The notes beneath the pieces were generated by a model. That model was given only the letters and a program-made list of their open reading frames with translations, made no database searches and was not told the DNA's origin. This document shows, piece after piece, positions 1-64,000 of a stretch of DNA of 64,000 nucleotides. The DNA lies in contig NZ_KB905370.1 of assembly GCF_000378985.1 (NCBI RefSeq), positions 3,679,342 through 3,743,341 on the forward strand, in the 5' to 3' direction. The DNA comes from Ensifer sp. BR816. GTDB taxonomy: Bacteria > Pseudomonadota > Alphaproteobacteria > Rhizobiales > Rhizobiaceae. Both the position numbers and the translations under genes were made by a program. The number at the start of each line of letters is the position of its first letter. Position 1 is the first letter of the stretch.

Positions 1-1
1 G

Positions 2-778
2 CTCGAGGCCGATGTGGTGACGCTGGCGCTCGAGGCCGATATCGACGCAATCGCCAAGGCGACCGGCAAGATCCCGGCCGACTGGAAGTCCCGCCTGGAC
101 AACAACAGCGCTCCCTATACGTCAACGATCGTCTTCCTGGTCCGCAAGGGCAACCCGAAGGGCATCAAGGACTGGGGTGACTTGACCCAGGACGGCATCC
201 AGGTCATCACGCCGAACCCGAAGACCTCGGGCGGCGCCCGCTGGAACTTCCTCGCCGCCTGGGCCTGGGCCCGCGCCGCCAATGGTGGCGACGACGCCAA
301 GGCGCAGCAATATGTGGCGCAACTCTTCAAGCACGTGCCGGTGCTGGATACCGGTGCGCGCGGCGCAACCACCACCTTCGTCCAGCGTGGCCTCGGCGAC
401 GTGCTGCTCGCCTGGGAGAACGAAGCCTATCTTTCGCTCGAAGAACTCGGCCCCGATAATTTCGAGATCGTCACGCCGTCGATTTCGATCAAGGCGGAAC
501 CGCCGGTGGCGCTCGTCGACGGCAATGTCGACGCGAAGGGTACGCGCAAGGTGGCGGAAGCCTATCTCGACTATCTCTACAGCGACGCCGGGCAGAAGAT
601 CGCCGCCAAGCACTACTACCGGCCGTTCAAGCCGGAGCTTGCCGACCCGAAGGACACGGCCCGCTTTGCCGATGTGAAACTCGTCACTATTGACGAATTC
701 GGCGGTTGGAAGGAAGCTCAGCCGAAATTCTTCGCCGACGGTGGGGTTTTCGACCAGATCTACAAGCCGGGACAATAA
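2..778 (+). CDS. Sulfate ABC transporter, periplasmic sulfate-binding protein (3' part)
   Basis: This is the C-terminal part (about 258 residues) of a periplasmic sulfate/thiosulfate-binding protein that delivers the anion to the CysTWA importer. The reading frame is open to the left window edge, so the start and signal peptide lie outside; family members are about 330-350 residues, so roughly 80 are missing. Visible family features include the ADWKSRLDNNSAPYTSTIVF segment, the RKGNPKGIKDWGDL and NPKTSGGARWNFLAAWAWA segments, and the C-terminal GQKIAAKHYYRP segment. It ends 6 bases before the first permease gene, so it is the first visible gene of a four-gene operon. Sulfate rather than another oxyanion is inferred from the whole operon. 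Confidence 0.93.
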   Translation, partial: LEADVVTLALEADIDAIAKATGKIPADWKSRLDNNSAPYTSTIVFLVRKGNPKGIKDWGDLTQDGIQVITPNPKTSGGARWNFLAAWAWARAANGGDDAKAQQYVAQLFKHVPVLDTGARGATTTFVQRGLGDVLLAWENEAYLSLEELGPDNFEIVTPSISIKAEPPVALVDGNVDAKGTRKVAEAYLDYLYSDAGQKIAAKHYYRPFKPELADPKDTARFADVKLVTIDEFGGWKEAQPKFFADGGVFDQIYKPGQ

Positions 779-784
779 CACCAC

Positions 785-1642
785 ATGGCCTTTCGCAGCA
801 GCACGCGATGGCGGTTTCGGCAGCCGAGTGTCATTCCGGGTTTCGGATTGGCGCTCGGCGTGACACTGACATGGCTTACCCTCATCGTCCTCATTCCCCT
901 CTCCGGCCTGATCTGGCGCTCAAGCGGCCTCGGCTGGTCCAATTTCATGTCGCTGGTCCTTGACGAGCGCACCGTCAATGCCTTGACGATCAGCTTCGGC
1001 ACGGCCTTCATCGCCGCGGTCGTCAACCTGTTCTTCGGCGTCGTCCTCGCCTGGGTGCTTGTGCGTTATCGGTTCCCGGGCAAGCGGGTGATCGACGCCA
1101 TGGTCGATCTGCCCTTCGCACTGCCGACGGCGGTTGCCGGCATTGCCTTGACGGCGCTCTATGCGCCGAACGGCTGGATAGGCTCGATCCTCGAACCGCT
1201 CGGCATCAAGATCGCCTTTACCCCGGCCGGCATCGTCGTGGCGCTCGTCTTCGTCGGCCTCCCCTTCGTCGTCCGCACGGTGCAACCGGTCATGGAGGAA
1301 ATCGACAAGGAGGTCGAAGAGGCCGCGGCAACGCTCGGCGCCAACCGCTACCAGACGATCAGCCGGGTGCTGCTGCCGGGGCTGCTTCCGGCCGGACTGA
1401 CGGGCTTTGCCCTTGCCTTTGCCCGCGGCGTCGGCGAATACGGCTCGGTGATCTTCATCGCCGGCAACCTGCCCTATGTCTCGGAAATCGCACCGCTGCT
1501 GATCATTATCCGTCTGGAGGAATTCAACTATCCCGCCGCGACCGCAATCGCCACGGTGATGCTGTTCCTCTCCTTCATCATGCTGCTGGTCATCAACAGC
1601 ATCCAATCCTGGAGCAGACGGAGATACAGCAATGGCGCTTGA
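785..1642 (+). CDS. cysT: Sulfate ABC transporter permease CysT
   Basis: Inner-membrane permease subunit of the sulfate/thiosulfate importer; 285 residues, the usual length of CysT (CysU). It has a cytoplasmic N-terminus, about six hydrophobic segments, and the EAA loop around residues 175-200 ([25 protein letters not shown]) that contacts the CysA ATPase. The segment [26 protein letters not shown] is typical of CysT. The gene follows the binding protein by 6 bases and overlaps the next permease gene by 11 bases, indicating translational coupling. No clear ribosome-binding site precedes the ATG, which also fits coupling to the upstream gene. Confidence 0.95.
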
Positions 1643-2519
1643 TACCAGCTCGGCGCCGGCGGCGGCGCCATCCAAACTCGTCAAAGCGGCAACCTCGGAA
1701 ACGCGAATTGCGCGCCTGACCCTGATCGCCGTTGCGCTCGGATTCGTTGCCCTTTTCCTGCTCCTGCCACTAGCGACCGTCTTCATCGAAGCGTTTCGGA
1801 AAGGGCCGGTCGAGTTCGCGACCGCGCTCCGCGATCCCGAAACCTTTTCGGCCATCCGCCTGACGCTGATCGTCGCCGTGATCGCCGTGCCGCTGAACCT
1901 GGTCTTCGGGGTGGCCGCCGCCTGGGCCATCGCCAAGTTCGAGTTCAAGGGCAAGGCGTTCCTGACGACCCTGATAGACCTCCCCTTCTCCGTATCGCCG
2001 GTGATCTCGGGCCTGGTTTTTGTGCTGCTCTTCGGCGCCAACAGCGCCCTCGGCCCCTTCCTGCAGAAATACGGCATTCACATTCTCTTTGCCGTGCCCG
2101 GCCTGGTGCTTGCCACCGTCTTCGTGACCTTCCCGTTCGTCGCCCGCGAACTGATCCCGCTGATGCAGGAGCAGGGCACGAGCGACGAGGAGGCGGCGCT
2201 GTCGCTCGGGGCCACGGGCTGGCAGACCTTCTGGCATGTGACCCTGCCGAACATCAAATGGGGCCTGCTCTATGGCGTGCTCCTCTGCAACGCCCGGGCA
2301 ATGGGCGAGTTCGGCGCCGTGTCCGTCGTTTCCGGTCATATTCGCGGCCAAACGAACACGATGCCCCTGCAGGTCGAAATCCTCTATAATGAGTACAACT
2401 TCGTCGCGGCATTCGCAGTGGCGGCAGTCCTTGCGCTTCTGGCGCTGGTGACACTCGTCCTGAAGACGGCGCTTGAACTTCGCTACAGCGACGAGATCGC
2501 TGCCAGCCGTAGGCATTGA
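1632..2519 (+). CDS. cysW: Sulfate ABC transporter permease CysW
   Basis: Second inner-membrane permease of the sulfate importer, 295 residues, expected to pair with CysT in the membrane. The EAA loop is seen as [22 protein letters not shown] (about residues 180-200), and the [32 protein letters not shown] region is characteristic of CysW. The ATG overlaps the end of cysT by 11 bases and has a GGAG ribosome-binding site inside cysT. Six hydrophobic segments are visible. It lies 15 bases before cysA, so the four genes form one operon. Confidence 0.95.
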
Positions 2520-2534
2520 AAGGTCCAGACATTC

Positions 2535-3644
2535 ATGGAAGTCCGCGTCCAGAACATACGCAAGGAATTCGGCCGCTTTCCGGCGCTCGACGACGTCTCG
2601 CTCGACATCCGCTCCGGCGAGTTGATCGCGCTTCTCGGCCCGTCCGGCTCGGGCAAGACGACACTGCTCCGGCTCATCGCCGGGCTCGAAAGCCCGACCG
2701 AGGGCACGGTCTTCTTCGGCGCCGAGGACGCGTCGCGGAAGAGCGTGCAGCAGCGAAACATCGGTTTCGTCTTCCAGCACTACGCCCTCTTCCGGCACAT
2801 GACCGTGCTCGACAACGTCTCCTTCGGGCTCAAGGTTAGGCCATCCAGTCGGCGGCCGCCGGCCGCCGAGATCCGCCGCCGGGCCCTCGATCTCATCGAA
2901 CTGGTGCAGCTTTCCGGCCTGGAAAAGCGCTATCCGGCCCAGCTCTCGGGCGGCCAGCGGCAGCGCGTCGCGCTCGCGCGCGCCATGGCGGTGGAGCCGA
3001 ACGTGCTGCTGCTCGACGAGCCCTTCGGCGCACTCGACGCGCAGGTGCGCAAGGAACTGCGCAAGTGGCTCCGGGAAATTCACGACCGCACCGGCCACAC
3101 GACCGTCTTCGTCACCCATGACCAGGAAGAAGCGCTCGAACTCGCCGACCGCGTCGTGGTGATGAGCAAGGGCGCGATCGAGCAGGTCGGCACGCCCGAC
3201 GACATCTATGACCATCCGGTCTCGCCCTTCGTCTATGGGTTCATCGGCGAGTCGAACTGCCTGAACGTCACGCTTTCGAGCGGCGAGATCTGGTTCGAGG
3301 ACCGGCCGATCGGCCTGCGTGCCGCAAACGAGCCGGACGGGGCGGCAACCCTCTACTTCCGCCCGCATGACATCGAGCTGATCGACGGCTGTGGCGGCTG
3401 TCTCGCCGGCCTCGTCACGGCAAGCCGGCGCGTCGCCGGCACGCGGCATCTCGAACTGGATCTCGGCAAGACGCATCCTTCGGTCGAGATCGAGCTGCCG
3501 CCGGAGCGCGCCTCCTCGACCGACCACACCCGTGTCGCCTTCCGGCCGACCAAGTTTAAGCTGTTCCGCAAGGACGGCGACGTCGCAGCCATCCCGCGGC
3601 CGGTAGCATCACCCGCGGCCGAACTGGCACGCACCGGCACATGA
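2535..3644 (+). CDS. cysA: Sulfate ABC transporter ATP-binding protein CysA
   Basis: Cytoplasmic ATPase that powers sulfate import through CysT/CysW; 369 residues, a normal CysA length. The Walker A motif GPSGSGKTT (about residues 35-43), the signature [15 protein letters not shown], Walker [13 protein letters not shown] and the switch histidine in [16 protein letters not shown] are intact. A C-terminal regulatory (TOBE-like) domain runs from about residue 235. It is the last gene of the operon. The 190 bases that follow hold no recognisable gene or terminator hairpin. Confidence 0.96.
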
Positions 3645-3836
3645 ACCGTGCGGCGTGCCGCGTCACTGCAGCGCCGCAGGTCGCCGTAGTCCCCTGAGTT
3701 CCTGTATGCTTTGTCCATAAAGAACGCATGGAGGAGGCGGGTGGTCTCTGGCTCGGGTGTGAGGTTTGTTCTATCAGGGCGATTGCTTCGCCCGGAATGT
3801 TCCGTTCCGTGGCCCGTTTGCCATTGGAGCCGTCTC

Positions 3837-5201
3837 ATGACCGTGATCGAAGCACTCGTCCAATCACTCGGCGACGCCGTACTGACCGGAGACCAAATCG
3901 GCCAACGCTATCGCAGCGACGCCAGCCTGAGCGGACGCAGCCTGCCGAAAGCCGTCATTCGTCCGGCCAGCGTGGGCGATGTCGCCGCTGCCCTGAAGAT
4001 CTGCAATGAGTACCGCCAGAGCGTCGTACCGCAGGGCGGCATGACCGGTCTCGCGGGCGGCGCCAACCCGAATGCAGACGAGATCGTCATCTCGCTGGAA
4101 CGGATGACCGGCATCGAGGAGATCGACAGCGACGCCGCAACGATGACAGTGCTTGCCGGAACGCCGCTCGAAGTGGCGCAGCGCGCTGCCGAGGAGGCCG
4201 GGTTCCTGCTGCCGATCGACCTCGGCGCCCGCGGCTCTTGCCAGATCGGCGGCAATCTCGCCACCAATGCCGGCGGCATCCGGGTCATCCGCCACGGCGT
4301 GACGCGCGACAACGTTCTGGGCCTCGAGGCCGTGCTTGCGGATGGCACCGTGCTCTCGTCGCTGAACAAGATGGTCAAGAACAATACCGGCTACGACCTC
4401 CGGCAGTTCTTCATCGGATCGGAGGGCACGCTCGGCATCATCACCCGCGCGGTGCTGCGGCTCCGCCCGCTGCCCGCGGGTCGCCTGACGGCGCTCTGCG
4501 CCCTCGAAAGCTATGCATATGTCGTCGCACTGCTCAAGCGGGCGCAGCAACAGCTCCCGGGGCTGTCGGCCTATGAGACGATGTGGGAAGGCTACTTCGG
4601 CTTCAATTGTGCGGCGGAAGACCTCCGGTTCTTCGAGACGCTGCCCGCCTTCGCCGTCATCATCGAACAGGACACCCATGGGCGTGACGGCGAGCGCGAC
4701 GCGTTCGAGGCCTTCCTCGGCCAAGTGCTCGAAGACGGGTTGATCGGCGATGCGCTGATCGCACAGTCGGAAAAGGAAGCCGAGGCCTTTTGGCGCGTCC
4801 GTGAAGGTCACGCGCTCGACCGCCTGCCGTCGCTCGTCAATCTCGACGTCAGCCTGCCGATCGGCGCCATCGGCAATTTCGCCGATGAATGCGGCACCGC
4901 GCTGTGCGCGGCGTTTCCCGCCGCCCATGTCTCCTTCTTCGGCCATGTCGCCGACAGCAACCTGCACATCGCCTTCTCGGGGCCGGATGCCACTGCGGGG
5001 ATGCTGCATGAGGTCGACACCATCGTTTACGCCCTCGTCGGCCGCTACCGCGGTTCGATCTCTGCGGAACACGGCATCGGCATCTTGAAGCGCGACTTTC
5101 TCGACCGATCCCGCAGCCCGGCCGAGATCGAGGTGATGCGGCGCGTCAAGGCGGCGCTCGATCCGAATGGCATTCTCAACCCCGGCAAGGTGCTCGGCTG
5201 A
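3837..5201 (+). CDS. FAD-linked 2-hydroxyacid oxidase/dehydrogenase (GlcD/D2HGDH-like)
   Basis: A 454-residue flavoprotein of the FAD_binding_4 / FAD-oxidase_C family, which oxidises D-2-hydroxyacids such as glycolate, D-lactate or D-2-hydroxyglutarate. Seen in the sequence: the FAD-binding segment VVPQGGMTGLAGGA near residue 62, GSEGTLGIITRAVLRLRPLP near residue 200, the C-terminal metal/substrate segment FGHVADSNLHIAF, and SAEHGIGILKRDFL. An upstream in-frame ATG exists at 3711, but ATG 3837 has a TTGGAG ribosome-binding site at the right distance and begins the family homology, so it was chosen. It stands alone between the sulfate operon and a convergent toxin gene. The substrate cannot be told from sequence. 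Confidence 0.9.
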   Translation: MTVIEALVQSLGDAVLTGDQIGQRYRSDASLSGRSLPKAVIRPASVGDVAAALKICNEYRQSVVPQGGMTGLAGGANPNADEIVISLERMTGIEEIDSDAATMTVLAGTPLEVAQRAAEEAGFLLPIDLGARGSCQIGGNLATNAGGIRVIRHGVTRDNVLGLEAVLADGTVLSSLNKMVKNNTGYDLRQFFIGSEGTLGIITRAVLRLRPLPAGRLTALCALESYAYVVALLKRAQQQLPGLSAYETMWEGYFGFNCAAEDLRFFETLPAFAVIIEQDTHGRDGERDAFEAFLGQVLEDGLIGDALIAQSEKEAEAFWRVREGHALDRLPSLVNLDVSLPIGAIGNFADECGTALCAAFPAAHVSFFGHVADSNLHIAFSGPDATAGMLHEVDTIVYALVGRYRGSISAEHGIGILKRDFLDRSRSPAEIEVMRRVKAALDPNGILNPGKVLG

Positions 5202-5210
5202 ACACGAAAT

Positions 5211-5777
5211 TTAGAGCCAGGAGGCAGGCGATTTCGGCAGCCGGCCCTCGGGATCGATGACGTCGAGGCGCGGTTCGCCTTTGCCATTCCAGCGCCAGAG
5301 GGCAACACAGGTGCCGCCTGGCGACATGTGGGACGGATAAATCGCCCCATCGTAGCCGCGTTCGAACAGGTCCGCACGGGTCTTGTGCGTCTGCGGCACG
5401 AGGCCCTTGTCGAGTTCGTCGCGCCATTCGCAGCGATGAATCGACTCCTCGAGCCCGAGTTCGGCAAGAACAGTGCCATCCGTGAGATCCGCCAGCTTCG
5501 CGTCGCGAAGCTCGAGTTGGACGATCAGCGCCGGATGCTGCACGAAGCCCTGATTGTATTCCGCCCAGGCGGTCGAAAGCTCGCGCGCGGCATAGATGGC
5601 CGGCGTGCCGACCGGGTTCCATCGACCGCCGAAACGGGCAGCGCCCTCGCCGGACAGCGGCATATGCGCCCAGCGCGGCACGAAGGCGCGCCAGAGCGTC
5701 ACCGTCGCGGCCGACGCACTTTGCTCCAGGTTGGAGTGGGGTCCGGGCGGAGTACCGCTCACCCCTTTTCCTCGCAT
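5211..5777 (-). CDS. RES-domain toxin of a type II toxin-antitoxin pair
   Basis: A 188-residue RES-domain protein. Known members of this toxin family consume NAD+ (by degradation, or by ADP-ribosylating a target) and are neutralised by an Xre/MbcA/ParS-type antitoxin. The hallmark is FGGRWNPVGTPAIYAARELSTAWAE (about residues 48-72), with the conserved Arg, Tyr and Glu of the family, plus the C-terminal YDGAIYPSHMSPGG segment. The start codon shares its A with the antitoxin stop (TGATG), so the toxin is translationally coupled to, and made after, the antitoxin. It is convergent with the flavin oxidase gene. Chemistry on NAD+ is inferred from the family. Confidence 0.88.
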   Translation of the reverse strand: MRGKGVSGTPPGPHSNLEQSASAATVTLWRAFVPRWAHMPLSGEGAARFGGRWNPVGTPAIYAARELSTAWAEYNQGFVQHPALIVQLELRDAKLADLTDGTVLAELGLEESIHRCEWRDELDKGLVPQTHKTRADLFERGYDGAIYPSHMSPGGTCVALWRWNGKGEPRLDVIDPEGRLPKSPASWL

Positions 5778-6148
5778 CAGGCGTAGACGCCCGCGCGGAC
5801 GGCTTCGAGGTAGGAGAGAACCTTGTCGGCCTTGCCTTCGCCGACCAGATCGTAAGCCGTCTTGCCGGCCCAGCCGGGGATCGGCTGGTGCTTGAACCAG
5901 ATGACGGCGCGCGCCTCGTCGCCGGCCATTTCGGATGCCATGGCGAGGATGCGGACGACCTTGCTCAAGGCGCTGTCGACCTTTCTCGCGCCGGACTTTG
6001 CCGTCAGTGTGTTGCGAGCGACGCCAATCAACTTGGCGAGTTCGGCCAGCGTGACGCCGAGCCGGTCGGCGACAAGGCGCGCCGACAGGAACGGCGAGTG
6101 GTCATCGCCGAAGCGCGCCGCCGGAATCTGGAAATCGACAGCCATCAT
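5777..6148 (-). CDS. Xre/MbcA/ParS-type antitoxin
   Basis: A 123-residue antitoxin that should bind and block the RES toxin encoded immediately downstream and repress their shared promoter. The N-terminal two thirds contain a helix-turn-helix-like segment (LAELAKLIGVARNTL). The C-terminus carries the toxin-binding domain signature WFKHQPIPGWAGKTAYDL followed by a LVGEGKADKVLSYLE helix, which defines the family. Two adjacent ATG codons are possible starts and the Shine-Dalgarno match is poor. The stop codon overlaps the toxin start by one base. An inverted repeat just upstream is a candidate autoregulatory operator. Confidence 0.88.
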   Translation of the reverse strand: MMAVDFQIPAARFGDDHSPFLSARLVADRLGVTLAELAKLIGVARNTLTAKSGARKVDSALSKVVRILAMASEMAGDEARAVIWFKHQPIPGWAGKTAYDLVGEGKADKVLSYLEAVRAGVYA

Positions 6149-6158
6149 TACAATATTC

Positions 6159-6195
6159 GATCCTATTTTGATCAGTGCATTACTAATCTAGGATC
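6159..6195. promoter_or_regulatory. Inverted repeat upstream of the antitoxin gene (candidate operator)
   Basis: Perfect 7-base inverted repeat GATCCTA (6159-6165) and TAGGATC (6189-6195), centred about 30 bases upstream of the antitoxin start in an AT-richer patch. Antitoxins of this family often repress their own promoter, so this is a plausible operator; binding is not shown. Confidence 0.4.
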
Positions 6196-6241
6196 AGTTT
6201 CCGCTCGATTCAAGCACAATGCGCCTCCGGCCTTGAAAGCC

Positions 6242-7027
6242 TTAAGCCCGCCAGGACGGGTCGCGGCGCTCGAAGAAGGCGGAAACCCCTTCCCGCGCCT
6301 CGTCCGTCTCCCAGGTGTCGGCGAGTTGCTCGATTGTCGCGGCGATGACGGCATCGGTAATCGCGCTCCCGAGCGACCGTGCAAGCCGCTTGGCGCGACC
6401 GACCGCTCCCGGCGCCGCCGCCAGATAGCACGCGGCTTCCGATTCGACCGTGGCATCCAGGGTCGCGACGTCGACAACCGTCGACACGAGCCCGGCAGTC
6501 TTCGCCTCTTCGGCCCCGAAAATCCGCGCCGACATGAACAGCGGCCGCGCCCTTGCCTCGCCGATCCGGGCGACGACATAGGGGCTGATCGTCGCCGGGA
6601 TCAGCCCGAGGCGAGTTTCCGTCAGTCCGAATTTCGCACCGTGTTCCGCGATGACGGCATCGCACACGCTGATCAGCCCGACGCCGCCGCCGAAGGCGTT
6701 GCCGTGGACACGCGCGACCAGCGGTTTCGCCATCTCGTTCAGCGCCTTGAACATCATCGCCAGCCGCGTCGCCTCGGCGATCCGCGTCGGCCGGTCCGCG
6801 GAAAACTGCTGCCGCATCCACTCCAGGTCACCGCCCGCGCAGAAGCTCTTTCCTTCTGCCTCGAGAACGACCGCACGCACGGTCGCATCGGCGCCGAGTC
6901 GGCCCGCCACATCCGTGAGTTCGCCGATCATCAGGGCGGAGAGAGCGTTGTGCTTTTCCGGGCGGGCGAGCGTCAGCCGAACAATACCTCGTTCGTCGCT
7001 CGCATAACGGATCGTCGCGTAGGTCAT
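6242..7027 (-). CDS. Enoyl-CoA hydratase family, probable methylglutaconyl-CoA hydratase
   Basis: A 261-residue crotonase-fold protein. In the leucine pathway this family hydrates 3-methylglutaconyl-CoA to HMG-CoA. Seen: KSFCAGGDLEWMRQQF (oxyanion-hole region near residue 65), GNAFGGGVGLISVCD, and FGLTETRLGLIPATISPYV with the conserved Glu. The frame is open upstream, but ATG 7027 overlaps the stop of the HMG-CoA lyase gene by 4 bases (ATGA) and starts the family homology (MTYATIRYASDERG). It is the last gene of the leucine-degradation operon; the specific substrate is inferred from that context. The IS110 insertion upstream may reduce its expression. Confidence 0.9.
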   Translation of the reverse strand: MTYATIRYASDERGIVRLTLARPEKHNALSALMIGELTDVAGRLGADATVRAVVLEAEGKSFCAGGDLEWMRQQFSADRPTRIAEATRLAMMFKALNEMAKPLVARVHGNAFGGGVGLISVCDAVIAEHGAKFGLTETRLGLIPATISPYVVARIGEARARPLFMSARIFGAEEAKTAGLVSTVVDVATLDATVESEAACYLAAAPGAVGRAKRLARSLGSAITDAVIAATIEQLADTWETDEAREGVSAFFERRDPSWRA

Positions 7028-7893
7028 GCGGTACTCCTCAAGGACCGTGCGAAGGCGGCGGCTCGTTCGAGCCTGGCCGCATCCAGTCCTGTCGAAAAGC
7101 CTCGCTCCTGCAGAAAAGCGTTCACAGCGACCGTATCGACATTGCCGGCTGCGCCCGGCGCATAGGGGCATCCGCCAAGCCCGCCAGCCGACGCGTCGAA
7201 TACTCTGAGCCCCCGCTCTAGGGAGACGGCTATATTCTCGAGTGCGCGACCGGACGTATCGTGGAAATGGCCCGCGAGCTTCGATGCGGCAATCTCACCA
7301 AGCACCGCGTCCAGCATGGCGTCGACGGCTTCCGGCGCACCTCGCCCGATGGTGTCACCCAGGCTGATCTCATAGCAGCCGAGTTCGGAAAGCAGCCGTG
7401 CCACGCGGGCGGCATCCTGCGGCGCGATAGTCCCCTCATAGGGGCATTCGACGACGCAGCTCACATAGCCGCGCAGCGGAATGCGGTGATGGTGGCTTGC
7501 CTCCGCCACCGGCCGGAACCGCTCGATGCTTTCGGCGATCGAGCAGTTGATGTTCTTCCGGGAGAAGCTCTCGGAGGCGGAAGCGAAGATCGCCACCTCG
7601 TCGGCGCCACAGCCAAGGGCCGCCTCGAAGCCCTGCATGTTCGGCGCCAGCGCCGCATAGCGCGTGCCCTGGCGCCGCACGATCCCGGCCATCACCGCCG
7701 GCGCATCGGCCATCTGCGGCACCCAGCGCGGGCTGACGAAGCTCGTCACCTCGATCCGCTCGTAGCCGCAATCGGACAGCAGGTCGACAAGCTTGATCTT
7801 GTCGCCGGTATCGACGAGCCTCGCCTCGTTCTGAAGACCATCCCGCGGCGCCATCTCGACGATCGTCACATGCTCGCCTGCGAGCGACGTCAT
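7024..7893 (-). CDS. Hydroxymethylglutaryl-CoA lyase
   Basis: A 289-residue TIM-barrel enzyme splitting HMG-CoA into acetyl-CoA and acetoacetate, the last step of leucine breakdown. Seen: VEMAPRDGLQNEARLV at the N-terminus (metal and catalytic Arg/Asp), HFHDTSGRALEN with the metal histidines, and the lyase signature GGLGGCPYAPGAAGNVDT with the active-site cysteine. The ribosome-binding site AAGGGG lies about 8 bases before the ATG. The stop overlaps the start of the hydratase gene by 4 bases. An IS110 element begins 13-19 bases upstream, so the gene is now separated from its presumed operon promoter in front of the isovaleryl-CoA dehydrogenase gene. Confidence 0.95.
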   Translation of the reverse strand: MTSLAGEHVTIVEMAPRDGLQNEARLVDTGDKIKLVDLLSDCGYERIEVTSFVSPRWVPQMADAPAVMAGIVRRQGTRYAALAPNMQGFEAALGCGADEVAIFASASESFSRKNINCSIAESIERFRPVAEASHHHRIPLRGYVSCVVECPYEGTIAPQDAARVARLLSELGCYEISLGDTIGRGAPEAVDAMLDAVLGEIAASKLAGHFHDTSGRALENIAVSLERGLRVFDASAGGLGGCPYAPGAAGNVDTVAVNAFLQERGFSTGLDAARLERAAAFARSLRSTA

Positions 7894-7911
7894 TCGGCCT
7901 TACCCCTTTTC

Positions 7912-8116
7912 AACGTGCCATTGATTGCCGCAAGCTGTCGTGGCGCAGGTGAGATGGGTATGGCTGTCATTCGGCTGTCCTCGATGGCTCCGGCGGCTGC
8001 GCCGCCTGTCTCACCGCCTTGGTTCGACCGCTGATTGCTCGATGCCCGCGATGGCTAAGTAAGGCGATGTCGGCGATCCCGGGCCTGCGCCGGCTCCCAA
8101 CGATGCGAGGCACCCG
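7912..8116 (+). ncRNA. IS110 left end, candidate bridge-RNA region
   Basis: Non-coding 205 bases upstream of the transposase start. In IS110-group elements the region 5' of the transposase encodes the bridge RNA that pairs with target and donor DNA. This stretch is GC-rich and has short inverted segments such as GGCGGCTGCGCCGCC around 7991-8006 (upper part of a hairpin). The RNA boundaries and its loops were not resolved by eye, so the call rests on position and family knowledge. Confidence 0.45.
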
Positions 8117-9295
8117 ATGGAGGTATTTGTTGGAATAGACGTCGCAAAAGAGACCCACTGGGTCTGTGCGCTCGATCATGCGGCCCGCGTTCTTCTCAAC
8201 CGTGCCGTCGACAACGAACAGGCCGATATCGACGCCCTTGTCAGGGAACTGGTGGCCCTTGGCGACGACGTCGTGATCGGGCTCGACATCACCGGATCGC
8301 TGGCCCGCTTCCTCGAAGCGGTCCTGCTGGCCGAGGGCCTGCGTCTCGTCCACGTACCGGGCATCGCCGTCAACCGGGCCGGACACGGCTTTGCCGGCGG
8401 CGAGCGCAAGTCGGACCCACGCGATGCCCACACCATCGCCGATCTCGTCCGCACCCGGTCGCTGCGTCCGATCCTGCCCCACGACGAGACCGTCATCGCG
8501 CTTCGGCTGAAGGTCACGCGCCGACGCGAGATCACCGATGACCAGACACGCCGTATCTCCCGATTGCGCCAGCTCCTCGGCGCCATTCATCCCGGCCTGG
8601 AACGGCGCCTCGACCTGACCGGCAAGGGACCGCTCGTGCTCATCAGCCGCTATGTCACGCCGGGCGAGATCCGCTCTGCAGGCCACAAGAGGATCGTGGC
8701 CTACCTCAGGAAGACGCCGCATCTGCATGCGGCCGAAGCGCTTGCCCGGACCGCGCTCGAAGCCGCCCAGGGCCAGCGAACCGTCGTGCCGGGGGAGGCC
8801 GTCTTCGCCGACATGATCCGTGAGATCGCAGCCGAAGCGCTCGAGGCCCGCCAGATCCTTGCCCGCCTCGACAGGGATATCGAGGCTCTTCTCGACGACC
8901 ACCCTGATGGCGCCCTCATCCGTTCCCTGCCGGGGATGGGGGCGGTATTGACGGCGGAACTCATCGCCAACATCGGCACCATCGACAGGTTCCCCTCCGC
9001 CGACGCGCTGGCCAGCGCCGCCGGTCTGGCGCCTGTCATCCGACAATCCGGAATGTCCAGGAACTGGCGACGTGCCCATGGCGGCGACAAGGCCCTCAAA
9101 CGCGTCTTCTTCCAGAGCGCCTTCTGCGCCGTCTCCACAAGGGACCCACTGTCCAAGGCCTTCTATGACCGAAAGCGAAAAGAGGGAAAACACCACACCC
9201 AGGCCATCATCGCCCTGGCCAGACGGCGCATAACCGTCCTCTGGACCATGATCCGATCCAGACAGGCATTCGATCCCAACCGAAAAGCGGCTTGA
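8117..9295 (+). CDS. IS110-family transposase
   Basis: A 392-residue IS110 transposase. The N-terminal RuvC-like DEDD domain starts with VFVGIDVAKETHWV and continues with the GERKSDPRDAHTIADLVRTR segment holding the later acidic residues. The C-terminal transposase_20 region begins at IRSLPGMGAVLTAELIANIG and contains the ASAAGLAPVIRQSG segment with the conserved serine. The gene looks intact, without frameshift, so the element may be active. It is transcribed against the surrounding leucine operon. It differs from the IS110-type transposase at 40.7-41.9 kb, so the two are different elements. Confidence 0.93.
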   Translation: MEVFVGIDVAKETHWVCALDHAARVLLNRAVDNEQADIDALVRELVALGDDVVIGLDITGSLARFLEAVLLAEGLRLVHVPGIAVNRAGHGFAGGERKSDPRDAHTIADLVRTRSLRPILPHDETVIALRLKVTRRREITDDQTRRISRLRQLLGAIHPGLERRLDLTGKGPLVLISRYVTPGEIRSAGHKRIVAYLRKTPHLHAAEALARTALEAAQGQRTVVPGEAVFADMIREIAAEALEARQILARLDRDIEALLDDHPDGALIRSLPGMGAVLTAELIANIGTIDRFPSADALASAAGLAPVIRQSGMSRNWRRAHGGDKALKRVFFQSAFCAVSTRDPLSKAFYDRKRKEGKHHTQAIIALARRRITVLWTMIRSRQAFDPNRKAA

Positions 9296-9303
9296 CTTTT
9301 CCA

Positions 9304-11292
9304 TTACTCAGCAGCCTCCTCATCAAGCTTGACGAGCACGGTGCCTTCACTGACCTGGGCACCCTCGGCCACATGCACGCTCGCGACCTTGCCCTCCCGC
9401 GTCGCCGAAAGTGTCAGCTCCATTTTCATTGCTTCCATGACGACGAGCGGCTGGCCCTTGGCGACCGCCTCACCGGCGCCGACGCGCACGAGCTTGATGA
9501 GGCCCGGCATCGGCGCGATGAGCTCGTCATCGGCAATCTCGCCACCGTGCCCGCCCGACAGCGAATCCGGCAGGTGGAAGACGAGGCTGCGGCCGCCGAG
9601 GAACAAGGTCAGTGTCTCGCCGTCGCGGATGAAGCGGAGCACCCGCTTCTGACCGGCGACCTCCAGCCGGGCGCCATCCTCGAACCGCTCGAGCACCAGG
9701 ACCGGCAGCGTGCTGGAGCCGGCATGCACCGCGAACTGGTCGCGGCCGCGCGCCTTCAAGGTCGCCTCCGAGCGGCCGCCCTCATGCTCGAGCGTGATCG
9801 TCCGTTGCGCGTCGCCCCAGATCTGCCAATAGCCGAGCGACGACCACGGATCGCCCGTCACCGCCGGTGCGAGCACGCCGGTCGCGGCGATTGCCGCCAG
9901 TGCGAGCGCTTCGTCATCCGGCGCGACCGGCGCCGTCAGACGCTCGATTTCCCGGTCGATAAGCCCCGTATCCGGCATGCCCGAGCGGAAATCGTGCTCT
10001 TCCGTCAGGCGAATGAGGAAGTCGAGATTGGTGACGGTGCCGCCGATCCGGCATGCCTTCAGCGCCTTCTGCAACTGCCCAAGGGCCGCCGACCGGTTCG
10101 GGCCATGGACGATCAGCTTGGCGATCAGGGGATCGTAGTAGGGCGTTACCATGTCGCCCTGGCGCACCCCGGAATCAATCCGCACGTTCCCGTCGGGGAA
10201 GCTCAGGTGCTTCAACCGGCCGATTGCGGGCAGGAATCCCTTGGCCGGATCTTCCGCATAGATCCGCGCCTCGAACGCCCAGCCGTCGATCGTGATGTCG
10301 GACTGCCTCTTCGGCAGCGGCTCCCCGGCGGCGACGCGCAACTGCCACTCGACGAGGTCGAAGCCGGTGATCGCCTCGGTCACCGGGTGCTCCACCTGCA
10401 GCCTGGTATTCATCTCCATGAAAAAGAACTGATCCCGCCAGAGCCCGTTCGTAACATCGGCGATGAACTCGACCGTCCCGGCGCCAACATAGCCGATCGC
10501 TTGCGCCGCCTTCACCGCCGCCTCGCCCATGGCGCGGCGTACCTCGGCGGTCATACCCGGGGCCGGCGCCTCCTCGATCACCTTCTGGTGTCGGCGCTGC
10601 AGCGAGCAGTCGCGCTCGAAAAGATGAACGATATTGCCGTGCCGGTCGCCGAAAACCTGGACCTCGATATGGCGCGGCCTGGTCAGATACTTCTCGATCA
10701 GCACCGAGCCGTCGCCGAAGGCGGCCTCTGCCTCTCGCCGGGCAGCCTCGAGCGCCGAGCCGAAATCCTCCGGCCGGTCGACGCGCCGCATGCCCTTTCC
10801 GCCGCCGCCGGCGCGAGCCTTGATCAATACCGGATAGCCTATCTCGTCCGCCTGCCTGGCAAGGAAGCCCGCCTCCTGTTCGTCGCCGTGGTAACCGGGC
10901 ACGACCGGAACGCCTGCATGCTCCATCAGGGCCTTGGCAGCGTCCTTCAAGCCCATGGCGCGGATTGCGCTCGCCGGAGGCCCGACGAAAACCATGCCTG
11001 CCGCCTCGACGGCCGCCGCGAATTCGGCATTCTCCGAGAGGAAGCCGTAGCCGGGATGGATGGCTTCCGCGCCGACGCTTCTTGCCGCCTCGATGATCCT
11101 CTCGATCGACAGATAGCTTTCGGAGGCCGGCGCCGGCCCGATCCTCACCGCCTCATCGGCAAGCGCCACATGTAGCGCGTCGTCGTCAACGTCGGAGTAG
11201 ACGGCGACGGTGCGGATGCCGAGCCGGCGGGCGGTGCCGATGACGCGACAGGCGATTTCACCACGATTGGCGATCAGGAGTTTCGAAAACAT
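9304..11292 (-). CDS. mccA: Methylcrotonyl-CoA carboxylase, biotin-containing alpha subunit
   Basis: A 662-residue biotin carboxylase/biotin carrier protein that carboxylates its own biotin using ATP and bicarbonate for the MCC beta transferase. In order: biotin carboxylase domain from residue 1 (FSKLLIANRGEIACRVI), ATP-grasp glycine loop ARAGGGGKGMRRV, FMEMNTRLQVEHPVTE active site, linker, and a C-terminal biotinyl domain with the biotinylation motif VMEAMKMEL about 40 residues from the end. The leucine context selects methylcrotonyl-CoA over acetyl- or propionyl-CoA. It follows the ridA-like gene by 17 bases. Its TAA stop lies only a few bases from the IS110 edge, but the protein looks complete. 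Confidence 0.94.
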   Translation of the reverse strand: MFSKLLIANRGEIACRVIGTARRLGIRTVAVYSDVDDDALHVALADEAVRIGPAPASESYLSIERIIEAARSVGAEAIHPGYGFLSENAEFAAAVEAAGMVFVGPPASAIRAMGLKDAAKALMEHAGVPVVPGYHGDEQEAGFLARQADEIGYPVLIKARAGGGGKGMRRVDRPEDFGSALEAARREAEAAFGDGSVLIEKYLTRPRHIEVQVFGDRHGNIVHLFERDCSLQRRHQKVIEEAPAPGMTAEVRRAMGEAAVKAAQAIGYVGAGTVEFIADVTNGLWRDQFFFMEMNTRLQVEHPVTEAITGFDLVEWQLRVAAGEPLPKRQSDITIDGWAFEARIYAEDPAKGFLPAIGRLKHLSFPDGNVRIDSGVRQGDMVTPYYDPLIAKLIVHGPNRSAALGQLQKALKACRIGGTVTNLDFLIRLTEEHDFRSGMPDTGLIDREIERLTAPVAPDDEALALAAIAATGVLAPAVTGDPWSSLGYWQIWGDAQRTITLEHEGGRSEATLKARGRDQFAVHAGSSTLPVLVLERFEDGARLEVAGQKRVLRFIRDGETLTLFLGGRSLVFHLPDSLSGGHGGEIADDELIAPMPGLIKLVRVGAGEAVAKGQPLVVMEAMKMELTLSATREGKVASVHVAEGAQVSEGTVLVKLDEEAAE

Positions 11293-11309
11293 ACGCCTCT
11301 CTTCCGCTT

Positions 11310-11693
11310 TTACTGCGCCGCCACCACTTCGACTTCGAGGAGCCAGGCAGAATCGAAGATGCCTGCAATCACCACCGTCATCGCCGGCGCCAGCGCCCCC
11401 AGATAGTCGTTTCGGATCTCGCGGTTCGCGACGAGATTATGCCTGTCGGCAAGATAGGTCGTGACCTTGACGATGTCGGTCTTGGACATGCCGGCGGCTT
11501 TCAGCTGTGCATCGACATTATGCCAGACCTGGCGGGCCTGCGCCTCGAAGCCCTCCGGCACGACATCGTCGGACTTCATCGGGATCTGGCCGCTGACGAA
11601 GAGCAGGCGCCGGAAACTCTCGATACTGACGGCCTGCGAATAGCCGCCGCGCGGCTGCGGCGCGCTCATGGCGTTGATATTGTCGCGTTTCAC
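11310..11693 (-). CDS. RidA/YjgF-family protein
   Basis: A 127-residue RidA-like protein; the family hydrolyses reactive enamine/imine intermediates, or has diverged roles in catabolic operons. Seen: GGYSQAVSIESFRRLLFVSGQIP (N-terminal substrate pocket) and a terminal EVEVVAAQ strand, with the usual family length. The GTG start at 11693 was chosen because a GGGGAGGG ribosome-binding site lies 6 bases upstream; an internal ATG at 11669 would shorten it. The gene sits between MCC beta and MCC alpha on the same strand with short gaps, so it is part of the leucine operon. The usual catalytic-arginine region near the C-terminus (here PAMTVVIAGI) lacks the Arg of canonical RidA, so it may not be a classical deaminase. 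Confidence 0.85.
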   Translation of the reverse strand: MKRDNINAMSAPQPRGGYSQAVSIESFRRLLFVSGQIPMKSDDVVPEGFEAQARQVWHNVDAQLKAAGMSKTDIVKVTTYLADRHNLVANREIRNDYLGALAPAMTVVIAGIFDSAWLLEVEVVAAQ

Positions 11694-11706
11694 CTTGAGC
11701 CCTCCC

Positions 11707-13314
11707 CTACATTCTGAACAAGCCGAAACGCGTCTCCTCGACCGGCGCATTCAGCGCCGCCGACAGCGACAGCGCCAGCACCTCCCGGCTCTTGCGCGGA
11801 TCGACGACGCCATCGTCCCACAGACGCGCCGACGCATAGAGCGGATGGCTCTGGCGCTCGAAGAGATCGAGAACCGGCTGGCGGAAGCGCGACTCCTCCT
11901 CTTCGTTCCAGGGCGTCCCAGCGCGCCTCAGCGCCTCGCCGCGCACGGTCGAGAGAACCCCCGCCGCCTGTTCGCCGCCCATCACCGAGATGCGGCTGTT
12001 CGGCCAGGTCCAGAGGAAGCGCGGCGAGAACGCCCGGCCGCACATGCCGTAATTGCCGGCCCCGAAGGAGCCGCCGACCAGCATGGTGATCTTCGGAACC
12101 TGAACGGTCGCAACCGCCGTCACCAGCTTGGCGCCGTGCTTGGCGATGCCTTCGGTCTCGTATTTGCGCCCGACCATGAAGCCGGTGATGTTCTGCAGGA
12201 AGACGAGGGGGATCCTGCGCTGGGCGCACAGCTCGACGAAATGGGCGCCTTTCAGCGCCGACTCCGAAAACAGCACGCCGTTGTTGGCGACGATGCCGAC
12301 GGGGATGCCGTGGATGTGGGCGAAGCCGCAGACGAGCGTCGTGCCGAAGCGCGCCTTGAACTCGTCGAACCGCGAGCCGTCGACGACACGGGCGATCACC
12401 TCGCGAATTTCATAGGGCGTTTTCAGGTCGCCGGGCACGATGCCGGCGATCTCGTCGGGATCGTAGAGCGGCGGCTCTGGTTCGCGAAGCTCGACAGAAT
12501 GCGGCTTTTCGCGGTTGAGCCCCGCGACGGCGCGGCGGGCAAGCGCCAGCGCATGCGCATCGTCGCGCGCCAGGTGATCGGCAACGCCGGAGAGCCGGGT
12601 GTGCACGTCAGCGCCGCCGAGGTCCTCGGCCGAGACCACCTCTCCGGTCGCCGCGCGCACCAGCGGCGGCCCCGCGAGGAAGATCGTGCCCTGCTTTTCG
12701 ATGATGATCGTCTCGTCGGACATGGCCGGCACATAGGCGCCGCCGGCCGTGCAGGAGCCCATGACCACCGCGATCTGCGGGATCCCGGCGGCCGACATAT
12801 TGGCCTGGTTGTAGAAGATGCGGCCGAAGTGATCGCGATCCGGAAAGACCTCGTCCTGGTTCGGCAGGTTCGCGCCGCCAGAATCGACCAGATAGACGCA
12901 GGGAAGCCGGTTCTCGGCGGCGATCTCCTGGGCCCTGAGATGCTTCTTCACAGTGATCGGATAATAGGTGCCGCCTTTGACGGTCGGGTCGTTGCAGACG
13001 ACCATGCATTCGCGGCCGGAAATCCGCCCGATGCCGGCAATCAGCCCGGCGCTCGGCGCGTCGCCGTTATACATTCCATGCGCCGCCGTGGCGGCAATCT
13101 CGAGAAAGGGCGTGCCGGGATCGATCAGGGCCGCGACCCGGTCGCGCGGCAGGAGCTTGCCGCGGCTGACATGGCGCTCGCGCGCGGTTTCTCCACCACC
13201 GCCCGCCGCCAGCCGCACCGCTTCCTCTATCGTCGAGATCGCCTCCGCCATGGCGGCACGGTTTGCCTTGAACACATCCGAGGATGGCGAGATGTGCGAT
13301 CGCAGTATTGTCAT
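11707..13314 (-). CDS. mccB: Methylcrotonyl-CoA carboxylase, carboxyltransferase beta subunit
   Basis: A 535-residue carboxyltransferase that moves CO2 from biotin to 3-methylcrotonyl-CoA. It has the two crotonase-like halves of the family: an N-terminal acyl-CoA binding part with [33 protein letters not shown] and [18 protein letters not shown], and a C-terminal biotin-binding part with [15 protein letters not shown] and [15 protein letters not shown]. The length matches MCC beta. It starts 91 bases after the isovaleryl-CoA dehydrogenase gene, in a gap that contains a palindromic repeat, and uses a GGGGGGA ribosome-binding site. Confidence 0.95.
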
Positions 13315-13359
13315 TGTCCCCCCAGCCCTGGCCTTCCTCAGTCGAGCGGTCCCCTCGGT

Positions 13360-13402
13360 CTACAGCGTCCTTTGTGCGCCTGAAGGACGCACGGCGCTGT
13401 AG
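13360..13402. repeat. Intergenic palindromic repeat, copy 1
   Basis: A 43-base imperfect palindrome with outer arms CTACAGCG and CGCTGTAG and inner arms around GTGCGCC/GGACGCAC. It lies in the gap between the isovaleryl-CoA dehydrogenase and MCC beta genes. A relative with the same outer arms is at 19602-19636, which marks it as a dispersed repeat of the rhizobial intergenic palindrome type. In RNA it would form a strong hairpin that could affect transcript stability between the two genes. Confidence 0.75.
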
Positions 13403-13405
13403 TGG

Positions 13406-14569
13406 CTATTTCGTCTCGGCAAACAGTTCGCGGCCGATCAGCATGCGGCGGATTTCGCTCGTGCCGGCGCCGATCTCGTAGAGCTTGGCGTCGCGCAGCA
13501 GCCGGCCGGCCGGATAGTCGTTGGTATAGCCGTTGCCGCCGAGCGCCTGGATCGCCTCGAGGGCCATCGCGGTTGCCTTCTCCGCGGCATAGAGAATGCA
13601 GCCGGCAGCGTCCTTGCGGGCCGTCTCGCCGCGATCGCAGGCGGATGCCACCGCATAGACGTAGGCGCGCGCCGCATTCATCGTCACATACATGTCGGCA
13701 AGCTTCCCCTGCATCAACTGGAATTCGCCGATCGGCTGGCCAAATTGCTTTCGCTCATGGAGATAGGGGACAACCACATCGAGGCAAGCCGCCATGATGC
13801 CGAGCGGACCGGCGGAAAGCACGACCCGCTCGTAGTCGAGGCCCGACATCAGCACCTTCACACCCTCGCCGACCTTGCCGAGCACGTTGTCTTCCGGCAC
13901 CTCGCAGTCCTCGAATACGAGTTCGCAGGTGTTCGAGCCGCGCATGCCGAGCTTGTCGAGCTTCTGGCCGGTCGAGAAGCCGGGAAAGGTCTTTTCGACG
14001 AGGAAGGCGGTGATGCCACGCGGCCCGGCCGCCGGATCGGTCTTGGCATAGACGACCAGCACGTCGGCATCGGGGCCATTGGTGATCCACATCTTGCTGC
14101 CGTTCAAGACATACCGGTTGCCGCGCTTTTCGGCCCGGAGCTTCATCGAGACCACATCCGAACCTGAACCCGGCTCCGACATCGCAAGCGCCCCGACATG
14201 CTCGCCCGATATCAGCTTCGGCAGGTACTTCGCCTTCTGCGCGGCGTTACCGTTGCGGTTGATCTGGTTGACGCAGAGGTTGGAATGGGCGCCGTAGCTC
14301 AAGCCGACCGATGCCGAGGCCCGGCTGATCTCTTCCATCGCCACGCAATGGGCGAGATAGCCGAGGCCGGCGCCGCCATGGGCCTCGTCGGCGGTGATGC
14401 CGAGCAGGCCGAGTTCGCCCATCTCCCGCCAGAGCGGGGCCGGGAAGGCGTTGCTGCGATCCGTTTCGTCCGCCAGCGGCGCGATCCGCTCCGAGGCGAA
14501 CCGGCGCACCGTGTCACGCAACGCGTCGATCTCCTCGCCAAGGGCGAAGTTCATTCCAGCTTCAAACAT
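13406..14569 (-). CDS. ivd: Isovaleryl-CoA dehydrogenase
   Basis: A 387-residue FAD-dependent acyl-CoA dehydrogenase converting isovaleryl-CoA to 3-methylcrotonyl-CoA. Seen: [16 protein letters not shown] and [26 protein letters not shown] (FAD/substrate segments), the isovaleryl-CoA dehydrogenase motif [16 protein letters not shown] with the catalytic Glu, and the C-terminal [21 protein letters not shown]. An AGGAG ribosome-binding site precedes ATG 14569 by 6 bases. It is the first gene of the leucine operon; electrons would pass to ETF. A 9-base dyad upstream is a candidate regulator site. Confidence 0.95.
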
Positions 14570-14628
14570 TCCGTTCTCCTCCCGACGCCGCCGACGATCT
14601 CCTCATCGTCAGACAGGCGCGCCGGCCC

Positions 14629-14666
14629 ATGTTACCGCTCTGCGGCCCTGTCGCGAACGATAACAT
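14629..14666. promoter_or_regulatory. Inverted repeat upstream of the isovaleryl-CoA dehydrogenase gene
   Basis: Near-perfect dyad ATGTTACCG (14629-14637) and CGATAACAT (14658-14666), 60-97 bases upstream of the operon start. It is a candidate operator for the leucine-catabolism operon; no regulator gene is adjacent, and the binding protein is unknown. Confidence 0.35.
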
Positions 14667-14911
14667 CGCTGCCGGCTAATTTCCTTCCAAAGAGCCGGGC
14701 GGCCAAGCACGAATTGCAAAGGAAGAAGCCACGCAAGCGGCGCAACGATGCTTTGGTGGCGAAAGGCGTAGGTGCCGAGATAGTACCGGCTGCTCGGAGC
14801 CTGGACGCCTTGTTCGGCGGAGGCCTATTTTGGTTAGCACAAAGATGCGGAGCAACCCCAATCTCCGGGGACTTGCCTCGAATTTCTCACATTCAACGCT
14901 CCTTATACGGA

Positions 14912-15046
14912 ATGCCGAAGCGCACCGACAAAGCTGGCCTCGCCTTCCTCGTGCTTATCTGCATCCTCGTCGCTCTTGTGGTCAGCATTCTCGCGCTCGA
15001 CCCCGGCGCTCAGGCGCCGCCCAGTCAACCGACGCTGGTTCCGTAA
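14912..15046 (+). CDS. Small single-pass membrane protein (hypothetical)
   Basis: A 44-residue open frame starting MPKRTDKAGLAF with a positively charged N-terminus, one strongly hydrophobic segment (about residues 9-29) and a proline-rich tail ending QPTLVP. The layout is typical of small inner-membrane proteins with the C-terminus outside. There is no good ribosome-binding site and no recognised family, so expression is uncertain. It lies in the 540-base gap between the divergent leucine operon start and the end of the epimerase gene; the rest of that gap shows nothing recognisable. Confidence 0.35.
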   Translation: MPKRTDKAGLAFLVLICILVALVVSILALDPGAQAPPSQPTLVP

Positions 15047-15107
15047 GGCATGCCCGCCGATCGACCGTGGCGGTCCAGCCGAGCCGGCCCGCCCTGAAAG
15101 GTTCTCA

Positions 15108-15962
15108 TCAGATCAGCCCATATTGCCTGGCCTTGTTGCGCAGGAAGGGAAGGCCGTTGCCCATCACTTCCTCCTCGTCCTTGGCGACCGGACGCCAGAC
15201 GGCGAGGCCGTAGGCCACTTCCGGCGGCATGTTGATGAAGCTCTCCATGGCGAGGCCGCCCGTGAAGCCGATCGCCGCGAGGGTCGAGAAGATCTCGTCC
15301 CAGCCGCAGGTGCCGTAACCCGGGGTGCCGCGGTCGCTTTCAGAGAGATGAATGTATTTGAGGTGCTCGCGCGCATCGAGAATGCCCTTGCCGACACCCT
15401 TCTCCTCGATGTTCATGTGGTAGGTGTCGAGGTGCACGAAGATGTTGTCGGCGCCGACCCGCTCGATCATCTTCACCGCCTGCCAGCCGGTATTGATCAG
15501 GTGGTTCTCATAGCGGTTGACTGCCTCAACGCCGAGCTCGATGCCGCGCGACCTGGCATGCTTGGCGGCGGCCTCGAGCACCCGGGCAATGTTGTCGTAT
15601 TCCTCCAAGGTCGGCGGTACGCCGGTGCGCTCGCCGATACCGCCATAGATGACGCCGGACAGCGCCTCGCCGCCGAGATCGGCGGTCTTGTCGATCGCCA
15701 CCTTCAGATGCTCGATCGCCGCATCCGGCCTAACCGAGGCCCAGGCGCGCTCAGGCAGGCCGAGCGAGCAGAGTGCGCGCAGCCGGTTTTTGTCAAGCAG
15801 CGCACGGGTGTGCTCCGTATCGACGGCCGGCGGGTTCAACATCGGGATCTCGATGAAATCGACCTCGTACTTGATGGCGGCCGCCACCGCCCGCTCCGCG
15901 CCCGGACGGTCCCAGTTCATGGTCCACATGCTCGTATGGACGCCAAATCCCTGCATGGTCAT
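15108..15962 (-). CDS. Ketose 3-epimerase-like TIM-barrel isomerase
   Basis: A 284-residue member of the D-tagatose/D-psicose 3-epimerase family (AP endonuclease family 2 fold), which interconverts ketoses at C3 using a divalent metal. Seen: GIELGVEAVNRYENHLINT with the first catalytic Glu, HLDTYHMNIEE with the metal Asp/His, YIHLSESDRGTPGYGTCGWDEI, and LAMESFINMP with the second catalytic Glu. ATG 15962 overlaps the upstream permease stop by 4 bases and has an AGAGGA ribosome-binding site; the longer upstream frame is a shadow of the permease. As the last gene of a sugar importer operon it probably acts on the imported sugar; the substrate is unknown. Confidence 0.9.
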   Translation of the reverse strand: MTMQGFGVHTSMWTMNWDRPGAERAVAAAIKYEVDFIEIPMLNPPAVDTEHTRALLDKNRLRALCSLGLPERAWASVRPDAAIEHLKVAIDKTADLGGEALSGVIYGGIGERTGVPPTLEEYDNIARVLEAAAKHARSRGIELGVEAVNRYENHLINTGWQAVKMIERVGADNIFVHLDTYHMNIEEKGVGKGILDAREHLKYIHLSESDRGTPGYGTCGWDEIFSTLAAIGFTGGLAMESFINMPPEVAYGLAVWRPVAKDEEEVMGNGLPFLRNKARQYGLI

Positions 15963-16957
15963 GATCCTCTTCTGATGATTGAAATCTTGATTTTCGAAGC
16001 GACCCAGCGAAGGATCATCACGCCGACGAGCAGGATGCCCCAGACGGCGGTCGCGAGATGCTGGTTCGCCCCTATGAGATTGAGGCCTGACGACAGAAGC
16101 TGCAGCACGACGAGCGCCACGAAGACGGGGATCACCCGGCCGAAGCCGCCGAACGGATTGACGCCGCCGAGGAAGCAGGCAAGCACGGTGATCAGCAGGT
16201 AGGACTCGCCGTGACCGATGCGCACCGAATTGAATCGCGCCAGCATGATGATGCCGGCAATGGCGCACATTACGCCGGAGAGCGTATAGACGAGGACGAT
16301 CGCCTTGCGCGTGTTGATGCCGGAGTAGCGCGTCGCCTCGAGATTTGAGCCGATCATATAGGTGTTGAAGCCGAGCTTGGTGCGCCCGAGCAGCACGTGC
16401 CAGCCGAGGACGCAGACGATGAACACGATCAGCGGCACGGGAATGCCGGCGACCGAGCCATGGCCGATCGGCCCCACGAAGGCGGGGAAACCGGAAATAT
16501 CGCCGCCACGCGTCAGGAACTCGCCGAGGCCGCGCAGAAAAATCATCATCGAGAGCGACACGAGGATCGGATGGGCGCGGGTAAAGGCGATCACCAGCCC
16601 CATCACGACGCCGCTCGCCGCGCCGACCAAGAGCGCCATGAGGCAGCCGACGATGAAGATGCCAACGCCGGCATCGACCCCGCCATTCTCCCTGAGGACC
16701 CAGGCAAGCGTCAGCCCGGCGATATTCGCGGTGAAAGTGATAGCCAGATTGAGGCCGCCGGTCAGGATCGGCAGCAGCATCGCAAGCGTCAGGAGACCCA
16801 GTTCCGGAAGCTGGAAGGCGACGGAGCCGAAGGTCGCCGCACTCAGGAACTGCGGCGAGGCAAGTCCGAAGACAAGGACGACGGCGACGAAGGCGAGGCC
16901 GGGTCCGGCCATCTCCGGCCCGAGGGCCGTTTTCACGCGCTCGAGGATAGTGGTCAT
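15959..16957 (-). CDS. Sugar ABC transporter permease (RbsC-type), second copy
   Basis: A 332-residue multi-spanning permease of the ribose/rhamnose/AI-2 type (BPD_transp_2). Seen: GGLNLAITFTANIAGLTLAW and the conserved NTYMIGSNLEATRYSGINTRKA loop followed by CFLGGVNPFGGFG, which mark RbsC-like permeases. About eight to ten hydrophobic segments are visible. It overlaps the preceding permease gene by 4 bases (ATGA) and the epimerase start by 4 bases, so all are co-translated. Two different permeases in one operon suggest a heterodimeric channel. Confidence 0.93.
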   Translation of the reverse strand: MTTILERVKTALGPEMAGPGLAFVAVVLVFGLASPQFLSAATFGSVAFQLPELGLLTLAMLLPILTGGLNLAITFTANIAGLTLAWVLRENGGVDAGVGIFIVGCLMALLVGAASGVVMGLVIAFTRAHPILVSLSMMIFLRGLGEFLTRGGDISGFPAFVGPIGHGSVAGIPVPLIVFIVCVLGWHVLLGRTKLGFNTYMIGSNLEATRYSGINTRKAIVLVYTLSGVMCAIAGIIMLARFNSVRIGHGESYLLITVLACFLGGVNPFGGFGRVIPVFVALVVLQLLSSGLNLIGANQHLATAVWGILLVGVMILRWVASKIKISIIRRGS

Positions 16958-17955
16958 CGGCCCGCCCCCTTCTGTCCGACGAAGGAGAGCAAACGCTCGA
17001 CCCGCGTATTGGAAAGCGTGATGGCGAGCAGGATGATGGCGCCGACGATCATCTTGAAGGCAAAGGGCGAGACTCCCATCAGGTTGAGGCCGTTCTGGGT
17101 GATCGAGATCAGGAGAACGCCGAGAACGCAGCCGAGCACCGAACCCTTGCCGCCGCCCAGCCGGGCGCCGCCGAGCACCACCGCGGCAAGCACGTCGAGT
17201 TCGCGGCCATAAAGCGCGTTCGGCACCACTTCCTGGGCATAATGCGCCTGGATCAGCCCGCCGATACCGGCCATCAGGCCGAGCCAGCCGAAGGCGATGA
17301 ACTGCATCGCGCCGATATTGATACCGAAGCGGCGCGCCCCTTCCGGATTGTCGCCGAAGGCATAGAGCTGGCGGCCGACAGTGGTGCGGGTGATCAGCGT
17401 CCAGGTGGCGACAACACAGATGATCATGACGAGAACCGGCAGCGTGATTTCGATCCAGGTCCCGTCCGGCATTTCATGCTCGAAGAGGATGACCCGGTCG
17501 GTCAGCCAGTCGGGCAGGTCGTAGATCGACACGCCCCTGGTGAAGAACATCAGCAGCCCGAAATAGATGTTGAAGGTGGAGATCGTCGCGACGATCGAGA
17601 TGATCCGGAAGCGGTGGATCAGGAACGCATTGAGGCAGCCGAGCAGCACGCCGAGCGCCCCCGCGATCAGGAGCCCGGAGACCCAGCCGCCCCCGCCGAT
17701 CCAGCCGAGCACGATCGCCGTACAATATTGCACGACCGAAGCGGCGACGGCGAAGGAGATGTCGATGCCGCCGGCGATCAGAACCACCAGCAGGCCGACG
17801 GCGAAAATGATGTTGACGGCGCTGATGTTCAAAAGGTCGAAGGCGTTGCCGAGCGAAAAGAAGTTCGCCGTGGCGAAGGAAAGCACGGTGCTGATGACGA
17901 CGATCACCGCCAGCAGCGAGAATTCGGTCGCGTGAGTACGGATCAGGCTACGCAT
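16954..17955 (-). CDS. Sugar ABC transporter permease (RbsC-type), first copy
   Basis: A 333-residue RbsC-like permease paired with the one downstream. Seen: VLIAGGIDISFAVAASVVQYC (conserved early membrane segment), QLYAFGDNPEGARRFGINIG (loop facing the ATPase) and AAVVLGGARLGGGKGSVLGCVLG. The open frame extends upstream, but ATG 17955 (MRSLIRTHATEF) begins the homology and overlaps the ATPase stop by 8 bases. It stays on the minus strand in the same operon and ends in a 4-base overlap with the next permease. Confidence 0.93.
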   Translation of the reverse strand: MRSLIRTHATEFSLLAVIVVISTVLSFATANFFSLGNAFDLLNISAVNIIFAVGLLVVLIAGGIDISFAVAASVVQYCTAIVLGWIGGGGWVSGLLIAGALGVLLGCLNAFLIHRFRIISIVATISTFNIYFGLLMFFTRGVSIYDLPDWLTDRVILFEHEMPDGTWIEITLPVLVMIICVVATWTLITRTTVGRQLYAFGDNPEGARRFGINIGAMQFIAFGWLGLMAGIGGLIQAHYAQEVVPNALYGRELDVLAAVVLGGARLGGGKGSVLGCVLGVLLISITQNGLNLMGVSPFAFKMIVGAIILLAITLSNTRVERLLSFVGQKGAGR

Positions 17956-19462
17956 AGACGGCCGCCTCGACGTCTTCGAGCCGCGTTTGGCGCGGGTCAT
18001 AGCTGCCGACGATGCGGCCCTGCGCCATGTGCAGGACACGGTCGGCATTGAAATAGACCTCCGGCACCTCGTCGGAGATGAGGATGATCGCAAGGCCGGT
18101 CTCGGCGAGCTTGGCGACGATGTCAAAAATGCCGGCGCGCGCGCCGACATCGACGCCAACCGTAGGGCAGTCGAGAATGAGGATCTTCGGATCGGTGGCG
18201 AGCCATTTGGCGATCGCGACGCGCTGCTGGTTGCCACCCGAAAGCGTGGAGATCGCATCGGCCTGGCGACCAATCCTGACCCCGAGATCGGCGATCCAGC
18301 GGGAGACGAGGCCGCGCTTGCGATCGTCGGAGAGCAGTCCCCCGGAAAGGATCTTGCGGAGCGAGGCGATCACCAGATTGTCGGCAATCGACTGCGGCTG
18401 GACGAGTCCCAGCGACAGCCGGTCCTCCGAGAGATAGGCAACACCCGCCTTGATCGCATCGCGGTTGGAGGTGAAGCGGACCTCCTTGCCCTCGATGCTG
18501 ATCCTGCCCGAAGCGGGCCTCAGCATGCCGAAAAGAGCGAGCGCCAGTTCGGTCCGACCTGCTCCCAGCAAACCGGTAATGCCTATCGTTTCGCCGCGCC
18601 GGACGGTAAGCGAAATATCTTCGAACTGTCCCGGCCGCGTCAGCCCCCGAACCTCGAGCACCACCGGCTGATCGTCATTCGGGCGTGCGCGGACGTGCTG
18701 GTCGAAGGTCTTGCCGGTCATCAGTTCGGTGATGCGCGACTGCGTCATGCCGGCGGCGGGATAGACCCCGACCAACGCGCCGTCGCGCAGGACGGTGATG
18801 CGGCTCGAAATCTCCAGAACCTCGGCCAGCCGGTGACTGACGAAGACGACGGCAACGCCGGAGGCTGAGAGATTGCGGACGATATCGAGGAGGTGGTCGG
18901 TCTCCGACTGCGTCAGCGATGCGGTCGGCTCGTCCATGAAGACGATCTTCGCCTCGCCGATGAGTGCCCGGGCGATCGCCACGATCTGGCGCTGGGCAAT
19001 CGCGTATTCCTTGAGCGGCAGGTCGACGTCGAGCGTAATACCGAGACGGGCCAAGGCCTCGATCGCGATCCGGCGCATGCGTCCGTAGTCGACGAGACGC
19101 GGCCGGCGGCCCACGATCTCGCTGAACGCGATGTTTTCCGCGACGCTCATTTCCGGAAACAGCGCCAGGTCCTGCCAGATCACCTGGATGCCGCGGTCCT
19201 GGGCGGTGACCGGCGACATATGCGAATAGGTCTCACCGTCATATTCGATGACGGCGCCGTCGGCGGGGCGATAGACGCCGGTGATCACCTTGATGAGTGT
19301 GCTCTTGCCGCAACCGTTCTCGCCTGCCAGACAATGCACCTCGCCGGGGCTGACCTCGAAGCTCACATTCTTCAGCGCCTTGACGCCGCCGAAGGTCATG
19401 TTGATGTTGCGAAGGGACAGAAGCGGCTTTTCGCTGACCGTCGCGCTCGTAGCCTGATGCAT
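17948..19462 (-). CDS. Sugar ABC transporter ATP-binding protein (RbsA-type, two ATPase domains)
   Basis: A 504-residue tandem ATPase that powers the two permeases. The first domain has Walker A GENGCGKST and Walker B IVFMDEPTASL. The second has the degenerate Walker A GLLGAGRTE that is normal for RbsA-type proteins, the signature LSGGNQQRVAIAKWL and Walker B ILILDCPTVGVDVGAR, where Cys replaces the usual Glu. ATG 19462 was chosen because an AGGA ribosome-binding site precedes it and homology starts there; the upstream frame extension has no support. A palindromic repeat separates it from the binding-protein gene. Confidence 0.93.
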   Translation of the reverse strand: MHQATSATVSEKPLLSLRNINMTFGGVKALKNVSFEVSPGEVHCLAGENGCGKSTLIKVITGVYRPADGAVIEYDGETYSHMSPVTAQDRGIQVIWQDLALFPEMSVAENIAFSEIVGRRPRLVDYGRMRRIAIEALARLGITLDVDLPLKEYAIAQRQIVAIARALIGEAKIVFMDEPTASLTQSETDHLLDIVRNLSASGVAVVFVSHRLAEVLEISSRITVLRDGALVGVYPAAGMTQSRITELMTGKTFDQHVRARPNDDQPVVLEVRGLTRPGQFEDISLTVRRGETIGITGLLGAGRTELALALFGMLRPASGRISIEGKEVRFTSNRDAIKAGVAYLSEDRLSLGLVQPQSIADNLVIASLRKILSGGLLSDDRKRGLVSRWIADLGVRIGRQADAISTLSGGNQQRVAIAKWLATDPKILILDCPTVGVDVGARAGIFDIVAKLAETGLAIILISDEVPEVYFNADRVLHMAQGRIVGSYDPRQTRLEDVEAAVYA

Positions 19463-19601
19463 GGATCCTGCGCCTGTCGAACTTCGTTTCTGAAGACTTG
19501 CCAGGCCGGCCGGAGCCGGCCCAGCAGCCGGGAGAACCCGATTGCATTCCTCCTTAAATCGACCCTGACTTAAGGATAAAGACATGCAGCAATTCAAAGT
19601 G

Positions 19602-19636
19602 CTACAGCGACCTTTGCGCATCGCGCGGCGCTGTAG
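19602..19636. repeat. Intergenic palindromic repeat, copy 2
   Basis: A 35-base palindrome with outer arms CTACAGCG and CGCTGTAG and an inner stem GCGC/GCGC around the loop ATC. It shares its outer arms and the following (C)CTTTG core with the copy at 13360-13402. It lies just after the sugar-binding protein gene and before the ATPase gene, where a hairpin could protect the 3' end of the highly expressed binding-protein message. Confidence 0.75.
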
Positions 19637-19675
19637 GACGGGATGCACGGCGCGGCATCCCGTCTGGAAACACTA

Positions 19676-20668
19676 TCAGAGGCCCATCGCGGCGAGATCT
19701 GCGACGGTGTCCTTGTTGATCGGCACGAGCTGGTCGACGATGATGTTGCGGTTCTGGAAGTCCGGATGGACCACGCCGAGGCCTTCGATCTCATCGCCGT
19801 CCTTCACCTCCTCGCCCTTGAGGAGCTTGTCGGCCATGGTTACAAAGACTTCGCCGGCCTGCTTAGGATTCCACATGAAGCCGCCGGAGATCGCGTCGGA
19901 CTTCACCAGCTTCTGGCCCTGCCCGGGCGAAAACGGCCCGAGAACGAAGATCTCGCCCACCTTACGCCGTTCTTCGATGGCGCGGCCGGCGCCGATCGGG
20001 CCCTGGCTGCCGAAGGCCAGGAAACCTTTGAGGTTCGGATGGGCGGAAATCAGGTCAAGCGCCGTCGAGCGACTCTTGTCGACGTCCTCGGCAACGCCGT
20101 ATCGTTCTCCGACCAGCGTCATCTCCGGATAGTTCTTCTTGATATAGGCGATCGCCGCATCGGCCCAGGCATTGTGCAGAGGCACGGTGAGCGAACCGAC
20201 GAAGACCGCATACTCGCCCTTGCCGCCCATTTTCTCGGCCAACAGCTTGCCATGCGCCTCACCGAAGCCTTGGGACGAGGCAAGCTCGAAGTCCCAGTCG
20301 GCGCCCTTCTGGCTCGGCGATTCATGGGTGATGACGATGATGCCCTTTTCCTTCGCCTTGGTAAGGACCGGCTCCAGCACCTTGGCATCGTTGGGCACGA
20401 CGCCGATGACTTTCACGCCCTGGGCGATCAGATCCTCGATGGCGCGGACCTGCAGCGCCGGGTCGGCGCTCGTCGGGCCGACCATGAAGGCGTCGAGGCC
20501 TAGCTTCTGGCCGCGCTCCTTGATGCCCATTTCCATGGCGTTGAACCACGGAATGCCGCCGATTTTGACGACCACGCCGACCTTCGGCGCATCCTGCGCC
20601 GCGACGGAAAAGGCACCGGCGAGCGAAAGCGATGCCGCGAGCGCGGCAGCAAGAATTCTCTTGATCAT
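19676..20668 (-). CDS. Periplasmic sugar-binding protein of the ABC importer
   Basis: A 330-residue periplasmic binding protein of the ribose/rhamnose/autoinducer-2 type (Peripla_BP_4). Residues 1-24 are a clear signal peptide ending SVAAQ. The following VGVVVKIGGIPWFNAMEMGIKE segment resembles AI-2/rhamnose binders, and the IEDLIAQGVKVIGVVPND hinge is typical. ATG 20668 has the ribosome-binding site AGGAGAG. It is the first gene of the operon (binding protein, ATPase, two permeases, epimerase), divergent from the LacI regulator. The ligand is unknown; the epimerase partner suggests a ketose or sugar alcohol. Confidence 0.93.
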   Translation of the reverse strand: MIKRILAAALAASLSLAGAFSVAAQDAPKVGVVVKIGGIPWFNAMEMGIKERGQKLGLDAFMVGPTSADPALQVRAIEDLIAQGVKVIGVVPNDAKVLEPVLTKAKEKGIIVITHESPSQKGADWDFELASSQGFGEAHGKLLAEKMGGKGEYAVFVGSLTVPLHNAWADAAIAYIKKNYPEMTLVGERYGVAEDVDKSRSTALDLISAHPNLKGFLAFGSQGPIGAGRAIEERRKVGEIFVLGPFSPGQGQKLVKSDAISGGFMWNPKQAGEVFVTMADKLLKGEEVKDGDEIEGLGVVHPDFQNRNIIVDQLVPINKDTVADLAAMGL

Positions 20669-20799
20669 GTCTCTCCTCCACAGTTCCCGCAACGGGAACT
20701 CTCCCGGGCGCTGGCGCGCCGGCCTCCATTTTCAGTCCTCCTATGACGAGAAGCGAGTTTCCCGCCGCTGACCGCCGCCTCCTCAGACGACCCATGCCG

Positions 20800-20839
20800 T
20801 GCGCAATCGATATTTCTTGTTTGCACAATCGATGGTGCA
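20800..20839. promoter_or_regulatory. Tandem LacI-type operator candidates
   Basis: The near-perfect palindrome TGCACAATCGATGGTGCA lies at 20822-20839. A second partial site, TGCGCAATCGAT, begins at 20800, exactly 22 bases away, so both lie on the same DNA face. They sit between the divergent sugar-importer and LacI genes. The central CG palindrome is typical of LacI-family sites. The local LacI protein is the obvious candidate binder and probably controls both directions. Confidence 0.6.
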
Positions 20840-20907
20840 GAGACTATCCTGCAGACTTAATCTTTCGTCAAGCGGAAATCGGCTCTAAGGGATTCGAGGG
20901 GGCTCAG

Positions 20908-21984
20908 ATGGCGAGCAGCGGCAAGAAAAAGGCGACGATCTACGATCTCTCCGTGCTCTCGGGCAGCTCGCCCTCGACGGTCAGCGCCGTGCTGAACGGC
21001 ACCTGGCGCAAGCGGCGCATCAAGGAAAGCACCGCCGAGCTCATCCGCAGCCTCGCCGAAACCCACCAGTATACGGCGAACCGCCAGGCGCGCGGATTGC
21101 GCAGCTCGCGCTCGGGCCTCGTCGGGCTGCTCCTGCCCGTGCACGACAACCGCTACTTCTCCTCGCTCGCCCAGACCTTCGAAGCGCATGTGCGCAGCAA
21201 GGGCCAGTGCCCGATTGTCGTCAGCGCCAGCCGCGACCCGGAGGAAGAACGCAAGACCGCCGAAACGCTGATTTCCTATTCGATCGACGAATTGTTCATC
21301 TGCGGCGCAACGGATCCGGACGGGGTTCACGAGGTCTGCGAAGCGGCCGGCCTGAAGCACATCAATATCGACCTGCCGGGCACGAAGGTGCCGTCTGTCA
21401 TCAGCGACAATTTCGAAGGCGGCCGGCTGCTGACCGAGGCGATCATCCGCCACTTTCCCGCCGACCGGCCACTCCGGCCGCGCGATCTCTATCTTTTCGG
21501 CGGCCGCAACGACCATGCGAGCCATGAGCGTATCCGCGGCTTCCGGGCCGTGAAGAAGGAACTGCTCGGGGACGATCCGGACGAATGCATCCAGCCGACC
21601 GGCTACGCCCCGAACAACGCTCGAAAAGCCTTCGAGGCCTTCTACGCCCGGCACGGCAAGCTGCCCCGCGGCCTCTTCGTGAACTCGTCGATCAATTTCG
21701 AGGGCCTGCTGCGCTTCATGGCCGAACATCCGCACGACAATTTCACGGACCTCGTCGTCGGCTGCTACGACTACGATCCGTTCGCCTCCTTCCTCCCCTT
21801 CCCCGTCATCATGATCCGGCAGGACGTCGAGAGGATGATCGCCAAGGCCTTCGAGGTGATCGAGCAGCCTCGGGCGGCGCCACGCATTCATCTGGTCGAG
21901 CCGGAGCTCGTGCCGCCGAGGACGGCACTGACCGGGCCGCTCGATGCCCTGAAGGACATCGACCTGCCGCGAGGCAGGCCTTAA
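20908..21984 (+). CDS. LacI-family transcriptional regulator of the sugar importer
   Basis: A 358-residue LacI-type regulator. The N-terminal helix-turn-helix with hinge helix (ATIYDLSVLSGSSPSTVSAV, about residues 9-28) is followed by a periplasmic-binding-protein-like effector domain (SGLVGLLLPVHDNRYFSSLAQ). ATG 20908 has a GAGGGGG ribosome-binding site; the longer upstream frame lacks support and would run through the operator. It is transcribed away from the importer operon, with candidate operators in between, so it most likely represses the importer until the sugar or its epimerised product binds. Confidence 0.92.
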   Translation: MASSGKKKATIYDLSVLSGSSPSTVSAVLNGTWRKRRIKESTAELIRSLAETHQYTANRQARGLRSSRSGLVGLLLPVHDNRYFSSLAQTFEAHVRSKGQCPIVVSASRDPEEERKTAETLISYSIDELFICGATDPDGVHEVCEAAGLKHINIDLPGTKVPSVISDNFEGGRLLTEAIIRHFPADRPLRPRDLYLFGGRNDHASHERIRGFRAVKKELLGDDPDECIQPTGYAPNNARKAFEAFYARHGKLPRGLFVNSSINFEGLLRFMAEHPHDNFTDLVVGCYDYDPFASFLPFPVIMIRQDVERMIAKAFEVIEQPRAAPRIHLVEPELVPPRTALTGPLDALKDIDLPRGRP

Positions 21985-22027
21985 ATATTCTCTGTACATT
22001 AGCGACGTATCAAGGTATTTTTCTGTC

Positions 22028-22498
22028 ATGGATACTACAGACAGAAAAATCATTGGTATTCTCGCTGACGACGCTCGCGCCTCGCTGACGGACATCGGCG
22101 CCGCGGTGGACCTTTCGCCCTCGGCGGTCAACGAGCGCATCCGCCGTCTGGTCACCAGTGGCGTCATCCGCCGCTTCACGCTCGACGTCGACCACCGGAT
22201 CCTCGGCTTCGACGTGCTCGCCTTCGTCTGGATCGCCCTGGCGACCGAAACCGACGAGGGCGAATTTCGCAGTTTCATCGCCTCCCATCCGGCAGTCGCG
22301 GAGTGCCATCACGTCACCGGGGCATGGTCCTACTGCGCCAAGGTGCGCATGCCGACACTCGGTGATATCGAACCCTTTCTGGCGGAGCTGAAAGCACGCC
22401 GCTATCTCGCGAGGAGCGAGACCGTCATCGCGCTTTCCACCGCCATGGAACGTCCCGTCACCCTGCCGGCCGCGGGGGATGCCAAGCGAGAAAGATGA
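22028..22498 (+). CDS. Lrp/AsnC-family transcriptional regulator
   Basis: A 156-residue Lrp-type regulator: an N-terminal helix-turn-helix (DRKIIGILADDARASLTDIG) and a C-terminal RAM ligand-sensing domain (VAECHHVTGAWSYCAKVRMP). The length is standard. Its stop overlaps the start of the LysE-type exporter gene by 4 bases (ATGA), a common pairing in which the Lrp protein senses an amino acid and activates its export. Only 43 bases separate it from the LacI gene. Confidence 0.92.
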   Translation: MDTTDRKIIGILADDARASLTDIGAAVDLSPSAVNERIRRLVTSGVIRRFTLDVDHRILGFDVLAFVWIALATETDEGEFRSFIASHPAVAECHHVTGAWSYCAKVRMPTLGDIEPFLAELKARRYLARSETVIALSTAMERPVTLPAAGDAKRER

Positions 22499-23127
22499 TG
22501 ACCCTATTGCTGTTCACGAAGGGGCTGCTCCTCGGGCTTGCCATCGCCGCACCGCTCGGCCCGATCGGCACGCTTTGCATCAGCCGCACGCTGGAACGTG
22601 GCTTCTGGGCCGGCGCCGCCGGTGGCCTCGGGACGGCGCTGGCCGATGCGACCTACGCACTGATGGCGGCGGCCGGCTTTGCAGCATTTGCGACGTTTCT
22701 CACGACGCTTTCGGTGCCCCTCGGTCTCGTCGGCGGCGTCTTCATGCTGTGGCTCGGTTGGCGCGGTTTGCGGCCACGCCCGGTTGCGGCAGCGGCAGAG
22801 ATTGGTGCACGCGATCTGCTGCATACGACGACAGCGACCTTCCTGCTGACGATGGCAAACCCGACGACCATCCTGACCTTCGCCGCGATATTTGCGGGTC
22901 TTGGTCTCGCCGCCGTCGGCGATGGATCGAGCGCTGCGATCGTCGTCGCCGGCGTCTTCCTCGGGTCGCTGGGTTGGTGGTTTCTCCTGAGTGGCGGCGT
23001 CGCAATCGCGAAGACCAGGTTACCCGACGGTTTTGCCGCCTGGACCTCGCGCCTTTCCGGCGGCCTCCTGATCGCTTTCGGCCTGGTCGCCCTGGCCTCG
23101 GCGGCTGCTGGCCTGGCGGTGCAATGA
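22495..23127 (+). CDS. LysE/RhtB-family amino-acid exporter
   Basis: A 210-residue inner-membrane exporter of the LysE family with about six hydrophobic segments. The N-terminal KGLLLGLAIAAPLGPIGTLC and the SRTLERGFWAGAAGGLGTALAD loop are typical, as is TATFLLTMANPTTILTFAAIF in the middle. It is translationally coupled to the Lrp-type regulator by a 4-base overlap, so the two genes act as a unit, probably preventing excess of one amino acid. The substrate is not predictable. Confidence 0.92.
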   Translation: MMTLLLFTKGLLLGLAIAAPLGPIGTLCISRTLERGFWAGAAGGLGTALADATYALMAAAGFAAFATFLTTLSVPLGLVGGVFMLWLGWRGLRPRPVAAAAEIGARDLLHTTTATFLLTMANPTTILTFAAIFAGLGLAAVGDGSSAAIVVAGVFLGSLGWWFLLSGGVAIAKTRLPDGFAAWTSRLSGGLLIAFGLVALASAAAGLAVQ

Positions 23128-23278
23128 CCTCATTCGACGGCCTGCGCGAGGCCGTCGCCGAGCCCTGCCGCAAAAGCGCCATTCCATCATGGAAATTAGC
23201 GCGCAGTGATTGCATCCGCTCGCGCATTCGAGCAAACTTATATATAACTATGACGAGAGATCGCGAGGAGAATCGCAA

Positions 23279-23731
23279 ATGAAGAAGAATCCCAATCCGA
23301 TCGATACCTTCGTCGGTTCACGCGTTCGGATGCGACGACTGATGGTCGGAATGAGCCAGGAAAAACTGGCCGACGGCCTCGGTATCACCTTCCAGCAAGT
23401 GCAGAAATACGAGAAAGGCACGAACCGCATCGGCGCGAGCCGTTTGCAGGCGATCGCCGATATCCTCGGCGTTCATCCGAGCTTTTTCTTCCAGCAGGAC
23501 GAAAGGCCCCAGTCGGGCGAGACGGCGGCCGACGTTCATGAGTCGCACGAAATCTCGTCCTTCGTCGCCTCGAAGGAGGGGATCGCCCTCAACAGGGCCT
23601 TCCTGAAGATCGCCGATCCGGTTTTGCGCAAGAAGATCATCGCCCTCGTCGCGGCCATGGCGCAATCCGGTGAGACGGAACAGGCGGCCGTGCAGCCGAC
23701 CGCCCGCCACGCAGAGCCTTTGCACGGCTGA
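23279..23731 (+). CDS. XRE-family transcriptional regulator
   Basis: A 150-residue protein with an N-terminal Cro/C1-type helix-turn-helix (VGSRVRMRRLMVGMSQEKLA then FQQVQKYEKGTNRIGASRLQ, residues 12-65) and a C-terminal helical part (SKEGIALNRAFLKIADPVLRK). It resembles the alphaproteobacterial SinR-like regulators found in many copies in rhizobia. ATG 23279 follows a GAGGAG ribosome-binding site by 7 bases. The 150 bases upstream are AT-rich just before the gene (TTATATATAACTATG) and probably hold its promoter. It stands alone. Confidence 0.9.
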   Translation: MKKNPNPIDTFVGSRVRMRRLMVGMSQEKLADGLGITFQQVQKYEKGTNRIGASRLQAIADILGVHPSFFFQQDERPQSGETAADVHESHEISSFVASKEGIALNRAFLKIADPVLRKKIIALVAAMAQSGETEQAAVQPTARHAEPLHG

Positions 23732-23834
23732 CCGCTCCCGGTCATCGGTTCGGTGAGCAAGGGGCCGCTCGATCCCTTTCGCGCAAAGCGGCGTGCCTCG
23801 ATGTGGTCCGGAATGTTCGCCTTGCGGGGGCCGC

Positions 23835-24563
23835 ATGAAGATCGTGTTCGTCGGCCCGACCGTCCCCGATGCCGCCAAGGTAGCCGGCGACGCACTGACG
23901 ATCCGCCCGCCCGCCACGCAGGGCGACATCCTGCGCGCCGTACATGATGGCGCCGCGGCCATCGGCCTGATCGATGGCAATTTTGAATATGTCGCCCCGG
24001 TCTGGCACAAGGAAATTCTCTTCGCACTCTCCGAGGGCGTCGCGGTCCTCGGCGGGGGCAGCATGGGAGCCCTCAGGGCGGCCGAATGCGCCCCGTTCGG
24101 CATGGTCGGGATCGGCGACGTCTTTCGCCAATACGTTGCGGGCGAGACGATGGACGATTCGGACGTGGCGCTGCTGCATGCACCGCAGGAACTCGATTAT
24201 GCGGCACTTACCGTGCCGCTCGTCAATCTGCGCGCCACGCTTCGTTACCTCTCCGAACAGGCCACCCTTTCCGTCTCGGATGCGGTCGACATCGAGGCTG
24301 CGGCGGCAAGCCTGTTCTACAAGGAACGGACCTGGTCCGCGCTGCTTTCCCGCGCCAGAGTTCCTTTGGGTGCGGATGCCGCAATGCTGCGCGACAACTA
24401 CGTCGACCAGAAGCGCATCGATGCGCTTGAACTCCTCGAAGCGCTGCGGCGGATGCCGACGGAAAGACACGCGCCTCCGCAAGACTGGAAATTCAACGCG
24501 ACCAGTCTCTGGACGAAACTGCTGGGGCAGTTGCCGCCGTCCGATAAAAAGGCGGGAGCCTGA
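23835..24563 (+). CDS. TfuA-like core domain protein (orphan)
   Basis: A 242-residue TfuA-family protein. TfuA proteins work with YcaO enzymes, for example in thioamide formation in peptides or in McrA, and in trifolitoxin production. Seen: MKIVFVGPTVPD at the start, IRPPATQGDILRAV, IGLIDGNFEYVAPVWHKEIL, VLGGGSMGALRAAECAPFGM, and the acidic DDSDVALLHAP. ATG 23835 starts the homology although a longer frame exists upstream. No YcaO gene is visible in the window, and the flanking genes are regulators. Function without YcaO cannot be assigned. Confidence 0.85.
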   Translation: MKIVFVGPTVPDAAKVAGDALTIRPPATQGDILRAVHDGAAAIGLIDGNFEYVAPVWHKEILFALSEGVAVLGGGSMGALRAAECAPFGMVGIGDVFRQYVAGETMDDSDVALLHAPQELDYAALTVPLVNLRATLRYLSEQATLSVSDAVDIEAAAASLFYKERTWSALLSRARVPLGADAAMLRDNYVDQKRIDALELLEALRRMPTERHAPPQDWKFNATSLWTKLLGQLPPSDKKAGA

Positions 24564-24682
24564 ACGCTGGCCACTACGCCGCATCGTCCAGCGTCGGTGT
24601 TTTCTCCTGCGCCATTCCCGATTGTGTTCTGCGGCCGCCCGTGGAATGTGATGCGGGGCTGCAGGCGGCGAGGAGGCAATCG

Positions 24683-25558
24683 ATGGCAGGCAATGGGGCG
24701 GACGATCGGGTCGCGGAACTCGTCGAAAACATTCTCGCTCAGACCCCCCTGAAGGCCGCCGGGTTCATCGTGACGATCTATGGGGACGTGGTGGAACCTC
24801 GCGGCGGCGTCGTGTGGATCGGCAATCTGATCGAGACCTGCGCCGCCGTCGGCATCAGCGAAACGCTGGTGCGGACCGCCGTCTCGCGGCTCGTTGCCGC
24901 CGGCCAGCTCCTGGGCGAAAGGGAGGGGCGACGCAGCTATTATCGCCTTTCGAAGAGAGCCGGAAGCGAGTTCGCTTCCGCGGCACACGTGATTTTCGGC
25001 GGTTCCGAAGAGGATAGCTGGCGGCTCGTTCATCTCACCGGCGCCGAAGCGGAGGAAAGGATGCAGGCCCTCGAGCGCGCCGGCTATGCGCGTCTGGACC
25101 CGCGCCTGGCCATCGGGCCGGCGAGACCGGCACCGGCACTGGCTGACTCCCTGATCCTTCGGGCCGACTCGCCCGATCCGAAGGCACTCGCCGCTTTCGT
25201 CAGGGCGTATTGGAACCTCGCGCCGCATGCCGCCGCCTATCGCACCTTCCTCGACCAGTTCGAGCCCGTTGCCCGCCTTGCGCAGAAGCGCCCCTTTCCG
25301 CCCGCCACCGCGCTGACGATGCGGCTCCTTCTGATCCACCGCTTCCGCACCGTGCTGCTGCATGATCCTCGCTTGCCCGCAGCGGCATTACCCGAGGACT
25401 GGCCCGGCAGCGAAGCGCGCCGTCTCTTTGCCGCGTTTTATCGGCACCTGTCCCCTGCGACCGACGAACACATCGCACGCACATTCCTCAACGGCTCCGG
25501 TCCGCTCAGTGCCATGACCGAGGACACAGAAAGGCGCCTTTCGCTGCTCGAAGCGTAG
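24683..25558 (+). CDS. PaaX-family transcriptional regulator
   Basis: A 291-residue PaaX-type regulator; the best known member represses phenylacetate degradation by sensing phenylacetyl-CoA. Seen: an N-terminal winged-helix region (AAGFIVTIYGDVVEPRGGVV, LVRTAVSRLVAAGQLLGERE, GRRSYYRLS), a central domain with LDPRLAIGP, and the C-terminal PaaX_C part with FLDQFEPVA and LTMRLLLIHRFRTVLLHDP. ATG 24683 has an AGGAGG ribosome-binding site. No phenylacetate genes are in the window, so its target is elsewhere or it is a paralogue with another role. Confidence 0.9.
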   Translation: MAGNGADDRVAELVENILAQTPLKAAGFIVTIYGDVVEPRGGVVWIGNLIETCAAVGISETLVRTAVSRLVAAGQLLGEREGRRSYYRLSKRAGSEFASAAHVIFGGSEEDSWRLVHLTGAEAEERMQALERAGYARLDPRLAIGPARPAPALADSLILRADSPDPKALAAFVRAYWNLAPHAAAYRTFLDQFEPVARLAQKRPFPPATALTMRLLLIHRFRTVLLHDPRLPAAALPEDWPGSEARRLFAAFYRHLSPATDEHIARTFLNGSGPLSAMTEDTERRLSLLEA

Positions 25559-25851
25559 GCTGTCTAGTGGCGAAAAGCCAATGTGGTACTCGAAACGGAA
25601 TGCCGCACTCGACCCTAAGTGGGCGTTCCCGACGGCCGCTCGGAAGGTCCGGACTGCCCGCCATCACCCACCTTTCCGGGGTCGGAGCAGAAACCAACCG
25701 TTCCAGCTTGAGGCTGTAGCCGTCGCCGATCATCTGCGTGAATGTCCTGGTCTTGCCAACGACGTCCATTCGCGCCACTCTCGATTAGCCGGTCATCTTC
25801 TGGATGTCGGATCCAGGTCGAAACTCGCAATCTGAAACGAAGGCCCAAGCG
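25559..25851. other. Gap without a recognised gene
   Basis: These 293 bases between the PaaX and DUF1476 genes hold only a short minus-strand frame (25778 downwards, MARMDVVGKTRTFTQMIGDG) that runs into the PaaX shadow and matches nothing recognised. It may be a gene fragment. No terminator hairpin was seen. Confidence 0.3.
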
Positions 25852-26172
25852 ATGAGCAGCATAAGGGACCGTCAGGAAGGCTTCGAAAAGAAGTTCGCAA
25901 TTGACGAGGAGTTGAAGTTCAAGGCGATGGCGCGGCGTAACAAGCTGCTTGGCCTGTGGGCCGCTGAAAAGCTCGGTAAAATCGGCGCGGACGCCGACAC
26001 CTATGCGCAGGAGGTAGTCCGCGCGGACTTCGAAGAAGCAGGGGACAACGATGTGTTCCGCAAGGTGCGCGCCGATTTCGACGCGGCCGGCATCGCCCAG
26101 TCCGATCAACAGATTCGCGTCATCATGGACGAACTACTGGCGACCGCTGTCGACCAGATCAGGGATACCTGA
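25852..26172 (+). CDS. DUF1476 protein (F1-ATPase inhibitor zeta-subunit family)
   Basis: A 106-residue DUF1476 protein. The family includes the zeta subunit that inhibits the alphaproteobacterial F1F0-ATPase. Seen: IRDRQEGFEKKFAIDEELKF at the N-terminus (the inhibitory region in zeta), RRNKLLGLWAAEKLG in the middle, and VFRKVRADFDAAGIAQSD towards the end. The length is normal for the family. The gene stands in an accessory, gene-poor stretch, unlike the usual conserved chromosomal copy, so it may be an extra paralogue made under stress; the rest of the genome must be checked. Confidence 0.9.
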   Translation: MSSIRDRQEGFEKKFAIDEELKFKAMARRNKLLGLWAAEKLGKIGADADTYAQEVVRADFEEAGDNDVFRKVRADFDAAGIAQSDQQIRVIMDELLATAVDQIRDT

Positions 26173-26205
26173 CTACCACTGAGTTCTGATAGAAAGCCAC
26201 CGACC

Positions 26206-26295
26206 GTGGTTACGGTGATAGTGACACTGATCGCCCTGGCGATCCTTGCCTTCTTTTTCGTCAGCGCCATCCCATTCATCGACTTCGGCAGGTAA
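26206..26295 (+). CDS. Very small hydrophobic peptide (hypothetical)
   Basis: A 29-residue frame with a GTG start, encoding one membrane-like segment (VTVIVTLIALAILAFFFVSA) followed by IPFIDFGR. The codon pattern and amphipathic ending look coding, but there is no good ribosome-binding site and no family match. The opposite strand has a 74-residue frame without recognisable features. Treat as tentative. Confidence 0.25.
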   Translation: MVTVIVTLIALAILAFFFVSAIPFIDFGR

Positions 26296-26727
26296 CGCGA
26301 TGAATATTGGCGCTGATCGGTGACCGGTGCGGCTTTTGAGCTTCCGGAGGGCGGCGGGCCCTTCCTCCCATTCGGTGTGAAACTGCTTCCAGGCCATCAG
26401 GGAGCGGATCAGGACCTAGCCGCCGAGTCGATCTGTGTTGGCGCGCCGACGGCGCTCCACCACAACCGATCGACAATGTGACTTTTAATCCGGTCTTACC
26501 GGTTCAGCACCCGGTCGAACCAGAATTTGTCCAGCCCGCTTCTTGAGTCATCCTGCGCGCCTGCGCCTTCTGGTGCGGCTCGGCCAGACTGGCGAGCAGT
26601 CGGGGGCTATCGCCGCCGACGTTGTCGCGCGACATCTTCTCGCGCGGATACCGCCCCATCAAGGACCGCCTATGTCTGGCATTCGATTGGCAGCTACTCA
26701 CCGGAACTGTTGCTGACGAATTCGGGT
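26296..26727. other. Gap without a recognised gene
   Basis: About 430 bases between the small hydrophobic frame and the inverted repeat. Several short frames exist on both strands, but none shows a family motif or a good start. The base composition is like the neighbours. I see nothing functional that I can name here. Confidence 0.3.
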
Positions 26728-26798
26728 TTCAGTTTAGGCCCCTATTCCAAGCCTCTAACGCCACGGAAGGATGTCGCTCCCGCGGCGCCTAAACTGAA
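26728..26798 (+). promoter_or_regulatory. Long inverted repeat touching the ribosome-binding site of the next gene
   Basis: A perfect 12-base inverted repeat: TTCAGTTTAGGC at 26728-26739 and GCCTAAACTGAA at 26787-26798. The right arm ends on the first two bases of the AAGGA ribosome-binding site (26797-26801) of the gene starting at 26810. In mRNA the two arms would form a stem that partly covers the ribosome-binding site, which suggests a structural control of translation. Confidence 0.5.
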
Positions 26799-26809
26799 GG
26801 ACGAGTCCA

Positions 26810-27097
26810 ATGAGGCAAAAACGAACCAGAGATTTCGTAGCCGCCCCGTTGCTGGCAATCATGGCCCTGGTCGCAACGTCAGCACTTTCCCAGGACGCCA
26901 GAAGTGGTGCCGAGAATGAGCGTTGCCGCGTCGCTCCGGATGGGGACGCCGATCAGGGGACGCTCACGCAAAAGCTTGATGAATGCGACGGAGTTCTGAA
27001 GCCGCCGAGTGTCGGTGACACTGAAATGGTCGAACCCGCCCCTGACGTCGGAAGGACGCCAGTGATCCGTCCAGGCGAGTTGCCACGACAACAGTAA
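26810..27097 (+). CDS. Small secreted protein (hypothetical)
   Basis: A 95-residue protein with a signal peptide (residues 1-28, RQKRTRDF then a hydrophobic LLAIMALVATSALSQ core), so it is probably periplasmic. The mature part is polar and contains two cysteines (ERCRVAP and LDECDGVL) that could form a disulphide, then a proline-rich C-terminus. It uses an AAGGA ribosome-binding site preceded by a long inverted repeat. It lies about 100 bases before nhaA on the same strand. The family was not recognised beyond similarity to small rhizobial secreted proteins. Confidence 0.6.
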   Translation: MRQKRTRDFVAAPLLAIMALVATSALSQDARSGAENERCRVAPDGDADQGTLTQKLDECDGVLKPPSVGDTEMVEPAPDVGRTPVIRPGELPRQQ

Positions 27098-27196
27098 CGG
27101 GTTCGAAGCCCTGCAGGTTATTGCGCCGTGGATCAGATGTTTAGTGCCGACCCGTGTTCGAGAATCCGACCAGTCGTTCGGCCTCAGGAGTGAATT

Positions 27197-28369
27197 GTGA
27201 AGTCACAGTCCATCTTGCGTCAGTTTCTTGATGCGGAGGCATCATCGGGGATTGTCCTGGTGGCGGCGGCTGGTCTTGCCCTGCTCCTCGCAAACTCTCC
27301 TCTCGCGGATGGATACTTTCATATTCTGCACGTCCATCTAGGACCTCTCAGCATACTTCATTGGATAAATGATGCACTGATGGCATTGTTCTTTCTGCAG
27401 GTTGGCCTCGAAATCAAACGCGAGATGCTGGACGGAGAGCTCGCGACATGGCCGCGCCGCACCTTGCCAGGTCTTGCCGCGGCAGGTGGAATGGCCGCTC
27501 CTGCGGTTGTCTATGTCGGTCTGAACCTCGGCAATCCTGAAGCTTTGCGCGGATGGGCCATTCCCGCGGCGACCGATATCGCCTTTGCGCTCGGCGTTCT
27601 GTCACTCCTGGGGAACCGTGTTCCCGCTTCGTTGAAAGCGTTCTTGGCAGCACTCGCCATCATTGACGATCTCGGTGTGGTTCTCATCATCGCCCTCGTT
27701 TATTCCGGCGGCCCGCACTTCGGCTATCTGGCGGGCGCGGTTGCGGTGCTCGGACTGCTTGTGGCCATGAACCGATGGAGGGTGCGCCATCTGGTGCCGT
27801 ACCTGGCGCTTGGCGTGGTTCTGTGGTTCTTCGTATTCCAGGCGGGCGTTCATGCTACACTTGCCGGCGTAGCGCTCGCAGCGACCGTACCACTCCGTCG
27901 CCTACCCGGCATCGAACACCATACCGAACAGTCACCGGTGCACCGGCTCGAAGAGCGTTTACAGTACGTGGTGCCGTTCGTCGTGGTACCCATTTTCGGC
28001 TTGGCGAACGCGGGCGTCGCTTTGACGGGTACGGAGCTTGCACCTTGGGCATCACCGGTGACGAGCGGCGTTGTCTTAGGGCTCGTGTTTGGGAAAATGA
28101 CAGGCGTTTTTTTGACAACTGTCGTCGCAGTTCGCTTGGGAATTGCCGACATGCCGCAGCATGCAACATGGCGACACATCTTTGGCGGGGCGCTTTTGTG
28201 CGGGATCGGCTTCACGATGAGTATATTCGTCAGCCTTCTCGCGTTTCCAGACTCTGAACAGCTACAGGATCAAGCCAAAATCGGGGTGCTTGCCGGTTCG
28301 GTACTCTCGGCAATTGCAGGTTCGCTCGTGTTGGCTTGTCGGCCCCATTCGGGAAAATATAGCCATTGA
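27197..28369 (+). CDS. nhaA: Na+/H+ antiporter NhaA
   Basis: A 390-residue NhaA-type antiporter that expels Na+ in exchange for protons at the inner membrane. Seen: LLLANSPLADGY near the N-terminus, LQVGLEIKREMLDGEL, WAIPAATDIAFALGVLSLLG, and AIIDDLGVVLIIALVYSGG, which carries the paired aspartates essential for transport. About twelve hydrophobic segments are visible and the length is typical. It fits the salt/stress character of this region. The 215 bases after it hold no recognised gene. Confidence 0.95.
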   Translation: MKSQSILRQFLDAEASSGIVLVAAAGLALLLANSPLADGYFHILHVHLGPLSILHWINDALMALFFLQVGLEIKREMLDGELATWPRRTLPGLAAAGGMAAPAVVYVGLNLGNPEALRGWAIPAATDIAFALGVLSLLGNRVPASLKAFLAALAIIDDLGVVLIIALVYSGGPHFGYLAGAVAVLGLLVAMNRWRVRHLVPYLALGVVLWFFVFQAGVHATLAGVALAATVPLRRLPGIEHHTEQSPVHRLEERLQYVVPFVVVPIFGLANAGVALTGTELAPWASPVTSGVVLGLVFGKMTGVFLTTVVAVRLGIADMPQHATWRHIFGGALLCGIGFTMSIFVSLLAFPDSEQLQDQAKIGVLAGSVLSAIAGSLVLACRPHSGKYSH

Positions 28370-28584
28370 CTTTTCACCGCTAACGACAGATCAGGGGCCG
28401 TTTTGCGGGAGGGGCAAAATTCTCAGCTAGCGATTAGCGATTCTAACGCGCAGTATTCCGCGTCGAACGGGAGACCCTGCATCAGTCGCAGACTTTCGGT
28501 GCTTGCTCACACAAGCGCCGCAGTTCGACCCACTGCGGCCGCCGGCGACAGTCGATGGAACATCCCTTGCAAAGGGGACTGCGC

Positions 28585-28731
28585 TCAGCGAAGCCAGCCC
28601 AGCACGGCAGCTAAAGACAAAACGACTTGCGCGATGAAGAGAACGCTCACGACCGTTAGGATAGTGACGTGTGTTTTTGTCAGCTTCTGCATCCGTTCGG
28701 CCGATTTCGTGATAACGGCCGAACCTACCAT
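28585..28731 (-). CDS. Small single-pass membrane protein (hypothetical)
   Basis: A 48-residue frame beginning MVGSAVITKSAERMQKLTKT and continuing with a hydrophobic segment (VTILTVVSVLFIAQVVLSLAA, about residues 22-43), then GWLR. An internal ATG at 28692 would give a 35-residue version. No strong ribosome-binding site was seen. It lies 37 bases downstream of the minus-strand membrane protein gene and could be co-transcribed with it. No family recognised. Confidence 0.4.
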   Translation of the reverse strand: MVGSAVITKSAERMQKLTKTHVTILTVVSVLFIAQVVLSLAAVLGWLR

Positions 28732-28768
28732 CGCAAGTGCTGGCGAGCATCCCTATAATTCCGTGGTC

Positions 28769-29161
28769 TCAGCCGCGCCGCACGTAACCCTTGAAGCTAA
28801 GGAAAGCGCCGAACGTGCCGGTCAGCAGCGCCACGACGATCGTAGAGGCGCGCCCGCCATAGATGGTAGAACCGACAGCAATGGCGACCTGCGGCAAGAC
28901 GATGCGCATGATACCACCGCTTGTCATCAACCAGCCCAGCACCGTGATGATCACGACCCAGTCCATCTGCCACCTATTGTGCAGGTTGACGATTGTCAGG
29001 CCAGCGAGCAGCGACAGCAAACCGGACAGATAGAACACGATGCCAGGGCGGAGCGCCTCCGCGATCATGGTCTCGTACATGTCGAGATTGATCAGCATTC
29101 CGATCGCAACCGCGACAAATGCCGGACCGAGGAGTCTGGCGAGAAATAACGATCGTTCCAA
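28769..29161 (-). CDS. Four-helix membrane protein (hypothetical)
   Basis: A 130-residue protein with four hydrophobic segments (about residues 10-25, 40-60, 68-88 and 103-122) and short loops, starting MERSLFLARLLGPAFVAVAI. The start is a TTG at 29161, supported by a strong GGAGG ribosome-binding site 6 bases upstream; no suitable ATG exists before the first membrane segment. It may be of the small DoxX/DUF-type membrane proteins but shows no decisive motif. It lies between nhaA and the EIIA-like gene. Confidence 0.7.
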   Translation of the reverse strand: MERSLFLARLLGPAFVAVAIGMLINLDMYETMIAEALRPGIVFYLSGLLSLLAGLTIVNLHNRWQMDWVVIITVLGWLMTSGGIMRIVLPQVAIAVGSTIYGGRASTIVVALLTGTFGAFLSFKGYVRRG

Positions 29162-29306
29162 GCAGCGCCTCCGTTCTGCGCCGAGGGACCAGTATAGAAA
29201 CTGCTGGGGCGATCGTCAAAAGCGAGCGCCGAACCATCGAACGCAACGAATACGCTCTGATCGATGGTCTCTGACGCCTCCACGAGCGTCTCCTAACGTA
29301 CCGAGA

Positions 29307-29810
29307 TCATTGCCGGTCGATTCTGAAGATCGGACGATCCGATAGAGTCACGACATCAGGGTTGAAGAATGACTGCAGGACCATCATTGCCTCGGTTCTC
29401 GAGCGGGCGTTCCGAAGTCCTTGGAGAACCTGGCTCGACCTGAACGGACGGCAAAGTTTGGCAAGTGCCGGCAGAAAGCCATCCTGGTGGTCCTGCGGCC
29501 AGGCCATCGCCAAAAGAATGTCCACCGGTTCGTCATCGGGTGCGTCAAAGTCGATGCCCTGCCGAAGGGTCATCAGCACCTTTGCGGGTGCGCGAAGCTT
29601 CGGCACGAGGGCATGGGGCAGAGCAAATCCTCCGCCAAAACCGGTCGATCCCAGAGCCTCACGCTCCACAAGATGATCAAATATGGAGCGAGCCTTGATA
29701 CCAGTTCGTTCTGATAAATCTGACGCGATTGCTTCAAGAGCGGATCGACTGTCGTGGCAAGGAGCCTTGATTATCAGTTCCCGTTGCCAGTGAAACTCAT
29801 GTGAACGCAT
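29307..29810 (-). CDS. PTS EIIA-Ntr-like phosphocarrier protein
   Basis: A 167-residue PTS EIIA type-2 domain protein, like PtsN of the nitrogen phosphotransferase system, which regulates K+ transport, stress and metabolism rather than sugar uptake. The active-site region GSTGFGGGFALPHALVPKLR (about residues 64-83) has the phosphorylatable His. ATG 29810 follows AGGGG by 5 bases. The family C-terminus LRNARSRTEAMMVL is present. A decayed partial copy of its 3' end is found at 35945-36102. The true housekeeping ptsN is expected elsewhere, so this is probably an accessory paralogue. Confidence 0.85.
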   Translation of the reverse strand: MRSHEFHWQRELIIKAPCHDSRSALEAIASDLSERTGIKARSIFDHLVEREALGSTGFGGGFALPHALVPKLRAPAKVLMTLRQGIDFDAPDDEPVDILLAMAWPQDHQDGFLPALAKLCRPFRSSQVLQGLRNARSRTEAMMVLQSFFNPDVVTLSDRPIFRIDRQ

Positions 29811-30289
29811 CACAACCCCTGACTCGATCGCGGTGGAGAAGCTATTACGCGAACTTCCTGCGTATTCACCGACGACTGGTCATATACCGGACGGTATGTC
29901 CTCACAGGGATTTGGGGGTTTTCGAGCGAGAATCAAGATCGCAATGCAGACTGAAGCAATCAACTCCGTTCACGTCTCGTCGCCAACCGATCATTTATCA
30001 TCCCGACTTGAGCGTGCGACCGCATCCACATCGAGTGGTGCCATGTCCGTCAAACGGCTGCTTGCCACCGAATGCGCCAGAAGCGGGACAAGCACGCGGC
30101 GAGCGGCACGGTAGGATTGAATGCCCGGACAGCACCACCGTCGCCTGACAGGTATCGCCGACCTCGATCAACAATGCGCTGAAGTCCTTTGCAAGCACAC
30201 GCTGTTCGCGTATGCTGAGACACTCCCCAAGGCTCGGCTGTTCGTAACATCGGCTCTCCAAAAACCGGTGGTCAAGATGAAGGACCAGC
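29811..30289. other. Gap without a recognised gene
   Basis: About 480 bases between the EIIA-like gene and the kinase pseudogene. The longest frame (minus strand, 30327 to 29998, MSSPRELFRGASMLVLHLDH) shows no family motif and no clear ribosome-binding site. Promoters for the divergent EIIA and kinase genes should lie here but could not be pinpointed. Confidence 0.3.
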
Positions 30290-31777
30290 ATGCTCGCACC
30301 GCGGAACAGTTCGCGCGGCGAGCTCATGGAGCAAAGTGTGCTGTATCGCTTTACCGACCGCCTCTATCGCGCGCGTTCGATGGATGACGTCTATCAAGCC
30401 TCTCTCGATGCAATCATCGACGGACTGGGATGCGGCCGCGCCTCGATCCTGCGCTTCGACGTCAAAGGGGTCATGCGGTTCGTCGCGTGGCGGGACTTGT
30501 CTGAAGCTTATCGGCAGGCCGTCGGCGGACATTCGCCGTGGCGCCAGGGCGATCAAAATGCACAGCCGATCTTCATCGGCGACATCGATACCGCCGATAT
30601 AACGGCAGGATTGAGGACGACGATCCAGAAGGAAGGCATTCGTGCCCTCGCCTTCGTGCCGCTGGCGATCGACGACAAAGTCATTGGCAAGTTCATGGTC
30701 TATTTCGCAAGGCCTCACGACTTCACGGCGGACGAACTCCAACTATCGCTGACGATTGCCAGGCAACTGGGCTTCAGCATCGGCCGCCATTTGGCTGACG
30801 AGAACGCCCGGCGATGGAGCGCCGTGGTGGAATCCTCGAATGATGCCATCTTCACAGTGACCTGGGCGGCATCGTCACCAATTGGAATACCGGCGCCGAA
30901 CGGCTGCTCGGCTATACGCAAGCTGAGGTCCTGGGGACGCCGGCGGCGGTCCTCATCCCGGACGATAGCCTCGACCACGAAACCGCAATGCTCTCGCGGA
31001 TCCTCGCCGGCGACCGTGACCAACACATCGAGACCCGATGGCAGCGCAAGGACGGAAGTCCGGTGGACATCTCGCTGACGATCTCCCATCCTGGATCGCG
31101 ATGAGACGGTCGCGGGCGTCTCCTACATTGCACGCGACATTACCGATCGTCGCCGCGCTCAGGAAAAGCAGCAACTCTTGCTCAGCGAAATGGAGCATCG
31201 GATTAAGAATCTTTTTGCCGTAGCGAGCAGCATGGTCCGGGTAAGCGCGCGATCCGCGACCTCACCGTCCGGTCTGGCCACTGCCGTGTGCGCTCAACTC
31301 AACGCACTCGCCAGCGCCCACGCTCTGACCCTGGCGCGGCCGATAGCCGATGACTCAGTGGAAGAGCCGGCAACGACCCTGCATTCGCTGATCAGGACGA
31401 TCCTCTCCCCCTATGACGGCAAGGTCGACTCCGCCTCCTGTTTCACCCTGACTGGGCCGGACCCGCGCGTCAGCGGAAACGCGATCACGCACCTGGCATT
31501 GTTGCTGTACGAGTTTGCGACGAACGCCGCCAAGTACGGCAGCCTGTCGATGCCGAGCGGCCGCATCGAGGTCGAATGCACGGCAAGAGCTGACCGGTAT
31601 ACCGTTGTATGGCGCGAACGCGGCGGGCCGGCGATCGTGGCGCCGAATGCGGAAGGATTTGGAACGACACTCATGGAAGCCACGGCTAGGCAGCTTGATG
31701 CAGATCTTTCCCGAGACTTTGGTCCAACCGGGCTGACAGTCCGGGTGACCTTGTCCGCGGACCGCCTTTCCGATTGA
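30290..31777 (+). pseudogene. GAF-PAS-HWE histidine kinase with two frameshifts
   Basis: A cytosolic sensor kinase of about 495 codons broken by two indels. Frame A (30290 to about 30858) encodes a GAF domain (VLYRFTDRLYRARSMDDVYQ) and the start of a PAS domain. A one-base loss near 30858 moves the frame to one encoding GGIVTNWNTGAERLLGYTQA. A second indel at about 31081-31088 returns to frame A, which then encodes ARDITDRRRAQEKQQ and the HWE kinase core: EMEHRIKNLFAVASSM (phosphoacceptor His), EFATNAAKYGSL (N box), WRERGGP (HWE motif) and GFGTTLME. Without repair, translation stops at 31078 after the GAF domain. HWE kinases serve the rhizobial general stress response. Sequencing error is an alternative. 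Confidence 0.8.
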
Positions 31778-31852
31778 GCACGGCGACCGAGTCTCCGCGA
31801 CCAAGGAGTCGGGCATCGCGGCCTGAAAGAGTGCATGGACGGCGGAAACCGC

Positions 31853-32641
31853 ATGGCTCACTCGACCGCATTCATTATCGGAGGAACCGGTCAGATCGGC
31901 CTTGCCGTTGCGCAGCGTCTTGCCCGCGATCGTTGGCAGATCCGGCTCGTCAGCCGATCGCCGGCGCCAATCCCGGGTCCATGGCAGCAGGTTGCCGCAG
32001 ATCGCGAGGACCGTGCGGCACTTCATGAAGCGGCTGCCGGCGGCGCGGATTTGCTCCTCGACTGCGTCGCGTTCGACGTCCGGCACGCCGATCAACTGCT
32101 CGGCCTGCAGGCTAGCGTCGGGCACATAGCGGTGATCTCCAGTGCCAGCGTTTATTGCGATGCGCAGGGCCGCACGCTCGACGAGGCAAGTGAACGCGGC
32201 TTTCCGAACTACCCCGTGCCGATCCGTGAGGATCACCGCACGGTGGAGCCCGGGCCACAGACCTATTCGACGAGAAAAGCCGCAATCGAGCGCCGTCTCC
32301 TGGACACGGCAAGCACGAAGGTCACTGTCCTGCGCCCCTGCGCGATCCACGGACCTTGCAGCAAACATGCGAGCGAATGGTGGTTCGTAAAGCGCCTGCT
32401 CGACGGTCGCAAGCGCATCCCCCTGGCCTATGGCGGCCGCAGCCGGTTTCAGACGACCTCAACGAAGGCGATCGCCGAGGCGGTCATCTTCGCGCTGAGT
32501 TCCAGCCGATCGCAGGCGCTGAACGTTGTGGATGCCGATGCGCCGACCGTTGCCGAAATCGGCCGTGCGATCATGGGCGCCATGGGGCGGCACGCCGAGC
32601 TTCTGGGTCTTCCAGACGCGCCCTATCCTCCCGTCCTTTAG
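31853..32641 (+). CDS. NAD-dependent epimerase/dehydratase-family protein, possibly C-terminally truncated
   Basis: A 262-residue Rossmann-fold extended short-chain dehydrogenase. The N-terminus has the dinucleotide motif FIIGGTGQIGLAVAQRLARD; ISSASVYCDAQGRTLDE and the YSTRKAAIERRLL segment supply the Ser and Tyr-x-x-x-Lys triad. ATG 31853 (GGCGGA ribosome-binding site) was preferred to ATG 31835. The protein ends abruptly with LPDAPYPPVL; relatives are usually 300 or more residues, so the C-terminus is probably lost to a mutation or rearrangement before 32.65 kb. The substrate is unknown. Confidence 0.75.
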   Translation: MAHSTAFIIGGTGQIGLAVAQRLARDRWQIRLVSRSPAPIPGPWQQVAADREDRAALHEAAAGGADLLLDCVAFDVRHADQLLGLQASVGHIAVISSASVYCDAQGRTLDEASERGFPNYPVPIREDHRTVEPGPQTYSTRKAAIERRLLDTASTKVTVLRPCAIHGPCSKHASEWWFVKRLLDGRKRIPLAYGGRSRFQTTSTKAIAEAVIFALSSSRSQALNVVDADAPTVAEIGRAIMGAMGRHAELLGLPDAPYPPVL

Positions 32642-32987
32642 GATTCCAGGCAAGAAACGGGCGACACCAGAGCCAGCACCTCGCTCTCGCAAGAAATCGG
32701 TCTGAAGTCGGTAATCGTCTCGAAAACATCTGTCGCATCGATTGCGAAGGAGTGCACGAGCTTTCCCGGACGATGCCGGTCGAGGATGCACGGCGGAAGG
32801 CGATGCAACGCATACCGCCGCGACCGTCGTTTCCAGCGGCGCATTTTTCGGTTTCTTCTCTCTGATTCTGGCAGCCCGCTGCCGCCTGCGTTGGTGGCGG
32901 TAGGGCACGCGTGGCCTCGACGCGTTGTCGAACGTGTCGTAAGCCAGGCCCGGCGCAACAGGGCCGGGGCACCCGCCAGCAGATCAG
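32642..32987. other. Gap without a recognised gene
   Basis: About 345 bases between the ends of two convergent epimerase-type genes. Frames on the plus strand continue from the truncated epimerase for up to 75 codons without recognisable motifs. It may be the decayed 3' end of that gene, but I could not find the expected conserved residues. Confidence 0.3.
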
Positions 32988-35531
32988 TCAGACGATCGCC
33001 CGATCCCAGCCGCCGTAATGCTCCTCGCTGCGCGTCCCGCGCGGTAGGCTGAGGGCGATCAGGCCGAGGCCGAGCAGGACATCCGCGAAGCTTGCAACGG
33101 TGCCGCCGCCGGAAAGCAGGAACGGCGAGGCGGCGACCCAGGCGCCGAGCGCGACATTGAGGAAACGCACCGGTCGCGCCACCTCGGCCATCGCGGTGAC
33201 GGCGACCAGGATGACGAGGCAGCCAACCACATGATCGCTGTAATAGAGCGGCGGCGATCTGCCGAAGATCAGCGGCGTCGTCATCAGCATCGCGCCGAGA
33301 CCCACGCTTGCCACCAGCGTCCACGGGAAGTTCACGCCGCCGGTAATGAATTCCTTCAGAAGTTCGGAAGCCGGTCGGTCGAGATCGGGCGCCGGCGACT
33401 GGTTTTCCGACAGGGCGGGACCGCCCATCCAGAAGGTGCGCCAGAACGGCTCGCCGGCCTTTGTCGCCCGCCAGAGATATTGAACGGCCGCCAGCACCTC
33501 GTCGATCGAATAGGGGATCAGCACGACGGTGACGCCCGCCTGGACGATGCAGAGCGTGCAGAGCGCGCCGATCAGCGGCGGCTGGATGATGATGAAGGAG
33601 ACGCTGACCACGCCGAGCGGAATGATCAGCAGGCCGAAGAGCAGCACCATCCACGGCATGGTGCGCCAGCGGCGCCGGTCGCCGATCGCGCCGGCGAGGA
33701 TGTCGAGTGCATAGGCAAAGGCGCCGAAACCGGCGTCGGCGATCGGAAAGCCCTTCGAGACCCAGGACGTCACCACCGCTTCGCTGCCATTGCGGACGGG
33801 AGCCTCGCCCGGACCGAAGAACGGGTCCCAGAGGCCATCGATATGCCCCATCTGATAGGCTGCGAGGTAGCGTGAGACGAACAGGCCGATGAAGGCGAGC
33901 GCGACGATCGGAATGCGCTGGGTGAAGGCGGAAGGCGAGTAGCTCCAGCCGAGCGGTCGGTCGTCATCCGCCGCCAGCGCCCGGTTGCTGATGCCGGGCG
34001 TCGGCGGGATCATCACGGCAAAGACCGGGATCAGCAGCCCGACCAGCGTGTCGATGGCATAGGCGGCAGCACTGGTCGTCCAGAAGACGAGCGGCGCCAG
34101 CATGATCCAGACGCCGAGTGCGGCGGTGATCCACTGTGTCCAGGACCAGCGGCGATACATGCCGAGAAGCGCAAAGAAGACGACGAGCAATCCCGACAGG
34201 ACCTCGCTGATGCCGAGGCGCGCATTGCGGATATCGGCGGCCGCGATCTCGTGGCCGAGGGCGGGCGGTGGCGCGACGGTGACCGGATCGAAAAGTCCGA
34301 GCGTCATCGGCGAGGCGACGAGCCACAGCCCGAGCGCGACATTCGCCATCGGCGCCCAAAGCGTGAAAAGCCGCTGGCGCTCGACGGCTGCCTCGACTTG
34401 GGCGTGGCTGCGTTCCAGCGGCCGATCGAGCCTTCGTTTCGCCTGCTCGATCTCCGGCTCCGAAGCGGCGACGGTGGAGGGTTCGAGTTTGTTCTTCTCG
34501 TACCAGTCGGTCGGATCCTCCTTGAGGCGCCCGATCATCTCCGGCAGCGTGCGGGAGAGGCGGTGTTTCGGCTCCCAGCCGATCAGGCCGCGGGCGCGGG
34601 ATATGTCGATCTCGAAATGGTCGTCGGAATTCTCGATCATCCACGGCCTGATGTCGCTCTCCTGATCGAGCACCTCCGTCTGCATCCATGACCCGGTCTT
34701 GGCGAGCCCCTTGGGGAGCACGAAGGTGCGCCAGTCCTCGCCGTGCAGAAGCCGGCCGATGCGCTTCTGCAACTCCCCGTAGGAAAGCGTTTCCTCCTCG
34801 CCGATCAGCATCACGCTTTGCGCCGGCAATTCGGCGCGCCGGTCGACGCTGCGCACGAAGGCTTCGACCAGGTCGTCCTTGTGCAGATAGGGCTGCCCCG
34901 CTTCGAGATCGCCGGTGAACAGATAGGCGGTCGGCAGCCGCTCGAAGATGCGGGCGATCTGCTGGGCGATGAAGGCGGCCCGGCAATCCTCGTCATAGAC
35001 CCCGGCAAGCCTGAGGATCACCGTCTTGATCTGTCCGCGCTCCCTGGCGATCACCGCTTCCGTCTCCGCCTTCGACTGCGGATAGGCCCAGGAAGGCTCG
35101 AGCGGCGCATCCTCGTTGATCCTTGCGCTTTTCTCCGAGCTCGGCGCATGCACCAGCAGCGTGCTGGAAAAGATGAACTGCTCGGTCTCAAGCCGCTTCA
35201 AGGCCGCAAGCAGCCGGCGCGTCCCCTGGACGTTGACCGCGTCATATTTCGGGTCGGCCTTGCCGGTCGTGTCGTAATAGGCGGCGAGGTGGATCACCGA
35301 GGCGACGCGACCGCCGCTCCGCTTGCCAACCTCTTCCACGGCCTTCCTGACGCTGTCGTCGGAGGTCAGGTCGATCTCGATCGTCTCGAGACGGTCCGCC
35401 GCGCCTTTCGGGGCGGCCACGTCCAGGCCGATGACGCGGTAGCGGTCCTCAAGGCCGCGCGCGATCGCCTGTCCAAGAAAGCCACTCGAGCCAGTGATGA
35501 GAACGGTCAGTCGATCTGTGTCGTTCGGCAT
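32988..35531 (-). CDS. Fusion protein: NAD-dependent epimerase + SPW repeat + VKOR-like + SPW repeat
   Basis: An 847-residue multidomain protein. Residues 1-340 are an extended short-chain dehydrogenase with TGSSGFLGQAI (13-23) and YPQSK (150-154). Residues about 390-510 are an SPW-repeat membrane region (ANVALGLWLVASPM, ITAALGVWIMLAPL). Residues about 540-690 resemble a vitamin K epoxide reductase (VKOR) membrane domain with the CTLC redox motif at 658-661. A last SPW segment (LNVALGAWVAASPFLL) spans about 735-830. ATG 35531 has a GAAGG ribosome-binding site. The layout suggests a membrane-anchored oxidoreductase with a cytoplasmic NAD domain coupled to quinone/thiol chemistry. The role is unknown. 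Confidence 0.88.
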   Translation of the reverse strand: MPNDTDRLTVLITGSSGFLGQAIARGLEDRYRVIGLDVAAPKGAADRLETIEIDLTSDDSVRKAVEEVGKRSGGRVASVIHLAAYYDTTGKADPKYDAVNVQGTRRLLAALKRLETEQFIFSSTLLVHAPSSEKSARINEDAPLEPSWAYPQSKAETEAVIARERGQIKTVILRLAGVYDEDCRAAFIAQQIARIFERLPTAYLFTGDLEAGQPYLHKDDLVEAFVRSVDRRAELPAQSVMLIGEEETLSYGELQKRIGRLLHGEDWRTFVLPKGLAKTGSWMQTEVLDQESDIRPWMIENSDDHFEIDISRARGLIGWEPKHRLSRTLPEMIGRLKEDPTDWYEKNKLEPSTVAASEPEIEQAKRRLDRPLERSHAQVEAAVERQRLFTLWAPMANVALGLWLVASPMTLGLFDPVTVAPPPALGHEIAAADIRNARLGISEVLSGLLVVFFALLGMYRRWSWTQWITAALGVWIMLAPLVFWTTSAAAYAIDTLVGLLIPVFAVMIPPTPGISNRALAADDDRPLGWSYSPSAFTQRIPIVALAFIGLFVSRYLAAYQMGHIDGLWDPFFGPGEAPVRNGSEAVVTSWVSKGFPIADAGFGAFAYALDILAGAIGDRRRWRTMPWMVLLFGLLIIPLGVVSVSFIIIQPPLIGALCTLCIVQAGVTVVLIPYSIDEVLAAVQYLWRATKAGEPFWRTFWMGGPALSENQSPAPDLDRPASELLKEFITGGVNFPWTLVASVGLGAMLMTTPLIFGRSPPLYYSDHVVGCLVILVAVTAMAEVARPVRFLNVALGAWVAASPFLLSGGGTVASFADVLLGLGLIALSLPRGTRSEEHYGGWDRAIV

Positions 35532-35639
35532 CTTGAAACCTTCGCGGGAGTTTTGCAGCAAACGTTCCCCCGGAGGGGAAGGTTCCGAAGCCTCCTCCCC
35601 TGGGCACGGCCGATGGGGAGATCGCAAGGCCGCCGCTGA

Positions 35640-35765
35640 CTAGACCGTCACGCCGGCTTTGCGCAGGCCTTCGCGCAGATGGGCGTTGTCTGCTGGATCC
35701 CGATAGGGTCGCGACCACTCCGCTTCCGGTCGGCCGTGGAGATGTGCCGGCAGTATGTGGCCCAT
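35640..35765 (-). CDS. Small hypothetical protein upstream of the fusion gene
   Basis: A 41-residue frame starting MGHILPAHLHGRPEAEWSRP and ending LREGLRKAGVTV. It has a very good ribosome-binding site (GAGAGGAGG, 2-6 bases before ATG 35765) and is on the same strand as the epimerase/VKOR fusion gene, 108 bases upstream of it. It is hydrophilic and has no signal peptide. No family was recognised. The strong translation signal is the main support. Confidence 0.5.
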   Translation of the reverse strand: MGHILPAHLHGRPEAEWSRPYRDPADNAHLREGLRKAGVTV

Positions 35766-35944
35766 CGCCTCCTCTCATGTCCAATCAGTGGCGTTTGCTG
35801 TCCATCCAAGCACTGGCTGGGACGGCAGCCTTTCACTGAATGTCCACGCCGACGCGCTCATGCAACTAAAATACACTCGAGTTCAGAGCCACGAAACGCT
35901 GGTCACAGGATTGATTTCAGTTTTTCGCTTCTCAATCTTCGCGC

Positions 35945-36102
35945 GCGTCTCCTGACGCACCGAGATCATCGAGGGTCGATTCTGAGGATCGGACGATCCG
36001 AGGGAGCAAAGACATCGGGGCTGGAGAGGCTGCAGGACCATCATTGCCTCGGTTTTCGAGTGAGCGTTCCGAACTCCTTGCAGAACCCGACTCGACCTGA
36101 AC
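35945..36102 (-). pseudogene. Decayed partial copy of the EIIA-Ntr-like gene 3' end
   Basis: This stretch matches 29286-29445, the last 139 bases of the EIIA-like gene plus 21 bases beyond its stop, at roughly 80-85% identity by eye. It encodes VLQGVRNAHSKTEAMMVLQ against VLQGLRNARSRTEAMMVLQ in the intact gene. A two-base deletion then destroys the frame. The active-site half is absent, so it is a remnant of a duplication or of a second, lost EIIA gene. Confidence 0.75.
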
Positions 36103-36534
36103 AAAAATCTCCGGCGGCAAGGTGTTGTCGTCTCGGACCCGACGATCTGGTAGCCGGGCCGCGGCGCTACTGCGACTTGCCGCGGTTGCGGTTGGGCGCA
36201 CTCAGACCGCGTTGGGGGCAATCTATCGGCCTCTGTCGGCACGCGTCGGCAAGGCCAAGGCGGTCACTGCCACGGCCCGCGAAATCGCTTGTTCCACAAT
36301 ACCCTGCGGCACGGCATGGAATACAGTGATCTGGGAGCCTCCCACTACGAGGAGCACCGTCGACGCGTCCTCACCATTTCGAGCGAAGAGCAAAGTCGTT
36401 CGGGTATACCCTACAGCCCGCGCCAACATCCGGCTGAAAGTTTCTTAGCAATTGCGATTTTTTCCCGGTCTCGAGGCTTCCGGCAGTCAGTAGTCTGCGC
36501 AAGCATGAAGCTGGCTCAGTGATCCCGGCAAATC
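36103..36534. other. Gap with one unassigned minus-strand frame
   Basis: About 430 bases. A 68-residue minus-strand frame (36429 to 36223, starting MLARAVGYTRTTLLFARNGE) has a plausible alternating hydrophobic pattern but no ribosome-binding site or recognised family; it may be a gene fragment, as expected next to the EIIA remnant. Nothing else is recognisable. Confidence 0.3.
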
Positions 36535-36870
36535 TTACCTGGATCGCACCGGCCCTTCGAATAATCCCAGATCACCGCGGCCGAAGGTGGCCGGATGCCA
36601 GCGGACAATATCGTTTGCTGCATTCAGCGTCTGGTAGATCAGCCGGTCCGGACCATCGATCCTGCACAGAGCCTCGTGGTCAATGACCCCGGACCTGATC
36701 GCCTCGGCTGCTCGGTCGCTGTCGCCTCCGAATGCATCCTCGACGAGTTCGCGCGTGAGCAAAACACCCTTGCGGGGGCGGCCACCGCCTTCGTCATGCG
36801 CCAATATGATCAGGGCGGCACCCAGCTTGTCTGTGGTTTCCTGGTCAGCCAGGATGTCGGAAAACAACAT
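36535..36870 (-). CDS. Conserved-type hypothetical protein (111 residues)
   Basis: A 111-residue hydrophilic cytoplasmic protein beginning MLFSDILADQETTDKLGAAL. ATG 36870 follows an AGGAGG ribosome-binding site; the frame extends upstream but without support. The middle part (RKGVLLTRELVEDAFGGDSD) and the C-terminus (HPATFGRGDLGLFEG) show no family motif I know. It lies 86 bases downstream of the DUF2267 gene on the same strand, so the two could form an operon. Confidence 0.65.
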   Translation of the reverse strand: MLFSDILADQETTDKLGAALIILAHDEGGGRPRKGVLLTRELVEDAFGGDSDRAAEAIRSGVIDHEALCRIDGPDRLIYQTLNAANDIVRWHPATFGRGDLGLFEGPVRSR

Positions 36871-36956
36871 TGCGTTCCTCCTGCGCGGCGCCACAGCAAG
36901 CTTCTCCGGCATATTCTCGACCCATGAAAGATTGGCTCTGCTCCACGTTCGCGCAA

Positions 36957-37397
36957 CTATTGACGCTTAGTCGGATCTGGCCAAAGTGCCCGCAGATCCT
37001 GAGGCAGACTTTCGCGGATCTTGCGCACCTCGCCCGGATCAAGGTGGTGCGACAACACCTGGAACACGGTTTGCACCGCCTCTTTGGCGTCGACCGGCCG
37101 GGTGGAGGCAAGCTCGGTCTTCACCTGGCCTAGAAACGCATCCAAGCTCCGCGACTGCGCCGGCTGTTTGGAAGGCTCGTATTGATCATAATAGGCACCC
37201 CGCACCAGCAGCGGCAACTGTGCCGAAAGATGGGCTGCAAGGTCGGCGGGCAGGCGATCGCGAATGGTGTGAAGAACGGCACTCAGAATATGCCATGCAC
37301 GCTGGCGGTCCGGCCCCTGATGTTCCATGATTTCGTCGAGCCAGACATTGGTGATCTGAAGCGTCTTGTCGAAGACGGCAACGCCGGAAGCACTCAT
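36957..37397 (-). CDS. DUF2267 protein
   Basis: A 146-residue protein of the DUF2267 family, all-helical, with two repeats of about 60 residues. Seen: WLDEIMEHQGPDRQRAWHIL, then AVLHTIRDRLPADLAAHLSA and LLVRGAYYDQYEPS in the first repeat, and VFQVLSHHLDPGEVRKIRES with LPQDLRALWP in the second. The family is frequent in stress-related accessory regions; its biochemical role is unknown. It is divergent from the NDUFA9-like gene. Confidence 0.85.
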   Translation of the reverse strand: MSASGVAVFDKTLQITNVWLDEIMEHQGPDRQRAWHILSAVLHTIRDRLPADLAAHLSAQLPLLVRGAYYDQYEPSKQPAQSRSLDAFLGQVKTELASTRPVDAKEAVQTVFQVLSHHLDPGEVRKIRESLPQDLRALWPDPTKRQ

Positions 37398-37605
37398 GGT
37401 ACCCTCCTGCCTTCCATGTGATGATCACCGAACCAGAAGAATGCGCCGATGTTCCAGCGGCTATCTGCCTAACGGGTAACCCTCATCGTCCCCGCTGTCA
37501 GTCTCGCAAAGCCGGATCCCATCGCGCCAAGCGGATTAAGGGCCCGATGCGGCCTGGCGAAAAACGCGGCCGACGTTGCGTCGGAGGTCAGAGGAGCGTT
37601 AGACA

Positions 37606-38550
37606 ATGACCAACCAACATGGTCGAGACGATGTGGCCGGCGAGAACATCGTGACAGTGTTCGGCGCCACCGGCTTCCTCGGACGGCGGATCGTGAGCAG
37701 GCTTCTTGACAAGGCTGTCGATGTCCGTGCCGCCTCCCGTCATCCGCACAAGAATATCTTGGACAACACGTCGGGCAGGAGGCCATCTCAGCAGATCGCG
37801 GCGGACATTCTGGATCCATCGTCGATCGCCGCTGCCGTGGCGGGATCTCGAGCGGTGGTGAATACGGTTAGCCTCTATGTCGAGCGCGGTGAGCTGACCT
37901 TTGAGCGTGTCCATGTACAAGCCGCCGCCGATCTGGCGACCGCTTCGCGGGATGCCGGCGTCGAGAGGTTCGTGCATATTTCCGGCATTGGATCGAATCC
38001 GAAATCCAGTTCGGATTACATCCGGGCCAGGGGCCGCGGCGAGGAGGCGGTAAAGGCAGCGTTCCCGGGCGCGCTGATCGTCCGTTCCGCTGTGATGGCG
38101 GGTCCCGACGACGGGTTCGTCACGACGATCGCAAGGCTGGTACGCCTCCTCCCGATCTATCCGCTATTCGGCGATGGCGGCACTCGGCTGCAACCGGTTC
38201 ATGTCGAGGACGTGGCGGAAGCCGTGAGCCGCTTGGCCTCGGGGCAGATTGCCACGGATGCTTCGACCTTCGAGTGCGCCGGTCCGCGCATTTATTCGTA
38301 TCGGGAAATCGTCCGGGAGATTGCCGCTCAACTCAGGGCGCCAAGCAGGCTGGTGCCCCTGCCGTTCGCGGTATGGAGCATATTGGCAACTGCTGCGGAG
38401 CTTCTTCCCGCCGTATCGCTGACGCGCAACCAGGTCGAGCTCATGCGGCGTGACAATGTCGCGGCCAGCGGCCTGCCGGGCCTGGAAGAATTGGGCATCA
38501 GACCCCGCTGCATCGAGGAAGTCGTCCACATGATCGGGCATGATGATTGA
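37606..38550 (+). CDS. NDUFA9-like NAD(P)-binding protein
   Basis: A 314-residue atypical short-chain dehydrogenase related to the complex I accessory subunit NDUFA9 and to NmrA-like proteins. The dinucleotide motif is VTVFGATGFLGRRIVSRLL (residues 16-34). ERFVHISGIGSN and the SDYIRARGRGEEAV segment replace the normal Ser/Tyr triad, and LQPVHVEDVAEAVSRL is typical of the family. The C-terminal part binds no known cofactor. It is likely a redox-sensing or quinone-related protein rather than a classical enzyme. It precedes a zinc-ribbon gene by 46 bases on the same strand. Confidence 0.85.
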   Translation: MTNQHGRDDVAGENIVTVFGATGFLGRRIVSRLLDKAVDVRAASRHPHKNILDNTSGRRPSQQIAADILDPSSIAAAVAGSRAVVNTVSLYVERGELTFERVHVQAAADLATASRDAGVERFVHISGIGSNPKSSSDYIRARGRGEEAVKAAFPGALIVRSAVMAGPDDGFVTTIARLVRLLPIYPLFGDGGTRLQPVHVEDVAEAVSRLASGQIATDASTFECAGPRIYSYREIVREIAAQLRAPSRLVPLPFAVWSILATAAELLPAVSLTRNQVELMRRDNVAASGLPGLEELGIRPRCIEEVVHMIGHDD

Positions 38551-38596
38551 GCCGGGACCTAAGACGGAACCTATCGATGAGCAGGAGGATATAGCC

Positions 38597-38833
38597 ATGG
38601 CCAAATGCGACCAGTGCGGCAACGACTATGATAAGGCCTTCCAGGTGACGCTGAGGGATGAAACCTACACTTTCGATAGTTTCGAATGCGCGATCCAGAA
38701 ACTCGCTCCAACCTGCCCGCATTGCGGCGTGCGGATCATCGGGCACGGCGTCGAGCAGGGCAACATCATCTACTGCTGTGCGCATTGCGCCGAGCAGGAG
38801 GGCGCAGACGCCCTTACCGATCGCGCGCCTTGA
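38597..38833 (+). CDS. Small zinc-ribbon / metallothionein-like protein
   Basis: A 78-residue cytoplasmic protein with eight cysteines in metal-binding pairs: CDQCG near residue 4, a lone Cys in DSFECAIQK, CPHCG near residue 41, and CCAHC near residue 60, plus histidines. It resembles proteins annotated as prokaryotic metallothionein-like or zinc-ribbon. ATG 38597 follows AGGAGG by 8 bases; the upstream frame is unsupported. It follows the NDUFA9-like gene and is probably co-transcribed. It could store or sense zinc. Confidence 0.8.
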   Translation: MAKCDQCGNDYDKAFQVTLRDETYTFDSFECAIQKLAPTCPHCGVRIIGHGVEQGNIIYCCAHCAEQEGADALTDRAP

Positions 38834-38840
38834 GGCCGTC

Positions 38841-39020
38841 TCACGGCGTCCTGTTCGGGAGCGATTCCCCGTTTGGGTTCGGCGCCGGCGTCTCCCTTGT
38901 ATCTCGCGTCGGATGTTTGCGATCGTCAGGCTCCACGGGCGCTTCCTTCTCGTCGGGACGGCGGACAGGCTGCTCTTTACGGACGACCGTCTTGGGTGGG
39001 GGCGCATTTTTATTGGGCAT
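38841..39020 (-). CDS. Small charged proline-rich protein (hypothetical)
   Basis: A 59-residue, highly charged protein beginning MPNKNAPPPKTVVRKEQPVR and rich in Pro, Glu, Asp, Arg and Lys, likely disordered. The GAGGA ribosome-binding site is 7 bases before ATG 39020. It is convergent with the zinc-ribbon gene, 7 bases away. Small disordered proteins of this kind are often stress-induced in rhizobia; no family was recognised. Confidence 0.5.
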   Translation of the reverse strand: MPNKNAPPPKTVVRKEQPVRRPDEKEAPVEPDDRKHPTRDTRETPAPNPNGESLPNRTP

Positions 39021-39824
39021 AGCCAGTTCCTCTAGCTTCACGGACAAGAACCGGATGGCAGGACTGATAGTTCCCGGGGGCCGCCCAGCGTGAATGAAGC
39101 CCAAATGTCGCGTAACCGCACGGTGCCAACGGTCACGAGGACGGCAACCACTCCATCTGCCAAGCGAAACAGGCGGACTGTCGGAAGCGATCCTCTGAAC
39201 CGAAGACCGCGGCCGCGTGATCGTTAACCTGTCACATCACTGAGCACGCCGGTGGAATGGCTGATAAACGCCAGCGTGAACCTGAAGCGATCCGCCGAAT
39301 GAAACCAGAGGCCCCAAGGGCGGCCGCTGGTCGGCTTCGCTTCGTAGTGCTGCCGGTCCCACGCGGATTAGGGGCGCGGACGGAGCCACTGCCATGGGTC
39401 CCCCAGCCCCAAGGAGGTGGCATGAAAGAGACCGCGTCCGCTGAGAGAACGGATCACTGAGATGCCGGTGATGATCGAGGGACAGTCACGCTTCCAGCCT
39501 TTCGGCTTATCCTGTTGGGGTTTTCGAGATCTCAACACGGGAGTTGGAAGCATGACTGCGTCCTATGATTACCATATCGGGGTCGAGACCGTCTCATCAG
39601 ACAAATGAAGAGGATTGCAAACAAGACGTAGGCAGCCAGAGTCGGTCGGTAATCAAACATACTCCCTATGGCGGCACTCACACTGACGCCCTTTTCCTGC
39701 GCCGGTGGGAACTATGCAAAGCAACATTCCAGGTGCACACTGTGATCATCAGTGGCTAGTTCCACGGGCGCCGCTGGCTGAGAGACCATTGCGCTTTCGC
39801 CCTGACACGAATGGGGGTTGCGCC
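39021..39824. other. Gap without a recognised gene
   Basis: About 800 bases. Short frames on both strands (for example plus strand from 39257, MADKRQREPEAIRRMKPEAP) show no family motif; a good ribosome-binding site AAGGAGG near 39412 leads only to a 12-codon frame. The stretch looks like decayed or non-coding DNA. Confidence 0.3.
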
Positions 39825-40037
39825 ATGTACCCCGGCCCGGATTTCCAAACTCTACCCATCTCCCCTACCGAACTCGCCATGATCTGCCAAGTGTTCGACG
39901 AGTTGCTGGAGGAGTATCACCTTCCTCACGAAGGCCCGGATGCGGACGATCTCGCAGTGAGGCTGTTTACGATCTATCAGTCCGGCGTGCGCGATAGCGA
40001 ATTGTTGAAGAAGCTCACGATACCTGTCCAGCGATAG
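39825..40037 (+). CDS. Small conserved-type hypothetical protein (70 residues)
   Basis: A 70-residue acidic cytoplasmic protein beginning MYPGPDFQTLPISPTELAMI and continuing with FDELLEEYHLPHEGPDADDL and LFTIYQSGVRDSELLKKLT. The helix-rich pattern and codon use look coding. A weak GGGGG ribosome-binding site precedes ATG 39825. It is similar in style to small rhizobial proteins of unknown function. The 300 bases after it contain no assigned gene. Confidence 0.6.
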   Translation: MYPGPDFQTLPISPTELAMICQVFDELLEEYHLPHEGPDADDLAVRLFTIYQSGVRDSELLKKLTIPVQR

Positions 40038-40346
40038 GGCCGCAGGCGACGATTAGCCATCGGTGTGCGCGTAAACCGCAAAGTAGCCGTGCTTCCAACT
40101 CATGGATCGCCGCATCATCCGCCCGTCCCCTAGAAACACGGCTTAAGTGGCGCGCACATCCTTGCAGCCAGGCGGTCAAGCCAAAAATATTCCGACCATG
40201 GTTGCCGCGAAAATAGCGATCGCAGCAGTGAGCGAGACCGACATTATGGTCCGCTGGTCAATCAAGGGGGCGCTCCACGCGAAGGGCACGGGTACGGCGA
40301 GCGTTGCGAGAGATGTAAGCCTTTGCATCTGTCATCTCGGCAAAAG

Positions 40347-40367
40347 CGCCCGCTGATTGGGCGGGCG
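40347..40367 (-). terminator. Terminator-like hairpin (minus strand)
   Basis: Perfect 7-base stem CGCCCGC/GCGGGCG with a 7-base loop. Read on the minus strand it is followed by CTTTTG, giving a short U-run. It would end transcripts coming leftwards from the IS110 transposase side. Confidence 0.55.
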
Positions 40368-40385
40368 TCAATGTGGAATTTTCGT

Positions 40386-40662
40386 CAGGGTAACTTTTTT
40401 TGCTTTCCGTCGGTTGTTGCGGCATCCGCGGTCTGAGCCCGATTGCAAGACGCGGCTCGTTGCCAAGCCAGATCCAACTTATATACGGTCGCTGTTCGAG
40501 ACAGCGGAACCAACATCCCGCTTGCGGCGGACAAGGGCTCAGGAGGACGAGACCATTCTACCAGGCGGCGTTTGAAGCCATACTCAACTGAGGTTCGTCC
40601 CACCTGGATCCGCCAGGACTGATCGGGTCCTGGAAGATTGCAGAATTCGGTTGCGATCGGGA
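40386..40662. other. 3' flank of the second IS110-type transposase
   Basis: About 277 bases without a recognised gene between the terminator hairpin and the transposase stop. Some of it probably belongs to the insertion sequence; in IS1111-group elements the guide RNA is encoded on this side of the transposase. I found neither the element end nor the missing 5' part of the ISNCY transposase here. Confidence 0.3.
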
Positions 40663-41853
40663 TCAGGGGGTCTTCATCACGGCCCCCTCGATGACGACGC
40701 CGGCATTGACGTATTTCCACAGCGCGACGAGCAGCTTGCGGGCGAGCGCCACGATCGTCTTCTTCTTCAGACGACCATCGTTCTGCTTCCCCCGCTGCTT
40801 GAACCACAGGCTGAGCGCTGAGTGCGGCTGATGGCGCAACCACAGCCAGGCCACCTGGATCAGCGTCGTTCGCAGCCTTGGATTGCCTGCTTTCGATACC
40901 CCCTGGTCGTGATCGACCGAGCCGCTCTGCCAGGGTGTCGGTGCAAGGCCGGCATAGGCTGCAACCTGTCGTCGGTTGTCAAAATGACGCGACAGCCCCT
41001 CCGACCACAAGACAACGGCAAACTCCGGCCCGATGCCTTTCAAGGCGAGCAGCATCGCCGGTGCCGGCTGCTCACAATCAGCGAAATGCGCAGAGTCGAC
41101 CGGAGCGGCAGCGAGCATGGCGTCGCGCTCGGCCTCGACTGCCTTCATCTGTCCGATCAGCAGCTCCAGCCGATCGAGTTCGCGGCCGACCTGCGCCTTC
41201 AGATGCGTCGGCAATGGTCGGCCATCGCCGGTCCTCAACTCCTCGAGCCGCGTGCGCCGGTCGCGGCGCAGGGGCTGGTAGCCGGAGACGCCCTGGCTGA
41301 ACAGCAGGCCCTTGATGCGATTGACGTGGCGTACGCGCTCGTTCGTCAACGCTTTGCGCTCACGCGAGATGCGGCGACGGTCCTCCTCCTCGGGCGTCGG
41401 CACCCGCAGCATCGCACAGACGCGCGGCTCGCCCCTTTTATAGGCGAGCAGCGCGCGCACCAGCGTCTCACCGTCGATCTTGTCGGTCTTGGCCCGCCGC
41501 CGCCGGCGCGAGGTCGCAATCGAGGCCGGATCGGCGACGTGGCTTTCGATCCCCTCGGCCTGCAGCACCCGGTGGATCCAGAAGCCGTCGAGCCCGGCCT
41601 CCTGGATCACGATGGTGGGAAAGTAGCGCCCCGTCCGTGCCTGCGCCTTCCTCTTGAGCTCGGCAAACCGCGCCAGCAGGCCGGCGATGTCGTCGGCCGC
41701 CACCGCATGTTTCGACATCTTCTCGCCGCCGCCCGGCGACAGCGAGGTGATTAGCCATTTCGAACGGCTGAGTTCCAAGGAGACGAAGATTGCGCCAAGA
41801 TCCATGCGGATAGCGGTCGTCGGCGCTTCAGGTCGTTCATTCGCAGCGTGCAT
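40663..41853 (-). CDS. IS110-family transposase (second element)
   Basis: A 396-residue IS110-family transposase. It starts with FVSLELSRSKWLITSLSPGG (the first acidic residue lies in a divergent N-terminus) and contains the TDKIDGETLVRALLAYKRGE segment with the later acidic residues. The C-terminal half has LLALKGIGPEFAVVLWSEGL and AAYAGLAPTPWQSGSVDHDQ with the conserved serine region. A GGAGAG ribosome-binding site precedes ATG 41853. The gene is intact. It lies head to head with a truncated ISNCY transposase, only about 90 bases away, so the elements are nested or abutted. Confidence 0.9.
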   Translation of the reverse strand: MHAANERPEAPTTAIRMDLGAIFVSLELSRSKWLITSLSPGGGEKMSKHAVAADDIAGLLARFAELKRKAQARTGRYFPTIVIQEAGLDGFWIHRVLQAEGIESHVADPASIATSRRRRRAKTDKIDGETLVRALLAYKRGEPRVCAMLRVPTPEEEDRRRISRERKALTNERVRHVNRIKGLLFSQGVSGYQPLRRDRRTRLEELRTGDGRPLPTHLKAQVGRELDRLELLIGQMKAVEAERDAMLAAAPVDSAHFADCEQPAPAMLLALKGIGPEFAVVLWSEGLSRHFDNRRQVAAYAGLAPTPWQSGSVDHDQGVSKAGNPRLRTTLIQVAWLWLRHQPHSALSLWFKQRGKQNDGRLKKKTIVALARKLLVALWKYVNAGVVIEGAVMKTP

Positions 41854-41946
41854 GTTCGGCCTCTCCAGAGTAAGGTGTTGATTGAAAGCGACCTCACTTT
41901 GTCACAGCGCGGATCGCTATCCACCTCTTCTCATAGGATCTACCAG

Positions 41947-43047
41947 GAACTGGCCTTCCATCTCGAAGACTCCGCCTCGTTCCGGGCGTTTGCCCGGCTG
42001 CCGTGGGGCTGGAACCCGAAGAAGTCGGTCTTGCACAAGACGATCAGCGCGATCCGGGCGCAAACCTTTGAAGAGATCAACGGGGTGCTGCTGGCGAGCG
42101 CCCGGCAGGAGAAGCTGGAAAGTGGCAAGGTCGTGCGCGTGGACAGCACCGTCACCGCCGCACCGATACATGAACCGAGCGACAGCAGCCTGTTATGGGA
42201 CGCTGTCCGGGTGACGGTGCGGCTGTTGCAGCAGGCCGAGGCGCTGGGTAGCGCCATCCCATGGCACGACCATCGCCGCGCGGCAAAGAAGCGGGCTCGG
42301 GCGATCGAATATACCCGCGGCCGCCCCAAACGAATCAGGCACTATCGCGAACTGCTCAAGATCACGCGCACGACTTTGAGTTATCTGCAGCAGGCCAGTG
42401 AACAGGTCCCGCTGACGGCGGGCCCGGCCGGCGAACTGTGGCAGGCCCAACTCCGCCATTACCGGCCGCTGATCGAGCGGATCATCGCCCAGACCGAACA
42501 GCGGGTCCTGGTCGGGGAGCCGGTCCCTGCCGGCGAGAAGCTGGTGAGCCTGTTCGAGCCGCATGCCGACATCATCGTCAAGGGCAGCCGCGACGTCGAC
42601 TACGGCCACAAACTCAATCTGACCACCGGCAGAAGCGGACTGATCCTCGACCTCGTCATCGAAGCCGGCAACCCGACCGACAGCGAGCGCTTGCTGCCGA
42701 TGCTGGAACGCCACATCGCCTTTTACGGCGAGCCGCCGCGTCAGGCGGCGGCCGACGGCGGCTATGCCAGCCGCGAAAATCTGAGCGGAGCCAAAGCCCG
42801 CGGCATCCGCGACATGGCCTTCCACAAGAAGCGCGGCCTCAGCATCGAAGACATGGTCAGCAGCCGCTGGGTCTATCGCAAGCTGCGCAACTTCCGCGCC
42901 GGCATCGAGGCCGGCATCTCTTGCCTGAAACGCGCTTATGGCTTGGGGCGCTGCACCTGGCGTGGGCTCGACCACTTCAAGGCTTATGTCTGGTCCTCGG
43001 TGGTCGCTTACAATCTCGCCCTCTTCGCCCGCCTCAGGCCGACCTGA
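41947..43047 (+). pseudogene. ISNCY-family transposase, 5'-truncated
   Basis: A DDE transposase of the ISNCY type whose homology begins abruptly at ELAFHLEDSASFRAFARLPW; the usual N-terminal 70-80 residues are absent and the codons before 41947 encode unrelated sequence. The remaining 366 codons are open: VVRVDSTVTAAPIHEPSDSS (first Asp), AADGGYASRENL (second Asp) and the RNFRAGIEAGISCLKR segment (Glu). The truncation point lies next to the IS110 element, whose arrival or a linked deletion probably removed the start. About 200 bases after the stop, up to the kinase gene, have no gene and may hold the element's right end. Confidence 0.85.
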
Positions 43048-43255
43048 CGCTCCTGATCCGGTGGCGTTCAGAGCAAGGCCGGCGAGCGTCGGCCGATACC
43101 CCATGACCCATTGCCGCCAGATCGCTCTTCGGGCCACAACCTGCGCCGCCTTGTGCCATCACGCGTCCCAAGAAACGATGTCAGCCGGCAAACAACCTTG
43201 CAAAACCGCAGAAAAACAGGCGTTTATGGATGGGCACTAGTCTAGTAGAAGCGCT

Positions 43256-46228
<2,973 letters not shown>

Positions 46229-46263
46229 TAGATCCCTCCCATCCGGCGGGATGTGCAGGCTCC

Positions 46264-47913
46264 TTACGGGAATAGACCGCGCAGCAGCTTGGCTTCGGTC
46301 ACGCGGGTGATCCCTTCGATCAAGGCAGCCGTGCGCAGATCAACCTGGTCATCTTCCGCACGGCGGCGCGTCCGCACGAACGCATCCAGCAAGATCGCCT
46401 TGAGCCGGTGATTGATCTCGTCGAGCGTCCAGGTCAGGTTCTGCAGCCCCTGCACCCACTCGAAATAGGAAACGGTCACTCCGCCGGCATTGCCGAGAAT
46501 GTCGGGGATGATGTGCACTCCACGCTCGTTGAGGATCTCGTCAGCCTCAAGCGTGGTGGGACCATTGGCGCCTTCGGCGAGCAACCGGCACTTGATCCGC
46601 TCAGCGTTCTCGGCGGTTACCTGATTTTGCAGTGCCGCCAGAACCAGGACATCACATTCGAGTTCGAGAAGCTCGGCGTTCGAGATAGACTCCGCATCCG
46701 GAAAGCCCGCCAGCACGCGATTTTTGGCCACATATTCTAAAAGCATGTCCACTGACAGGCCGGCGGGGTTGTAGAGCCCGGTCGAGACGTCGCTGATCGC
46801 GATAATCTTGACGCCTGCCTCGGCCAGAAACCGCGCCGCGAAGCTGCCGACATTGCCGAATCCCTGCACCACGGCGGTCGATTTGGCGAGATCCAGCCCG
46901 ATTGCTTCCGCCGCGGCTTCGATGACATAGACCAGGCCGCGCCCGGTCGCCTCTTTGCGTCCAAGCGAGCCCCCGAGCACCACCGGTTTGCCGGTGACCA
47001 CCGCCGGAACCGCATGGCCGACCTGCTGGCTATAGGTGTCCATCACCCAGGCCATGACCTGCTCGTCGGTCCCCATGTCGGGCGCCGGGATGTCCTTGTC
47101 GGGTCCGATGATGTCGATGATTTCGGCCGTGTAGCGCCGGGTCAGCCGCTGCAGTTCGCTTTTCGAAAGGACGGTGGGGTCTACGCGCACACCGCCCTTG
47201 GCGCCGCCAAAAGGTAACCGCATCAAGGCGCATTTCCAGGTCATCAACGTTGCCAGCGCGGCCACATCGCCAAGATCGACGTCCTCGTGATAACGAATTC
47301 CGCCTTTGGTCGGCCCCATGGTCAGGACATGCTGCACCCGGTAACCGAACACGGTTTCGACCTGCGCACGGTCGTCGCGGAAGAATGGGAACGACACAAC
47401 CTGGGTGCGCTGCGGGAACAGCAGCCGTTGGCGGATGTTGTCATCCAGATTCATGATCTGGGCGGCCTTTAGGAACTGTTGCTGGGCCAGGCGGAACATC
47501 GGCGAGTCCCACTCACCACCATGGGCGCGCTTGCGCGCCAGTGTGTAGCGGATTGCCCTGTCGAGCGCGATGCCGTTGAGCCTGGTCTTCAGCAGAAAGT
47601 CGCTGGCACCTGCCTCGACTGCGTGTGCCGCGAGCTTCACATCGTCGAGGCCGGTCAGGATCACCACCGGGACATACGGCGCAGCCGATCGGATTCTGAA
47701 CAGCGTCTCCAGCTCCTGGCTATCGGGCAGAATCAGATCGAGCAGCACCAGATCAGTCGCGCCCCGCTCAAGCTCTCCAAGCCCGTCGGCCAGGCGATCC
47801 ACGGCCACCACCTCGCAGCGCAACTGCATTTCGGTGTCGAGCAGCCTTTGGATCAGCTTTGCGTGGAGCGGGTTATCCTCGACAAGCAGTACGCGCACTG
47901 TTTGATCGCTCAT
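46264..47913 (-). CDS. Response-regulator receiver fused to a Glu/Leu/Phe/Val dehydrogenase
   Basis: A 549-residue fusion. Residues 1-125 form a complete receiver domain: acidic pair Glu12-Asp13, phosphoacceptor Asp59 (LVLLDLILPD), Thr87 (VVILTG) and Lys109 (FLLKT). Residues about 140-549 form a full-length glutamate-type dehydrogenase: GPTKGGIRYHE, MTWKCALMRLPFGGAKGGV with the catalytic Lys239, PAPDMGTDE with Asp279, the dinucleotide motif VVQGFGNVGSFAA (349-361), and VSYFEWVQGLQN near the end. It catalyses oxidative deamination of glutamate or a related amino acid, and phosphorylation of the receiver would be expected to alter activity or assembly. It is followed after 35 bases by a hybrid kinase with an HPt domain. 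There is no reason to suspect a chimeric assembly, as the frame is continuous. Confidence 0.93.
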   Translation of the reverse strand: MSDQTVRVLLVEDNPLHAKLIQRLLDTEMQLRCEVVAVDRLADGLGELERGATDLVLLDLILPDSQELETLFRIRSAAPYVPVVILTGLDDVKLAAHAVEAGASDFLLKTRLNGIALDRAIRYTLARKRAHGGEWDSPMFRLAQQQFLKAAQIMNLDDNIRQRLLFPQRTQVVSFPFFRDDRAQVETVFGYRVQHVLTMGPTKGGIRYHEDVDLGDVAALATLMTWKCALMRLPFGGAKGGVRVDPTVLSKSELQRLTRRYTAEIIDIIGPDKDIPAPDMGTDEQVMAWVMDTYSQQVGHAVPAVVTGKPVVLGGSLGRKEATGRGLVYVIEAAAEAIGLDLAKSTAVVQGFGNVGSFAARFLAEAGVKIIAISDVSTGLYNPAGLSVDMLLEYVAKNRVLAGFPDAESISNAELLELECDVLVLAALQNQVTAENAERIKCRLLAEGANGPTTLEADEILNERGVHIIPDILGNAGGVTVSYFEWVQGLQNLTWTLDEINHRLKAILLDAFVRTRRRAEDDQVDLRTAALIEGITRVTEAKLLRGLFP

Positions 47914-48608
47914 GCTTTGCCTCCTTCCGGACGGCCGCCCCGCGAGTATATCAGGTTTGTCGTGGCTGCAGAATCTTGACTATCGGGGGAGCGTGTCACA
48001 CCAGCCGTTGGCGTGGTGGCATCATATCGTCGCAGCGCAACGACGCCCTAGTTCCCGTTCATACATATGAGATCTCGAATCAGAGAACACGTTCGCGATT
48101 ACCCGCGAGGCTCCGGAGTAACGGCTCGACCCTACGCTCCCGCTCATAGCGACGACGATGTCCGGTGCTGGCGAGCAATCTTGCCCTTCGGCGCTGTTGC
48201 TGCGAATTTCGGGATCCCACCCTACTGCGACGCGGTCAGAACCGGCATGATCGACCCTTTGCGGACCTCGCTAGCATTCAGTCAGAACGGCCGGTCCCCG
48301 AAACGGAAACGGTTATCGACCGCGGCCCGCGCATTCGCGGACATTTGCGCCCGCGCTTTACTTTGGTTCTCGCCGCGACAGGCGAAGATTTCCGGGAACT
48401 GTCGCATTCTGACCGAGGCTGCGCGCGGCGTGATCGAACGAGCACGGAATGCGGCCGAAGCCCGTCTCGACCGAACCGACCGGATCCCAGGGCCGCAGGC
48501 GACGTTTCCAGGCGGAGCCGTCTTCGCCTTGGCCACGAACGTCAGTTTGGTGGCAGCCCGCGATCGAACCGGCGCCGAAGCCTGCCCGCAGGCCCGCAAA
48601 ACCGACAG
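47914..48608. other. Gap without a recognised gene
   Basis: About 695 bases between the REC-dehydrogenase start and the end of the DmeR gene. Long frames exist on both strands because the DNA is GC-rich (for example plus strand 48067-48621), but none has a family motif, and their composition is Arg/Ala-rich as in shadows. The promoter of the dehydrogenase/kinase operon should lie near 47914-48100. Confidence 0.35.
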
Positions 48609-48884
48609 CTACTTTAGGTAGGCGCGCAGCACATCGATCAGTTCGGCAGCGCCCTCGTCGCGTTCCTTCTGGGACAGCCCCTCGGCGGCGACGTGCATCA
48701 GGACATGGTCCTCGATCACCTCGCCCATGAGGCCGTTGACCGCGCCACGCACCCCGGCGAGCACCTGCATGACTTCGGCGCAGTCTTTCTCGTCGACGAG
48801 CATCCGCTCGACAGCCTCCATCTGGCCGCGAATGCGGCGCACGCGATTGATCAGCTTTTGTTTTTCGCGGATGGTGTGGCTCAT
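48609..48884 (-). CDS. dmeR: RcnR/DmeR-type metal-sensing repressor
   Basis: A 91-residue all-helical repressor of the CsoR/RcnR/FrmR family. His3, Cys35, His60 and His64 are all present; this set is the cobalt/nickel site of RcnR, whereas formaldehyde-sensing FrmR lacks part of it. It therefore probably releases DNA when it binds Co(II) or Ni(II). It follows the DmeF efflux gene by 23 bases on the same strand. In described rhizobial dmeRF operons the regulator usually comes first, so the order here is reversed. A G-tract operator lies upstream of dmeF. Confidence 0.88.
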   Translation of the reverse strand: MSHTIREKQKLINRVRRIRGQMEAVERMLVDEKDCAEVMQVLAGVRGAVNGLMGEVIEDHVLMHVAAEGLSQKERDEGAAELIDVLRAYLK

Positions 48885-48907
48885 GTGCAGTTCCTTGTCG
48901 CCCGGGT

Positions 48908-49906
48908 TTAAGCCGCGCGAGCTTCAATCTCCACGGTCACATGCGACAAATCGTGAATAGCTGCAAGCTTTTCCCGATAATAGGAGGGCGCACGAGGCTT
49001 GTCCGTTACGATCGAAACGATGGCGCCGTGATGGCCCGGCCCGAGTTGCCATACGTGCAGGTCAACGATCTCCGCACCTTCGCGCGTGATGATCTCCTCG
49101 ATTTCGTCCGGCAGCTCCTCGCCTTCGGGAATGTAGTCGATCAGCACCGAGCCGGCATCGCGAATGAGCCCCCATGACCAGCGCGCGATGACCAAGCCGC
49201 CGACGATGCCCATGCCGGGGTCCAGCCAGGTCCAACCATAAAGGCTACCAAAGGCCAGCGCTGCGATCGCCAGTATTGACGTCAGTGCATCGGCCAGGAC
49301 ATGGAGATACGCTGCCCGAATGTTCTGGTCCTCGCCCGCACGGCCATGATGGGCGTGATGACCGTGATCGTGCCCGTGGTGATGATGATCGTCTTTCAGA
49401 AGCCATGCGCAAAGGAGATTGACAGCCAAACCCACAACAGCAACGAGAATCGCTTCATTGAAGTCGATGGCGACAGGACTTCTGAGACGCACGAGGCTTT
49501 CCCAGCCGATCAGCAGAGCAATCAGGGCGAGCACGACGGCGCTGGCAAAGCCGGCAAGGTCACCGAGCTTGCCGGTGCCAAAAGAAAAACGCCGGTTATG
49601 GGCGTGTTTGCGGGCATAGAGGTAGGCGAGCGCCGTAATGAGCAGGGCGGCGGCATGTGTCGACATGTGCCAACCATCGGCCACAAGCGCCATCGACCCA
49701 AACAGGTTTCCTGCGACGATCTCCACCACCATCATAGTGGCGGTGATGGCAATGACGAGCCAGGTCCGCCGCTCGTTGCGAGCGTGGCTGTCGCCGAGGA
49801 AAAGATGATCATGAGCCGCGTTGAGCGCCCGACTGGACTCGTGGCGATGTCCATGATCCTGGCTGTGAGGGTCGGAATGACCATGCAGGTTGTGGGATGG
49901 CATCAT
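48908..49906 (-). CDS. dmeF: Cation-diffusion-facilitator Co/Ni exporter DmeF
   Basis: A 332-residue CDF-family metal/proton antiporter. It has a His-rich cytoplasmic N-terminus (HGHSDPHSQDHGHRH), six membrane segments, LFGSMALVADGWHMSTHAAAL with the conserved metal-site Asp and His of helix 2, a His-rich loop KDDHHHHGHDHGHHAHH, and VLADALTSILAIAALAFG with the matching Asp of helix 5. The C-terminal cytoplasmic domain ends around VEIEARAA. The family DmeF exports Co(II) and Ni(II). Two adjacent ATG codons serve as possible starts, preceded by GGGAAC. It is paired with the DmeR-type repressor. Confidence 0.93.
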   Translation of the reverse strand: MMPSHNLHGHSDPHSQDHGHRHESSRALNAAHDHLFLGDSHARNERRTWLVIAITATMMVVEIVAGNLFGSMALVADGWHMSTHAAALLITALAYLYARKHAHNRRFSFGTGKLGDLAGFASAVVLALIALLIGWESLVRLRSPVAIDFNEAILVAVVGLAVNLLCAWLLKDDHHHHGHDHGHHAHHGRAGEDQNIRAAYLHVLADALTSILAIAALAFGSLYGWTWLDPGMGIVGGLVIARWSWGLIRDAGSVLIDYIPEGEELPDEIEEIITREGAEIVDLHVWQLGPGHHGAIVSIVTDKPRAPSYYREKLAAIHDLSHVTVEIEARAA

Positions 49907-49932
49907 GAAGTTCCCAAACTACTCGGAAAGTG

Positions 49933-49952
49933 ATATAGGGGGGTATACTATA
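49933..49952. promoter_or_regulatory. G-tract operator of the RcnR/DmeR type
   Basis: The sequence ATATAGGGGGGTATACTATA lies 27-46 bases upstream of dmeF. RcnR/FrmR-family repressors recognise a run of G bases flanked by AT-rich inverted segments, and this matches that pattern. The DmeR-type protein encoded downstream of dmeF is the expected binder. Confidence 0.75.
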
Positions 49953-50342
49953 ATGGGCGACAGAGGGCAACGCCTGTCTGCTGAATGCAAGCTTAGAATG
50001 CCCGTGACGAATGCCGTCCTCGGTGTGGGGTCAAGCCGCCGGCAAGGATGCTGCGGCAATTGCTCCCAGCTGGGCGGAAAGCGTACATAGAACAGTTGGC
50101 TCAGCAGCTCCCCGAGTGTCTGGGTCACGATCACGGTGGGGATGAACAACTGCGCAGGAGCATCGCCGACTACTGCTAGCCGGGGCCGAGAGGCAAGCGG
50201 ATTGGTTTGTTGCACGGGAGTGGGTTCAGGTTCAGCACCCTTCGCCACCAATCAGGTTTGACACGCGATTAGTAGAGGATTGGTCTTGAAATTGGTGTCA
50301 ATGTAGATCAATTTGGTTGCGGCAAATATTTGGCGAGGGCTC
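49953..50342. promoter_or_regulatory. Intergenic region between dmeF and the GntR gene
   Basis: About 390 bases. A minus-strand frame (50251 to 49919, containing RPRLAVVGDAPAQLFIPTVI) looks protein-like but runs across the dmeF operator and has no recognised family, so it may be a gene fragment. A 6-base dyad AAATTG/CAATTT (50289-50314) just upstream of the GntR gene is a candidate autoregulatory operator. Confidence 0.35.
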
Positions 50343-51011
50343 ATGAGCGTAGTCTTGAAGAATTTCATCGAGGCCGAAGGTCTGGAGCCGGGGGATCGGT
50401 TGCCGCCGGAGCGCGACCTGGCGGTCAAACTCGGGCTGCCCCGCACCGCACTGCGACGGATGCTTGCTTCTCTGGAAAAGGAGGGCCGGCTGATCAGGCA
50501 CGTGGGCAGGGGGACATTTATCGCCGGCAGCGGGGTTACCTCGACGGCGCTGCGCCGTCCGCCAGGCAGCACGGGAGACGCGTTGCGCACCTATCCGGCC
50601 GAAGTTTTCGAGGCTCGGCTGATCATGGAACCCAAGATCGCCGCCCTGGCGGCGTTACGGGCGACCAGGCAGGAGATCGACGAAATGCAGAAATCGATCG
50701 ATCGGGGCAGCGCGGCGGAAACCCTGGTCGAATTCGAGAAATGGGACGCTGTCTTTCACCGCATCATCGTCGGAGCCGCCCGCAATGGCCTTCTCGCCTC
50801 GCTCTACGAGGGGATTCACACGGTACGGGCGGGAAACCTCTGGGGGAAGATGAAGGAGCAGTCACTAACCCCTGACCGCATGAAGGCCTATATCGCCAAG
50901 CATCAGGCGATTCTGGACGCGATCAAAGATCGGGACAGCAGAGGGGCCGAGCTAAACATGCACGACCACATCGTCGAAGCGAGAACAAACATACTTGGCC
51001 CAAATACCTGA
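50343..51011 (+). CDS. GntR-family (FadR subfamily) transcriptional regulator
   Basis: A 222-residue regulator with an N-terminal winged helix (EPGDRLPPERDLAVKLGLPR then LRRMLASLEKEGRLIRHVGR) and a C-terminal all-helical FCD ligand-binding domain (EVFEARLIMEPKIAALAALR; the FHRIIVG segment carries a metal-ligand His). ATG 50343 has a GAGGG ribosome-binding site. FadR-type regulators sense organic acids, often sugar acids. No catabolic genes are next to it; decayed DNA follows, so its target genes may have been lost or lie elsewhere. Confidence 0.9.
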   Translation: MSVVLKNFIEAEGLEPGDRLPPERDLAVKLGLPRTALRRMLASLEKEGRLIRHVGRGTFIAGSGVTSTALRRPPGSTGDALRTYPAEVFEARLIMEPKIAALAALRATRQEIDEMQKSIDRGSAAETLVEFEKWDAVFHRIIVGAARNGLLASLYEGIHTVRAGNLWGKMKEQSLTPDRMKAYIAKHQAILDAIKDRDSRGAELNMHDHIVEARTNILGPNT

Positions 51012-51045
51012 GCATCTATTTGAGCGGTCTATTGAGAGCGTGTTG

Positions 51046-51215
51046 TCCGTCACGGTTGATGGCGATCGGTTCTCGTGCCTCGATGATGACCGCTCCGGCG
51101 AGACCGCGGCCGAGCTCGAGACAAGTGGCATGCGGGTGGTAGCATCCGGCGGAATGAACTCGTACAGGAAGCTCTCGCCGGGCCTGATCGGCGGCTGCAT
51201 CAGCCCCGGCACCCT
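51046..51215 (-). pseudogene. Multicopper oxidase fragment
   Basis: A frameshifted remnant of a multicopper oxidase N-terminal cupredoxin domain. One frame (51215 to 51141) gives VPGLMQPPIRPGESFLYEF, typical of the domain. After a frame change near 51144 another frame gives CYHPHATCLELGRGLAGAVI, matching the copper-ligand YHPH and the following region of the family. Everything else of the gene is missing. The intact oxidase at 56.8-58.3 kb is a different type, so this is not a simple local copy. Confidence 0.65.
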
Positions 51216-51240
51216 GGCGTGCGGAGGCTGAGGCCGTGGC

Positions 51241-52275
51241 ATGGCGCAGCCGCATAAGCCGGAACCATCCCATTATACCTCTCGGTTTCGGGTCGACAGG
51301 GTTCAGATGAAAAGGAGACAAGTGCACCATCTCTCTTTAATCTGCCGAACGGGAAGACTTCCTCCGTCTATTGACCCGAAATCTGCTTTTTCAGCGGCGA
51401 TCACCTCTCCCAAATTGGGCAACTGCGTCTTTAGACTGAGTTCCGGTTTGACACCATTCTGGGGGGATTGAGAGCGAGAGAGCGCCAGCCAAATTAGCTG
51501 TATAGCGGGCGAAAAACCAAATGATATGCCTTGTATCGCTTCAAATACCGCAGCCCACCGGTGGCGCCGGTGTTAGAATAGCAATCGTTGGATGGAGACT
51601 TCCGAAGCCGAGTGCATCACAGCCTTCCATCCTCCAAATTCCCCCTCGTGAAGCAGATTGGCTGCCGTCCAAGGGACGAGGGCAGCCACTTTTCTTTTTG
51701 GGCGTAACGGACGAGCGTCACTGTTCGACCACAGGAGTCCGTTAACCACTTTTTTCGAGCATGCCCGACTAAGCCATAAGACCACGTTATCTCTCGGTTC
51801 GGGTTTGCCCCTTTCGACATGGTCGTAACGGTCTTCGGGAACAATGATTGGCTGCGTCGGTTCGCCGAACTCAGGGGCCTCCGCAGCATTCCGCAGCAGC
51901 AGCTTGATGCCTCCGCCAAGGGGTCAAGGCGCTGGCGGCCGAACGGCATGACTCGCAAGGAGATCGATCGTGACGGCTGCATCTGGGCCGAGCCACTTGG
52001 ACTTGGGCTGCCCAATCGCAATTCGGCATCGGCGCGGGCTGACGGTCGCTTCGAACTTTTGAAATAGGCCCCGACCTGCAGCGGCCCTGGGCGCCGCGAA
52101 CCAAAACCTGGTGCGATGGCTATGCTCACCTGCGCCAAAGGTAGCGGCCAGCTTTCTCGGAACCATGGCGGAAACATCTTTCAGACGCCGCCGCTCCCTA
52201 GGCACGCCTCCGAGGCCCGTCGATGTCGGAGCCTCAGAGGTTTGCCTTAATCGCTGCCGAGCCTGCTCTCGTGGT
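51241..52275. other. Gap with decayed sequence, no recognised gene
   Basis: About 1 kb between the oxidase remnant and copZ. Frames up to 186 codons exist on the minus strand, but they show no motif and have shadow-like composition; a plus-strand frame from 51819 (MVVTVFGNNDWLRRFAELRG) may be a fragment. An imperfect stem CCTCCGAGGC/GCCTCAGAGG at 52206-52239 lies downstream of copZ and could end its transcript, although no U-run follows. Confidence 0.35.
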
Positions 52276-52524
52276 TCAGCCGATCGGCTGGGGCTCGTAT
52301 CCGGCTGTCCGAAGGGTCTCTGCGGCTTCGGCCGCGTCTCCCGCTACCGTGACCTCCCGAGAGGCCAGATCAATAGAGATCTCGGTCCCCGGCATGGTCG
52401 TCGCGAAGGCCTTGCGTATCGTACCCGCGCAATGGTCGCAGGTCATATCGGCTACCTTGAACCGGACCCCCGAAACGGCAGGTTCGCTAGCGCTGGAAGC
52501 ATGATGCTGATGTTCTCCGCACAT
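52276..52524 (-). CDS. copZ: CopZ-like copper chaperone (HMA domain)
   Basis: An 82-residue protein with a short His-rich N-terminus (CGEHQHHASS) and one heavy-metal-associated domain with the metal site MTCDHCAGTI. It should bind Cu(I) and hand it to CopA. ATG 52524 was chosen because the AGGAG ribosome-binding site lies 9 bases upstream; the earlier ATG at 52533 touches it directly. It is divergent from copA, with a CueR-type promoter on each side of the intergenic region. Confidence 0.85.
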   Translation of the reverse strand: MCGEHQHHASSASEPAVSGVRFKVADMTCDHCAGTIRKAFATTMPGTEISIDLASREVTVAGDAAEAAETLRTAGYEPQPIG

Positions 52525-52559
52525 GAATTTCATCTCCTGGTTATGATTGATGCACGCGC

Positions 52560-52590
52560 ATCCTGCCGTTTCCAACGGTTGGAAGGTCAA
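52560..52590 (-). promoter_or_regulatory. CueR-type promoter for copZ
   Basis: On the minus strand, a -35 box TTGACC (52590-52585) and a -10 box CAGGAT (52565-52560) are separated by 19 bases containing the dyad CTTCCAACCGTTGGAAAC. A 19-base spacer with a central dyad is the hallmark of MerR/CueR-activated promoters. Confidence 0.75.
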
Positions 52591-52639
52591 GTGCTTTTTT
52601 GCCCTTGTATGCGCACAAAATAAATTTGTCATAGGGGGC

Positions 52640-52670
52640 TTGACCTTCCGACCGTTGTAAACCTTACAAA
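52640..52670 (+). promoter_or_regulatory. CueR-type promoter for copA
   Basis: On the plus strand, TTGACC (52640-52645) and TACAAA (52665-52670) are separated by 19 bases that contain CTTCCGACCGTTGTAAACC, nearly the same core as the divergent copZ promoter. The CueR protein encoded three genes downstream should activate it when Cu(I) is bound. Confidence 0.75.
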
Positions 52671-52700
52671 CAGATGCAGTCGATTTTTCGGAGGAGCAAC

Positions 52701-55223
52701 ATGAGCCCGGCGACTGCTACAGATCCTGCTCTTCTCGGCATCTATGTCGAAGGAATGAGCTGCGCTTCCTGCGTCAGTCGAATCGAGAAGGCTATTCGAA
52801 CCGTACCTGGCGTGAAGTCCGCGGCCGTGAACCTGGCGACGGAGCGCGCCGATGTGGCGTTCGCAGGCCCGGCCGATTTGGGTGCCATTTTGAAGGCGGT
52901 TCAGAACGCCGGCTATTCCACGAAAACGGAAAGCGTAGAACTCGCAGTCGAGGGCGCTACGTGCGCCTCCTGCGTCAACCGCATTGAAGCATCGCTAAAA
53001 CGGGAGCCCGGTGTCCTCGACGCTACGATGAATCTTGCCACCGAGAGGGCATTCCTGCGCGTAGTCAGCGGGGCTGCCAGTATCCAAGACCTGATGGCGG
53101 CCGTCGAGCGGGCGGGTTACACCGCCCGGGCAGTCGCGGCCGAAAACCCTGAGGATGCACAGGCAGAGGCTCGCGAGCGCGAGGCGCGCAGTCTCGCGCT
53201 CGCCTTGAGCGTCTCGGCCGTGTTGACGCTTCCCGTCTTCGTGCTTGAAATGGGCTCGCATTTCGTGCCGGCGATCCATGACTTTGTCATGAACAATATC
53301 GGCATGCAGGAGAGCCGGTATCTGCAGTTCCTGCTGGCGACCCTTGTGCTCTTCGGACCGGGCCTCCGCTTCTTCCGCAAGGGCGTGCCCGCTCTCCTGC
53401 GCGGGGCCCCCGACATGAACAGCCTCGTGGCCCTCGGCACGGCTGCCGCATGGAGCTACTCCGTTGTCTCCACCTTCGCATCCTCGATCCTGCCCAATGG
53501 CACCGCCAATATCTATTACGAGGCTGCGGCGGTGATCGTGACCCTCATCCTGCTCGGCAGATATCTGGAAAATCGCGCCAAGGGCCGCACGTCGGAAGCG
53601 ATCAAGCGCCTTGTCGGTCTTCAGGCGAAGACTGCCAGAGTTGTGCGCGATGGCGAGACGGTCGAAGTCCCGCTCGATCAGGTGCAGATGGGAGACCTCA
53701 TTCTCGTGCGACCGGGCGACAAGGTGCCAGTTGATGGCGAGGTCGTGGACGGTTCCTCTTATGTCGACGAGTCCATGATCACTGGAGAGCCCGTGCCCGT
53801 TGCAAAAGGCTTGGGCGCGGGCGTGGTCGGCGGCACGATCAACAAGACAGGCGCCTTCACCTTCCGCGCCACCAAGGTCGGCGCCGATACCGTGCTCGCC
53901 CAGATCATCCGAATGGTTGAGCAGGCGCAGGGGGCAAAGCTGCCGATCCAGGCGCTGGTAGACAAGGTTACGGCATGGTTCGTGCCGGCGGTGATGCTCG
54001 CCGCCGCGATCACCTTCCTCATCTGGCTGTCCCTTGGTCCGACGCCGGCACTCAGCTTCGCGCTCGTTAATGCGGTGGCCGTGCTCATCATCGCCTGTCC
54101 GTGCGCCATGGGTCTTGCCACGCCAACCTCTATCATGGTCGGCATGGGCCGCGCGGCCGAAATGGGCATTCTCTTCCGCAAGGGCGAGGCGCTACAGACG
54201 CTTAAGGGCGCCGATGTGATCGCCATGGACAAGACAGGTACGCTCACAAAGGGCCGTCCGGAGCTCACGGATCTCATTCCCGCCGGGGGGTTCGACCGGG
54301 ACGAAGTGCTCGGACTGGTGGCTGCGGTCGAGACGCGGTCGGAGCACCCGATCGGAGAGGCCATTATCGCGGCGGCGAAGCGTGCGGGTCTTGTTCTGCC
54401 TGAAGTGGAAGGTTTCGACGCCATCCCCGGATTCGGCGCCAAGGCGCTCGTGGCGGGCCGCACGGTTCATGTCGGCGCTGACCGACTGATGACGAAGCTA
54501 GACCTCGATGTCACCGCGTTCGCAGGCGAAGTGAATCGGCTTGGAGATGAGGGCAAGAGCCCGCTGTTCGCGGCCGTCGACGGGAAGATTGCCGCGGTGA
54601 TCGCCGTATCGGACCCGATCAAGCAGACAACCGTCGAGGCAGTCAACGCGCTGCACAAGCTCGGGCTCAGGGTTGCGATGATCACCGGCGATAACCGAAA
54701 GACGGCCGAGGCGATCGCTCGCCGGCTGAAGATCGACGAGGTGGTGGCCGAGGTGCTTCCAGACGGAAAGGTCCAGGCGCTGGAAAACTTGCGCGCCGGG
54801 GACCGCAAGGTGGCGTTCGTGGGAGACGGCATCAACGATGCCCCTGCTTTGGCGGCCGCAGATGTGGGCATCGCTATCGGCACCGGGACTGACGTGGCCA
54901 TCGAAAGTGCCAACGTCGTGTTGATGTCTGGCGACCTGCGCGGGGTGCCGAATGCCATCGCCCTTTCGAAGGCGACGATCCGCAACATCAAGGAGAACCT
55001 GTTCTGGGCCTTCGCCTATAACACGGTACTAGTACCCGTTGCCGCCGGCGTGCTGTTCCCCGCCTATGGCCTGCTGCTCTCTCCCATGATCGCAGCCGGC
55101 GCCATGGCGCTGTCCAGTGTCTTCGTCTTGGGCAATGCGCTGCGGCTCAAGCGCTTCCGGGCTCCCATGAAATTCGATGCGGTGCAGGCTGACGTAAATG
55201 GCCGCCTGGCGGCAGCGCAATAG
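52701..55223 (+). CDS. copA: Copper-exporting P1B-type ATPase
   Basis: An 840-residue Cu(I)-exporting ATPase. Two N-terminal heavy-metal domains carry GMSCASC (Cys21/Cys24) and GATCASC (Cys88/Cys91). Eight membrane segments follow. The transport motif is Cys466-Pro-Cys468, the phosphorylated Asp510 lies in DKTGTLTKG, the SEHPIGEAI segment holds the nucleotide-binding HP motif, and [11 protein letters not shown] closes the P domain. ATG 52701 follows GGAGGAG by 4 bases; the earlier frame start is inside the promoter. It is first in an operon with a 2Fe-2S reductase, cueR and a multicopper oxidase, and moves Cu(I) out of the cytoplasm. Confidence 0.96.
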
Positions 55224-55245
55224 CAATGGGCAAGGAGGAGGACTC

Positions 55246-56289
55246 GTGGGAAAGTCAGTTCATATCCGCCAGGCGGACCGGGAGATTGCGGTAGCGGACG
55301 AGCGCACCATCCTGGAGGCGGCCCTGGAGCAGGGTATCGCCTATCCTCACGGCTGTCGCTCGGGTCGCTGCGGCTCCTGCAAGTCGCGCCTGATAACAGG
55401 TGAGGTTGACTTGTTGCCGCATACGCCATTCGCTCTGACGGCCGAAGAGCGGGCTCTGGGGCTGATCCTTGCCTGCAGGGCTCAGCCGAAAGGTAATGCG
55501 GCGGTCGCTTGGCTGGGCAGGGAGGAAGTCCGGGCGGACCATCCGGTTGAGACGTTCCAGGCACGAGTTATTTCGCTGGACGACGCCACGCATGATATAA
55601 AGCGTGTGAGGATTATGCCGGAAAGCGGCCTGCCGCTCCCCTTCAGCGCGGGGCAATATGCGCAGCTTTCCTTTCCGGGAGCGCCGACGCGCGACTATTC
55701 CATGGCAAACCGGCCTGGCGAAAGGGAACTCGAGTTCCACGTACGCCGCATCCCCAATGGCGCGGCGAGCGAACGGGTAGCAACTCGGCTTGCGGTCGGA
55801 GACGAGGTGACGGTCCGCGGCCCCTTCGGCAGCGCGTTCCTGCGCCACCGCCATACAGGCCCAATCCTGGCAATTGCCGGCGGGTCCGGCATGGCGCCGA
55901 TAAAGTCTATCGTGGAGACGGCGCTGAACCACGGATTCCGGCAGCCTATCCACTTGTACTTCGGCGCGCGCCAGGAGCGGGATCTCTATCTGGTGGACCA
56001 CTTTGGAACCCTGTGCGCGCGCCATCCCAACCTGACCTTTATCCCGGTGCTTTCGCAGGTCGAGCGGTCCGATGGTTACCGCACGGGAACGGTCACCAGG
56101 GCGGTCGCGGAGGATCTGCGGGACCTCGATGGCTGGCAAGCCTACATGGCGGGTCCGCCGGCAATGACCGACAGCGCGACGCCAATCCTTCTCGAGTGCG
56201 GGCTCAGCCCGGAAGACCTGCATGTCGATGTGTTTTTCACACCCGAAGCGGCGGTCGAGTCGCAGCACAAATTGGAGGATGTGAAATGA
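55246..56289 (+). CDS. 2Fe-2S ferredoxin:NAD(P)H oxidoreductase
   Basis: A 347-residue electron-transfer flavoprotein. Residues 1-90 form a plant-type ferredoxin domain with the cluster cysteines in GCRSGRCGSCKSRL and the later ILAC. Then come an FAD-binding barrel (TRDYSMANRPGE) and an NAD(P)-binding domain (ILAIAGGSGMAPIKSI; MAGPPAMTDSA). The GTG start at 55246 has an AAGGAGGAGG ribosome-binding site. It lies between copA and cueR, and its stop overlaps the cueR start by 4 bases. It resembles reductase components of oxygenases, but no oxygenase is present; a role in copper-linked redox chemistry, such as keeping Cu(I) or thiols reduced, is inferred only from context. Confidence 0.88.
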   Translation: MGKSVHIRQADREIAVADERTILEAALEQGIAYPHGCRSGRCGSCKSRLITGEVDLLPHTPFALTAEERALGLILACRAQPKGNAAVAWLGREEVRADHPVETFQARVISLDDATHDIKRVRIMPESGLPLPFSAGQYAQLSFPGAPTRDYSMANRPGERELEFHVRRIPNGAASERVATRLAVGDEVTVRGPFGSAFLRHRHTGPILAIAGGSGMAPIKSIVETALNHGFRQPIHLYFGARQERDLYLVDHFGTLCARHPNLTFIPVLSQVERSDGYRTGTVTRAVAEDLRDLDGWQAYMAGPPAMTDSATPILLECGLSPEDLHVDVFFTPEAAVESQHKLEDVK

Positions 56290-56759
56290 ATATTGGTGAT
56301 GTTTCCCGAGAGTCGGGCGTTTCCACAAAGATGATCCGCTACTATGAAGAGATCGGGCTCATTCCCGCCGCTCATAGGACTGAGGCGGGCTACCGCATCT
56401 ACTGCGAGAAGGATGTGCACAAGCTGCGCTTTATCCGGCGGGCGCGGGATCTCGGCTTCTCCGTGACGCAACTGACCGAGTTGCTGGCCCTTTGGTCGGA
56501 TGGCCATCGCGCCAGCGCAGACGTCAAGCGCATAGCCCGCCAGCACATCGCGGAACTGGAACACAAGCTCCAGGAACTCCAGGCGATGACAGACGCACTG
56601 AAACACCTGGCCGAACATTGTCATGGCGACCACCGCCCGGAGTGTCCGATCCTCGAGGACTTGGCCGGCGCCATTGAGGTTGAAGCCAGGCACATGGACC
56701 TTACGCGCTTTGGGGCGGGCGGTGTCGACCCCGTGCGCCGAAAGAAAGAAATCCTGTGA
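56286..56759 (+). CDS. cueR: CueR/MerR-family copper-responsive activator
   Basis: A 157-residue MerR-family regulator. The N-terminal winged helix is MNIGDVSRESGVSTKMIRYY, followed by the dimer coiled coil and a metal loop CHGDHRPEC, matching the Cys-x7-Cys loop of CueR. It should bind Cu(I) and activate the two 19-base-spacer promoters flanking copZ and copA. ATG 56286 overlaps the reductase stop by 4 bases, so it lies inside the copA operon and is autoactivated with it. Confidence 0.93.
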   Translation: MNIGDVSRESGVSTKMIRYYEEIGLIPAAHRTEAGYRIYCEKDVHKLRFIRRARDLGFSVTQLTELLALWSDGHRASADVKRIARQHIAELEHKLQELQAMTDALKHLAEHCHGDHRPECPILEDLAGAIEVEARHMDLTRFGAGGVDPVRRKKEIL

Positions 56760-56791
56760 GCGGCCGCTAGGGAAAAGAGTTGGAGACGAGA

Positions 56792-58270
56792 ATGCCACAC
56801 ATCTCACGTCGTCAGTTTCTCACTTCCTGCGCCGCCGCCGGTGTGGCTGTAGCCAGTCCGTCATTGCTGGTCCCCGCGCGCCACGCTTCCGCAGCGCCGG
56901 CAACCCTGATCAGGGCCGGAACCAGGACGATCGAGGTCAACGGCCGGGCCGCCACCGTGTACGGTCTGATGCAGCCTAACGGCACGCACGGGCTTATCGC
57001 GGAGGCAGGCGGTCCATTCCAAGTGCGGTTGGAAAACGGGCTCGACGAGGAGACGCTGATTCATTGGCACGGCCTTACCCCTCCGTGGAAGCAAGACGGC
57101 GTTCCGAATATCTCTCAGGCGCTGCTTTCCCCAGGCGGCACGCACAACTACGACTTCCTGCTGAAACACGCCGGCACCAACTGGATGCACTCCCATCACG
57201 GTCTGCAGGAACAGCGCCTGCTGGCCGCACCGCTTATCGTGCGCGACCCGACCGAGGCTCGGCAAGACGTGCAGGAGGTGGTCGTGCTCTTCCACGATTT
57301 CACCTTCCGCGATCCGGCCGAGGTGCTGGCCGGCCTGCAGGGTGGTGGGCAGGCTGCCCAGGCACAAGCCGCGCCCATGGACCATGCCGCAATGGGTCAC
57401 GGTGCTCCGGCGCCCGCCGCAGGCGGGCATACCGGCGGAAGCGGCGTGGCTGCGCCCGCAGTTGCGCACCTGAACGATGTCGAACATGACGCCTTCCTCG
57501 CCAATGACCGCACGCTTGACGATCCCAAAGTCTTCCGGGTGGAGCGCGGTGGGCGGGTGCGCCTGCGGCTGATCAACGGCGCTGCCGCGACCAACTTCTG
57601 GATCGACCTTGGCGGGCTCGAGGGGCGCCTGATCGCCGTCGACGGGATGCCGGTCGAGCCGGTCCGCGGACGGCGTTTCGAATTCGCCATCGCGCAACGC
57701 CTCGATATCGCGCTGGACCTGCCGAAGAACGAAGGCGCATGGCCGATCTTTGCCATCCGCGAAGGAGAGCGTGCGCGCACCGGTTTCATATTGGCTACCG
57801 CGTCCGGCACCATAGTACGCGTCGGCGGAGAAGCCGACGAAGCCGCAGTCGCCGTAGGGCTGGCGCTTGATGAAACGCTGCGCGCCGTGCAGCCACTGGC
57901 GGGACGTCCGGCCGACCGGCAGCACACGGTGACGATTACCGAGGCGCCCGGCTATGTCTGGATGCTGAATGGCAAGAGGCGCGGCGAGGATGCGCCGCTC
58001 GCGGTGGCCGAGGGCGAGCGCGTCGAGATCACCTTCCGTGACGACACCACGATGGCGCACCCGATGCATCTGCACGGCCATCACTTTCAGGTCGTTGCCA
58101 TCAACGGCAAGCGGTTCCCGGGCGCGGTGCGCGACACCGTCCTCGTGCCGTCTCGGGGCAGCGTGACAGTCGCTTTCGACGCGGTGAACCCAGGCAAATG
58201 GCCGCTTCACTGCCACCACCTCTACCATATGATCGGAGGAATGATGACGACGGTCGAGTATGAAGTGTAG
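56792..58270 (+). CDS. Periplasmic multicopper oxidase (Tat-exported)
   Basis: A 492-residue multicopper oxidase. The N-terminus carries a Tat signal (SRRQFLTSCAAAG), so it is exported folded. All copper-ligand motifs are present: HWHG and HSHHG (domain 1), and HPMHLHGHHF and HCHHLYHM (type 1/2/3 copper, C-terminus). A Met/His-rich insertion (MDHAAMGHGAPAP) near residue 200 may bind extra copper. The GGAG ribosome-binding site supports ATG 56792 over an upstream TTG. It oxidises Cu(I) to the less toxic Cu(II) in the periplasm and ends the copper operon. The protein is unrelated to the remnant at 51.1 kb. Confidence 0.93.
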   Translation: MPHISRRQFLTSCAAAGVAVASPSLLVPARHASAAPATLIRAGTRTIEVNGRAATVYGLMQPNGTHGLIAEAGGPFQVRLENGLDEETLIHWHGLTPPWKQDGVPNISQALLSPGGTHNYDFLLKHAGTNWMHSHHGLQEQRLLAAPLIVRDPTEARQDVQEVVVLFHDFTFRDPAEVLAGLQGGGQAAQAQAAPMDHAAMGHGAPAPAAGGHTGGSGVAAPAVAHLNDVEHDAFLANDRTLDDPKVFRVERGGRVRLRLINGAAATNFWIDLGGLEGRLIAVDGMPVEPVRGRRFEFAIAQRLDIALDLPKNEGAWPIFAIREGERARTGFILATASGTIVRVGGEADEAAVAVGLALDETLRAVQPLAGRPADRQHTVTITEAPGYVWMLNGKRRGEDAPLAVAEGERVEITFRDDTTMAHPMHLHGHHFQVVAINGKRFPGAVRDTVLVPSRGSVTVAFDAVNPGKWPLHCHHLYHMIGGMMTTVEYEV

Positions 58271-58715
58271 CTCGGCTTATACTGCAGTTCGTCAATTAAA
58301 GGCGCTAAATAACATTCCAGCCCCGAACTATTAATGTCCGAAGGGGGAACGTTTCGCCGGAGACGTATTTGTTTAATATTTGCAATATACGGCATTTGTA
58401 ATTGATAAATGGCATAAAATTCTGAGACTTACTTGTCTTTAGCACATTTGACTGCGTTACTTATATTAGGATTTTGCATTAGAGAGCAATCGAAGTGGTT
58501 GCAGATTAAAGGAGCGAACGAAGGCGAAGATCCAGCGTGGCCTTTGCCCAAAAGAACTGCAGCCAGCGAGTGAGCGCATTGCCGGAGGGGCAGGCGTTCG
58601 CCAGAGACGGGAGCACTCAGAGTGCTCCCCAGAAGCTGAGCCGCGGCGAGCCGAAGCTCCTTCTTCGTGGTGCACAGTGGCGGTCGCGGCCGCGGCGTGA
58701 AAATGGGAGGACGAC
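58271..58715. other. AT-richer intergenic region before the ABC operon
   Basis: About 445 bases without a recognised gene. The part 58270-58500 is clearly richer in A and T than the surroundings and may mark an island boundary or a promoter. A short dyad CATTT/AAATG is at 58393-58411. The promoter of the following importer operon should be here, but no specific box was assigned. Confidence 0.4.
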
Positions 58716-59660
58716 ATGTGGACAAGGCTGCTTCAACGTCTTTTGATTTTAGGCCTGATGCTTCTCGGCGTCTCGCTTCTGGCTTTCCTCGTGCCGTATG
58801 TGAGCGGTGGAGATCCGGTGCGGACGATCCTGATGTCACGGGTCCGCGACCTTGATGTCGATCCCGCCGCCGTTGAGGCGATGCGCATCCATTTGGGTCT
58901 CGACCGGCCGCTGGCGGTGCAATATGGCGCCTGGCTGTGGCAGGCGCTGCAGGGCGATCTCGGCTATTCGTTCGCGAGCGGCAGGCCCGTTGCCTCCGAG
59001 ATCGGGCACGCCCTCGGCGTGTCGATAACCCTGGCGCTGACGGCGCTCGGCATTGCCGCCGCCGTTGCCATACCGCTCGGCACCTTGGCGGCAACGCGGC
59101 CGGGCGGGACGGTCGACAGCGCCACGACGCTGATGGTTCAGACCTTCGTTGCGACGCCGGAATACTGGCTGGCGCCGATGGGCATTCTCGTTTTCGCGCT
59201 TCACCTCGGCTGGCTGCCGTCGGCCGGCTGGACGAGCTGGACGGCGCTGGTGCTGCCGGCCACGGTGCTGTCGCTGCGCCCGATGGCCTATTTCACGCAG
59301 GTGACGCGGGCCGCCATGATGGATGTGCTGCAGGCCCCCTACATCACCGCAGCGCGCAGCCGCGGCCTCAGCATGCGCCAGACGGTGATGCGCCACGGCC
59401 TGCGAAACGGCTCTTTGCCGGTCGTCACCTTCTTCGCACTGTGGCTGGCCGGACTCCTCGGCGGCTCGGTGGTGATCGAGGTCATCTTCGCCATCCCAGG
59501 CATGGGGCGGCTGCTCTACGAGGCTGTCATCAATCGCGACGTCCCGATGCTGCAAGGCGGTTTCGTGTCCATCGTGGCGCTGTCGATCCTGATCAACACG
59601 ATAGCCGACATGCTCTATGTCGCGCTCAACCCGGCAGTGAGGTCCGGCCATGCGCATTGA
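58716..59660 (+). CDS. Oligopeptide/nickel-type ABC transporter permease (DppB/NikB)
   Basis: A 314-residue permease of the DppB/OppB/NikB family with about six hydrophobic segments. Seen: the N-terminal membrane segment LLILGLMLLGVSLLAFLVPY, the conserved early IHLGLDRPLAVQYGAWL segment, and the EAA-like ARSRGLSMRQTVMRHGLRNG followed by the GGSVVIEVIFAIPGMGRLLYE segment, which is diagnostic. A clear ribosome-binding site (GGGAGGACG) precedes the ATG. It overlaps the next permease by 11 bases. First gene of a five-gene importer operon. Confidence 0.93.
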   Translation: MWTRLLQRLLILGLMLLGVSLLAFLVPYVSGGDPVRTILMSRVRDLDVDPAAVEAMRIHLGLDRPLAVQYGAWLWQALQGDLGYSFASGRPVASEIGHALGVSITLALTALGIAAAVAIPLGTLAATRPGGTVDSATTLMVQTFVATPEYWLAPMGILVFALHLGWLPSAGWTSWTALVLPATVLSLRPMAYFTQVTRAAMMDVLQAPYITAARSRGLSMRQTVMRHGLRNGSLPVVTFFALWLAGLLGGSVVIEVIFAIPGMGRLLYEAVINRDVPMLQGGFVSIVALSILINTIADMLYVALNPAVRSGHAH

Positions 59661-60564
59661 CAACACTTCACAAAGTGTCGCTGCCAGCTCGCTTCTGCCT
59701 ATGCGGCCGAGGCACCTGGCGGCGCAGCGGCTGTGGCGGTTCCTCCGCGGACGCCATTGGACCTTCCGCACGGGGGTCGTGATCCTGGTGGCGCTCGTGA
59801 TAACGCTCATCCTCGCGCCGTGGATCGCGCCTCATGATCCGGCCGTGCAGAACCTGATTGCACGGCTGTCGCCGCCGAGCGCGGAGCACTGGCTGGGCAC
59901 CGACCATCTCGGGCGCGACCTCTTCAGCCGCCTTCTTGTCGGCGGTCGCTTCACCGTCACCATCGCCATGGTCACCGTTCTCTTGTCCTTTGCCATCGGC
60001 ACGCTGATCGGCGTCGTCGCCGGACGCGTCGTAGGTGGCGTGTTCGACGAGGTCACGATGCGCATTATCGACGTGCTGATCTCGATCCCCGACGTCGTGG
60101 TGGCGATCTTCCTCGTGGCCATTTTCGGCCCCGGCTATGCGACTCTGATCGCCTCGCTCACGGTCATCGGCTGGACACCCTTTGCGCGACTCGCCCGCGG
60201 GTTGACGCTGGCGATCAACGCTCAGGGCTATATCCGGGCGGCGGAGGTGCTTGGCTGCAGCCGGTCCTTCATCGTCCTGCGCCACGTCATTCCGAACATC
60301 ATCCGTCCGATCGCGGCGGTGAGCTTCCTGCGCTTCGGTCACAAGCTGATCACGGTCGGAGCGCTCTCCTTCCTCGGGCTCGGCGTACAGCCGCCGGCGG
60401 CCGACTGGGCACTTATGCTGGCCGATGCACAGCCCTATGTCGAGCGGCTGCCGATCCTGATGATCGCGCCGGGCCTGGCGATCTTCGTGGCCGCGCTCAG
60501 CGTCACCTGGATCGGGCACGGGCTGGAGATCGAAGCCAGAGATGGAGACTCGGGCGATGAATAA
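59650..60564 (+). CDS. Oligopeptide/nickel-type ABC transporter permease (DppC/NikC)
   Basis: A 304-residue DppC/NikC permease. It begins with a cytoplasmic Arg-rich segment and a first membrane helix (GVVILVALVITLILAPWI), followed by the diagnostic LGTDHLGRDLFSRLLVGGRF in the periplasmic start of the core, and the EAA-like ROI AAEVLGCSRSFIVLRHVIPN. A further segment GALSFLGLGVQPPAADWALM is typical. It overlaps the DppB gene by 11 bases and the first ATPase gene by 8 bases, so translation is coupled. Confidence 0.93.
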   Translation: MRIDNTSQSVAASSLLPMRPRHLAAQRLWRFLRGRHWTFRTGVVILVALVITLILAPWIAPHDPAVQNLIARLSPPSAEHWLGTDHLGRDLFSRLLVGGRFTVTIAMVTVLLSFAIGTLIGVVAGRVVGGVFDEVTMRIIDVLISIPDVVVAIFLVAIFGPGYATLIASLTVIGWTPFARLARGLTLAINAQGYIRAAEVLGCSRSFIVLRHVIPNIIRPIAAVSFLRFGHKLITVGALSFLGLGVQPPAADWALMLADAQPYVERLPILMIAPGLAIFVAALSVTWIGHGLEIEARDGDSGDE

Positions 60565-61561
60565 GACGAACGAACCATTGCTGGTGATCGAGGATCTCAC
60601 GGTCGCCTTCCCCGGCCAGCCGACGCCGGTGATCGACGGGCTCAGCCTGACGCTAAATCGTGGCGAGGTGCTGGCATTGGTCGGCGAATCCGGTTCGGGC
60701 AAGAGCATGACGGCACTGTCACTCATGCGGCTGCTGCCGGCCGGAGGCGAGATCACTGGCGGGCGCATTCGCTTCGACGGTGAGGACGTGCTCTCCCTGT
60801 CGGATCGGCAAATGAACCGCATGCGCGGCGGACGCATGGCGATGCTCTTCCAGCAGCCGCAGGCCATGCTCGATCCGACATCGCGGGTCAACGCCCAGAT
60901 CGCCGAGCCCTTGCGGGTTCATCGCGGTTTCGGCCGGCGCGCGGCCATGGAGCGGGTGCTGGATTTGCTGCGAGAGGTCGGCATTGCCGATCCGGCGGTG
61001 CGCGCGCGCTGCTTCTCGCATGAACTTTCCGGCGGGATGGCGCAGCGTGTCATGATCGCCGCCGCGCTAAGCGGCGATCCGCAGATGCTGATCGCCGACG
61101 AGCCGACCACGGCGCTCGACGTGACCGTGCAGGCGCAGATTCTGAGGCTGATCGACGAGCAAAGGCGCAAGCGCGACTTGGCGACGTTGCTGATCACTCA
61201 CGACCTTGCCGTCGTCTCCGCGCTCGCCGACCGAGTGGCGGTTATGTATGCCGGTCGGATCGTCGAGGAAGGACCCGCTAAGGCGGTCCTTGAGTCGCCG
61301 CAACACCCCTATACGCAGGCACTGATGCGCTGTTCTCTGCTCGTGCCCGACCAGAGCGGGCAATTGCTGTCGATTCCCGGATCGGGCACTCATGCGCGGG
61401 AGCTGACCTGCGGTTGCCGCTTCCACCCGCGCTGCAGCGCGGCGTCACAGCACGGCATCGCCAGCCGGTGCATGCGATCCGAGCCGGCGCTGAAACCCGA
61501 CGCGGATGGCCACGAAACGCGCTGTTGGGCCGTTGAACCCGAAAAGGAGTCGGCCGCATGA
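60557..61561 (+). CDS. Oligopeptide/nickel-type ABC transporter ATPase (DppD/NikD)
   Basis: A 334-residue ATPase with Walker A GESGSGKSM, signature LSGGMAQRVMIAAAL and Walker B MLIADEPTTALD, plus the C-terminal oligopeptide/dipeptide extension with a cysteine-rich segment (LTCGCRFHPRC), where family members may hold an iron-sulphur cluster. ATG 60557 has GGAG 9 bases upstream; the alternative ATG at 60542 is less likely. It overlaps dppC by 8 bases and the next ATPase gene by 4 bases (ATGA). Confidence 0.92.
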   Translation: MNKTNEPLLVIEDLTVAFPGQPTPVIDGLSLTLNRGEVLALVGESGSGKSMTALSLMRLLPAGGEITGGRIRFDGEDVLSLSDRQMNRMRGGRMAMLFQQPQAMLDPTSRVNAQIAEPLRVHRGFGRRAAMERVLDLLREVGIADPAVRARCFSHELSGGMAQRVMIAAALSGDPQMLIADEPTTALDVTVQAQILRLIDEQRRKRDLATLLITHDLAVVSALADRVAVMYAGRIVEEGPAKAVLESPQHPYTQALMRCSLLVPDQSGQLLSIPGSGTHARELTCGCRFHPRCSAASQHGIASRCMRSEPALKPDADGHETRCWAVEPEKESAA

Positions 61562-62610
61562 ACAACGTCACGCTTTTGCGAAAGTCCGCGAGGGATCCGC
61601 AGGCGCCGGCCAGCGAGGCCGTTCGACCGCGACTCGTCGAGGTCGACGAGCTTGCCAAGCACTACTTCCTCAGCCGGTTGTTCTCGATCAAATCGGTCGA
61701 TGGTGTCTCTTTCGACATTCGACAAGGCGAAGTGCTCGGCCTTGTCGGCGAGTCGGGCTGCGGCAAGAGTACGATCGCCCGCCTGCTGACACGGCAAACA
61801 CCGCCGACGAGCGGCCAGGTGAGAATCGCAGGGCAGGAGATTGCCGACGTCGGCGGCGAGGATCTGAAGCGCCTCCGGCGCACCGTGCAACTCGTCTTCC
61901 AGGACCCGTTCGGGGCGCTCGACCCGCGTATGCGGATCGGCACCAGCATGGAGGCGCCGCTGGCGCAGCACCGCATAGGGACGCGCGAGGAGCGACGCGA
62001 CAAGGTCATGCGCATGCTCGCGGAAGTCGGCCTGGACGAAAGCTTCTATGAACGCTACCCGCGGCAATGCTCGGGCGGACAATTGCAGCGCGTCGTCATC
62101 GGTCGGGCCCTGCTCCTCGAGCCGCGGTTCCTGATCTGCGACGAGCCGACATCCGCGCTCGACGCCTCGATGCGCACGCAGATCCTCAACCTTTTGACTG
62201 ATCTGAAGCGGCGCCACGGCTTGACCATGCTGATGATTTCTCACGACCTGAGGGTGGTGCGCCACATCTGCGACCGCATCGCCGTGATGTATCTGGGCCG
62301 GATCGTCGAGGTCGCCGACAGTGATGCGCTCTTCAGGACGCCGCGCCACCCCTATACGCGGGCGCTGATCGCCGCCTCCATGCTCGATCGGACTGGCCTC
62401 TATTCGCCGGAGATCCAGTTGCGCGGCGACCTTCCGAGTCCGCTTAACCCGCCCCGCGGCTGTCGTTTCCACACCCGCTGCGCCCACGCACAGGCGAAGT
62501 GCTCGCAGGCCGAGCCGGAATTCGAGTCGGCGAGCGAGAGCCATCAGGTGCGCTGCCACTTCTGGCGGGAGTTGCCGCCCGGGCAGACGGCAGAGGCGGG
62601 CTCGCCATAG
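61558..62610 (+). CDS. Oligopeptide/nickel-type ABC transporter ATPase (DppF/NikE)
   Basis: A 350-residue second ATPase. Walker A is GESGCGKST, the signature is CSGGQLQRVVIGRAL and Walker B is FLICDEPTSALDA. A C-terminal oligopeptide extension holds cysteines in RGCRFHTRCAHAQAKC. The start overlaps the preceding ATPase gene by 4 bases. The 120 bases after it lead to the substrate-binding protein gene, on the same strand, so all five genes form one operon. Confidence 0.93.
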   Translation: MNNVTLLRKSARDPQAPASEAVRPRLVEVDELAKHYFLSRLFSIKSVDGVSFDIRQGEVLGLVGESGCGKSTIARLLTRQTPPTSGQVRIAGQEIADVGGEDLKRLRRTVQLVFQDPFGALDPRMRIGTSMEAPLAQHRIGTREERRDKVMRMLAEVGLDESFYERYPRQCSGGQLQRVVIGRALLLEPRFLICDEPTSALDASMRTQILNLLTDLKRRHGLTMLMISHDLRVVRHICDRIAVMYLGRIVEVADSDALFRTPRHPYTRALIAASMLDRTGLYSPEIQLRGDLPSPLNPPRGCRFHTRCAHAQAKCSQAEPEFESASESHQVRCHFWRELPPGQTAEAGSP

Positions 62611-62733
62611 AACAGGGGCGAAGAAACGAATGGGGGGTGAGCTGTCATCCCGAATGACAGCACATGGCCCTCGGGGTCGGATACCGGCTGGCAGGGTAGT
62701 CGATACGAAACAAAACAGGAGGAGGAACAGAAG

Positions 62734-64000
62734 ATGAAGCGATACACAATGGCGGCAGTCTGCGTAACGGCTTTGGCTACAAGTGCCATGGCCCAGGAAG
62801 GCAAAACGCTGACCTATGCCGATTTTCAGACGGTTCAGACCAATTGGCAGATGGCCAGCGACGATTCCTACCTTGGTAGCCGCGCCGGCTGTTTCGAGAC
62901 GCTTGTGCGTCTCAATTGGCAATTGCAGCTCGAGCCGGGTCTCGCCACGTCGTGGAAACAGGTCGAACCGACCGTGTGGGAGTTCACGCTGCGCGATGGC
63001 GTCAAATTCCAGGACGGTGCGCCGCTGACCGCTGAAGCGGCGGCCGGCGCGCTCAACCATCTGCTGGCGGCAGAAATGCCGGCGCGGCCCTTCTCGCCCA
63101 AACTGATCAAGTCGGTGGAAGCGGTCGGGGAGAAGGTGGTCCGCATCACCACCCAGACCCCTTCGGTCCTGCTGCCGGCGCAACTCGCCGCGCCCAACAC
63201 CACCATCCTGTCGCCGGCCGCCTATCAGGGCGCGACGATCGACCCTGTCGGCCGTTGCACCGGTCCCTTCGAGATCGTCGAAGTCAAGCCGAAGGAATAT
63301 CTGAAATTCAAGCGCAATGACAATTACTGGGGCGGCAAGCCCGCGCTCGAGGGCGGCATGGTGGTTTTCATTCCCGATGCCAACACCCGCATGACCCAGG
63401 TTCGCAGCGGCGAGGCCGATATCGCACGGCTGATCCCGGCCCATGGCGTCAAGCAACTGGAAGGGGCGGAGGGGATCGACCTGATACAGCTTAAAACGCC
63501 GCGCGTGACCGAATTGCTGCTCAACAACAAGAAGGAACCGCTCAACGACGTCCGCGTCCGCCAGGCCATCCAGGCCGCAATCGACGGCGCGGGGATTGCC
63601 GCCAGCGTCTATGAAGGCACGGTGACGGCGGCGGCTTCGGCCTTCAAGCCTGACGATCCCTGGGCGCCGAAAGGCATCAAACCGATCTACGATCCGGCTC
63701 GTGCGAAGGCGCTGCTGGAGGAGGCCGGAATCCGGCCCGGACAATTGCAGCTTGAACTCCTGGCCTATACGGCAAGGACCGAACTGAAGGATGTCGGTGC
63801 CATCATCCAGGCGCAACTTGGCGAGATCGGCATCAAGGTCAATCTGCGCGTGGCCGAGTATACCGCGATCGAACCCCAGATGATCTCCGGCGACTATGAC
63901 ATGGCGCTGATGTCGCGTGGATATCTCACCGATATTGCCGATCCCTTCGGCTTTCTGACGGCAGACTATTCCTGCGGCGGCAGCTACAACATGTCGCATT
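62734..64000 (+). CDS. ABC transporter substrate-binding protein (SBP_bac_5), 5' part
   Basis: The first 422 residues of a periplasmic binding protein for the DppBCDF importer; the gene runs off the right window edge. It has a signal peptide (RYTMAAVCVTALATSAMAQ), then the family pattern: LTYADFQTVQ, WEFTLRDGVKFQDGAPLTAE, TGPFEIVEVKP and NDVRVRQAIQAAID. A strong AGGAGGAGG ribosome-binding site precedes ATG 62734. The placement as last gene after the ATPases differs from most dpp/nik operons, where the binding protein comes first. Ligand: oligopeptide, nickel or a metallophore; not decidable from sequence. The end is missing here. Confidence 0.92.
   Translation, partial: MKRYTMAAVCVTALATSAMAQEGKTLTYADFQTVQTNWQMASDDSYLGSRAGCFETLVRLNWQLQLEPGLATSWKQVEPTVWEFTLRDGVKFQDGAPLTAEAAAGALNHLLAAEMPARPFSPKLIKSVEAVGEKVVRITTQTPSVLLPAQLAAPNTTILSPAAYQGATIDPVGRCTGPFEIVEVKPKEYLKFKRNDNYWGGKPALEGGMVVFIPDANTRMTQVRSGEADIARLIPAHGVKQLEGAEGIDLIQLKTPRVTELLLNNKKEPLNDVRVRQAIQAAIDGAGIAASVYEGTVTAAASAFKPDDPWAPKGIKPIYDPARAKALLEEAGIRPGQLQLELLAYTARTELKDVGAIIQAQLGEIGIKVNLRVAEYTAIEPQMISGDYDMALMSRGYLTDIADPFGFLTADYSCGGSYNMSH

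Follow-up and report, generated by a model that had tools for sequence, protein, structure and literature searches.

A gene that joins a two-component receiver domain (REC) to a full-length glutamate dehydrogenase (GDH) was recognized in a 64,000-nucleotide stretch of DNA from Ensifer sp. BR816, and the gene of a hybrid histidine kinase lies 35 bp after it. The whole stretch is designated as the window, and the fusion protein as REC-GDH. Judging from their sequences, the two genes are likely (with a probability of roughly two in three) to constitute a self-contained phosphorelay ending on an enzyme, in which phosphorylation would change the activity or the assembly of the GDH. Because the receiver is fused to the GDH and its own kinase is encoded beside it, the sensor probably controls the enzyme directly, not genes. 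Two-component systems are mostly regarded as switching transcription, second messengers, or motility. Here, what appears to be a complete phosphorelay, which occurs in several phyla, points at a main enzyme joining carbon and nitrogen metabolism.

The REC-GDH gene and its family

The REC-GDH gene occupies positions 46264..47913 on the minus strand and is open over 549 codons with no interruption; a Shine-Dalgarno sequence, AAGGAGG, stands ahead of its ATG. The 549-aa product is composed of a receiver (about residues 1–111), an extended helix (114–136), and the GDH (about 138–549). Pfam Response_reg (PF00072) matches residues 8–110 with the E-value 2e-18 (67 bits against a cut-off of 30.2), and this match and the residue conservation support the receiver with its extended helix (residues 1–132) at 47518..47913 on the minus strand. 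The GDH part (residues 134–549 and the stop codon; 46264..47514, minus strand) is full length by the matches to ELFV_dehydrog_N (PF02812; residues 167–295, E-value 1e-50, 171.2 bits) and ELFV_dehydrog (PF00208; residues 314–546, E-value 1.7e-76, 257.5 bits), both above their curated cut-offs. GdhB_Halo (NF041398; 477.1 against 620) and GdhA_Arch (NF040817; 473.6 against 750), which are among the nearest NCBIfam models, stay below theirs.

The receiver pocket is complete, with the acidic residues Glu12 and Asp13, the phospho-acceptor Asp59, Thr87, and Lys109. Lys239 and Asp279 are both present at the catalytic positions, with the roles of these and other GDH residues taken from the GDH literature. 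The first-pass annotation had claimed a receiver fused in one frame to a full-length GDH. The single 549-aa frame with three Pfam domains above their cut-offs bears this out, and all of the residues just named are at the positions claimed. The genome of the window also encodes a second ELFV dehydrogenase and one large Bac_GDH.

In a single-chain structure model of REC-GDH (pLDDT 89.3, pTM 0.83), the helix of residues 114–136 abuts that of residues 138–154; the extended alpha-5 helix of the receiver is predicted to continue, after a break of a single residue, as the first GDH helix. Structure search identified residues 135–549 as a GDH fold. The alignments in the 50 structure rows listed start at residues 131–140 of the window protein, and thus do not cover the receiver. 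Conservation along the extended helix is not significantly concentrated on one face (permutation p 0.39). The mean entropy of this helix is 1.23, compared with 1.08 for alpha-5 of the first kinase receiver (REC1) and 1.84 for the second (REC2), and the extended helix is on average no more conserved than the former.

Relatives were collected by a scan of genome contigs, in which the nearest named relative of the window protein is from S. fredii USDA 205 (96%). A family set of 82 loci, 57 with a receiver and 25 without, was formed from the best 80 of 494 relatives together with L009 and the copy in the window (L001). L009 is the same gene as L029, and the 57 REC-GDH loci include the window copy and count one gene twice. 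The combination of REC with ELFV_dehydrog, for which a domain search had been suggested in the first-pass annotation, is therefore present in at least 55 distinct genes besides that of the window, from at least five phyla, among the best 80 of 494 relatives. The phyla include Pseudomonadota, Planctomycetota, Gemmatimonadota, Latescibacterota, and Myxococcota. The two domains belong to one gene without a frameshift between them, since the same single frame recurs at 55–96% identity in other phyla and in many assemblies. A chance fusion, or a sequencing or assembly artefact with two genes read as one, is rejected by these 55 other genes, and its probability is negligible.

The pocket is strongly conserved. 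In the 56 other full-length REC-GDH loci (among which L009 and L029 are the same gene), Asp59 and Lys109 are each found in 56, Glu12 in 55, Asp13 in 54, and Thr or Ser at position 87 in 54. In the GDH part, Lys239 is retained in 81 and Asp279 in all of the 82 rows, consisting of the window, 56 REC-GDH, and 25 receiver-less proteins. Four comparisons of the window with Sinorhizobium/Ensifer copies, where L009 and L029 stand for the same gene, gave omega values of 0.07–0.12 for REC and 0.04–0.05 for GDH; the rows L063/L066 and L066/L086 were left out due to a shifted codon register. By these sequence-derived ratios, both domains are under purifying selection in Sinorhizobium/Ensifer.

The distribution is patchy. 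REC-GDH was found in 6 of 33 genomes of the genus, in 2 of 398 genomes of the phylum sample (the window's own included), and in 5 of 151 genomes of the family of G572. In the family, 2 of 199 genomes contain it at full length and 28 of 199 contain some match at the E-value 1e-100. REC-GDH is the sole ELFV match in four genomes: G586, G587, and G594 in a set of 17 genomes, and G753 in a set of 7, the two sets overlapping by at least one genome.

On a tree of 86 GDH domains, from which L071 and L100 (cut by contig ends) were omitted and to which six family GDHs were added as outgroups, the presence of the receiver needs three changes, and a single gain of the receiver with two losses would fit this number. 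Fifteen receiver-less GDHs of planctomycete, gammaproteobacterial, and other origin group beside REC-GDHs that mostly have no nearby kinase, though not with firm support (86/85).

The partner kinase and the two-gene unit

The partner hybrid histidine kinase of 990 aa is encoded at 43256..46228 on the minus strand, behind a Shine-Dalgarno-like GGGAGG. Its Pfam domain order is PAS_7, PAS_7, HisKA, HATPase_c, REC, REC, and Hpt. It qualifies as a tripartite hybrid kinase, having HisKA, HATPase, REC, and Hpt in order with their phospho-residues present. The C-terminal Hpt (residues 898–990 and the stop codon, with the PF01627 match at 898–979; 43256..43537, minus strand) is the presumed phospho-donor to Asp59.

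Of the 57 REC-GDH loci, 43 encode a hybrid kinase no more than 500 bp from the fusion gene, versus none of the 25 receiver-less GDH loci, 17 of which have at least 1500 bp of flank on both sides. One receiver-less locus has a kinase 5.3 kb away. In the 43 kinase-linked loci, the kinase is downstream on the same strand in 35, upstream on the same strand in 5, and convergent in 3. Convergent kinases are seen in the Nitrococcus-type loci L052, L056, and L059; no sensor domain was found by Pfam in the 733-aa kinase of L052. Clustering of neighbouring genes placed the kinase family beside 37 of 57 REC-GDH loci and the next family beside only 5, and no other conserved neighbour that would reveal a pathway was seen among the clusters listed. 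Further searching yielded four new loci, L124–L127 (L121–L123 being L035, L040, and L044), and the kinase is present in all four. In L127 (8513-11483), from an S. fredii strain, it is split into two overlapping frames, a 329-aa PAS part and a 695-aa HK-REC-REC-Hpt part, by either a real frameshift or a sequencing error. The 196-bp overlap of the kinase in L034, L044, and L091 probably results from taking the first start codon, and L060, L096, and L065 have a second kinase 4–7 kb off besides the adjacent one.

For 42 of the 43 kinase-linked loci, an Hpt domain was either observed or deduced. It is fused to the kinase in 34 loci, while in six (L057, L062, L065, L067, L068, and L069) the kinase has no Hpt and one is encoded next door, on the opposite strand in L057 and confirmed by Pfam in L067–L069. 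The window gene (L001) has its Hpt by Pfam, that of L009 is inferred because L009 is the same gene as L029, which has one, and the kinase of L046 ends with its contig. The best argument for a conserved phosphoryl flow from Hpt to REC-GDH is that Hpt persists even where it has a gene of its own. The phospho-residues are retained almost without exception: the H-box His in 40 of 40 kinases, the REC1 Asp in 39 of 40, the REC2 Asp in 40 of 40, and the phospho-acceptor His in every one of the 38 Hpt domains aligned.

Another receiver protein encoded nearby was considered as the true target of the kinase. Kinases aside, a further receiver gene lies within 6 kb in three of the 43 loci (L048, L060, and L067), a lower bound as some flanks are shorter (1.5 kb for L001 and L009), and this candidate was rejected for the flanks covered. 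The first-pass annotation had proposed that a sensor would act on the GDH without transcription. This proposal is strongly favored by the adjacent His-Asp-His phosphorelay kinase and its recurrence beside REC-GDH in other genomes, and by 40 of the 43 kinase-linked loci, in which, kinases aside, no other receiver gene was seen up to 6 kb away or in whatever shorter flank was available. Signals could also flow in reverse: the GDH would sense glutamate, 2-oxoglutarate, or NAD(P)H and control how long phosphate stays on the receiver, and the protein would thus tune the kinase as a metabolite-gated phosphate sink. No DNA-binding domain was found by Pfam in REC-GDH or the partner kinase, and the two proteins stay together over long distances, as such a sink would allow; however, the same 40 loci offer no other receiver in the flanks covered, and we consider this reverse flow quite improbable.

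The sensory part of the kinase is variable. The inputs across loci include PAS_7, PAS_3, GAF, CHASE, and a YfiR/HmsC-like domain, as well as HAMP with a TorS-like match below the cut-off. The different inputs imply that different signals probably feed one output.

Fourteen of the 57 REC-GDH loci have no kinase within 500 bp. Three of them (L064, L071, and L100) are cut by contig ends; in the 11 assessable loci, 10 planctomycete-type and one from Latescibacterota, no kinase lies within about 4–8 kb, and the receiver pocket is intact in 9 of the 11. Eight planctomycete-type loci with an intact pocket (L049, L051, L053, L058, L063, L066, L073, and L086) have no kinase within about 6.6–8 kb, and an orphan kinase may be encoded elsewhere in those genomes.

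Kinase and GDH distances are correlated (Spearman 0.79, Mantel p 0.001, 40 loci, with shared ancestry included in the correlation), and once GDH is taken into account, kinase and REC are correlated weakly (partial correlation 0.11); L009, L046, and L057, which are cut or odd, were omitted from the kinase distances. The Sinorhizobium kinases L028 and L029 are 0.61–0.63 identical to Ruegeria kinases, and the best paralogue of the window kinase in its own genome shows 38% identity.

The window was compared by blastn with five Sinorhizobium/Ensifer loci (L028, L029, L038, L126, and L127). In all five, the locally shared DNA corresponds to the two genes and 45–289 bp upstream. Its outer limits are 43241..48202 on the minus strand, consisting of 43241-48040 and, in L029 only, a 115-bp piece at 48088-48202. 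The match begins within 20 bp of the kinase stop codon and ends ahead of the REC-GDH start by 45 bp in L028 and L038, 66 bp in L126, 127 bp in L127, and 289 bp in L029, counting its further piece. No local match was detected beyond this stretch in flanks of about 3.5–8 kb. Elsewhere in the window, two additional pieces of L126 align about 40 kb away, and L028 aligns in short pieces near 19.5 kb. With a shared stretch between unlike flanks, the two genes behave as a cassette that occupies different sites, and the pair seemingly moved as a unit. The 5' region at 47914..47958 (minus strand) is a putative promoter region, including the extended -10-like TGATATACT as well as the Shine-Dalgarno sequence; TGATATACT is identical in all six Sinorhizobium/Ensifer copies shown.

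Two transposase genes (IS110-type and DDE type) border the unit in the window at 40663-43047, about 200 bp past the kinase end. On the other side, at 48609-55223, are genes for a metal-sensitive repressor, a cation efflux protein, an HMA protein, and a P-type ATPase; blastn found no match to these metal-handling genes in the available flanks of the five loci compared.

It is very improbable that the receiver is a passive relic, fused to a constitutive GDH without regulatory effect. The three changes on the GDH tree would also fit a working GDH from which REC was lost later, and some REC-GDHs have no nearby kinase, as a relic would predict. This reading is opposed by the invariance of Asp59 and Lys109 (56/56), the purifying selection on REC, the kinase and Hpt alongside, and the shared stretch of essentially these two genes.

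Natural variants and the proposed mechanism

One or the other domain appears to have decayed in a few loci. Invariant columns (33 in REC and 123 in GDH) were defined on the family including L072 and L076, without L057, L071, L088, and L100, and also without L095 for GDH. In the planctomycete loci L072 and L076, which belong to the 11 assessable loci lacking a nearby kinase, 13 and 10 of the 33 REC columns are lost, with the GDH intact (1 of 123 columns lost each). The opposite is seen in L124 (6866-8494) and L125 (6168-7796), from a pair of genomes that share a genus within the family holding Litchfieldella and Halomonas. Their receivers are near-perfect (1 of 33 columns lost) and the kinase is adjacent, but the GDH has lost 32 and 33 of 123 columns, among them Lys203, Lys227, Asp279, Ser482, and Asn354. 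Omega between L124 and L125 is 0.051 for REC, 0.137 for GDH, and 0.163 for the kinase, and by these low values the proteins look like retained pseudo-dehydrogenases. Both genomes also have a strong second GDH match. A dead-looking GDH kept with its receiver and kinase suggests that catalysis is dispensable in that lineage, and the GDH fold may also serve as a non-catalytic output. In L088 (4268-5917; Latescibacterota), the receiver pocket is intact and the GDH looks dead (Lys203Leu and Lys239Met); it has a very long branch, and there is no kinase on its contig.

These variants bear on the main rival to enzyme switching, in which the GDH is a scaffold or ligand platform: a ring would display several receivers, and the phosphorylated assembly would act on a protein partner or modulate the phosphorelay, with catalysis secondary or lost. 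L124 and L125, with REC, GDH, and kinase omegas all well below 1, and L088 fit such a platform. Nevertheless, Lys239 and Asp279 are nearly invariant in the main set (81/82 and 82/82), the GDH omega is very low in Sinorhizobium, and the dead branch amounts to two genomes of one genus beside one long-branched protein with no kinase on its contig. The scaffold is thus unlikely as the general explanation, though it deserves more weight than the reverse flow. Enzyme switching, as put forward in the first-pass annotation, cannot be the whole story everywhere, as the two halomonad genomes keep the receiver and the kinase without the catalytic residues of GDH.

Under the favored phosphorelay ending on the enzyme, the PAS-sensing hybrid kinase would autophosphorylate on the HisKA histidine, and the phosphoryl group would pass through the kinase receiver or receivers to the histidine of the C-terminal Hpt, and onward to Asp59 of REC-GDH. 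The phosphorylated state of the receiver would be relayed through the extended alpha-5 helix into the GDH, altering the activity or the assembly of the presumably hexameric dehydrogenase. The signal would then set the glutamate/2-oxoglutarate/ammonium flux without transcription. We infer the steps as far as Asp59 from the conserved pairing of the kinase with REC-GDH; the effect of phosphorylation on the GDH is the least certain step.

If true, this phosphorelay provides a direct and fast route from sensor to flux, a testable model of receiver control over an oligomeric enzyme, and a collection of exchangeable sensors that could readily be coupled to a metabolic enzyme. A broader reading is proposed tentatively, at somewhat less than even odds: the units may be a mobile class of two-gene phosphorelays with interchangeable sensors and one fixed output, a GDH ring with a receiver on every subunit, which is a kinase-switched enzyme and, in some lineages, a purely signalling pseudo-dehydrogenase. 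His-Asp signalling would in that case be aimed straight at the carbon–nitrogen branch point with no transcription step. The natural variants, a decayed receiver on a live-looking enzyme and a dead-looking enzyme with an intact receiver and kinase, allow the two functions to be separated experimentally.

Comparison with known systems

Response regulators with enzymatic outputs include CheB and the GGDEF/EAL/HD-GYP, adenylate cyclase, and PP2C types. REC-GDH resembles them in the N-terminal receiver with a full pocket, the C-terminal enzyme, and the partner kinase next door. However, their outputs modify signalling proteins or second messengers, whereas that of REC-GDH is an amino-acid dehydrogenase of central metabolism.

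The partner kinase shares the order HisKA-HATPase-REC...Hpt with the tripartite kinases BarA, ArcB, and TorS, and its best NCBIfam matches are BarA and TorS. It differs from them in having two receivers, in scoring below the cut-offs of those families (516.7 versus 890 bits for BarA NF008318), and in that the receiver protein encoded next to it is a metabolic enzyme.

The small GDHs with resolved structures, such as those of Thermotoga maritima (1b26), Arabidopsis (GDH1, 6yei), and B. subtilis (RocG/GudB, 3k92/3k8z), align to REC-GDH with the receiver outside the alignment. The hetero-hexameric GDH of Thermus thermophilus (3aoe) contains an inactive regulatory subunit and is a precedent for a non-catalytic regulator with the GDH fold. 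It is not known to have a receiver, and L124 and L125 represent a separate case.

The first-pass annotation regarded the architecture as a candidate for an undescribed system. The term holds for its function, as no functional study of a receiver-GDH protein was recognized in the literature searched, mostly by title and the start of the abstract; PMC12918730, PMC4426382, and PMC12421884 concern other systems, as far as their accessible parts indicate. It does not hold for the combination itself: a P2CS table from 2009 lists glutamate dehydrogenase (EC 1.4.1.3) as "Probable" in two-component proteins (PMC2716373), and thus the combination had already been noticed. The entry, in the accessible part of that article, is a single line without gene, kinase partner, conservation, mechanism, or function.

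Control of glutamate and 2-oxoglutarate metabolism by phospho-signalling is represented in Actinobacteria by PknG-GarA/OdhI, according to the accessible parts of PMC5448819 and PMC12321487. As proposed for REC-GDH, the signal acts there on metabolic enzymes and not on genes. In contrast to the Ser/Thr kinase and separate binding protein described in those parts, the REC-GDH unit would employ a His-Asp relay with the receiver built into the GDH, and neither protein of the unit contains a Ser/Thr kinase or FHA domain of the PknG-GarA type by Pfam. On the present sequence comparisons, the unit stands out as a probable His-Asp phosphorelay whose terminal receiver protein is a metabolic dehydrogenase, linked to its kinase, apparently mobile, and including a pseudoenzyme branch.
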